A stretch of 28,218 bases of DNA. Origin: a virus. The stretch lies in IMG/VR virus record IMGVR_UViG_3300025108_000288, positions 1-28,218 of that record. One strand, written 5' to 3'. This document shows positions 1 to 28,218 of the stretch, piece after piece. The notes under the pieces were generated by a model. It ran no database searches, was not told the origin of the DNA, and was given only the letters and a program-made list of their open reading frames with translations. Each line of letters begins with the position of its first letter. Within the stretch, counting starts at the first letter, position 1. Both the position numbers and the translations under genes were made by a program.

Positions 1-1101
1 TAGTGCAGCTTGCACGTTGTCTATACGTGAACGTAACAACCATGTTGCAATATCGTGAAGTGGTAACATGATGTCGTATAACGATTGACCATATGTTTTA
101 TGTGAGTCTTGATATAATCCACCAAACGCAAATGGTAATTGTTGACCATAAGGATTAAGTTGGAAACGAATAACAACATCTTCATCCATCACTGTGATGA
201 CAAGAAAGATTGTTTCTATTTGTGGTATACCAATTTCATAACCAGATAATTTTACCCATGACTCATCTACTGTACGTGCATTACCAAGTGTAAAGTGTGA
301 TCCACTATTACCAATATTATTTCTTTCTAATGATTCTGTTGGATCAATAGATAATCCTCTACCTTTATCTTGTTGCCAACGATGTGCCGACCAAGAAGCT
401 TTTGTTGGTGCAAGTTGTCGAAGGGAAGGATACTTTTTTAATTTAGGATATAAACCTGTTTGTATAAGAGAATTGTAAGATTGAAAATCGGAACATACAA
501 TGTATTGCATATTTTCCCAATCACCCCAGTTAACACGAGGATCAGGAAAAACTCTACGTGGATCAAAGTTAATTATTTTAGATTGGTTTGTTTTATTATC
601 CCAAACTATTTTTGTTGGTGCAAAACCATATCGTACAGAGTCAAGAAGCATCTGTGCCATTCTTGCTTCACCTGCTGTACGTCTCATGTGTTGATGTAAA
701 ACTCTTTCTAATACAGCAGCAACTTTTCTTGACTTTCTATTTAAACCTTCCAACATAAACATGGGGTTTCTTCCTGCCAATGCAGACATCAAATAAGTTG
801 TTACTGTGTCAGCCACTGCACGAGTATCGGCTATGACTGCTTTTTCTCTAAACTTTGTTTGTGTAGGAGAAACATACACATCATGTGCCTTATCTGTTTC
901 TCTCCAGTGATCGTATCTGCCTCTTATCTTTTCGTGAGACATATCTACCATTGATTTAACGTAAGAAACTATCTTGTGTTCCTCTTCATCATTTAAGTCT
1001 GAAGAGATATCTTCATACTTCATTAGCTTATCAATGTGACGTGATAAATCTATTACGACATTAGATTCATCGTTAAGTATCTTTTCTCTGTAACCTTGCA
1101 T
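1..1101 (-). CDS. Portal protein (3' end cut by window edge)
   Basis: This is the N-terminal 367 codons of a protein that runs off the left edge. It follows the terminase large subunit on the same strand, where tailed phages usually place the portal, the ring at the capsid vertex through which DNA enters. The sequence is charged at the N-terminus and later carries a DPRRVFPDPRVNWGDWENMQ stretch of the type seen in podovirus portals. The start is the ATG at 1101-1099, preceded by a good AGGAG on the minus strand. A 53-base gap separates it from the terminase gene. The assignment rests on synteny plus general resemblance. Another head-neck protein is possible but less likely. Confidence 0.72.
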   Translation of the reverse strand, partial: MQGYREKILNDESNVVIDLSRHIDKLMKYEDISSDLNDEEEHKIVSYVKSMVDMSHEKIRGRYDHWRETDKAHDVYVSPTQTKFREKAVIADTRAVADTVTTYLMSALAGRNPMFMLEGLNRKSRKVAAVLERVLHQHMRRTAGEARMAQMLLDSVRYGFAPTKIVWDNKTNQSKIINFDPRRVFPDPRVNWGDWENMQYIVCSDFQSYNSLIQTGLYPKLKKYPSLRQLAPTKASWSAHRWQQDKGRGLSIDPTESLERNNIGNSGSHFTLGNARTVDESWVKLSGYEIGIPQIETIFLVITVMDEDVVIRFQLNPYGQQLPFAFGGLYQDSHKTYGQSLYDIMLPLHDIATWLLRSRIDNVQAAL

Positions 1102-1154
1102 GCTGCTCCTGATTAATTGTTATAAATAGAAGAAAGAAAGAGAGTATGTCGTCC

Positions 1155-2702
1155 TTATTCTCCCCATCCAAACCAAGTTGTTTTCTTTTCTTTTAATTCA
1201 CTTTGTAATGATCCCATTGTTGTAAGAGGTGTAGATTCTAATTCACCTGCATTGAATGACATTCGTGATAGTTTATCTAATGCCATTGATAAGGCATCTA
1301 TCTGATCATCATGTGTACCATTAGGAAAGGAGACTGCTTCTTCTATAAAGTCATCAAGCCATACTGCTGCTTTTGGTAAGAAGACTCTACCACCTTCTAT
1401 TAAGTCGGTGATGGCAGAAACACGAGATACTTTGTCAGAAGATACTTTGTATGGAATGATTGCCATCCCTGATTGATTTTTTAACTCTTGTATCAATGAC
1501 ATACCTGATGCTTTATCTTCTATATGTATGCCACGTAAACCTCTGCCACGCCATTTGGTGTTGAGTGTAATTAGCATACGTTTTAATTCAGGGAAGTCAT
1601 AACGTGATCGTTTGATGTCAATGATGTAAATGTCACCTTGACTATCTAAGCCAGCGACAACGGCTACGGAGTAGTCGGCAGTCGATGTTTTTTTAAATGC
1701 TGTATCACATGCAATGATGATGGTAGGAAATTTTTCTAAGTCGATGTCTTCTTTATCATAGTATTTCCACCACTCTGTTTTAATCATGTTACCACCTTTG
1801 ATGTATGGTGATTGTTGATAGAGTGCAGCAAACTCACGAGGATTAAGTTTTTCCATTTTACGTAAATCTGTCATAGGAAATCTTTCTTCCCATAAAGGTA
1901 TTTGTTTTTTTACTTTGATGTAGCGTTTGTATCGAGATACTTTTGCTAAGGGTAAGTGTGCGTATTCTGGATTACGTATTTCATTATCTGATTCTGTATC
2001 AATGATAGCAGGAAAGTTAATGTGATCCCATTCATTCCAATCTTCTTGTGATTGAATACGACCACATAAGTCGTCTGGATGCCAACGAGTAGCAATGCAG
2101 ATGACGGCTGGTGGTTGTGAGTCAAGTGGTTGAAGACGAGTGAGTAGGGATGCTACGTAGTAATTCCAGACTTTGTTACGTTGTGTTGCTGAGTCTGCAT
2201 CTTCACGAGACTTGATAGGATCATCAATGATGAGTAGGTTGGCACGTCTACCTGTAGTTGTACCGCCTAAACCGATAGAGTAGTAGACACCACCTTTTGT
2301 TGTACCCCAGTTATCTACGGCACGAGAGTCAGCAGACAACTCCATGTTTTGAAATGTTTGTAGTGTGTTGGGATCCTTTGCATATTGTCTGACTTGTCTT
2401 CCGAATGTCATGGATAATTCTGAGTTGTAAGTAACACACATCACGGCACGTTCAGGATTACGACCAACATAGTAGACTGGGAATAGACAAGATGCGAGAA
2501 ATGATTTGCCGTGTCTTGGTGGCATGTTAATCATCAGGCGTTTACATTTACCTCTTTCAACATCATCTAGTTTATTTATTAAGTCTCGTTGGAATTTTGC
2601 TAATTCAAATTTAGCATGATGCATTTTAACAAAACCCAAAAATGTTTCTTCTGCATTACGTAATACAAGAAGTCTCTTAGCTGCATCTTTACGAGTCAGC
2701 AT
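1155..2702 (-). CDS. terL: Terminase large subunit (ATPase-nuclease)
   Basis: This is the DNA-packaging motor that pumps phage DNA into the procapsid and cuts it. At 515 residues it has the normal length for the family. Visible motifs are a Walker A-like PPRHGKS at residues 61-67, a Walker B LLIIDD at about 156-161, an ATR motif near 204-206 (CIATRWHPDD), and the RNase H-like nuclease acidic residues in ACDTAFKK (Asp333) and in the C-terminal HDDQIDAL. The start is the ATG at 2702, directly after the stop of the small upstream gene, so the two are probably translationally coupled. The portal follows downstream. This is the most secure assignment in the left arm. Confidence 0.95.
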   Translation of the reverse strand: MLTRKDAAKRLLVLRNAEETFLGFVKMHHAKFELAKFQRDLINKLDDVERGKCKRLMINMPPRHGKSFLASCLFPVYYVGRNPERAVMCVTYNSELSMTFGRQVRQYAKDPNTLQTFQNMELSADSRAVDNWGTTKGGVYYSIGLGGTTTGRRANLLIIDDPIKSREDADSATQRNKVWNYYVASLLTRLQPLDSQPPAVICIATRWHPDDLCGRIQSQEDWNEWDHINFPAIIDTESDNEIRNPEYAHLPLAKVSRYKRYIKVKKQIPLWEERFPMTDLRKMEKLNPREFAALYQQSPYIKGGNMIKTEWWKYYDKEDIDLEKFPTIIIACDTAFKKTSTADYSVAVVAGLDSQGDIYIIDIKRSRYDFPELKRMLITLNTKWRGRGLRGIHIEDKASGMSLIQELKNQSGMAIIPYKVSSDKVSRVSAITDLIEGGRVFLPKAAVWLDDFIEEAVSFPNGTHDDQIDALSMALDKLSRMSFNAGELESTPLTTMGSLQSELKEKKTTWFGWGE

Positions 2703-2942
2703 TTATAATCCCATTTGTCTTTTATTGTATGCTAAAGTTTTCAATTCATCCTGCAATTTTTTTTTGGCACGGGTGTCTTTGATTTCTTCTGCCATTATTT
2801 GAAAGACTCTTTCTATAATAGCTTGTTTCTTTTTCTCAGGATCAGAGATTGCAGATAAGTCTAGGCTTTGTATAGCCTTAGCAAAATCCTTTGCAGTTAT
2901 TTTTGACTCCTTAAAGTCTTTTTGTCTATTAGTTACAACCAT
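2703..2942 (-). CDS. Small protein upstream of terL, possible terminase small subunit
   Basis: This 79-residue, Lys-rich, largely helical protein is encoded immediately upstream of terL with no gap. The ATG at 2942 is chosen over the one at 2960 because AAGGAG lies just before 2942 and would be coding if translation began at 2960. Position suggests the terminase small subunit that recognises the packaging site. However, it is short for that role and I see no clear HTH motif. A second protein at 21584 looks more like known small terminases. It could equally be a small virion or regulatory protein. Confidence 0.55.
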   Translation of the reverse strand: MVVTNRQKDFKESKITAKDFAKAIQSLDLSAISDPEKKKQAIIERVFQIMAEEIKDTRAKKKLQDELKTLAYNKRQMGL

Positions 2943-3027
2943 ATAGTGTCTCCTTTTCAATACAGAAGTTGTTAGTTTTGCAGAATTTTATGTAGGTATC
3001 CAACAGCAACGTGGCACATGCCGTCAT

Positions 3028-3049
3028 CGGGTCGCAGGGTACGCCCCCC
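3028..3049. other. G+C-rich patch, candidate packaging (cos/pac) site
   Basis: Eighteen of 22 bases are G or C in an otherwise AT-rich intergenic region, about 90 bases upstream of the start of the small gene preceding terL. Packaging sites often lie next to terminase genes, and cohesive ends are often G+C-rich. That is the only basis for the call, and no cleavage symmetry is obvious. Confidence 0.3.
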
Positions 3050-3225
3050 ATGTCTTGCGTGACACACATGTTGACACAGGAAAAACCTAGGTTTTTTGCA
3101 GGATACGTAGGGTTTCTGGTGCTGTATACAACCTTATTAAGGTTGTTTACATAGGTTTCCAAACGTTTCGGCTTACTCTCTACGAGAGGCAAAAAGATAA
3201 CCTTCACACATGAAAATACTGTCAC

Positions 3226-3250
3226 ATCAAGGGTTATACCCTTGATAGTG
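3226..3250 (+). other. Perfect hairpin with 3' bulged A
   Basis: Arms ATCAAGGGT (3226-3234) and ACCCTTGAT (3238-3246) pair perfectly around the triloop TAT. A single A at 3247 then precedes GTG, which can pair with CAC at 3223-3225. This looks like a weaker member of the two-tier bulged hairpin family at 3299, 3428, 3749 and 4947. Confidence 0.6.
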
Positions 3251-3298
3251 GTTAACTGTCGTCTTTACTGCACAGACACGAATAGCGAATTTTTTATA

Positions 3299-3336
3299 GG
3301 GTTTTACCCCTCTTAGAATAAGAGGGGATAAAACCC
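3299..3336 (+). repeat. Two-tier bulged hairpin, copy 1
   Basis: Outer arm GGGTTTTA is followed by inner arm CCCCTCTTA and loop GAA. The returning inner arm TAAGAGGGG, one unpaired A at 3328 and outer arm TAAAACCC complete the fold. All 17 base pairs are Watson-Crick. No U-tract follows on either strand, so it is not a typical terminator. The same architecture recurs three times with different sequence. Confidence 0.85.
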
Positions 3337-3374
3337 ATAACCTAGCGATTTTGCAAACCAAACTGATGTTATCA

Positions 3375-3398
3375 ATCATGACACACGATCATGACACA
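3375..3398. repeat. Tandem direct repeat, possible operator half-sites
   Basis: ATCATGACACA occurs at 3375-3385 and 3388-3398, a 13-base period, upstream of the first plus-strand small gene. It could be a binding site for a regulator. No other copy was seen. Confidence 0.45.
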
Positions 3399-3427
3399 AA
3401 ACAACAACAAAACGGCAAAGTGGTTAT

Positions 3428-3463
3428 GGTTTTAACCCTCTCAAAGTGAGAGGGTATAAAACC
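3428..3463 (+). repeat. Two-tier bulged hairpin, copy 2
   Basis: Outer arm GGTTTTA, inner arm ACCCTCTCA, loop AAG, inner arm TGAGAGGGT, unpaired A at 3456 and outer arm TAAAACC. All pairs are Watson-Crick. It ends just before the AAAGGA ribosome binding site of the next gene, so it would fold in the 5' leader of that mRNA. Confidence 0.85.
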
Positions 3464-3480
3464 TTCCAGAAAGGAAAATT

Positions 3481-3714
3481 ATGACAAAACATGGTGTGTT
3501 TAGCTTAGCTAAAGATTATCTAGCTACTAATGTAGCTAGAAACTACAAGGAATCCAAGTCCTTTGGACTTGGACAAGATTGGAGATCAACGTACTTTTGG
3601 TGCAAAAGTTTTCAACTTCGCAAAGGATCTGATGAGTTGCTAGCAACTCATATAGCTTCAAATTATGCAACTTCAAAATGCGTAAGCATTTTAGAATACA
3701 AAGCTACTCATTGA
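3481..3714 (+). CDS. Small protein with internal duplication, hairpin-rich gene
   Basis: This encodes a 77-residue protein of unknown function. AGAAAGGA lies about eight bases before the ATG. The protein contains a clear internal repeat: LATNVARNYKESKS at residues 19-32 matches LATHIASNYATSKC near residues 54-67. The gene is packed with perfect inverted repeats, at 3499-3513, 3519-3540, 3553-3573, 3593-3609, 3632-3651, 3675-3692 and 3700-3722. The last one encloses the TGA stop. Selection on nucleic-acid structure may therefore compete with selection on the protein. It is first in a run of five small genes. The coding call is likely but not certain, because structure could create an open frame by chance. 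Confidence 0.6.
   Translation: MTKHGVFSLAKDYLATNVARNYKESKSFGLGQDWRSTYFWCKSFQLRKGSDELLATHIASNYATSKCVSILEYKATH
3499..3692 (+). repeat. Array of six perfect hairpins inside the 77-residue gene
   Basis: Perfect arms and loops, in order: TTTAGCT with loop T (3499-3513); TCTAGCTAC with loop TAAT (3519-3540); TCCAAGTCC with loop TTT (3553-3573); ACTTTTG with loop GTG (3593-3609); ATGAGTTGCT with no loop (3632-3651); AAAATGC with loop GTAA (3675-3692). The sequences are unrelated to each other, so they did not arise by duplication. Centres lie 24-42 bases apart. Confidence 0.85.
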
Positions 3715-3722
3715 GTAGCTTT
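3700..3722 (+). other. 11-bp hairpin enclosing a stop codon
   Basis: AAAGCTACTCA pairs perfectly with TGAGTAGCTTT around a single T. The TGA stop of the upstream gene is the first codon of the 3' arm. A comparable 11-bp hairpin encloses the next gene's stop at 4330-4354. No U-tract follows, so it is not a standard terminator. Confidence 0.8.
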
Positions 3723-3748
3723 CACACACGAGATTTTGGAAGTGGTTT

Positions 3749-3786
3749 AGCTTTAAACCCTTTCAAAGTGAAAGGGTATTAAAGCT
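3749..3786 (+). repeat. Two-tier bulged hairpin, copy 3
   Basis: Outer arm AGCTTTAA, inner arm ACCCTTTCA, loop AAG, inner arm TGAAAGGGT, unpaired A at 3778 and outer arm TTAAAGCT. Relative to copy 2, several positions have changed on both sides of the stem with pairing kept, as expected for a conserved fold. It lies between two small genes. Confidence 0.85.
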
Positions 3787-3811
3787 TACCCTCTCAACTC
3801 TGACGGAAAAC

Positions 3812-3857
3812 TGAATCTTCGATTCATTCACATGGTGTGTTTTGAATCTTCGATTCA
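3812..3857 (+). repeat. Duplicated 15-base hairpin TGAATC-TTC-GATTCA
   Basis: The same 15 bases, a 6-bp perfect stem with loop TTC, occur at 3812-3826 and 3843-3857. Both lie in the leader of the next gene. The core AATCTTCGATT recurs in a branched structure at 17401. Confidence 0.8.
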
Positions 3858-3876
3858 CTGACGAAAAGGAGCTTTT

Positions 3877-4344
3877 ATGCTTACATCTACAAACGTTACT
3901 GTTAACTTCGTTAACAACTCTGGCAACACAGTTGCTACTGCATCACGACCACTACGTCTTTTGCCTGACGGCAAAGGCTTCGGTGTTGTTCGTAAAGGCA
4001 AGGTATTGCCTTTCATCGCTACATCTCCAACTGAAGGTACTTCAGTTGTTGGTACGTCTGACAGCTTTGCTGTTGATCAGTGTCGTGCTGTGAAGATGAC
4101 CGATCTTGGTCTTAAGACCAAGGTTGAGGTTAAGGCTGAAACGCCATCTGCACCACGTACTGTTGCACAGCAACAGGCTACTGTTGCGATGCTTACGGCT
4201 CGTGTTGCTAAGTCACCTACACCAAAGCTTAAGAAAGCTTTGGCGACTGCTACTCACAACCTTGCTAAGAAGCAAGCTACACCAGTGGGTACGAATTACA
4301 CAAGGCTTACCAAAGCTGAATTAATCAACTTACTTACTGCATAG
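3877..4344 (+). CDS. Unknown 155-residue basic protein, hairpin-rich gene
   Basis: The first 75 residues look like a small beta-rich domain. Residues 85-130 are basic and Ala-rich, and the C-terminus (TRLTKAELINLL) resembles the short helical motif of SAP or Rho-N-like domains, which would suit a nucleic-acid-binding role. Function is otherwise unknown. AAGGAG lies six bases before the ATG, inside a 5-bp stem (AAAAG at 3864, CTTTT at 3872), so initiation may be modulated. The coding sequence contains many perfect inverted repeats, and the TAG stop sits at the tip of an 11-bp hairpin. I see no homologue by eye. The protein-like composition makes it a likely real gene. Confidence 0.75.
   Translation: MLTSTNVTVNFVNNSGNTVATASRPLRLLPDGKGFGVVRKGKVLPFIATSPTEGTSVVGTSDSFAVDQCRAVKMTDLGLKTKVEVKAETPSAPRTVAQQQATVAMLTARVAKSPTPKLKKALATATHNLAKKQATPVGTNYTRLTKAELINLLTA
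3900..4276 (+). repeat. Array of hairpins inside the 155-residue gene
   Basis: Inverted repeats, in order: TGTTAAC loop TTC (3900-3916); GCAAC loop ACA (3923-3935); CTTTTGCC loop TGAC with one G-T pair (3958-3977); AAAGGCAA loop GGTA (3994-4013); CAACTGAAG loop GTA (4028-4048); ACAGC loop TTT (4061-4073); CTTGGTCTT no loop (4105-4122); CTGTTGC loop ACA (4160-4176); GCAACAG loop GCTA (4170-4187); CCAAAGCTT loop AAGA (4222-4243); CTTGCT loop AAGA (4261-4276). The 4160 and 4170 stems share an arm and exclude each other. Confidence 0.85.
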
Positions 4345-4354
4345 CAGTAAGTAA
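4330..4354 (+). other. 11-bp hairpin with a stop codon at its tip
   Basis: TTACTTACTGC pairs perfectly with GCAGTAAGTAA around the loop ATA. The TAG stop (4342-4344) spans the loop and the first base of the 3' arm. The next ribosome binding site (GGGAGG) starts six bases after the stem. Confidence 0.8.
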
Positions 4355-4370
4355 TTACTGGGAGGTACTT

Positions 4371-4484
4371 ATGTACATCTGTGTGAGAGCCTATCGCCAT
4401 TGGCTTAACCAATGGCTAGATACCGATCGATTGTCGGTTGAAGGCTCTCATGCGTTAACTTTCACACACACGAGGTTTTTATGA
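4371..4484 (+). CDS. 37-residue peptide overlapping a branched RNA structure
   Basis: This very small gene starts at ATG 4371 behind a strong GGGAGG. It ends at TGA 4482-4484, which overlaps the next gene's ATG as ATGA, the usual sign of translational coupling. The product is Trp- and Arg-rich in its middle (HWLNQWLDTDR) and has no recognisable domain. Nearly all of its coding sequence also folds as a three-way junction (4381-4453). It may be a true peptide, a leader peptide whose translation opens the structure, or both. Confidence 0.55.
   Translation: MYICVRAYRHWLNQWLDTDRLSVEGSHALTFTHTRFL
4381..4453 (+). ncRNA. Predicted three-way-junction RNA element
   Basis: The closing stem pairs TGAGAGCCT (4384-4392) with AGGCTCTCA (4442-4450) and can extend three more pairs outward with two G-T wobbles. 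Inside are a perfect 8-bp hairpin, GCCATTGG with CCAATGGC around CTTAA (4396-4416), and a 5-bp hairpin, ACCGA with TCGGT around a 7-base loop (4422-4438). It could be a cis-regulatory element controlling the downstream ribosome binding site. It matches no RNA family I recognise. Confidence 0.6.
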
Positions 4485-4651
4485 TTAGATTTATATGCAT
4501 CTTGCTCACAACTACATCTGCAGTAGCTACCTTTCTTGCATTCAGGGAATGGTGGGTACATGGAGAAATGTTTACGATATTTTTATGTATGACGATCATG
4601 ACTGGTATCGGAATGTATACTACATACTTAGGTGACCACAATGATATGTAA
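4481..4651 (+). CDS. Small two-helix membrane protein
   Basis: This 56-residue protein has two hydrophobic stretches, roughly residues 4-21 and 31-50, separated by a short polar loop (REWWVHGE). The pattern fits a small inner-membrane hairpin protein. Its position among early-type genes, far from the lysis genes, argues against it being the main holin. It starts at ATG 4481 after CGAGG and a CA-repeat tract, overlaps the preceding stop by ATGA, and overlaps the next gene by 11 bases. Its function may be host takeover or superinfection exclusion, but that is inference from size and position only. Confidence 0.6.
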   Translation: MIRFICILLTTTSAVATFLAFREWWVHGEMFTIFLCMTIMTGIGMYTTYLGDHNDM

Positions 4652-4952
4652 TTCATGCGAAAAAGATTATCCACGTCATCACTACAAAGGTGACGTGGCA
4701 GGCGATCAACTACAAGACCATTGTTTACCATGTGTCAGAGACTTACTTGAGTCTGCAAGAAAAGCAAACATGTCAAGCATGTGGGCTAAGATTGGTAACA
4801 AACCTGTGCTACCAGAAGGTACACGACAAGAAAGACAAGCTGTTTTGCAACGTCACAAGGATAACATATCATTGCATGCAAAGCTTGCAAAGTCTGCTAA
4901 GAAAATCATAGACGCAATAGACACAAGGCTTCAAAAAGAAACCATTAGTTAA
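4641..4952 (+). CDS. Small zinc-ribbon protein
   Basis: This protein of about 103 residues starts at ATG 4641, supported by AGGTG just upstream. The GTG at 4632 is less likely. The N-terminus has two Cys pairs, CNSC and CLPC, spaced as in a zinc ribbon, followed by a basic helical region. Such proteins usually bind nucleic acid or act as small adaptors. It is the last of five small plus-strand genes and is followed directly by the AT-rich two-tier hairpin at 4947. No specific family is recognised. Confidence 0.7.
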   Translation: MICNSCEKDYPRHHYKGDVAGDQLQDHCLPCVRDLLESARKANMSSMWAKIGNKPVLPEGTRQERQAVLQRHKDNISLHAKLAKSAKKIIDAIDTRLQKETIS

Positions 4953-4986
4953 TTATTATTTTTAGAATAAAAATAATTAATTAACT
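4947..4986 (+). repeat. Two-tier bulged hairpin, copy 4 (A+T-rich)
   Basis: Outer arm AGTTAATT, inner arm ATTATTTTTA, loop GAA, inner arm TAAAAATAAT, unpaired T at 4978 and outer arm AATTAACT. It shares the layout of copies 1-3 (outer stem, inner stem, triloop, single-base 3' bulge) but almost none of their sequence. The stop codon of the zinc-ribbon gene lies in the outer 5' arm. It may also act as a weak transcription end. Confidence 0.8.
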
Positions 4987-5025
4987 TATAACTTAGGGTT
5001 TCCCTTGATCTCTCGAAGAGATTGT

Positions 5026-5205
5026 ATGGGGATAAGGCGATACAGTAATCCTGCAATGCTGAAGAACTGGACTTGTGAGTATTGGCTTAACTCTCTGGCT
5101 TGGGTAGTGCCAAATGTGATATCCAAACAAACTACCCATTTACATACAAGTACAATTAGTGTACTCTATACACAACACACACACAACTTAACTGAACTGA
5201 ATTGA
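5026..5205 (+). CDS. Doubtful 59-codon open frame
   Basis: An ATG at 5026 opens 59 codons in a region otherwise full of inverted repeats. The ribosome binding site is weak (AAGAGA). The middle shares the bases ATTGGCTTAAC, and the encoded WLN, with the 37-residue peptide at 4371, which may mean common ancestry of the two segments. The C-terminal half is low-complexity Thr/His/Asn from a CA-rich stretch. It is listed only because of the shared motif. A non-coding leader is the preferred reading. Confidence 0.2.
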   Translation: MGIRRYSNPAMLKNWTCEYWLNSLAWVVPNVISKQTTHLHTSTISVLYTQHTHNLTELN

Positions 5206-5243
5206 GGTAACATGATCACAACTACATAACTTTCCCCCACAAC

Positions 5244-5357
5244 TACATATCATCAAGCAGGTAAGGTGTTCCTTTCTTCGCAATCTATCAGCCTTGCCTG
5301 TTTGATGATGTGTAATTGTACAGCATAAGGCTGTTGTTTATTCACAATTACACATCA
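5244..5357 (+). promoter_or_regulatory. Two mutually exclusive long stems, riboswitch-like leader
   Basis: Stem 1 pairs 5244-5266 with 5292-5314: 23 pairs including three G-T wobbles, around a 25-base loop. Stem 2 pairs 5306-5319 with 5344-5357: 14 perfect pairs, enclosing a 5-bp hairpin (ACAGC and GCTGT, 5320-5334). They share 5306-5314, so only one can form. Stem 2 ends ten bases before the GGAGG of the AAA+ ATPase gene. This layout is typical of switching leaders. The trigger is unknown. Confidence 0.65.
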
Positions 5358-5376
5358 ACACACACACGGAGGTTAT

Positions 5377-7047
5377 ATGGATACAGAATCCAGACTAAAA
5401 TCTACTTTAGATTTATCTCTTGAACTGCTCATACAGTTGTATGACAGTTTACGTTCACGTCATGAGTCAAAAAAATATCACATGGGTGAAGATAAAGATG
5501 AAGTAGAAAAATTATACAAGCAATACTTAGACTCAGAACAAGAGACAGACTATGTATTGTTTGCATTGAAGGAAGTACACCACGCAGATACACGTTGGAA
5601 CTCACTCAAAGCTATACTTGCATCTCGTGAAAGTGCAGGCAATGCACCTAGCTACGAACAGATACAACCTCATGACCATGAGATATCTGAACAGCTTGAA
5701 CACATGTGTGATTTGATGAGACTACCAAGACTCTTATCTATGGAGAATGATGAGGTAGAGACAGCAACACCTAATGATGACAACAGCTTACATGTTGAAG
5801 CTAAGACATTGGACGTTGTTAATACTCTCATGTCATCTATGGGTGAATCACTTACATTGGGTGACATACTTGATGCAGCTAACAGAGGTGTCATCAATAC
5901 AATCAATCACAAAGCTGACATGGAGGAGAAAGATAAAACCATACAGGATTTGCAAAAGAAAGTATCGACTCCAAGCTTTCCTGCTGGTGTTGTTGCAAAC
6001 TCCTCACCTTCTGCAAACAAAAATTCCACACCAATCACCGAGGCTGATGCTGAAGTTGTCATGCAAAATGCAATGGACATCTTTGTAAACAATCAAGGTA
6101 AGAAGGTGAAGGCATTGGATTACGAAGTGCCTACATTCAAATGGAAGAAGCCTAATCCTGATGTACCTGAGCTTGATCCACACTATGTGTTTCGACCAGA
6201 GTTAGTATCAGATGTATTGTATTGTCTGTTACATAATCAGAAAGGTTATCTATCTGGTCATACAGGAACAGGTAAGACAACATTGCTTGAACAGATATGT
6301 GCCAAGCTTGGTTATCCATTCAAACGTATCAACTTTGATAGTGAGATTACTCGTCAAGACTTGGTTGGCAGAGAGGTACTCATGTCAGACAGTGGATCAA
6401 CCAAATCTAAATTCATAGATGGCATCATACCACAAGCAGTCAGAACACCTACTGTCTTGTGTCTTGATGAGATAGATTTTGTACGACCAGATGTTGCTTA
6501 TGTATTGCAACGTGCTTTGGAAAACAAAGGCTTCACCATCTTGGAAGACGGAGACAGATTCATTGAGCCACACCCGTTGTTCAGAATCTTTGCTACGGCT
6601 AACACCAAGGGTCAAGGTGATGAGACAGGAAGTTATCAAGGTGCAAGACATCAATCACTTGCATTCCTAGATAGATTCAATGTCTTTACATCAGTACCTT
6701 ATCTACGACCAATAGATGAGAGAGACTTGCTTGTATCATCGGCAACAGGGTTAGATGTAAAGCTTGCTGAACAGATGGTCAAGTTTGCTAACGAGATACG
6801 TGATGCATTCAAGAATGGTACGATCTACATGACAACATCTATCAGAGGTTTGATGACGTGTGCAAAGATGTACACATTCTTTTTACCAATGATGAGTGGC
6901 AATCATAATGCGGCACTCACCTTTGCGATTACCAAATCTATTCTTAACAGATGTGGTCATCAAGACTTTGCAAACATAAGTGAGATTGCTCAACGTGTAT
7001 TCGACACGGGATCTGGCACACCACTTAACTTTAAATACGAGGATTAA
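5377..7047 (+). CDS. MoxR/CobS-like AAA+ ATPase
   Basis: This 556-residue protein has an N-terminal region of about 230 residues with coiled-coil-like segments and a C-terminal AAA+ core. Motifs are Walker A GHTGTGKTT at about 294-302, Walker B VLCLDEIDF around 359-367, and sensor-1 FRIFATANT. The core resembles the MoxR/CobS branch, which usually works with a VWA-domain partner to remodel or load a target protein or metal centre. The partner is encoded next, starting two bases after this stop. CobS-like ATPases are known from many marine phages, but cobalamin synthesis need not be the role here. The ATG follows CGGAGG and a structured leader. Confidence 0.85.
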   Translation: MDTESRLKSTLDLSLELLIQLYDSLRSRHESKKYHMGEDKDEVEKLYKQYLDSEQETDYVLFALKEVHHADTRWNSLKAILASRESAGNAPSYEQIQPHDHEISEQLEHMCDLMRLPRLLSMENDEVETATPNDDNSLHVEAKTLDVVNTLMSSMGESLTLGDILDAANRGVINTINHKADMEEKDKTIQDLQKKVSTPSFPAGVVANSSPSANKNSTPITEADAEVVMQNAMDIFVNNQGKKVKALDYEVPTFKWKKPNPDVPELDPHYVFRPELVSDVLYCLLHNQKGYLSGHTGTGKTTLLEQICAKLGYPFKRINFDSEITRQDLVGREVLMSDSGSTKSKFIDGIIPQAVRTPTVLCLDEIDFVRPDVAYVLQRALENKGFTILEDGDRFIEPHPLFRIFATANTKGQGDETGSYQGARHQSLAFLDRFNVFTSVPYLRPIDERDLLVSSATGLDVKLAEQMVKFANEIRDAFKNGTIYMTTSIRGLMTCAKMYTFFLPMMSGNHNAALTFAITKSILNRCGHQDFANISEIAQRVFDTGSGTPLNFKYED

Positions 7048-7048
7048 T

Positions 7049-9001
7049 ATGGAGAAAGAAAAAGGAATACCTACTCATGTCTTCGAACAATCATGCGATG
7101 CTGCTGCACGTACGTTTGGTAAGAAACATGATATCTCTGTCGTCTTTGCAGGTAATGAGGCAAAGACAGACGGCAGTACAATATGGATGCCTGCGTTGCC
7201 ACAAGGTAAAAACTTAACTGAAGAGCAAGTATCAGTTGGTCGTGGCTACGTTGATCATGAGGCTGGTCATATCAAACACACTGACAATGAGTTGTATGCT
7301 AAGGCTGTGAAAGAAGCCATGATGTGTGATGATAAATACTTACCTGTCTTCATGAATGCATTGGAAGATGTACGTATCGAACGTGTCATCACTGATGAAT
7401 ACTCTGGTAGTAGACGTAACCTTGAGGCAACAGCTAAAGCTGTCAATCGTAGTTACAAGAAAGCATACGATAAAGATGCAAGCATTGCTGATGATGAACG
7501 TAAGGTAGGTGCAGTTGCTATCACATGGGAAGGCAGACGTAGACTTGGATATAATTCAGGCAATGAAGAATGTTTAGATACATTACCTGATGACATTCGT
7601 AAGCAAGTTGAGAACTGGACAGACATGGTTGATGGTATGCGAGATACCAAAGATATGATCACAGCTGCGATCAGTGTTGCTGACATGGTACGTAAAAACA
7701 ATGGCGAGCCAGAGATGGAAGAGGTGTTGACCAATGTTATCTTCGGAGATGGTAGCAAGAGAGGTACTAAAACAGGGAGTAAAGGTAATGCAAAAAACTC
7801 TCAGGGTGACAAATCACAAGGTGACTCTAAGTCTGGTAAGAAAAAAGATTTTGAGCAAGGCGGTCATGAAGCTGGTGATCCTAGTGGAGCAAGCGTTGAT
7901 CCAATCGATCCTAGTCTTGACATTGAAGAGGTACTTGTTGGAGAGAAGATGCCAGACAGGAATGGTAGTAGGAATGTAGAAGGTTTACCCTTTCGTATTC
8001 TTAGTACATCAAGTGACAAGTATCATCATGCTACTGATCAAGACAATAAGTACATGTCTGATTATCATGAAGACTTTACCTTTGGTAAATACATGGCTGA
8101 TGAGAAAGGTAATGCAAAGTATAAGTCTGCAGTATCTAAGATGAGTAGTTCACTTGGTGTCATGAGACGTAAGCTTGAGAGATCATTGATGGCAACTCAA
8201 CTTAGAGGTTGGGATAGTGGTCATGAGGTTGGACGACTTGATACTAAGCGACTTGTGAGTGCATACAATGGCTATCCAAATGTCTTTAAGATTAAGGAAA
8301 GTATCAAGGAGATAGACACAGCAGTTACAATACTTGTTGATCACTCTGGTAGTATGCATGGTGACAAGATGAGACTAGCTATGCAAGCATGTATCGGATT
8401 GACCGAGAGTGTTTACAAAACTGGTTGTGAACTTGAGATACTTGGTTTCTCTACAGGGTCAGACTTTCTTACCAAGGTAGAAAAGCAAATGTATTTTGAT
8501 GACACCACAGCTTACGGAAGACGTGAGCCAACTGACATGTACATTTACAAGTCATTCAAGGATCGTATCCAAGAGGCACGTAAGTCAATAGGTAACATGT
8601 TGAAGGTAGCTTCACGATGTGGTGGTGCAAATGCTGATGGGTGTTCTGTACTACAAGCAACAAGAAGATTACTTAAGCAAAGACAGAAACGTAAAGTGTT
8701 GCTTGTGCTGAGTGACGGATACCCTGCATCAAGATGTGACCTTGGTACTAAAGCTGAGAACAATCATCTACGTAATGCAGTGCAGTATACAGTAGACAGT
8801 GGTGTTGATGTCATAGGTATTGGCATTGCATCAGAGGCAGTCAGACAATTCTATCCAGATTATGCAGTCATACATGACTTCGATGACTTACCTAAAGCAG
8901 TGATGGATAAGATTGCAAAGAGATTACTTGGTCAGAGATTTGTTATCGACAACGCTGATCTAATCAAAGCTGATAAGCAAAAGGTTAGGCAGATGAAATG
9001 A
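7049..9001 (+). CDS. CobT-like VWA protein with HEAGH metalloprotease-like motif
   Basis: This 650-residue protein starts at ATG 7049, with GAGG upstream. The C-terminal third is a von Willebrand A domain with the MIDAS motif DHSGS at residues 431-435, so it should bind a divalent metal and a partner. The N-terminal region has HEAGH at 70-74 followed by NALEDVRIE at 103-111. This matches the layout of zinc metallopeptidases (HExxH plus a downstream acidic ligand) and recalls the metallopeptidase-plus-VWA DUF2201 proteins. A Lys/Gly/Ser-rich linker near 245-285 separates the halves. It pairs with the upstream AAA+ ATPase, and the target is unknown. Peptidase activity is inferred from motif only. 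Confidence 0.82.
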   Translation: MEKEKGIPTHVFEQSCDAAARTFGKKHDISVVFAGNEAKTDGSTIWMPALPQGKNLTEEQVSVGRGYVDHEAGHIKHTDNELYAKAVKEAMMCDDKYLPVFMNALEDVRIERVITDEYSGSRRNLEATAKAVNRSYKKAYDKDASIADDERKVGAVAITWEGRRRLGYNSGNEECLDTLPDDIRKQVENWTDMVDGMRDTKDMITAAISVADMVRKNNGEPEMEEVLTNVIFGDGSKRGTKTGSKGNAKNSQGDKSQGDSKSGKKKDFEQGGHEAGDPSGASVDPIDPSLDIEEVLVGEKMPDRNGSRNVEGLPFRILSTSSDKYHHATDQDNKYMSDYHEDFTFGKYMADEKGNAKYKSAVSKMSSSLGVMRRKLERSLMATQLRGWDSGHEVGRLDTKRLVSAYNGYPNVFKIKESIKEIDTAVTILVDHSGSMHGDKMRLAMQACIGLTESVYKTGCELEILGFSTGSDFLTKVEKQMYFDDTTAYGRREPTDMYIYKSFKDRIQEARKSIGNMLKVASRCGGANADGCSVLQATRRLLKQRQKRKVLLVLSDGYPASRCDLGTKAENNHLRNAVQYTVDSGVDVIGIGIASEAVRQFYPDYAVIHDFDDLPKAVMDKIAKRLLGQRFVIDNADLIKADKQKVRQMK

Positions 9002-9192
9002 AAATCTTTCGCAAGTATACAATACCTACAAGTTGGATAGCTAAGTTCGGTGTTCAACATCCTAGAGTATGGAGAGAGGTATGGCTTAATTCAGATGAAC
9101 TGAAGGTAAGCAAAACAAATCACGAACTAATTGGAGTAATTTTACATGTCGTCAAAAGAAGTTACGATAGAGCCAAAAGTGGTAGAGGGTAA
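8998..9192 (+). CDS. Small basic protein of unknown function
   Basis: This 64-residue protein's ATG overlaps the stop of the VWA gene as ATGA, which suggests translational coupling and supports it as real. It is basic with several Trp residues (TSWIAKF, RVWREVW) and has no recognised domain. Its 3' end overlaps the start of the following gene by 47 bases in another frame, which is long for this phage, so the true extent is uncertain. Confidence 0.5.
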   Translation: MKIFRKYTIPTSWIAKFGVQHPRVWREVWLNSDELKVSKTNHELIGVILHVVKRSYDRAKSGRG

Positions 9193-9766
9193 ACCTCTAT
9201 TTAACTTTCAATATTTTCCAGTGGGTACACATGCTAAGACTTATGGTGGTGCAGTTGTACGTCTCATGGATACCAATCACACCCACGCAAGGTGGGGTTG
9301 GGGTAGAACAGCTAAAGTAGTAGCATTTACTACCCCAGTTTATGGTTGGGATAATGAAAACAAAGGTCAAAAAGATATTGACCCAACTACTATTACTTTC
9401 CCTCGTATGAAAACCAAAGACATTGACATGCGTGGGTTACCTATTGGTACTAAGTTCATAAAACATGCTCGTGAATACTATGAGATAACATCAATGGATA
9501 GTGAGGGAGATAGACCCATTAACTGTAAAAGAGTTTGGTACAGTAACACAGAAGGAGATTGGAAAGAAGGGTCAAACAATTACAGCTACACTAGACAAGG
9601 CTTTCAGTATGGAAGTTCATATCGATCTGCAAGGGGTCACTATGACATGATGTATGAAAACATTCTACTACCAGTAGATGACGAAGTTCATAAGGAACAA
9701 GTAGCTAAACAGGAGCAAGCACATCAAGAGTTTGATGATGCTATGTCAATTTTTAATTATTCATAG
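9146..9766 (+). CDS. Unknown 206-residue protein
   Basis: The protein is rich in Tyr, Trp, Gly and Asn, looks globular and beta-rich, and has no signal peptide or membrane segment. GGAG lies eight bases before the ATG. The aromatic-rich middle (residues 50-70, and 130-165 with NYSYTRQGFQYGSSYRS) has no motif I recognise. It sits in the AAA/VWA operon and the next gene follows after eight bases, so it is co-transcribed. A role as substrate or accessory of the AAA/VWA pair is possible but speculative. Confidence 0.7.
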   Translation: MSSKEVTIEPKVVEGKPLFNFQYFPVGTHAKTYGGAVVRLMDTNHTHARWGWGRTAKVVAFTTPVYGWDNENKGQKDIDPTTITFPRMKTKDIDMRGLPIGTKFIKHAREYYEITSMDSEGDRPINCKRVWYSNTEGDWKEGSNNYSYTRQGFQYGSSYRSARGHYDMMYENILLPVDDEVHKEQVAKQEQAHQEFDDAMSIFNYS

Positions 9767-9774
9767 GAGGATAC

Positions 9775-10224
9775 ATGACTAAAGATATTGACGAGACTAT
9801 TGGAGACTCACAGCTAGACAAGTTGATGGGTGTTGAGACTAAACCAAAACAATCAAGTATATTCGATACTGATTACTCACATGATACGTGGCTTGACGGC
9901 ATAGAAGAAGAAGATACTCTTCTCACTATACCAGATAGTATACGAGACAATGCATACGACAAGCCTGCTACCAAGAAGGTTAAGGTTGCAAAGCCTAAGC
10001 CTAGTCATCAAGCAACACATTCTCGTATGACTACTGACGAGATCAATAGATTGATCGAGTCTAGTTTTGCAAGCTTGATGAAACCATTAGATGACAAAGG
10101 TATCATCATAACAGATGAGCATTACTTTGGGTTACGATCATGGTTACGAGATTGTATCAAGACAGGTGTCATCTATGATCCAGATACATCGCAATACTAC
10201 TCACCAATTAAGGAGGTTGAATGA
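9775..10224 (+). CDS. Unknown acidic 149-residue protein
   Basis: It begins after a strong AGGAGG. The first 60 residues are acidic and probably disordered, followed by a basic Lys/Pro linker (residues 67-85) and a more structured C-terminal part from about residue 90. No known domain is seen. The stop overlaps the next ATG (ATGA), so the two are coupled. The layout of disordered acidic N-terminus, linker and small domain suits a protein that bridges partners. No function can be named. Confidence 0.7.
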   Translation: MTKDIDETIGDSQLDKLMGVETKPKQSSIFDTDYSHDTWLDGIEEEDTLLTIPDSIRDNAYDKPATKKVKVAKPKPSHQATHSRMTTDEINRLIESSFASLMKPLDDKGIIITDEHYFGLRSWLRDCIKTGVIYDPDTSQYYSPIKEVE

Positions 10225-10412
10225 AAGTAGATAGAAATACAGTTGAAATTATTATCGATAGTGGAGTGTGTATTGTGCAACACATTCCACGCAATGTGAA
10301 AGTCTTAGTAAAAGACTTAGACTCACGAATAGAAACCTTGCACAGGAGACACACACATGAAACTGATACGAAAGATACTAACGTTATTAAGATTAAGACA
10401 CCCACAGCTTAA
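10221..10412 (+). CDS. Small unknown protein
   Basis: This 63-residue protein starts with the ATGA overlap at 10221, with AAGGAGG ten bases upstream. The first 40 residues alternate in a way that suggests a small beta-alpha fold. The tail is His/Thr-rich where the gene runs into the CA-repeat ribosome binding region of the next gene. The last 56 bases overlap the next gene in another frame. Confidence 0.55.
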   Translation: MKVDRNTVEIIIDSGVCIVQHIPRNVKVLVKDLDSRIETLHRRHTHETDTKDTNVIKIKTPTA

Positions 10413-10476
10413 GACTAACTTTGTTTGGGTACACATCAGAGAAACAACTGAACGAGAGAATAGAGGTAAGCGATGA
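10357..10476 (+). CDS. 39-residue basic peptide
   Basis: This short gene starts at ATG 10357 behind GGAG and an ACACACAC spacer, and ends at TGA 10474-10476, which overlaps the next ATG as ATGA. The product is strongly basic and helical at the start (KLIRKILTLLRLR). A good ribosome binding site and end-to-start overlap support translation. It could be a membrane-active or nucleic-acid-binding micropeptide, or only a coupling device for the next gene. Confidence 0.5.
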   Translation: MKLIRKILTLLRLRHPQLKTNFVWVHIRETTERENRGKR

Positions 10477-11000
10477 ATATATTTTTCTTAGATAAAAATC
10501 CTATGCAATCAAGTGTGATGTATGGCGACAAGCATGTTGGCAAAATCATATTGGAAATTGCACAGATGACATCGACAGCATTGCATCGGCATGGCTTGTC
10601 AAACATTGCACCTTACAAGGAGGCATATCAAAATCATCCGATGACAAGATGGGTTGGTGATTCGTCTGCTAACTTTGAGTATGCTATCACGTTAGCCACT
10701 GGTTTATCTAATCAGTGGCATCATCGTGTAGGTACATCACATAAGTCTATTGATGCGATCATCGACATTACAATCGCTGGCATACTAAGTGATAAGATAT
10801 TCAAAGTATTTCCTATGCATGACTTTACACTACCACCATTGTGTATGCCTGATGAATACAAGTCAGATGATTACAGCACGTTTGAACAAACAGTTGAGTC
10901 ATACAGAAGATACTACACACATGCAAAGACAGCTATGCATGAGTGGACAAACGTAAACAGACCAAAATTTATACAGGAGGTATCATGTCTAATAAACTAA
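10473..11000 (+). CDS. Conserved phage-type protein of unknown function
   Basis: This 175-residue protein opens with an MNIFFLDKNP motif followed by DKHVGKIILEIAQM, then NHPMTRWVGDS and a segment rich in Trp and His (NQWHHRVG). From memory this pattern (hydrophobic-LD-x-x-P, DKHV-K, NHP) marks a family seen in many marine and T4-like phages, with no established function. Conserved Asp, His and Lys residues suggest an enzyme. Its start is coupled to the preceding micropeptide, and the end overlaps the next gene by 16 bases. Confidence 0.7.
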   Translation: MNIFFLDKNPMQSSVMYGDKHVGKIILEIAQMTSTALHRHGLSNIAPYKEAYQNHPMTRWVGDSSANFEYAITLATGLSNQWHHRVGTSHKSIDAIIDITIAGILSDKIFKVFPMHDFTLPPLCMPDEYKSDDYSTFEQTVESYRRYYTHAKTAMHEWTNVNRPKFIQEVSCLIN

Positions 11001-11533
11001 TCGATAATGCATTCGCTACACTCATTGAGAATGGGTACATGACAAAGGGTCAAGCGAAGAAGTTACTCATCAAAGGTGTAGAGAAACAGATGTCGTTTCT
11101 TTCTAAGCCAAAGGTTGCACCTGCTGCAAAGTCTGCAACCACTGCTACCACTTCGGCAACCACTGCAACTTCCCAAATCTTTCCAGCGTTGAAGCTTGCA
11201 AGTTACCCCAAGCAAAACCAACAAAATTTTATTGATCCAGATGTTAGAAAGTATTTAGCATCTGAGTCTAGCAAACCTTACACTGAACTTACTGTTGAAG
11301 TAATGTTAGAATTACTTGCAAAGAAAGGTGTACTAAAACGTACACAGAAAAGTATTCGTGAGAGTATCAACAAAGAAGATGTTGATGACATACAGATACA
11401 AGCAGAGCTGTACAAAGGTATTAAGAAACACCACGTCACAAGAGAGAAGACAAACACTGATGAACGTAATGGTGTGTACGTTTATCAACTTACCAATGAA
11501 GGTAAACAATATCTACACAAGGAGGTAGCATGA
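10985..11533 (+). CDS. Putative winged-helix-like protein with Ala/Thr linker
   Basis: The start is set at ATG 10985 because AGGAGG lies four bases before it. A longer frame from 10943 would lack a ribosome binding site. The product has about 182 residues: a helical N-terminus, an Ala/Thr/Ser low-complexity linker near residues 40-60 (repeated ACC ACT GCT codons) and a C-terminal region from about 85. That region ends in VYQLTNEGKQYL, a pattern typical of the wing of winged-helix DNA-binding domains. It may therefore be a DNA-binding regulator. Confidence 0.65.
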   Translation: MSNKLIDNAFATLIENGYMTKGQAKKLLIKGVEKQMSFLSKPKVAPAAKSATTATTSATTATSQIFPALKLASYPKQNQQNFIDPDVRKYLASESSKPYTELTVEVMLELLAKKGVLKRTQKSIRESINKEDVDDIQIQAELYKGIKKHHVTREKTNTDERNGVYVYQLTNEGKQYLHKEVA

Positions 11534-11688
11534 CTAAAGAAAAAATTAATGAAAGACTACGTGCCATTGAAAGTAAATATCACAATGGTCACAACGCTAC
11601 ATCTACAGACATAGATGATTGGTGGTTTAAAGAAGATAAAAAAGAATACAAAAAATTATTAAAACTAATGGAGAAAATAGATGAATAA
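11530..11688 (+). CDS. Small acidic/basic helical protein
   Basis: This 52-residue product starts at ATG 11530, eight bases after AGGAGG, and overlaps the previous stop and the next start by a few bases. It is almost entirely charged and probably helical, with a central DIDDWWFKED segment. No domain is recognised. Tight packing on both sides supports it as real. Confidence 0.6.
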   Translation: MTKEKINERLRAIESKYHNGHNATSTDIDDWWFKEDKKEYKKLLKLMEKIDE

Positions 11689-11887
11689 AATGCACAGAGT
11701 ATTTCCAACACTTGATATGTTTATAGATGTTAAAGCAAAGAATGATGAAGACGCAATATCTATTATTAATAATGATGAAAAAGTTTGGAGTATTATAGAT
11801 GAGTGTTGTTCACAATTATCAGAACTTGGATATCAAGTAGGTGGTTGTGATTTCACTTATGTAACAGACAGATTCAAAAAGAAATGA
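11681..11887 (+). CDS. Small unknown protein
   Basis: This 68-residue protein has mixed alpha/beta character. The region DVKAKNDEDAISIINND looks like a short amphipathic helix after a beta strand. It overlaps the end of the previous gene by eight bases, which suggests coupling. There is no recognised family and no membrane segment. It is followed by a 49-base gap and a new ribosome binding site. Confidence 0.6.
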   Translation: MNKMHRVFPTLDMFIDVKAKNDEDAISIINNDEKVWSIIDECCSQLSELGYQVGGCDFTYVTDRFKKK

Positions 11888-11936
11888 TATTGACATCTTT
11901 CACAATAGAATTTACCATTAACAGAAGGAGACACAC

Positions 11937-12434
11937 ATGAAGGAAATGCACGAGATTAAAAACACTATCAAGAATAGTGACATACAAAGAATTACAAGTT
12001 TCATGAGAAAGAATCAACAACTCATGACTGATTACAAATGGCTGAATCCTTTTCATGGGGGGAGTAAGTGGAATGCTATGTTGTATTTAATGGATTGTCA
12101 CTTCAGTGGTATGCTTATATCAAAGACAGACTTAGCAAGAAAAGTACCCTTGATGAGTAGGGATGGAACATTGAAATGGATTGATACATTGATACAATCA
12201 GAAATATTATTCTTACATACAACTAGTCATCCAATGAAAAAACAAAAAGTTGATAAACGTAAGTCTTATCTCATACCAAACAGAGAGTTAGTAATGGATT
12301 ATGTTAACTACTGTAAAGATAGATTGATGTTGACTCTTGAAAACCTACAAGACTTTACGATTGATGATCAAATATTAGAGCATGTTGGAAAAGATAAATG
12401 TAAATCATGTGGAAAATTTTCACTGGTTAAATAG
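11937..12434 (+). CDS. Putative winged-helix protein with C-terminal Cys pair
   Basis: This 165-residue protein starts at ATG 11937 after AAGGAG and an ACACAC spacer. Residues 55-105 (from about NAMLYLMDCH to IQSEILFLHT) have the helix pattern of a winged-helix domain, with LISKTDLARKVPLMSRDGTL as a plausible helix-turn-helix. The C-terminus has CKSCGKF, half of a zinc ribbon. A DNA-binding regulator is the best guess. It is the last gene before a 322-base gap and may end the operon. Confidence 0.65.
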   Translation: MKEMHEIKNTIKNSDIQRITSFMRKNQQLMTDYKWLNPFHGGSKWNAMLYLMDCHFSGMLISKTDLARKVPLMSRDGTLKWIDTLIQSEILFLHTTSHPMKKQKVDKRKSYLIPNRELVMDYVNYCKDRLMLTLENLQDFTIDDQILEHVGKDKCKSCGKFSLVK

Positions 12435-12756
12435 TATTACAAAGTACATGCAATAAGTACAGATACTTTCTACTGTACATTTACCCCCTTTTATTCACAA
12501 CTATTTTCTGTAATGATTCCCATACAGTTATCATAAGTACCATTTATGATCATTGTTTATTTCGATTTTCCTTTCGAAAAGAGGGGGAAAAACTTGCGTT
12601 TTTTCCCCTCACACACACACGAAACTTACCGAGGTAAGTACATGTATCTCCATCTTTATAGATTTCTTGACAATTTTCATAGATAGGCATACTAATAACC
12701 TTAGATGTATTCAATAGAGTACATGAACATAACTTAAATTGAAAGGAAGATAAAAG
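12435..12756. promoter_or_regulatory. Regulatory gap before the LuxR-type gene and integrase
   Basis: No gene is seen here. AGTAC-containing motifs recur at 12443, 12456, 12536, 12637 and 12719, three of them as AGTACATG. GTACAG (12457) and CTGTAC (12473) form a 22-base dyad. A hairpin lies at 12581-12610 and CTTACC-GA-GGTAAG at 12625-12638. A promoter candidate for the downstream genes is TTGACA at 12667-12672 with ACTAAT at 12691-12696 (18-base spacer). The repeated AGTACATG is a candidate regulator site. Confidence 0.5.
12581..12610. terminator. 13-bp hairpin, possible transcription terminator
   Basis: GAGGGGGAAAAAC pairs with GTTTTTTCCCCTC (one G-T pair) around TTGC. On the minus strand TTTTC follows the stem. 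On the plus strand CA repeats follow instead of U's. It may end the upstream plus-strand operon through the U-rich arm, but this is uncertain. Confidence 0.4.
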
Positions 12757-13257
12757 ATGTCTAAAGAAATGGTACTTCGTTTAGATGACGTTGAGAGAAG
12801 GTTGTTAGGATTGGAGCAAGCATTTGTTATTATGTCACGCTCCATAGGATCCGCATCTAATTTTCTCCATAGACAAGAGAGTGATTCAACTCTCTTACAA
12901 CTCCCCAAAACAAATCAACAGATAGAAATGAGTGCAGTTGATAACAACCAAGCATTCGCAGTCATGACAAAGATGACACCTAAGCAACATGCAGTATTGC
13001 AGATGTTGTTACGTGGTGCAAGCAATCATGAGATTGCTGAACGTTTTAACGTGTCAGAGAATACTGTGAAGATACATGTGAAAGCAATCATGGATAAGCT
13101 TGGTGTACGTAAGCGATCGTTAATTGTATTAAACATGCGATCGGCATTCAACGACATTGCAGAAGATCAATACATAGCAATGACAACTCTATCAAAGAGA
13201 TGGGATTTGGAGTGGAGTAGTAAAGACAGGAGGATGAATAAACATCTTTATAAATAG
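12757..13257 (+). CDS. LuxR/GerE-type helix-turn-helix regulator
   Basis: This 166-residue protein carries a full LuxR C-terminal HTH at about 72-128, with the hallmark segments LLRGASNHEIAERFNVSENT and VKIHVKAIMDKLGV. The N-terminal 70 residues are too short for an autoinducer-binding or receiver domain and look coiled-coil-like (DVERRLLGLEQAFVIM), so it probably dimerises rather than senses a signal molecule. GGAAG precedes the ATG. Twelve bases separate it from the integrase, so both are probably in one transcript and it may regulate integration or lysogeny. The AGTACATG repeats upstream are candidate targets. Confidence 0.82.
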   Translation: MSKEMVLRLDDVERRLLGLEQAFVIMSRSIGSASNFLHRQESDSTLLQLPKTNQQIEMSAVDNNQAFAVMTKMTPKQHAVLQMLLRGASNHEIAERFNVSENTVKIHVKAIMDKLGVRKRSLIVLNMRSAFNDIAEDQYIAMTTLSKRWDLEWSSKDRRMNKHLYK

Positions 13258-13268
13258 GAGGCACACAC

Positions 13269-14267
13269 ATGAAGCTAGAATTAAAATTACGTAATAACAC
13301 TTGGTACATATATGGTTATGTAAGTGGAGAAAGAATCAGAGAGTCGACTGGTATTGCACGAGCAAACAAGTCGGCTGCTGAATTATATCTTGCAAAGAAA
13401 ATAAGTATGTTGGGAGGAACTGTTATAGCTACGAATACGTTTGAAGCTGCAGCCAATAATTATCTTGCACGCAAAGAAGGTGTAGGGGAGTCTGATCAGA
13501 TACTGGTCAGACGACAAAGTAAATACTTTGGAAAGATAGATTTAGATTCAATCACACCCATAGACATACAAGAGTATGCCAATGTTACACATAAGAATAA
13601 TAAAGCTAGTACGATGAAGAGAGACTTAAATATATTAAAGGCTATTCTTAATCGTGCATGTGACTTGGGTATGATGATCAAAGTACCTAAGATAATGATG
13701 CCTACTTTAATAGATGATGAGAGGGATAGAAACCTCTTACCTCATGAGAAGAAAGCCTATCTCAATGAACTCAAGGGTGATGAGATAGGCATCTTCACCT
13801 TCATTCTGTATAGTGGTGTACGTGCAGGCGAGGCGAGGAAACTTCAACGACATAATTTGTTTGCTGATCACTTCATCGTAACAACATCTTACAAAGGAAA
13901 GAATGGTAAGAAGAATGTACGTACAGTTAACATCCCTCTTAAGCTTCAAGCATTACTTAGTAGCATGACGTTACCTAAGTCTGGCTATGTATTTGTGCAT
14001 CAAGACAAGAGTGCAGGAAGATATATAGGTAAGCCTTTCTCATCTGTCTGGTTAAGAAAAAGGAATGATCGTATTTGTGCAAAGTTAGGCATAAAAGATT
14101 ATAGGGTACATGATCATAGACACACCTATGGAACTGAATTAAAAAGGTTGGGTACAGCAGAGACAACAATCGCTGATTTAATGGGACATTCTAACCTCAA
14201 CATGGTGCGTAGATATACTAAACTGACACAGAAAGAGCATGCAGATATTGTCAATAAGTTGTCTTAG
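13269..14267 (+). CDS. int: Tyrosine integrase
   Basis: This 332-residue site-specific recombinase integrates the phage into, and with helpers excises it from, the host chromosome. The N-terminal arm-binding and SAM-like core-binding parts cover about residues 1-150. The catalytic domain shows Arg185 (YSGVRAGE), Lys near 209-211, His281 and Arg284 (HDHRHT), His307 (LMGHSN) and the nucleophile Tyr316 (VRRYTKL). The set is complete, so it should be active. AGGAGG and a CACACAC spacer precede the ATG. A terminator and a tRNA-Asp half lie just downstream, which fits an int-attP module. Confidence 0.95.
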   Translation: MKLELKLRNNTWYIYGYVSGERIRESTGIARANKSAAELYLAKKISMLGGTVIATNTFEAAANNYLARKEGVGESDQILVRRQSKYFGKIDLDSITPIDIQEYANVTHKNNKASTMKRDLNILKAILNRACDLGMMIKVPKIMMPTLIDDERDRNLLPHEKKAYLNELKGDEIGIFTFILYSGVRAGEARKLQRHNLFADHFIVTTSYKGKNGKKNVRTVNIPLKLQALLSSMTLPKSGYVFVHQDKSAGRYIGKPFSSVWLRKRNDRICAKLGIKDYRVHDHRHTYGTELKRLGTAETTIADLMGHSNLNMVRRYTKLTQKEHADIVNKLS

Positions 14268-14306
14268 ACTACTATACGAAAAAACAACTAAAGTATTAGA
14301 CACAGA

Positions 14307-14331
14307 AAACCGCCTCTCGTAAAGGCGGTTT
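14307..14331. terminator. Intrinsic terminator after the integrase
   Basis: AAACCGCCT pairs perfectly with AGGCGGTTT around a 7-base loop. The A-run before and the T's after the stem suit termination in both directions, between the plus-strand integrase and the minus-strand lysis genes. Confidence 0.75.
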
Positions 14332-14357
14332 ACAATCAAAACCTTATAGTTTATATG
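14329..14357 (+). promoter_or_regulatory. Putative promoter for the tRNA-Asp half in attP
   Basis: TTTACA (14329-14334) and TATATG (14352-14357) are 17 bases apart and would start transcription about nine bases before the first tRNA base at 14373. The -35 overlaps the end of the terminator stem. After integration it could drive the rebuilt tRNA. Confidence 0.45.
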
Positions 14358-14372
14358 GATTTTTAATCAGTT

Positions 14373-14413
14373 GCGGGAGTAGTTCAGCTGGTTAGAACGC
14401 TGCCCTGTCACGG
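14373..14413 (+). other. attP: attP core: 5' half of a tRNA-Asp(GTC) gene
   Basis: The sequence reads as the start of tRNA-Asp: acceptor strand GCGGGAG, D-arm GTTC and GAAC flanking AGCTGGTTA, anticodon 5' strand CTGCC, and loop CTGTCAC with anticodon GTC. The similarity fails after about two bases of the 3' anticodon strand (GGAGG, not GGCAG). No variable loop, T-arm or 3' acceptor follows. This is the pattern of a phage attachment site with crossover near the anticodon loop. Unusually, the phage keeps the 5' half rather than the 3' half. Confidence 0.8.
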
Positions 14414-14549
14414 AGGAATACAAACAACTTTGTGACACAACTCTACGCATAACTAGGAAAAATTTCATAACGTATCAACAACCGACACACAACACGTACC
14501 ACCTGTGTCTACGTTACTGTCTCACTGTGTCAGTAAACTGACACACGTA
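14414..14549. promoter_or_regulatory. Region between attP core and holin, with a hairpin
   Basis: No gene is seen. It is rich in ACACAAC/CAACA motifs that might be integrase arm sites. The hairpin TGTGTCAG and CTGACACA around TAAA (14526-14545) directly follows the end of the minus-strand holin gene and could end that transcript, although no U-tract follows. Confidence 0.4.
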
Positions 14550-14939
14550 TTACTTCTTCTTGAATAGACTCATGGCTCCAGCTCCAGCCTTAATTCCAAA
14601 GCTTGCACTGATCGCAATGTATAATAAATTATGGTAATACGATGGCAAATCCTGCAAGGCGATAAAGCCTTTATGCACATGATCCTGTAAGGGGGTAAAA
14701 ACCAACACGGCAGGAAGCAGTAAGACGATGAGACTCAGCTCATCTTTCCACGATCCTTTCATCTGGTCAACGGCACTCTGTTCCCATGCAACTTTACCTT
14801 TGATCTGATCTTCCATCAGTTTTGTTTCAGCTTTAATCTTTGTTAGTTTTTGTTCAGCCTTTGCTTTCTTCGTATCAACGAAGCCTTTAACTCCGTCTGC
14901 GACTACGCCTAATAGAGGCTTTGCTAATAGATGCCACAT
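14550..14939 (-). CDS. Holin, GTA-type three-TM family
   Basis: This 129-residue protein has a charged N-terminal half (residues 24-66, Lys/Glu-rich) and a C-terminal membrane part with segments near residues 68-85 and 100-125. The SWKDELSLIVLLLPAVLVFTP motif and the amphipathic LQDLPSYYHNLLY stretch resemble the 3TM holin family first described in gene transfer agents. Holins form the inner-membrane lesion that times lysis. Its ATG overlaps the endolysin stop (TAATG), which gives a coupled lysis cassette. Confidence 0.8.
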   Translation of the reverse strand: MWHLLAKPLLGVVADGVKGFVDTKKAKAEQKLTKIKAETKLMEDQIKGKVAWEQSAVDQMKGSWKDELSLIVLLLPAVLVFTPLQDHVHKGFIALQDLPSYYHNLLYIAISASFGIKAGAGAMSLFKKK

Positions 14940-15355
14940 TATCCTATATCCTTATAAAAGAGATGATGTCCAATCTCACATGTTGCTTCTCTGCCTATTG
15001 CCCACTTTGGATCAACGGCTTCGGTATGATAGTGGGTAGCTCCAGACGTTGGATCGTCTACGCTACCCTCAAGAATTGAATTAGCGATGTCAACAAAGGG
15101 AGACAAAACATCATCACTCAACTCTGCTATCTTTCCACTGTTGGGATCATTAGGATTCCAACAAGAGAATTGCCATTTCTTTAAACATACACCAGCAATA
15201 GATTTACCCCACCAGCAAGGTTGCTCTGCACGATTCCTGATGACCCAGCCTACAGCTATCTTGCCTTCGTCTGATTCACCTCGTGCTTCACCCCAGATAG
15301 TCTTCGCCATAATAACGACATCTTCTTCTCTGCTTTCTGCATATTCAAAAGACAT
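14939..15355 (-). CDS. Endolysin, SleB-type cell-wall hydrolase
   Basis: This 138-residue protein matches the SleB/Hydrolase_2 family over nearly its whole length. TIWGEARGES at about 18-27 carries the probable catalytic Glu, followed by AVGWVIRNRAEQP, WQFSCWN and GATHYHT. Such enzymes cut the glycan strands of peptidoglycan. No signal peptide or transmembrane anchor is present, so release would depend on the adjacent holin. The start is close to the preceding small gene and has only a weak ribosome binding site, so coupling is likely. Confidence 0.85.
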   Translation of the reverse strand: MSFEYAESREEDVVIMAKTIWGEARGESDEGKIAVGWVIRNRAEQPCWWGKSIAGVCLKKWQFSCWNPNDPNSGKIAELSDDVLSPFVDIANSILEGSVDDPTSGATHYHTEAVDPKWAIGREATCEIGHHLFYKDIG

Positions 15356-15356
15356 G

Positions 15357-15488
15357 TTAATAACTCATTCTCTTTTTAGCTTTTGGTTTAGCTGTCATCA
15401 TCTTCTTGCCTGACTTCTTCGCTGCTTTCTTTGCAGCCATTTTCCCAGCGGCAGTGTAGGGAAAAGATTTCTTTCCAACTTTTGGCAT
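15357..15488 (-). CDS. Small Lys/Ala-rich basic protein
   Basis: This 43-residue protein starts at the ATG at 15488 behind AGGAG, which lies in the tail of the HNH gene. It is extremely basic, with KMAAKKAAKKSGKK as its centre. Short proteins of this type recur in marine phages and are usually annotated as hypothetical or virion-associated. The composition suggests DNA or RNA binding, or a packaged histone-like role. It lies between the HNH and endolysin genes. Confidence 0.7.
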   Translation of the reverse strand: MPKVGKKSFPYTAAGKMAAKKAAKKSGKKMMTAKPKAKKRMSY

Positions 15489-15491
15489 AAT

Positions 15492-15950
15492 TTACTCCTT
15501 GTATAGATTGTTTCTTACGAGACACCTTATAACTTTTAACACTCCGTGATCGTCCCACACACCAGTTGTTCCTTTATATTTTCTGAATCTTTTAAACCCT
15601 AATCCCTGAAATATCTTTGCTTGTTCCTTGCGTGTAACGCAAGGATCAAGGTGGGGAAGAAGACGTTTACAATAAGCTATATATTCTTGTCTCTTTATTT
15701 CATGAAGCTTATCCATCTCTTCCTTTGTTCCGTGTACCCGTACACCTTTCTTCTTGGCACGTTGTAACCCTTGCTTAATTAAATCACTCAAGTTACCACG
15801 CCATGTAAAGTTATGGATTAACGCATGATGATGTTGACAGACAGTTATTAAATTCGATTCATCGTCACTTCCACCACGACTCTTAGGGATAAGATGATGG
15901 TGATGTAAATTCTCCTGTGTGCCACAAGCTACACAGAAGTCTAACTTCAT
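15492..15950 (-). CDS. HNH endonuclease
   Basis: This 152-residue protein has an N-terminal HNH fold: CVACG, HHHHLIPKSRGGSDDESNLI with the central Asn, and CQHHHALIH. The metal ligands (Cys pair and terminal Cys/His) are all present. The C-terminal half is basic and may bind DNA. HNH enzymes near packaging or replication genes can assist terminase cleavage or act as homing nucleases. Here it is far from terL. Its ATG overlaps the preceding stop (ATGA), so it belongs to the lysis-side operon. Confidence 0.88.
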   Translation of the reverse strand: MKLDFCVACGTQENLHHHHLIPKSRGGSDDESNLITVCQHHHALIHNFTWRGNLSDLIKQGLQRAKKKGVRVHGTKEEMDKLHEIKRQEYIAYCKRLLPHLDPCVTRKEQAKIFQGLGFKRFRKYKGTTGVWDDHGVLKVIRCLVRNNLYKE

Positions 15951-16171
15951 TCTATAATTACTTCTCCTTCTGTTTCAATCCACACCTTTGCACCACAACT
16001 CAAAGGTTTATCAGGGGAGTAGACGACAGTCGACTCACCTTTAATAGTTACTTTGTTTGCATACGTGTTAGATTTGTATGTCTTAACAGTAATAACTTTT
16101 CCTCTTAATCTCTCTGATCGATGAGTATTTGCACGTATCAAGTGTTGGTTAATATGTATTTTTGTTTTCAT
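15947..16171 (-). CDS. Small beta-rich protein of unknown function
   Basis: The start is placed at ATG 16171, with AAGGAG just upstream and an ATGA overlap with the nuclease gene before it. A longer frame from 16216 lacks such a signal. The 74-residue product alternates polar and hydrophobic residues (VITVKTYKSNTYANKVTIKG), typical of a small beta-barrel such as an OB or SH3-like fold. Nucleic-acid binding is possible. No family is recognised. Confidence 0.6.
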   Translation of the reverse strand: MKTKIHINQHLIRANTHRSERLRGKVITVKTYKSNTYANKVTIKGESTVVYSPDKPLSCGAKVWIETEGEVIIE

Positions 16172-16521
16172 GTAACTCCTTTCTCTTTTAGGTATGCAGC
16201 ATATAATTGAAGCCACTCATCCATACGCATAACCACTAAGGATTCTCCTGTCGTCATTTTGTTACGTCTGTTAATGACAGTCACCAGTGTACCTTTCTCT
16301 CTGGCTTTCTCTGCTTGCTCCAATGCTGCATAGATTTGAAACTTTTCGGTACGTTTACACTCGACATGTAAGTCAGGTGTACCCATCAAGTCGGCACGTA
16401 AGTTTTGTATCGCACCACTCAGGGGTGTACGATACGAGTTGATACCTAGCTTTTCATTGAGATACTTTGCTATCTCTCTCTCGAAGCCACTACCTTTCCT
16501 CTTGGCAGTCTTTCCACTCAT
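16168..16521 (-). CDS. Hjc-like Holliday junction resolvase, PD-(D/E)XK nuclease
   Basis: This 117-residue protein shows the small archaeal-type resolvase pattern: KRKGSGFEREIAKYL with the first Glu, YRTPLSG, DLMGTPDLHVECKR with the catalytic Asp, Glu and Lys, then a helix with Gln (AALEQAEKA). It would cut branched DNA, removing junctions made during recombination or before packaging. It sits in the minus-strand block and would complement the plus-strand Sak4/SSB/exonuclease set. The start overlaps the previous gene by 32 bases and lacks a strong ribosome binding site. Confidence 0.75.
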   Translation of the reverse strand: MSGKTAKRKGSGFEREIAKYLNEKLGINSYRTPLSGAIQNLRADLMGTPDLHVECKRTEKFQIYAALEQAEKAREKGTLVTVINRRNKMTTGESLVVMRMDEWLQLYAAYLKEKGVT

Positions 16522-16918
16522 GGAGTTTCTTACATTCCTTTCTATGTTGTGATTGTATTTTTAATAATTCTTTGCGAAAATCTTCAGGCTTAATGGTTAC
16601 CCAGTCTTTGGATACTTCTGGTGCGATACGTTTGATACGTAGGGAAACGACATCTCTATTCTCTGTCGCCTCATCAACCTTGTACAGAATAAGATAGGCT
16701 GGGATGTTAGCCTTTAATGCTAATAAACGAGTCGTCCAGAAGGCTTTAAAGCTTTGACCCTTGTCATACGCTGTCTCTGATAAAGCGAGAGGTGCATAGC
16801 AGTATTCACAGACTTCGCATCCATCGATATCTATTTGCCTGATGCCTTGTTGTTGACGATGCCACTCAGAAAAGGGGTCACCTGTTTGGAAGTAAGTGTA
16901 CCTAGCCACTATACCCAC
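16490..16918 (-). CDS. Unknown protein with Cys motif
   Basis: This 142-residue protein has CEVCEYC at about residues 34-40, a possible metal site with few further Cys residues. It is followed by a mixed alpha/beta region (residues 60-120, including KANIPAYLILYKVDEA) that recalls small nuclease-like or restriction-like folds, although I cannot identify catalytic residues. The C-terminus is Lys-rich. It overlaps the upstream gene by ten bases and the downstream nuclease by 32. A DNA-processing role is suggested only by its neighbours. Confidence 0.65.
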   Translation of the reverse strand: MGIVARYTYFQTGDPFSEWHRQQQGIRQIDIDGCEVCEYCYAPLALSETAYDKGQSFKAFWTTRLLALKANIPAYLILYKVDEATENRDVVSLRIKRIAPEVSKDWVTIKPEDFRKELLKIQSQHRKECKKLHEWKDCQEER

Positions 16919-17220
16919 CCATCATGAGAGTTTTCCATATCAAGATTCTCACGACAGGTGTCGCAGAAGTATTGATTCTTTGGTCGAGGATCAGTAGACT
17001 TGCAACCCATACAGGGTCGACTCCACATCTTTAAATCGTGATCCCGTCTCTTCTCATATTTTGCTCCATCAAAATGTATGATGTCATTTCGGTGTAAAAT
17101 TCTTTTGGCTGTGTCGATGCAGCAATCGAAACGTTTTGCTATATCTTTGACAGGTAAATTCTCGGCATTTTGACGAAGCCATTCTATATCCTGTGAAGTC
17201 ACAGGCACTCGCTTTGGCAT
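16909..17220 (-). CDS. Small HTH and zinc-ribbon protein
   Basis: This 103-residue protein has an N-terminal helix-turn-helix of the homeodomain-like or resolvase type (VPVTSQDIEWLRQNAENLPV, then DIAKRFDCCIDTAKRILHRN). A C-terminal zinc ribbon follows, built from CMGC and CDTC. HTH plus ribbon fits a sequence-specific regulator. It is the first gene of the minus-strand lysis-side operon and lies just downstream of three dyads at 17231-17302, which it may bind. Confidence 0.72.
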   Translation of the reverse strand: MPKRVPVTSQDIEWLRQNAENLPVKDIAKRFDCCIDTAKRILHRNDIIHFDGAKYEKRRDHDLKMWSRPCMGCKSTDPRPKNQYFCDTCRENLDMENSHDGWV

Positions 17221-17230
17221 ATCGTCTCTG

Positions 17231-17322
17231 TGATACTATACGTTGTATCATTTAATGTCTCCCAACTACATTATGTAGTATGTGTATGATAACTTATACA
17301 CAACTTATGGGTAGTTTTGCAA
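17231..17322 (-). promoter_or_regulatory. Minus-strand promoter with three operator-like dyads
   Basis: On the minus strand TTGCAA (17322-17317) and TATAAG (17298-17293) are 18 bases apart. Three perfect dyads follow: TGTGTAT and ATACACA eight bases apart (17281-17302), CTACAT and ATGTAG around one T (17266-17278), and TGATAC and GTATCA eight bases apart (17231-17250). The first overlaps the -10, which suggests repression of the downstream operon. Confidence 0.5.
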
Positions 17323-17349
17323 GTGTTAGTTGTGTATTTTGGTGTCTAC

Positions 17350-17377
17350 TTGACAACGATGAAAATTTTGATAGAAT
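17350..17377 (+). promoter_or_regulatory. Good sigma70-like promoter, plus strand
   Basis: A perfect TTGACA (17350-17355) stands 16 bases from TAGAAT (17372-17377). It faces right, against the surrounding minus-strand genes, so it would make an antisense or small RNA starting near 17384 and covering the hairpins below. Confidence 0.5.
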
Positions 17378-17465
17378 GCTTGCTTCTATGAAGCCAAGCC
17401 AATCTTCGATTGTCTTGGAGAGTAAAGCTAGCGAAGGCGAAGCCGTAGCGTAGTCATTCTATCAA
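17368..17465. ncRNA. Branched (four-way) RNA structure candidate
   Basis: TTGATAGAATG (17368-17378) pairs perfectly with CATTCTATCAA (17455-17465). Inside are GCTTC and GAAGC around TAT (17382-17394); CAAG, one mismatch, and CAATC with TTC loop and their partners (17395-17417); and GCTA with TAGC enclosing GGC-GAA-GCC (17427-17449). The whole folds as a closing stem plus three hairpins. On the minus strand it would be the 3' UTR of the 97-residue gene, whose stop lies next to and partly within the closing stem. Confidence 0.5.
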
Positions 17466-17747
17466 CTTAACTTTATCAACTTTTAAATATTCTACTTTCG
17501 TTACCCAGCTAGTAGGGATAGCCGTATATCTTCCACCTTCTTGTGGATCTTCATCACTTGTGCAGAAGCTACCCATGATCACAATTTTTCTGGCATCCTT
17601 AGAAACCATCCAACCTATATCTACCACAGTAGCTAAATCATAATTAACTATTTCTTCTATTTCTTCCCAACCAGATACCCCATCCTTTGCGTCTACCCAT
17701 GTGACTCTAACCATAGGAAACTTATTGACATCTACTTTATCAATCAT
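17454..17747 (-). CDS. Small phage protein of unknown function
   Basis: This 97-residue, beta-rich protein has a pattern found in many phage hypothetical proteins: MVRVTWVDAKDGVSGWEEIE near the start, then a strand ending VVDIGWMV and a later GSFCTSDEDPQEGG loop. The function of this group is not established. Its ATG overlaps the prim-pol/helicase stop, so it is translated from the same message. The stop codon falls at the edge of the branched structure at 17368-17465. Confidence 0.7.
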   Translation of the reverse strand: MIDKVDVNKFPMVRVTWVDAKDGVSGWEEIEEIVNYDLATVVDIGWMVSKDARKIVIMGSFCTSDEDPQEGGRYTAIPTSWVTKVEYLKVDKVKLIE

Positions 17748-19569
17748 TTAATCCTAACCATCGTTTGATTGTACGAGAAGGTATCATTAAAGCTTTAGCA
17801 ATATCAATGACTGTTGATCCATTGAAACTCATACGTAAAGCTTTCTGTTTAGGTGATGACTCAGATACAATATATTGTTCACCAGTCTTGAGACGTTCAG
17901 CAAAGCCAATAGATACAGTGGCATGGTTATCCGTATGATCCCTAAGCTTTCCATAAGACATCTCTATCGTTAAACCTAGCCTACTGTCTGCCTCAAGTAA
18001 CTTATTTAATCCTACTATCTTAGCTGGATCATGTTTAGATGCTTTAGTCCTAGCTATTTCCTTGTCTTCTACAATAGGAGTAATCCTTATCTGTTGATCA
18101 ACGACAGTTAATTGGTTAGTTGATCCAGCCTCTCTACCTAATCCATCTTGTGTAGGTTTATTAGCATGGTGTAACATGATAACAGATGCACCATTGTTAC
18201 GTATCTTTAAACAGATACTATTTATCCTTGCCCATTGTTCTGCATTGTTTTCCATCAAGCCTGCAAATGCTGTACGAATAGTATCAAAGACAACGACATC
18301 AGGTTTTAATTCATTTAACCAACCCTCTAATATATCAACACCTTCATCTGTCTGTAGATTCATATCACCACCATCCTCTGGTTTGATTAATGCTGATGAC
18401 CAATACATCATGTTAGTATCTGGATCTCCGTATGATCTGTTCATGATATCTAATCTATCTGTAACTGTACTCGCACCATTTTCAAAATCCATATACAAAA
18501 CACGAGAGGGTGCATTGATTTCAAATGCACCAAAGTTTTTACCTAATGCTAGATGCCACATGGTAGTCAATGTTATAAATGATTTACCATGACCAGAGTA
18601 ACCATACACTTGTATGATAGATGCTGGTCGTAAGAATGGATCAACTAAATATTTTTGATTACTTGTTCTTTCTTTTAATGATTCAATATCACTTGCATAG
18701 ATTGGTCTAAACTTTTTATTGATACGACTACCTGCATCATCATACAAGTAAGGATGATCACGTCTATGCATTTCTTCTGCACTAGATATTGTTCTTTCAA
18801 ATTCTTCTTTCTCTAAATCATATTGAAAAAACTCATCAGAAAATTTATGACATAAATCTTTTAACTGTCTTCCTGTTATACCTTTGTTAACTTTCTCTCC
18901 AGCAAAACGAATCAATGCATCGTTGCGTCCATCTCCTTCACCAAGCTTACCATTTTTCTTTGTAAGATTTTCAAATCGTTCCCATGTAGGTAGATAATCT
19001 TCTGGTGATTTGACTTGTACGTTCGATAAATCAAGGTTTTCCCACGAAAAATTGACATCAACTAAGTCACCATCACCACCCCATATAGGCATGTCTTCCC
19101 AATCAATAGTGAATGGCTCCCACTTTTTACCATGACTAGGTGGTGCTAATACGTAACCACCATCACCACGTAAGTCTAAATGTTTTACACCATATAAATT
19201 TGTAGCATTCTTTTTTCTGTATCCATTTTTAGGATGTGCAAAATAATAATGCATACCTCTTGTTGTCTTAACTGCAAAAGGTGAAGATAAATTATTTGCT
19301 TTGCAAAATAATTTTGCATCATCACTATCAGCATCAACAACAATTAAACTTGATATGCTTCCTGTAACAACTGCTATCTGTGCATCAGGAAATTGTGTAA
19401 ACCAATTATTTAATTCATCTTCTGTTGCATGACGTGATTGATATTCTTTCCATTTAATTAAAGGTAATTTTTTAGTAGGGTGTATAGGTATTACTGACCA
19501 ACCTTTATCTAAATATTCAAATGCCTCTAATAGTATTTCATTTTGTTGTGGTAGTTTCAAAGTATCCAT
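17740..19569 (-). CDS. Prim-pol primase fused to RepA-like helicase
   Basis: This 609-residue replication protein has an N-terminal archaeo-eukaryotic-type primase-polymerase domain, with catalytic VVDADS at 77-82, TTRGMHYYF at 102-110, and LRGDGGYVLAPPS at 133-145. A PriCT-like helical segment follows near 210-275. The C-terminal RecA-fold helicase has Walker A GYSGHGKS near 322-329, Walker B VVVFDT and the HHANKP motif. A short HTH-like tail ends the protein. It would prime and unwind the replication fork. No replicative DNA polymerase gene is seen in the window, so it may rely on the host enzyme. The start overlaps the HTH gene by 32 bases. Confidence 0.92.
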   Translation of the reverse strand: MDTLKLPQQNEILLEAFEYLDKGWSVIPIHPTKKLPLIKWKEYQSRHATEDELNNWFTQFPDAQIAVVTGSISSLIVVDADSDDAKLFCKANNLSSPFAVKTTRGMHYYFAHPKNGYRKKNATNLYGVKHLDLRGDGGYVLAPPSHGKKWEPFTIDWEDMPIWGGDGDLVDVNFSWENLDLSNVQVKSPEDYLPTWERFENLTKKNGKLGEGDGRNDALIRFAGEKVNKGITGRQLKDLCHKFSDEFFQYDLEKEEFERTISSAEEMHRRDHPYLYDDAGSRINKKFRPIYASDIESLKERTSNQKYLVDPFLRPASIIQVYGYSGHGKSFITLTTMWHLALGKNFGAFEINAPSRVLYMDFENGASTVTDRLDIMNRSYGDPDTNMMYWSSALIKPEDGGDMNLQTDEGVDILEGWLNELKPDVVVFDTIRTAFAGLMENNAEQWARINSICLKIRNNGASVIMLHHANKPTQDGLGREAGSTNQLTVVDQQIRITPIVEDKEIARTKASKHDPAKIVGLNKLLEADSRLGLTIEMSYGKLRDHTDNHATVSIGFAERLKTGEQYIVSESSPKQKALRMSFNGSTVIDIAKALMIPSRTIKRWLGLND

Positions 19570-19741
19570 CGATGTTAGTTCCTTTAAATTTAAGTTTAAT
19601 TAATTCTAATATGTCACTTGTTATTTTACCTCTGGCTATCCAACCATAAGGTGCTGTGCGATGCTTACCAATAGCTTCTGCTACCTTGGCTGCACCACCT
19701 AAATCATTCACCATTTTTTCAATGTTAAATATTACTTTCAT
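19538..19741 (-). CDS. Small Cro-like HTH protein
   Basis: This 67-residue protein is essentially one helix-turn-helix: LGGAAKVAEAIGKHRTAPYG then WIARGKI, the pattern of Cro-like or YdaS-like regulators. GAGG lies before the ATG. It is transcribed leftward from the divergent region 19742-19868, which contains two symmetric dyads. It is therefore a good candidate for the regulator that sets the balance between the minus replication block and the plus recombination block. No CI-type repressor with a cleavage domain is visible in the window. Confidence 0.78.
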   Translation of the reverse strand: MKVIFNIEKMVNDLGGAAKVAEAIGKHRTAPYGWIARGKITSDILELIKLKFKGTNIDGYFETTTTK

Positions 19742-19780
19742 ATTCCTCTGTAATAAAGTTATTTAATAGTTATTAATAAG

Positions 19781-19849
19781 TTGACACTATGTTGTCAATA
19801 GCATACAAACAAAGTTGTGTAATAAGATACCGAACAGATGTTCTGTATC
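19781..19849. promoter_or_regulatory. Divergent promoter with symmetric -35 dyad and 24-base operator
   Basis: TTGACA (19781-19786) and TGTCAA (19793-19798) form a perfect dyad, and each half is a consensus -35 box, one per strand. The plus-strand -10 is TACAAA (19804-19809) at 17 bases. The minus -10 is weaker. A second dyad, GATAC-C-GAACA-GA-TGTTC-T-GTATC (19826-19849), lies just after the plus start site, where a repressor would block transcription. Confidence 0.65.
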
Positions 19850-19868
19850 ATAACTTTAAGGAGAATTT

Positions 19869-20315
19869 ATGGAAGAAGATCCATTTCAAGTATATGTAGA
19901 AGACGATGGCAAGATTAATAATGCCAATGTTTCAACCCCAGAGCAACACAGTTTTGACACATTATGTTCACAGTATGAAAACTTACAAGCTCAGATTGAT
20001 AAACTTACATTTAAAAGAGATACTGTAAGAGACGACTTAACTAAAGTATTACCTACATCTGCAGGTACACATACAAAAACAACTAATAAATTTGAGGTAA
20101 CTTTAAAGCGAAGAGAGAATTGGTCTTGGGATTCTACCAAGTTAAAATCTTTGTATACAGGTAGTGTGCTTCCTCATTTTGTAAGCGAAAATTTAAGCAT
20201 ACATCGCAAGCATTTTAAAAACCTTACTACTAAAGAGCAGAATGATTTGAGGGATGCTTTAACTATTAAACATATTAAACCTTCAATAGAGGTAAGGAGT
20301 TTGAATGACGTTTAA
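19869..20315 (+). CDS. Unknown phage protein upstream of Sak4
   Basis: This 148-residue protein has a coiled-coil-like helix at about residues 38-62 (ENLQAQIDKLTFKRDTVRDD), then a compact domain with RRENWSWDSTKLKSLYTGSV and a basic C-terminus. Similar proteins sit before recombinase genes in other phages, but I cannot name a function. A nuclease-inhibitor or recombination-accessory role would suit the context. AAGGAG lies six bases before the ATG. The end overlaps the next gene by 11 bases. It is first in the rightward operon from the divergent promoter. Confidence 0.7.
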   Translation: MEEDPFQVYVEDDGKINNANVSTPEQHSFDTLCSQYENLQAQIDKLTFKRDTVRDDLTKVLPTSAGTHTKTTNKFEVTLKRRENWSWDSTKLKSLYTGSVLPHFVSENLSIHRKHFKNLTTKEQNDLRDALTIKHIKPSIEVRSLNDV

Positions 20316-21069
20316 ACCTATGAGTACATCAGCAGTCGAAAATTCTGGTGTTCAGAAGACTTTGTTATATGGACATCATGGTTGGGGAAAGACTACCCAA
20401 GCAATCAATATGAAAAAACATTATGGTAAAGGTTTTATCATAAGTGGAGAGAGTGGTTTGCGTTCAGTAATGAATGCAGACATTGACTATTTACCATTCA
20501 CATCGTGGGATGGTGAGAATAATCCATCAAAAAATATCTATTCATTCAGAGGTATCTGTAAACTTATGGACACAGAAGACTTTAGGAATGCAGGATACAA
20601 ATGGATTATGTTGGATAGTTTAACAGAATTATCTGACAGACTTATACAACATTTAGAAGTTGAGTACCGAGATAGCAGAAATAAACTTGCTATGTGGGGA
20701 GATAATCAACGTCTGATGTTGGGTAGTGTTAAGTGGATAAGAGACTTACCTTACAATGTTGTTGTTACAGCATTAGCAAAAGAAGAAACAAACGACAATG
20801 GTGAAACAGATTATTGGGCGATGATTAAAGGAGCATCAATACAGAAACAACTACCTGCAATATTTGACAATGTATTGTGTGGTGTGCGTGTAACTGATGG
20901 TGATCGTACAAATCCTCAGATCGAAAGGTTTCTTGTTTGTGATGAAGTAAGAGGATGGAAAGGTAAAGTCCGAGACCCAAACAGGAAGATAGAAGCAGTG
21001 ATGCGTACTGCAGATATCACTGATATTTTTAAACTAATGACAAAACCAAATAAAAAGGAGGCTGCATAA
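20305..21069 (+). CDS. Sak4-like single-strand annealing ATPase
   Basis: This 254-residue RecA-fold protein has Walker A GHHGWGKTT at 23-31 and Walker B WIMLDS near 97-102, with no helicase or protease domain. Size and motifs match the phage Sak4 (AAA_24) group, Rad51-like proteins that promote strand annealing with help from an SSB. The SSB-like gene follows with a one-base overlap, the arrangement expected for this system. AAGGAG precedes the ATG. It would serve recombination-dependent replication or genome circularisation. Another AAA ATP-binding role is a less likely alternative. Confidence 0.85.
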   Translation: MTFKPMSTSAVENSGVQKTLLYGHHGWGKTTQAINMKKHYGKGFIISGESGLRSVMNADIDYLPFTSWDGENNPSKNIYSFRGICKLMDTEDFRNAGYKWIMLDSLTELSDRLIQHLEVEYRDSRNKLAMWGDNQRLMLGSVKWIRDLPYNVVVTALAKEETNDNGETDYWAMIKGASIQKQLPAIFDNVLCGVRVTDGDRTNPQIERFLVCDEVRGWKGKVRDPNRKIEAVMRTADITDIFKLMTKPNKKEAA

Positions 21070-21584
21070 TGTCATTTTCATTTAGAGAACTATCGTTAGA
21101 TGGTGTCGATGCACAGAAGGAATCTTCTGGTGGATCAATTTTAAAAGCTGGAGATTATAATTGTAAAATTAATTCTGCTGAAGTTAAGGATACACGTACA
21201 GGTGGTAAACAAGTTGTTATTGATTTGAAAGACGAAGGTACTGGATCATCAATAAAAGATTTTATCAACGTACATGTACCTGCAGGAGACAATTTGAGTG
21301 TTGAAGAAAAGAATAATAAAACCAATGCTCAGAAGTGGGGTAGAGAAAAACTCAAGGCTCTGTTGACACATGGCGGTCACCCGTCCCCTGATAAGCCAGG
21401 GGATATTTCCTCCTTAGTCGGTCTTAGGGTAGGCGTTCATGTCGAGAAAGATGAGTACACAGACACAACGGGAATGAAAAGGGAGGGTAGCCGAGTCAAA
21501 AGATTTGGTGCTTATTATCCTGTAGTTGCTGGAACTGTTGTTGAAACCTCCTCAACAACATCAACGGATGAGATCCCGTTTTAA
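21069..21584 (+). CDS. Single-stranded DNA-binding protein (DUF669-like)
   Basis: This 171-residue protein has a beta-rich core (residues 20-140, including GDYNCKINSAEVKDTRTGGK) of the phage DUF669/SSB type. Its C-terminus, TDEIPF, closely mimics the acidic DDDIPF tip by which bacterial SSBs recruit partner proteins. This strongly supports a ssDNA-binding role partnered with Sak4. The gene overlaps its neighbours by one base on each side, so the three are translated together. Confidence 0.82.
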   Translation: MSFSFRELSLDGVDAQKESSGGSILKAGDYNCKINSAEVKDTRTGGKQVVIDLKDEGTGSSIKDFINVHVPAGDNLSVEEKNNKTNAQKWGREKLKALLTHGGHPSPDKPGDISSLVGLRVGVHVEKDEYTDTTGMKREGSRVKRFGAYYPVVAGTVVETSSTTSTDEIPF

Positions 21585-21934
21585 TGTCTAAGACTACTCC
21601 ATCACTTACCCCTCAACAGGTATCTGTTTTGAGGGGTAAGATTTCAGAAAAACTTAGTAAGAATTTAACAATGGCACAGGAAGTATTAAATGGAACAAGA
21701 GAGTGGAATCCTACACAGGCTAGAGTTTTCACAGCATTATTAAATAAAGTAGTTCCAGATGTATCACTAAGCTTTGCACAGGTAGACGTTCAAACAAAAG
21801 ATATGAATAATCTTTCTCGTAAAGAATTAGAAGAGATAGCATCAGGAATATATGAGGTAGCAAAAGATGACGAAGACGACAAACAGGGAAAGGGATCACC
21901 GATCACTGTTAATATCAGCAAAGAAGAAAGCTAA
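21584..21934 (+). CDS. Terminase-small-subunit-like protein
   Basis: This 116-residue helical protein's centre, NPTQARVFTALLNKVVPDVS at about residues 42-61, closely resembles a motif of phage small terminases (S-x-T-Q-x-R-A... L-x-K-x-x-P-D-L). The C-terminal third is acidic. If this is the true small subunit it is unlinked from terL in this genome. Alternatively it is a recombination-operon protein that shares the helix pattern. It overlaps the SSB stop by one base. Confidence 0.55.
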   Translation: MSKTTPSLTPQQVSVLRGKISEKLSKNLTMAQEVLNGTREWNPTQARVFTALLNKVVPDVSLSFAQVDVQTKDMNNLSRKELEEIASGIYEVAKDDEDDKQGKGSPITVNISKEES

Positions 21935-22052
21935 AACTATTAATCGAAACTCTCGCATGGCTAATCATGAGAGGGGATACAAAGCTCGTTTAATAACAGT
22001 GGAGCAAGAAGACATGCTTTATGCTGGAAGAAGGTACAAAGATTACAAATGA
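21867..22052 (+). CDS. Small basic protein, overlapping frame
   Basis: This 61-residue basic protein overlaps the end of the previous gene by 68 bases, and its TGA overlaps the next ATG (ATGA). The coupling to the nuclease gene favours translation, while the long upstream overlap and weak ribosome binding site argue for caution. An internal ATG at 21957 would leave only 31 residues. There is no recognised domain. Confidence 0.45.
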   Translation: MTKTTNRERDHRSLLISAKKKAKTINRNSRMANHERGYKARLITVEQEDMLYAGRRYKDYK

Positions 22053-22894
22053 ATATAGATGATTATTTAACAACAACAAAACTATCAGTTGAAGAATTAA
22101 TTGATAAAGCTTTTGAAGATTCAGATAGAGAAAAACCTAGAAGATATATAGGTGCATCAGGTGTTGGTAATTCATGTAACGCTTATCTATCATATTGCCT
22201 AAGAGGTTTCCCTGAATCAGAAGTTAAACCAAAAATTAAAAGAATTTTTAGAGATGGTCACAGAATAGAAGATGAAGTTGTAAAAGATTTAAAACTTGCT
22301 GGCTTTGAAGTTAGTGAGATTGATGAAGAGACAGGTAAACAACATCGTTACAGCATGTTTGGTAATCATGTCATGGGTAATGGTGATGGTGTAATAATTA
22401 TAGATGAAGAAAAACACATACTAGAAATTAAAAGTATGAACGATGCAAGATGGAAGAGATGCAAGAAGGTTGGGGTAAAAGTATCTGACTATAAATACTT
22501 TGCACAAATGCAATTACTAATGGGTTTAAGTGGCATGCATAAAGCATGCCTAGTTTCATATAATAAAAACTCTAGTGAGTATCTCTCAGAGATAGTTAGC
22601 TATGATGAGTTTGAATATGCCGATTTACTAAGGAGAATAAACGTAGTGTTAGAAGGTAAAGGAAGGAAAATATCTTCTGATCCTGCTTATTTTGCTTGTA
22701 AAATGTGCTTTAAAAAAAGCACATGTTGGGAAGGAATCAATCCTTCTCCAGCTTGTTACAACTGTCAGCATGCAAAGCCAGTCGATACGGGAGACAAAGC
22801 TTGGCACTGCACATTCCATGATAGTGAGGCTGTAAAACTCTGTGACGAATACACTTTATACCAACCTTTAAAATCAGGAGGATCTTATGAGTAG
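22049..22894 (+). CDS. PD-(D/E)XK exonuclease with Cys cluster (RecB/Cas4-like)
   Basis: This 281-residue nuclease has RDGHRIEDEV near 68-77, GNGDG with catalytic Asp113, LEIKS with Glu126 and Lys128, and the QMQLLM motif, in the usual RecB-family order. One Cys near residue 43 or 50 and a C-terminal group (CKMC, STCW, CYNC, WHC) could hold an iron-sulfur or zinc centre, as in Cas4 and AddB. It probably resects DNA ends to make single strands for the Sak4/SSB pair. It is not part of a CRISPR locus, as no repeats are present. Confidence 0.83.
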   Translation: MNIDDYLTTTKLSVEELIDKAFEDSDREKPRRYIGASGVGNSCNAYLSYCLRGFPESEVKPKIKRIFRDGHRIEDEVVKDLKLAGFEVSEIDEETGKQHRYSMFGNHVMGNGDGVIIIDEEKHILEIKSMNDARWKRCKKVGVKVSDYKYFAQMQLLMGLSGMHKACLVSYNKNSSEYLSEIVSYDEFEYADLLRRINVVLEGKGRKISSDPAYFACKMCFKKSTCWEGINPSPACYNCQHAKPVDTGDKAWHCTFHDSEAVKLCDEYTLYQPLKSGGSYE

Positions 22895-23093
22895 TTCATG
22901 GGGTCCTCTTGGCGTTCCTCCACAATCTTTCTTACGATACTGCACTTTGGTTGATGTGAAAAGATTAAGAGAGTTGGCTGATAAAGCAAGAAAAACTAAC
23001 AAGATTATTAATAATGAAGAGAGATCAAGCAAGATTGAGGAAATACAAAATCAATATGAGAATTTAGTAAAACAATACGAAGGAGAAAAATGA
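22887..23093 (+). CDS. Small coiled-coil protein
   Basis: This 68-residue protein starts behind AGGAGG in the end of the nuclease gene. After a short N-terminal Pro/Trp-rich part (SSSWGPLGVPPQ) the rest is charged and helical. It ends with an ATGA overlap with the next gene. No function is evident. It may be an oligomerising accessory of the recombination operon. Confidence 0.6.
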   Translation: MSSSWGPLGVPPQSFLRYCTLVDVKRLRELADKARKTNKIINNEERSSKIEEIQNQYENLVKQYEGEK

Positions 23094-23371
23094 CCATAGA
23101 AAAAATAAAAACTTTACGCTTACAACGTAATGGTTTGGAAAGAGAAATAGACCTAAAGAATGTTGAACATAGAAGTATAGGTGAGAGATTAGATGTTCTG
23201 AAGAAGCATGATGACATGTTTAATAAAGATACAACAGATCAAATGAATAAAGCTACAGATAAGAGAAGACATTTAGAAAAAGAAATAGTTGAACTTAAAA
23301 AGAAAGTTGCTGATCTTGATACAGAGGCAGAAACATTTGTTTTAAAATTACAATACGGAGAAGTATTATGA
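23090..23371 (+). CDS. Coiled-coil protein
   Basis: This 93-residue protein is nearly all heptad-like and charged, with repeats such as KATDKRRHLEKEIVELKKKV. It is joined to both neighbours by ATGA overlaps. Such proteins may bridge partners or bind nucleic acid indirectly. No specific family is recognised. Confidence 0.65.
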   Translation: MTIEKIKTLRLQRNGLEREIDLKNVEHRSIGERLDVLKKHDDMFNKDTTDQMNKATDKRRHLEKEIVELKKKVADLDTEAETFVLKLQYGEVL

Positions 23372-23649
23372 AGGTTAAGGTAAAGAAAGAAGATGTATTA
23401 GATAAAGCTAAAGAGATTATACAAGGCGATCGTAACCTTAGATATGGTGATCCAAAAATAAATTTTCAAAGAATTATTAAAGGTTGGGAGTTAATCTTAG
23501 GTCATGAGATTACACCTGATCAATATGGAATGATGATGGTATGGATGAAAATGGCTAGATTGCAAGAGGATCCACGTCACATAGACTCTTGGATAGATAT
23601 TGCTGGCTATGCTGCATGTACTGCGGAGGTGATGAATGTCGATTCATGA
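23368..23649 (+). CDS. DUF6378-type protein
   Basis: This 93-residue protein carries the conserved pattern I associate with DUF6378: an N-terminal helix, GDRNLRYGDPKINFQRIIKGW, DQYGMMMVWMKMARL, and HIDSWIDIAGYAA. The all-helical fold with conserved Asp, Glu and Arg recalls nucleotide-pyrophosphatase (MazG-like) bundles, which would suit control of nucleotide pools. That link is inferred. The family is widespread in phages and has no firmly established function. It is coupled to the gene before it and overlaps the gene after it by 14 bases. Confidence 0.8.
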   Translation: MKVKVKKEDVLDKAKEIIQGDRNLRYGDPKINFQRIIKGWELILGHEITPDQYGMMMVWMKMARLQEDPRHIDSWIDIAGYAACTAEVMNVDS

Positions 23650-23902
23650 TGGTTATACAAAGAAACAACTTAATGAAATGGAAAGCAACAAGTGGACTCA
23701 ACAAAAGATAGAAGATGCTGAATGGAAAATTATGGATGATAAAGCAAAGCTACGTTATCTTGATAGAGTTATAGCTGAAGAAGAGAAAGAAGAGATACGA
23801 AAAAAAATACGTAAAGATATTCAAAAAGATATACGTAAAGAGATTAAACAAGGTGAAAAAAATTCAGATGTTTTTATTCCACCTGATTCTAATTCCAGCT
23901 AG
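23636..23902 (+). CDS. Highly charged small helical protein
   Basis: This 88-residue protein is dominated by a long charged helix (EEEKEEIRKKIRKDIQKDIR) and a short polar tail. It is the last gene of the recombination operon. Its end overlaps, tail to tail, the 3' end of the giant minus-strand gene by 14 bases, with no room for a separate terminator. There is no known domain. Confidence 0.6.
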   Translation: MSIHDGYTKKQLNEMESNKWTQQKIEDAEWKIMDDKAKLRYLDRVIAEEEKEEIRKKIRKDIQKDIRKEIKQGEKNSDVFIPPDSNSS

Positions 23903-26900
23903 TACCTTTCCATCCAGCTTGCCAGCCTGATGCACCCCAATTATTTACTTTAGTATCTTTAGGTGTGCCTGCTAATACATCAGTACCACCTTCTCTAAAC
24001 TTCCTATTACCACCAAATAAAGGTACACGAGATAACAGTTGTCTTGTAAGTGTACGTCTTGCAGAGTTACCAACAGGTTGATTACTACCTGCAGCTTCTA
24101 TCCCTTCTTGACCAGCAGCCAATGTATTGAAACCAAAGTTTGCTACTGTGTCGAATGATGGTCCAAGAATATAAGATAATGTACGAGACATACCAAATGC
24201 TCCGTTGTCTGCTTGTGCAGATGAATTGTAAAGTAACTCAGCTACCATACCTAATCCACCAAGTTGCATTAAACCTTCAACATACCATCCTAAGAAACTA
24301 TCTACTGTGCCATGTTGAGTAGGATCATATCCTATAGACAAAGCAATCTTCATCATGTCAGGATTTTTATCTGCAAATTGATTTATATCTCTTTGCCATC
24401 CTTCTAATACTTCACTTCTTTCATTACCAAATTGTTCTAGTACATCTTTAGAAAACTTTCTGTCTCTAAATTGACTAGACTTTTGATCATCTCCACCTCT
24501 GAATTGTGCTAAGTCTTTTACAGCTAATGATCCAACACCACCTATACCTGCACCGAAAGTAGCCATGTATAATAATGGTGATACATTACCTTGTCTTGCT
24601 TCACTTAGTACCTTTCTACTTAATCTACCCATCATGAGTGGGAATGATTTAAGTTGGAACATCAATGCACCGATAGGTGTTTGTGTCCATAGAGGTAAAT
24701 CATTAGGGTTAGGTGCAAAGATTGTTTCATTACCAAACTTAACCATCGCTGCTCGTAATCTATCAGCATCAGGAGAAGACATTACTTCGCCTAATTCTGT
24801 CATTGCTTTAAATTTACCTTTAGCATCAGGTTTAGAATAATCTTCTAAGCCAAACTCTTTTAGAATACGTGCTGCTCGTCTGTACTTATTCGTTTGTGTA
24901 CCATTGCTTCTATATAAATCAGCAGCTATTCTATTCATGGTACGGAATGTTTCAAAGCCTACTGCTCCTGCCATCTTACGTTGCATGCCTGTCCATTGTG
25001 ATAATCCGATAACATGAAAGAAGTTGTTTGTTGCACGTCCACCTGAGTAACCATACATACCAGCCATCTTATCATGTATAACATTCTCTAGGTTTAATCC
25101 TGTACGTTCTAACATCTCTCTATAGTGTTTATCTGTAGAGTATTTCTTCCAAGCTTTAACAAAGCTCCCCATGTTACCACCTCTAATAAGTGGTAAGAAT
25201 GTATCTGGAATAGATGTTAAGGTTGTAAAACCTAACATCGTCACTGCATTAATATTACGTAATACTTTAGATGCTGTTGTTAAACTTTCATGGAATGCTC
25301 CGCCTTCCATTGGCTTACGTTGTAACACTCTAAAGTAATTCATTAAGAATTTTTGTTCCTTGAGAGATATACCATTACCATCTGCACCAAAGTCTCTTAA
25401 GCCATTGATGATTGCTTCTGTACGTACATGCCAATTCTCACCAGCTAGTGGTTTTAATCGTAGTAACATAGCTTTTGCTTTCATGTAGTCACCAGCTTCT
25501 GCCATTGCTACTATGTCGTTTGCAAACTTTCTTGCTTGTGCAGGCTTATCTTTAAATGGTGCAAACAATTTAGGTATTGTTGTTGTTTGTGTATCCATGC
25601 CACCATCGTTAGTAGGATAACGTAAAGATATTTTTACCTGTTTATCTGACATCAGCATGTCAGCAACACCAGCTACACCTTCTGTACCTACACGCATGTA
25701 GTCATCAAAGCCAAAATTATTGTAACCAAATTGTTGTGAGAATAAACCACGTCTTGTTGATCCATCTACATACTTAGATAATATACTATCTAAATCATTG
25801 ATTAAGAAATCTTCTAAGCCTTCTAATTCTTTACCATTTAGTTTTAACATACGTTGGAAATCTATGTTGTCAGAGTGTGGTGATTTCTTTTCTGCAAACT
25901 GTGGTAGATATGTACCATCTTCATCAATAATTCTATTGGCAATGTCTTTTGCTTTCTCCATTGCAATAGGTTTAGTTAGTGTACGTTTGTCTTCTCTTGC
26001 TTCACGTAGTAAATAGGATGATATCTTATCTGTAAAGCCATCCATGTTACGTCTAACAGCTTCTGCATCATAGACACGAGGTACATAGTTTTTAATCTTA
26101 CCCATTTCTACACCACTATCGACAAGAAACTCATACTCTTCTTGGAATAGTTTACGTATAGATTGTGCAACATTCATCTCTTGTGGAGATAATGCTTTAA
26201 CTTGTGGTAAAGATGTATCTAACTCATATCGTAATGCACGTAGTATCTTTGTATGTGATTTAGGTTGTGGAGTTTTACCAAAAATCTTAAAGTTGTTTGC
26301 ATAGTTTCTTGCCCAACCATAAGCATCAGGTAACTTGTTAAGTAATTGTCTAATAGGAATGTATTTATCTGCAGCTAAAGAGTTGTGTCTTTCATAGATA
26401 CCAGTGTTATCAAGAGGTGATACCCAATCAGCTAACCAGTTAGCATTAGAGAAGTCTCTTGCACGTCTTGAGTTGTTACGTATCTGTACACCAAAAGAAA
26501 ATTTCTTTGCAGTCTTTAATGATTTTTCATCAACAACATTATTGTTAATCTTTTTAAATAATCCTGCAACAGAAGGGGAGATACCCATATCTTCTAGTTG
26601 TGGTACTATTGCATCAGCTTTACGTGTAGCAAATACTGCTGCTGGATCACTACCATGTTGTAGTATTGCACCATTGATACTGCCTTTACCAACTTGTGTA
26701 TCGTATAATCTATCACTAGCTATATCAAACTCAGGAGAGTTAACGTGTTTAACGTGACCATCTTTTAATAACGCTATAGCAACACCACCTGATGCTTTAC
26801 CAGTATTCTTATGTTGTCCACCTGTATAGTGTCTTATAGAATCATATCCTAATTCTACTAAGATAGAATTTAATCTAGCTTTACCTTGTGCGTAAGCTGT

Positions 26901-28218
26901 GAAGTCATCATAGTTTGCATCAATGTTATCATCTAATATCATTGCTATACGATGATATAATTCATCGCCATCTATCTCTTCAGTAGGATCATTAAATACT
27001 CTTGCTATCTCTGCATCTGATGTAAGATTTTTAGATACAGCATTGTCAAGTATCATACCAATCTCTGGATCAGAGTCTAATCTATACTTTTCATTAACGT
27101 TGAATGAATTATCTGCACGTATAAACATTGGTGTAACGCTTGGCTCAACTACAATTTTATGTTTAGTTTTTAATTCATCACCTTGATTATTAGTAAATTG
27201 AATTAATGATCTCATGTATTCTTTTCTTCTTGCGATCTCTTCGTCTATATTAATTAACTCTATAACGTCTGGGTCATCATCTATTTTTATTTTCTCTGTA
27301 TTTTTACCAGTTTGTCTTGACTCTAATTTTCTAATTGCCGCATCTTCTTCATCTATTATTTGTCTATTCATAAAGTAACCATCAATTAATTCTTTAGCTT
27401 CTTCTGTCTTTGCTTGTTTTTTAAACATATCAAAAGACTTAGCTGTTAATGATGAAGGTGCTGCATAGTATCCTGCAACCATTGGGTTACCTGTTACATA
27501 GAATGCTGGTCCATAAACACCAACACCTGACTGCTGTATTGTTACAGAAGGATTTGTTTTTTTACTAAATGCATTACCATCCATACTACCATGATAGAAG
27601 ACGACAGGATTGTTACGAGTATACTCGTTGATGTTAGCCATTCTTACTGGATTATTATTCGCTTTCTCTATAGCTTCTGATGCTAATCTCTTTGCAGCAA
27701 AAGAAGGTACAGATGTATTTAATCCATATACTTCTGATACTGGTAAGTGTTTATATTGGCTTTGGAACACATCACCATAGACAGCTAGAGAAGGGAATGC
27801 TTGTTTAGCTTTCTTATTTCTACTTAAGTCATTAATAAAGTAAGCTGCTGCCTCTGTTAATTCACCTGTAAGTTTTTTAACTCTATCAATATCAGGAGTT
27901 AACTCAGGATTATCAAAAATAAATAATTCATCTAAAGATTTTTTACCTGCTAATACATCTGTGAATGATTCTATAAACCAATCCTCTGCTGATATATCTA
28001 AATCAACTGGAGGTAATTCATTTCTATTGACATATGTATATGGGAATATTTTTCTTATAGATTCTCTTTCAAAGTCATTAACATAGTTAGTAGAGAAGAT
28101 TAAATCTAATACACCTTTAGTTACTTTCTCTGGATCACCATTATCTTTAGCCATTTCTACTGCTAGTCTTCTTGCTTGACTACGTAAAAACTTGAAGGTT
28201 TCACTATTGGTATCAACC
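23889..28218 (-). CDS. Giant virion protein with ART-PolyVal-like domain (5' end cut)
   Basis: At least 1,442 codons are open. The ATG at 28154 has no ribosome binding site, and the frame continues without a stop to the window edge, so the true start lies outside. Numbered from that ATG, residues 183-460 resemble the ADP-ribosyltransferase domain of phage polyvalent proteins: VVFYHGS at 184-190, GVYGPAFYVTGNPMVAGYYA at 212-231, and GYDSIRHY then VAIALLKDGHVKHV near 432-460. The remainder is long and mostly helical, with a hydrophobic Gly-rich stretch (YMATFGAGIGGVGSLAV) near 1190-1215. Such proteins are thought to be ejected into the host with the DNA. Its place at the distal end of the structural strand fits an internal virion protein. 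Confidence 0.8.
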   Translation of the reverse strand, partial: VDTNSETFKFLRSQARRLAVEMAKDNGDPEKVTKGVLDLIFSTNYVNDFERESIRKIFPYTYVNRNELPPVDLDISAEDWFIESFTDVLAGKKSLDELFIFDNPELTPDIDRVKKLTGELTEAAAYFINDLSRNKKAKQAFPSLAVYGDVFQSQYKHLPVSEVYGLNTSVPSFAAKRLASEAIEKANNNPVRMANINEYTRNNPVVFYHGSMDGNAFSKKTNPSVTIQQSGVGVYGPAFYVTGNPMVAGYYAAPSSLTAKSFDMFKKQAKTEEAKELIDGYFMNRQIIDEEDAAIRKLESRQTGKNTEKIKIDDDPDVIELINIDEEIARRKEYMRSLIQFTNNQGDELKTKHKIVVEPSVTPMFIRADNSFNVNEKYRLDSDPEIGMILDNAVSKNLTSDAEIARVFNDPTEEIDGDELYHRIAMILDDNIDANYDDFTAYAQGKARLNSILVELGYDSIRHYTGGQHKNTGKASGGVAIALLKDGHVKHVNSPEFDIASDRLYDTQVGKGSINGAILQHGSDPAAVFATRKADAIVPQLEDMGISPSVAGLFKKINNNVVDEKSLKTAKKFSFGVQIRNNSRRARDFSNANWLADWVSPLDNTGIYERHNSLAADKYIPIRQLLNKLPDAYGWARNYANNFKIFGKTPQPKSHTKILRALRYELDTSLPQVKALSPQEMNVAQSIRKLFQEEYEFLVDSGVEMGKIKNYVPRVYDAEAVRRNMDGFTDKISSYLLREAREDKRTLTKPIAMEKAKDIANRIIDEDGTYLPQFAEKKSPHSDNIDFQRMLKLNGKELEGLEDFLINDLDSILSKYVDGSTRRGLFSQQFGYNNFGFDDYMRVGTEGVAGVADMLMSDKQVKISLRYPTNDGGMDTQTTTIPKLFAPFKDKPAQARKFANDIVAMAEAGDYMKAKAMLLRLKPLAGENWHVRTEAIINGLRDFGADGNGISLKEQKFLMNYFRVLQRKPMEGGAFHESLTTASKVLRNINAVTMLGFTTLTSIPDTFLPLIRGGNMGSFVKAWKKYSTDKHYREMLERTGLNLENVIHDKMAGMYGYSGGRATNNFFHVIGLSQWTGMQRKMAGAVGFETFRTMNRIAADLYRSNGTQTNKYRRAARILKEFGLEDYSKPDAKGKFKAMTELGEVMSSPDADRLRAAMVKFGNETIFAPNPNDLPLWTQTPIGALMFQLKSFPLMMGRLSRKVLSEARQGNVSPLLYMATFGAGIGGVGSLAVKDLAQFRGGDDQKSSQFRDRKFSKDVLEQFGNERSEVLEGWQRDINQFADKNPDMMKIALSIGYDPTQHGTVDSFLGWYVEGLMQLGGLGMVAELLYNSSAQADNGAFGMSRTLSYILGPSFDTVANFGFNTLAAGQEGIEAAGSNQPVGNSARRTLTRQLLSRVPLFGGNRKFREGGTDVLAGTPKDTKVNNWGASGWQAGWKGTSWN

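Follow-up and report, generated by a model that had tools for sequence, protein, structure and literature searches.

A 1.4-kb island of the virus record studied here is saturated with short perfect hairpins whose pairing is preserved while the letters change, and selection on folding is well supported. As far as sequence comparison can indicate, the island may be a selected array of DNA hairpins, perhaps serving replication start or DNA entry, an explanation to which we give an even chance. The virus record analysed is incomplete; its 28,218 bases (IMG/VR IMGVR_UViG_3300025108_000288) are here called the window. Selected folding in phages is known from single elements, such as promoters, operators, terminators and RNase III sites; here one folding rule runs through about a kilobase, coding and non-coding alike, and is absent from close relatives, which makes for a natural comparison in asking about the role of short hairpins in the DNA of a living genome. 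No published description of such an island was found, the literature returning general papers on hairpins, cruciforms and template switching.

Scanning for perfect, non-overlapping stems of at least 7 bp with loops of 0–5 bases finds 21 in the island, against an average of 0.52 and at most 4 in 200 dinucleotide-preserving shuffles of the same stretch; a sequence-only reading had counted about 22 and estimated the random expectation as below one, which these shuffles bear out. The whole 28.2-kb window contains 42 stems, the 21 outside the island (which is 5% of the length) being spread over 27 kb, and hairpins within the island recur at roughly one per 25–100 bases. Gene-level tests, for which loops of up to 8 bases were accepted, gave 6 stems in the 155-aa open reading frame (ORF) against a codon-shuffle mean of 0.81, with 0/300 codon-preserving shuffles reaching 6; 6 against 0.57 in the 77-aa ORF; and 8 against 0.5 after synonymous-codon shuffling in the 155-aa gene of relatives L004 and L014. 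Neither kind of shuffled control thus approaches the observed counts. The neighbouring large genes had been described as unlike the island, and they are: TerL and CobT contain 0 stems and CobS 2, all within codon-shuffle expectation, and the 106-aa ORF, PrimPol and integrase likewise show no excess. The densest stretch of the same length (1,373 bp) holds at most 11 stems, and usually 1–5, in a comparison set of 125 other loci that amounts to 1.5 Mb of phage, prophage, T7 and E. coli sequence; three loci with up to 11 per 1.37 kb (L102, L106 and L078) were rejected as similar islands, their hairpins being mostly AT-rich or repeated. The stems had also been called unrelated in sequence, which is true of most, the exceptions being a two-storey element present in three diverged copies and TGAATCttcGATTCA, which occurs twice. 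Dispersed repeats such as REP, ERIC, RPE and MITE elements have copies that share sequence; here the sole repeats are the two-storey element and one 15-mer.

Table 1. Positions of the hairpins, ORFs and genes discussed, in window coordinates.
Feature	Position	Strand	Remarks
TerL (terminase large subunit)	1155–2702	-	Island flank, without hairpin excess
Hairpin-saturated island	3081–4453	.	21 perfect stems of at least 7 bp, loop 0–5
Hairpin AAAAACCTAGGTTTTT	3081–3096	.	L034 has a different stem, CAGACACTttAGTGTCTG, at the same place
Hairpin ACAACCTTAtTAAGGTTGT	3128–3146	.	Retained in all three subclades
Hairpin ATCAAGGGTtatACCCTTGAT	3226–3246	.	
Two-storey hairpin element, copy 1	3299–3336	.	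Two stacked stems, one unpaired A; inner stem 3307–3327
Two-storey element, copy 2	3428–3463	.	Directly upstream of 77-aa ORF
77-aa ORF	3481–3714	+	6 in-frame stems, a seventh across the stop; cassette present or absent among relatives
Hairpin TTTAGCTtAGCTAAA	3499–3513	.	
Hairpin TCTAGCTACtaatGTAGCTAGA	3519–3540	.	
Hairpin TCCAAGTCCtttGGACTTGGA	3553–3573	.	
Hairpin ACTTTTGgtgCAAAAGT	3593–3609	.	L034 counterpart is ACGAAAGCAaaaTGCTTTCGT
Hairpin ATGAGTTGCTAGCAACTCAT	3632–3651	.	
Hairpin AAAATGCgtaaGCATTTT	3675–3692	.	
Hairpin spanning 77-aa ORF stop codon	3700–3722	.	
Two-storey element, copy 3	3749–3786	.	Between 77-aa and 155-aa ORFs
155-aa ORF	3877–4344	+	Conserved protein (57–97% identity in relatives), 6–8 in-frame stems
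Hairpin TGTTAACttcGTTAACA	3900–3916	.	ACTGTTAATtttATTAACAGT in L004; pairing kept through Val to Ile
Hairpin AAAGGCAAggtaTTGCCTTT	3994–4013	.	Retained in all subclades
Hairpin CAACTGAAGgtaCTTCAGTTG	4028–4048	.	Other clades have a different hairpin, centre 2–4 columns off
Hairpin CTTGGTCTTAAGACCAAG	4105–4122	.	
Two overlapping alternative hairpins (CTGTTGCacaGCAACAG / GCAACAGgctaCTGTTGC)	4160–4187	.	One arm in common
Hairpin CCAAAGCTTaagaAAGCTTTGG	4222–4243	.	
Hairpin spanning 155-aa ORF stop codon	4330–4354	.	
Branched fold	4385–4449	.	GAGAGCC/GGCTCTC around hairpin 4396–4416; read from sequence
CobS-like gene	5377–7047	+	Island flank, without hairpin excess
CobT	6980–9001	rightward	
RusA-like resolvase	16168–16521	leftward	
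PrimPol/helicase	17740–19569	leftward	
ssDNA-binding-like protein	21069–21584		

The island sits between TerL and CobS, where the gene directions diverge, beside the DNA-packaging genes: portal, TerL and a small gene at 2703–2960 are read leftward, and rightward from ~3.1 kb follow the small ORFs, CobS, CobT, integrase and more. From this position it is plausible that the island genes form an early-type cluster; a sigma-70 promoter scan of the region gave chance-level results. The order TerL / CobS–CobT / integrase / PrimPol is that of Roseobacter phage CRP-810 (TerL ~54% identical), on which a marine phage family comprising eight subgroups is founded, and in whose description hairpins or inverted repeats are not mentioned (PMC11288001). 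The lineage of the window probably infects marine alphaproteobacteria. The phage collection yielded neither a DNA match to the window nor a tblastn match to the 155-aa protein, and among cellular genomes the closest relative of the lineage reaches only 53% in TerL. When contigs with a TerL at least 82% identical to that of the window are taken as the same lineage, all 14 of the 14 with sequence upstream of TerL carry the island, with 6–24 stems against 0.2–1.5 in shuffles, counts that are not fully independent across relatives, some comparisons resting on three subclades represented by 9 to 13 sequences. In the sister lineages, with TerL 36–57% identical, about 34 loci, the isolate CRP-810 included, have 0–9 stems, and their adjoining TerL and portal genes are at background level.

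Three lines of evidence, namely compensation, turnover and slow stem evolution, argue for selection on folding. Homologous hairpins across the subclades stay paired with changes on both arms, the stems of the 77-aa ORF included, as where AACttcGTT has become AATtttATT together with a Val-to-Ile change, or ACAGTCC/GGACTGT has become ACAATCC/GGATTGT; loss of pairing without compensation is not the pattern among relatives. A lost hairpin is often replaced by another a few bases away, and in the 155-aa gene such a hairpin stands at alignment column 301, 305 or 307, depending on which of the three clades is considered. In the leader, comparing the window with L001 shows differences at 0/88 stem sites and 57/319 other sites, and comparing it with L003 at 1/88 and 50/319. 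In the 155-aa gene, the window and L003 differ at 1/42 third codon positions within stems and 20/114 elsewhere (p=0.015); the effect weakens or loses significance in more diverged pairs, and in the deeper pairs L004–L014 and L034–L018 third codon positions in stems are not significantly slower. The strong selection on secondary structure proposed from the sequence alone is thus upheld by codon shuffles, compensation, turnover in three subclades and low stem divergence. In genes of this kind, it may be the nucleic acid rather than the protein that drives synonymous substitutions and even amino-acid changes.

The two-storey hairpins, diverged copies of one element, show the same behaviour within a repeated structure. 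Across 8 copies, the 16 pairs show 100% standard pairing, 7 having changed on both sides and 0 on one side only, with a covariation of 0.426 against 0.128 when shuffled and at most 0.125 for slid structures. Copies of the element flank the 77-aa cassette, which is present in the window, L034 and L005 and absent from L001–L003, whose islands are otherwise near that of the window (L003 86%, L002 94% identical outside the cassette). The 155-aa protein was found in the lineage of the window only, and Pfam and PHROGs assign no family to the small island ORFs; a weak similarity of the 155-aa protein to F1 epsilon was not trusted, its AlphaFold model (pLDDT 77, pTM 0.47) having no significant fold match.

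Paired bases covary, as they would under folding of either RNA or DNA; folding at the DNA level is favoured by stems that are purely Watson–Crick, by the equivalence of the strands, by a 12-bp ceiling and by loop preferences. In statistics that draw on related, not fully independent sequences, perfect Watson–Crick stems far outnumber stems with one G·U, which do not exceed the A·C control in frequency, and pooled one-sided stem changes comprise 20 G·T and 27 A·C, where selection on + strand RNA predicts a G·T excess. The same scoring finds E. coli rRNA hairpins, the positive control, to be mostly G·U-containing; E. coli intrinsic terminators were too few to discriminate as a second control. 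No stem is longer than 12 bp, and the lengths, from 7 bp upwards, have a secondary peak at 9. Loops, again counted over related sequences, are mostly of 3 nt with a purine fraction of 0.51, and are closed by 5'C–G3' in 57% and by G–C in 11%; C-G(N)NA-G loops, on either strand, account for 19/67 (28%) against 35/310 (11%) in other loci (p=0.0008), most island hairpins being without them. Short promoter hairpins of phage N4 owe their extrusion at physiological supercoiling to loops of 3 nt that carry G…A and are closed by C–G (PMC4496689). Nearest-neighbour estimates for the isolated DNA hairpins are ~-2 to -9 kcal/mol at 37 °C.

Hairpins in early mRNA could alternatively guard against host ribonucleases or toxins, or set stability or processing between small cistrons, an account we regard as rather unlikely. 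It is plausible because the island is made up of a leader and of small ORFs of early type, two or three in number and alike in direction, with the two-storey element right upstream of ribosome sites and hairpins over stop codons; RNA fold energies on the + strand lie far below those of shuffles (z -11 to -19), and the 12-bp ceiling would also avoid the dsRNA-specific RNase III. However, the - strand folds equally well, with z-scores alike on both, and G·U, almost absent, is tolerated on the transcribed strand no more than A·C, unlike in rRNA. Stem GC equals that of the region rather than being raised, the downstream 106-aa ORF and CobS, presumably on the same transcript, lack an excess, and an Rfam search of the island gave no relevant family match, one sub-threshold match lying outside it. 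Of the two levels suggested by the sequence-only reading, RNA stability or processing is therefore not favoured, given the treatment of G·U and the equivalence of the strands, and DNA-level folding fits better on the same pairing and strand evidence.

Mutation has also to be weighed: template switching at quasi-palindromes in a replication-stalling zone would make and re-perfect hairpins of little or no function, which we consider improbable. Such switching yields perfect stems in one event and fixes pairing by multi-base changes (PMC8794818); compensated pairs without one-sided intermediates in the two-storey element, the scarcity of G·U, and hairpins that arise and shift by a few bases are in keeping with it, and since it requires physical folding, loop preferences are expected under it too. 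Neutral arm conversion should not slow substitution, yet the leader stems are those in which 0/88 sites differ against 57/319, and the island has sharp borders, the adjacent 106-aa ORF being without stems although diverged about as much between clades as the 155-aa ORF. Template switching may instead be the route by which selected hairpins arise and stay perfect, and the island offers a setting in which selection and template-switch mutation can be separated as sources of perfect stems.

Ordinary terminators and operator palindromes of a regulatory region are a very improbable source. A few hairpins are common in intergenic phage regions, as the 0–9 of the sister lineages at this place illustrate, but most island stems lie inside codons and are unrelated in sequence, and terminator-like sites (a stem followed by a T run) number 4 in 2.7 kb against 2.0 expected; as a full account, terminators are refuted by the codon-level excess, the lineage distribution and this count. 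An assembly or amplification artefact, which might be suspected where several lineage contigs end within or just before the island, can practically be dismissed because the island recurs across samples, with compensated changes and intact frames in many independent metagenome contigs.

As an array of DNA hairpins, the island would comprise ~20–25 short hairpins kept for foldability and not for particular sequences, folding most likely as supercoil-extruded cruciforms or as hairpins in transiently single-stranded DNA. The array would extend over two or three small genes as well as the control region that separates the packaging operon, read leftward, from the CobS/CobT operon, read rightward; the resulting zone would fold wherever opened or negatively supercoiled and could be read by shape. 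We infer that it is the DNA that folds in the cell, and that its hairpins mark out the zone for a step that reads structure. A first guess for this step would be that the phage PrimPol/helicase, or host factors, prime or load replication where the DNA bears hairpins, and a second would be DNA entry, early transcription or packaging; any specific role assigned in this way is unlikely at best. A part in replication start, recombination or packaging is possible because the phage encodes, besides the PrimPol/helicase, ssDNA-binding-like and RusA-like proteins, a Sak4-like annealing protein and a Cas4-type exonuclease. More generally, and tentatively, extrudable 7–12 bp hairpins laid over spacers and genes may amount to a sequence-independent code, read by shape, that marks one replication, entry or packaging zone and constrains the encoded proteins.

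Several observations count against the DNA reading. With only 7–9 bp, a stem is short for a cruciform unless extrusion is somehow favoured; the majority of stems are within or beside genes of one direction, some stand at stop codons or right before ribosome sites, and one element recurs upstream of genes, all as would be expected of RNA elements; and some RNA tetraloops are also favoured by a C–G closing pair. No hairpin-reading protein has been identified, which likewise counts against an array of this kind.

Among known systems, the genome-scale ordered RNA structure of RNA viruses shows folding selected across coding sequence without a fixed sequence; the island differs in that it is confined to one locality of a dsDNA phage, its stems being perfect, Watson–Crick paired and limited in length, without favouring either strand. 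In phage mRNAs (e.g. those of T7), RNase III sites and 5' stabiliser hairpins lie between small early genes and upstream of ribosome sites, but they accept G·U, number one to a gap and do not extend across codons. Conjugative plasmids likewise have fold-back DNA in a zone that enters first and is expressed early; its elements are few and conserved and the transferred strand is single-stranded, whereas the island phage presumably injects double-stranded DNA. Such leading-region single-stranded promoters are known as Frpo (PMC11541004, PMC9849209).

The early promoters of phage N4, extruded DNA hairpins read by a virion RNA polymerase (PMC4496689), resemble the island in having stems that are short and loops of 3 nt closed by C–G, in the G..A loop favouring extrusion that a minority of island hairpins share, and in their place in an early control region, plausible for the island; the family of the island phage also has a podovirus-type internal virion protein. 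In N4, however, the promoters number three and their stem and loop bases are conserved, whereas the island has ~20 hairpins, many inside codons, with stems unrelated to one another and replaced between clades. A search for an N4-type virion RNA polymerase in CRP-810, the window phage being incomplete, found no PHROG match for the virion-region protein gp35 (2016 aa) and structural families only for gp34. CRP-810-type phages share the gene order of the window, but CRP-810 itself has no island, the two halves of its homologous region holding 1 and 2 stems. L125, a sister-lineage MAG contig, carries 9 short stems at the homologous place, from which a weak form of the hairpin island may be family-wide.

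Diverged copies of a two-storey hairpin, in which a single unpaired A separates two stacked stems, flank a gene cassette in the window, with an analogous element of unrelated sequence (TAGCTATTTT-A-GGATTATAC...) taking their place in the compared contigs L034, L005, L004 and L014. The 77-aa ORF (3481-3714, +) is found in the window, L034 and L005 and is absent from the close relatives L001-L003 and from L018-L020, a distribution that looks as if it arose by exchange between the hairpin elements on either side. Judged from sequence, exchange has apparently also occurred between subclades, as the CTCTAGGGGAAattaTTCCCCTAGAG hairpin characteristic of the L034 subclade is present at the 3' end of the 155-aa gene of L003, the remaining island of which resembles that of the window.

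Hairpins and conserved sites in and around the island
Feature	Window position	Description
Non-coding stretch	2980-3060	ACAGCAACGTGGCAC ... CCCCCC; immediately ahead of island
Two-storey hairpin	3299-3336	diverged copy
Two-storey hairpin	3428-3463	diverged copy
Two-storey hairpin	3749-3786	diverged copy
Branched fold	4385-4449	closing stem GAGAGCC/GGCTCTC enclosing two inner hairpins
Separate hairpin	4955-4977	ATTATTTTTAgaaTAAAAATAAT; between 106-aa ORF and CobS

The branched fold sits inside a 37-aa ORF (4371-4484), which overlaps the following ORF by ATGA. Outside the island, the separate hairpin is kept in L002 and L034, with variant forms in L004, L014 and L018; the non-coding stretch is strongly conserved in every subclade, and may be a packaging or promoter site.

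Contig ends lie within 1.1 kb upstream of TerL in 8 of 18 lineage contigs (L008, L009, L011, L015, L017, L019, L020 and L021), some of them within the island, and within 1.1 kb past the opposite end of TerL in one of the 18. The upstream cluster may mark true genome termini, or it may stem from differences between strains or from hairpins hampering the assembly.

At the homologous position upstream of TerL, a sister-lineage MAG contig (L125:7342-8555) carries nine short stems, three with C-gta-G loops, perhaps representing a weaker form of the lineage's hairpin island.
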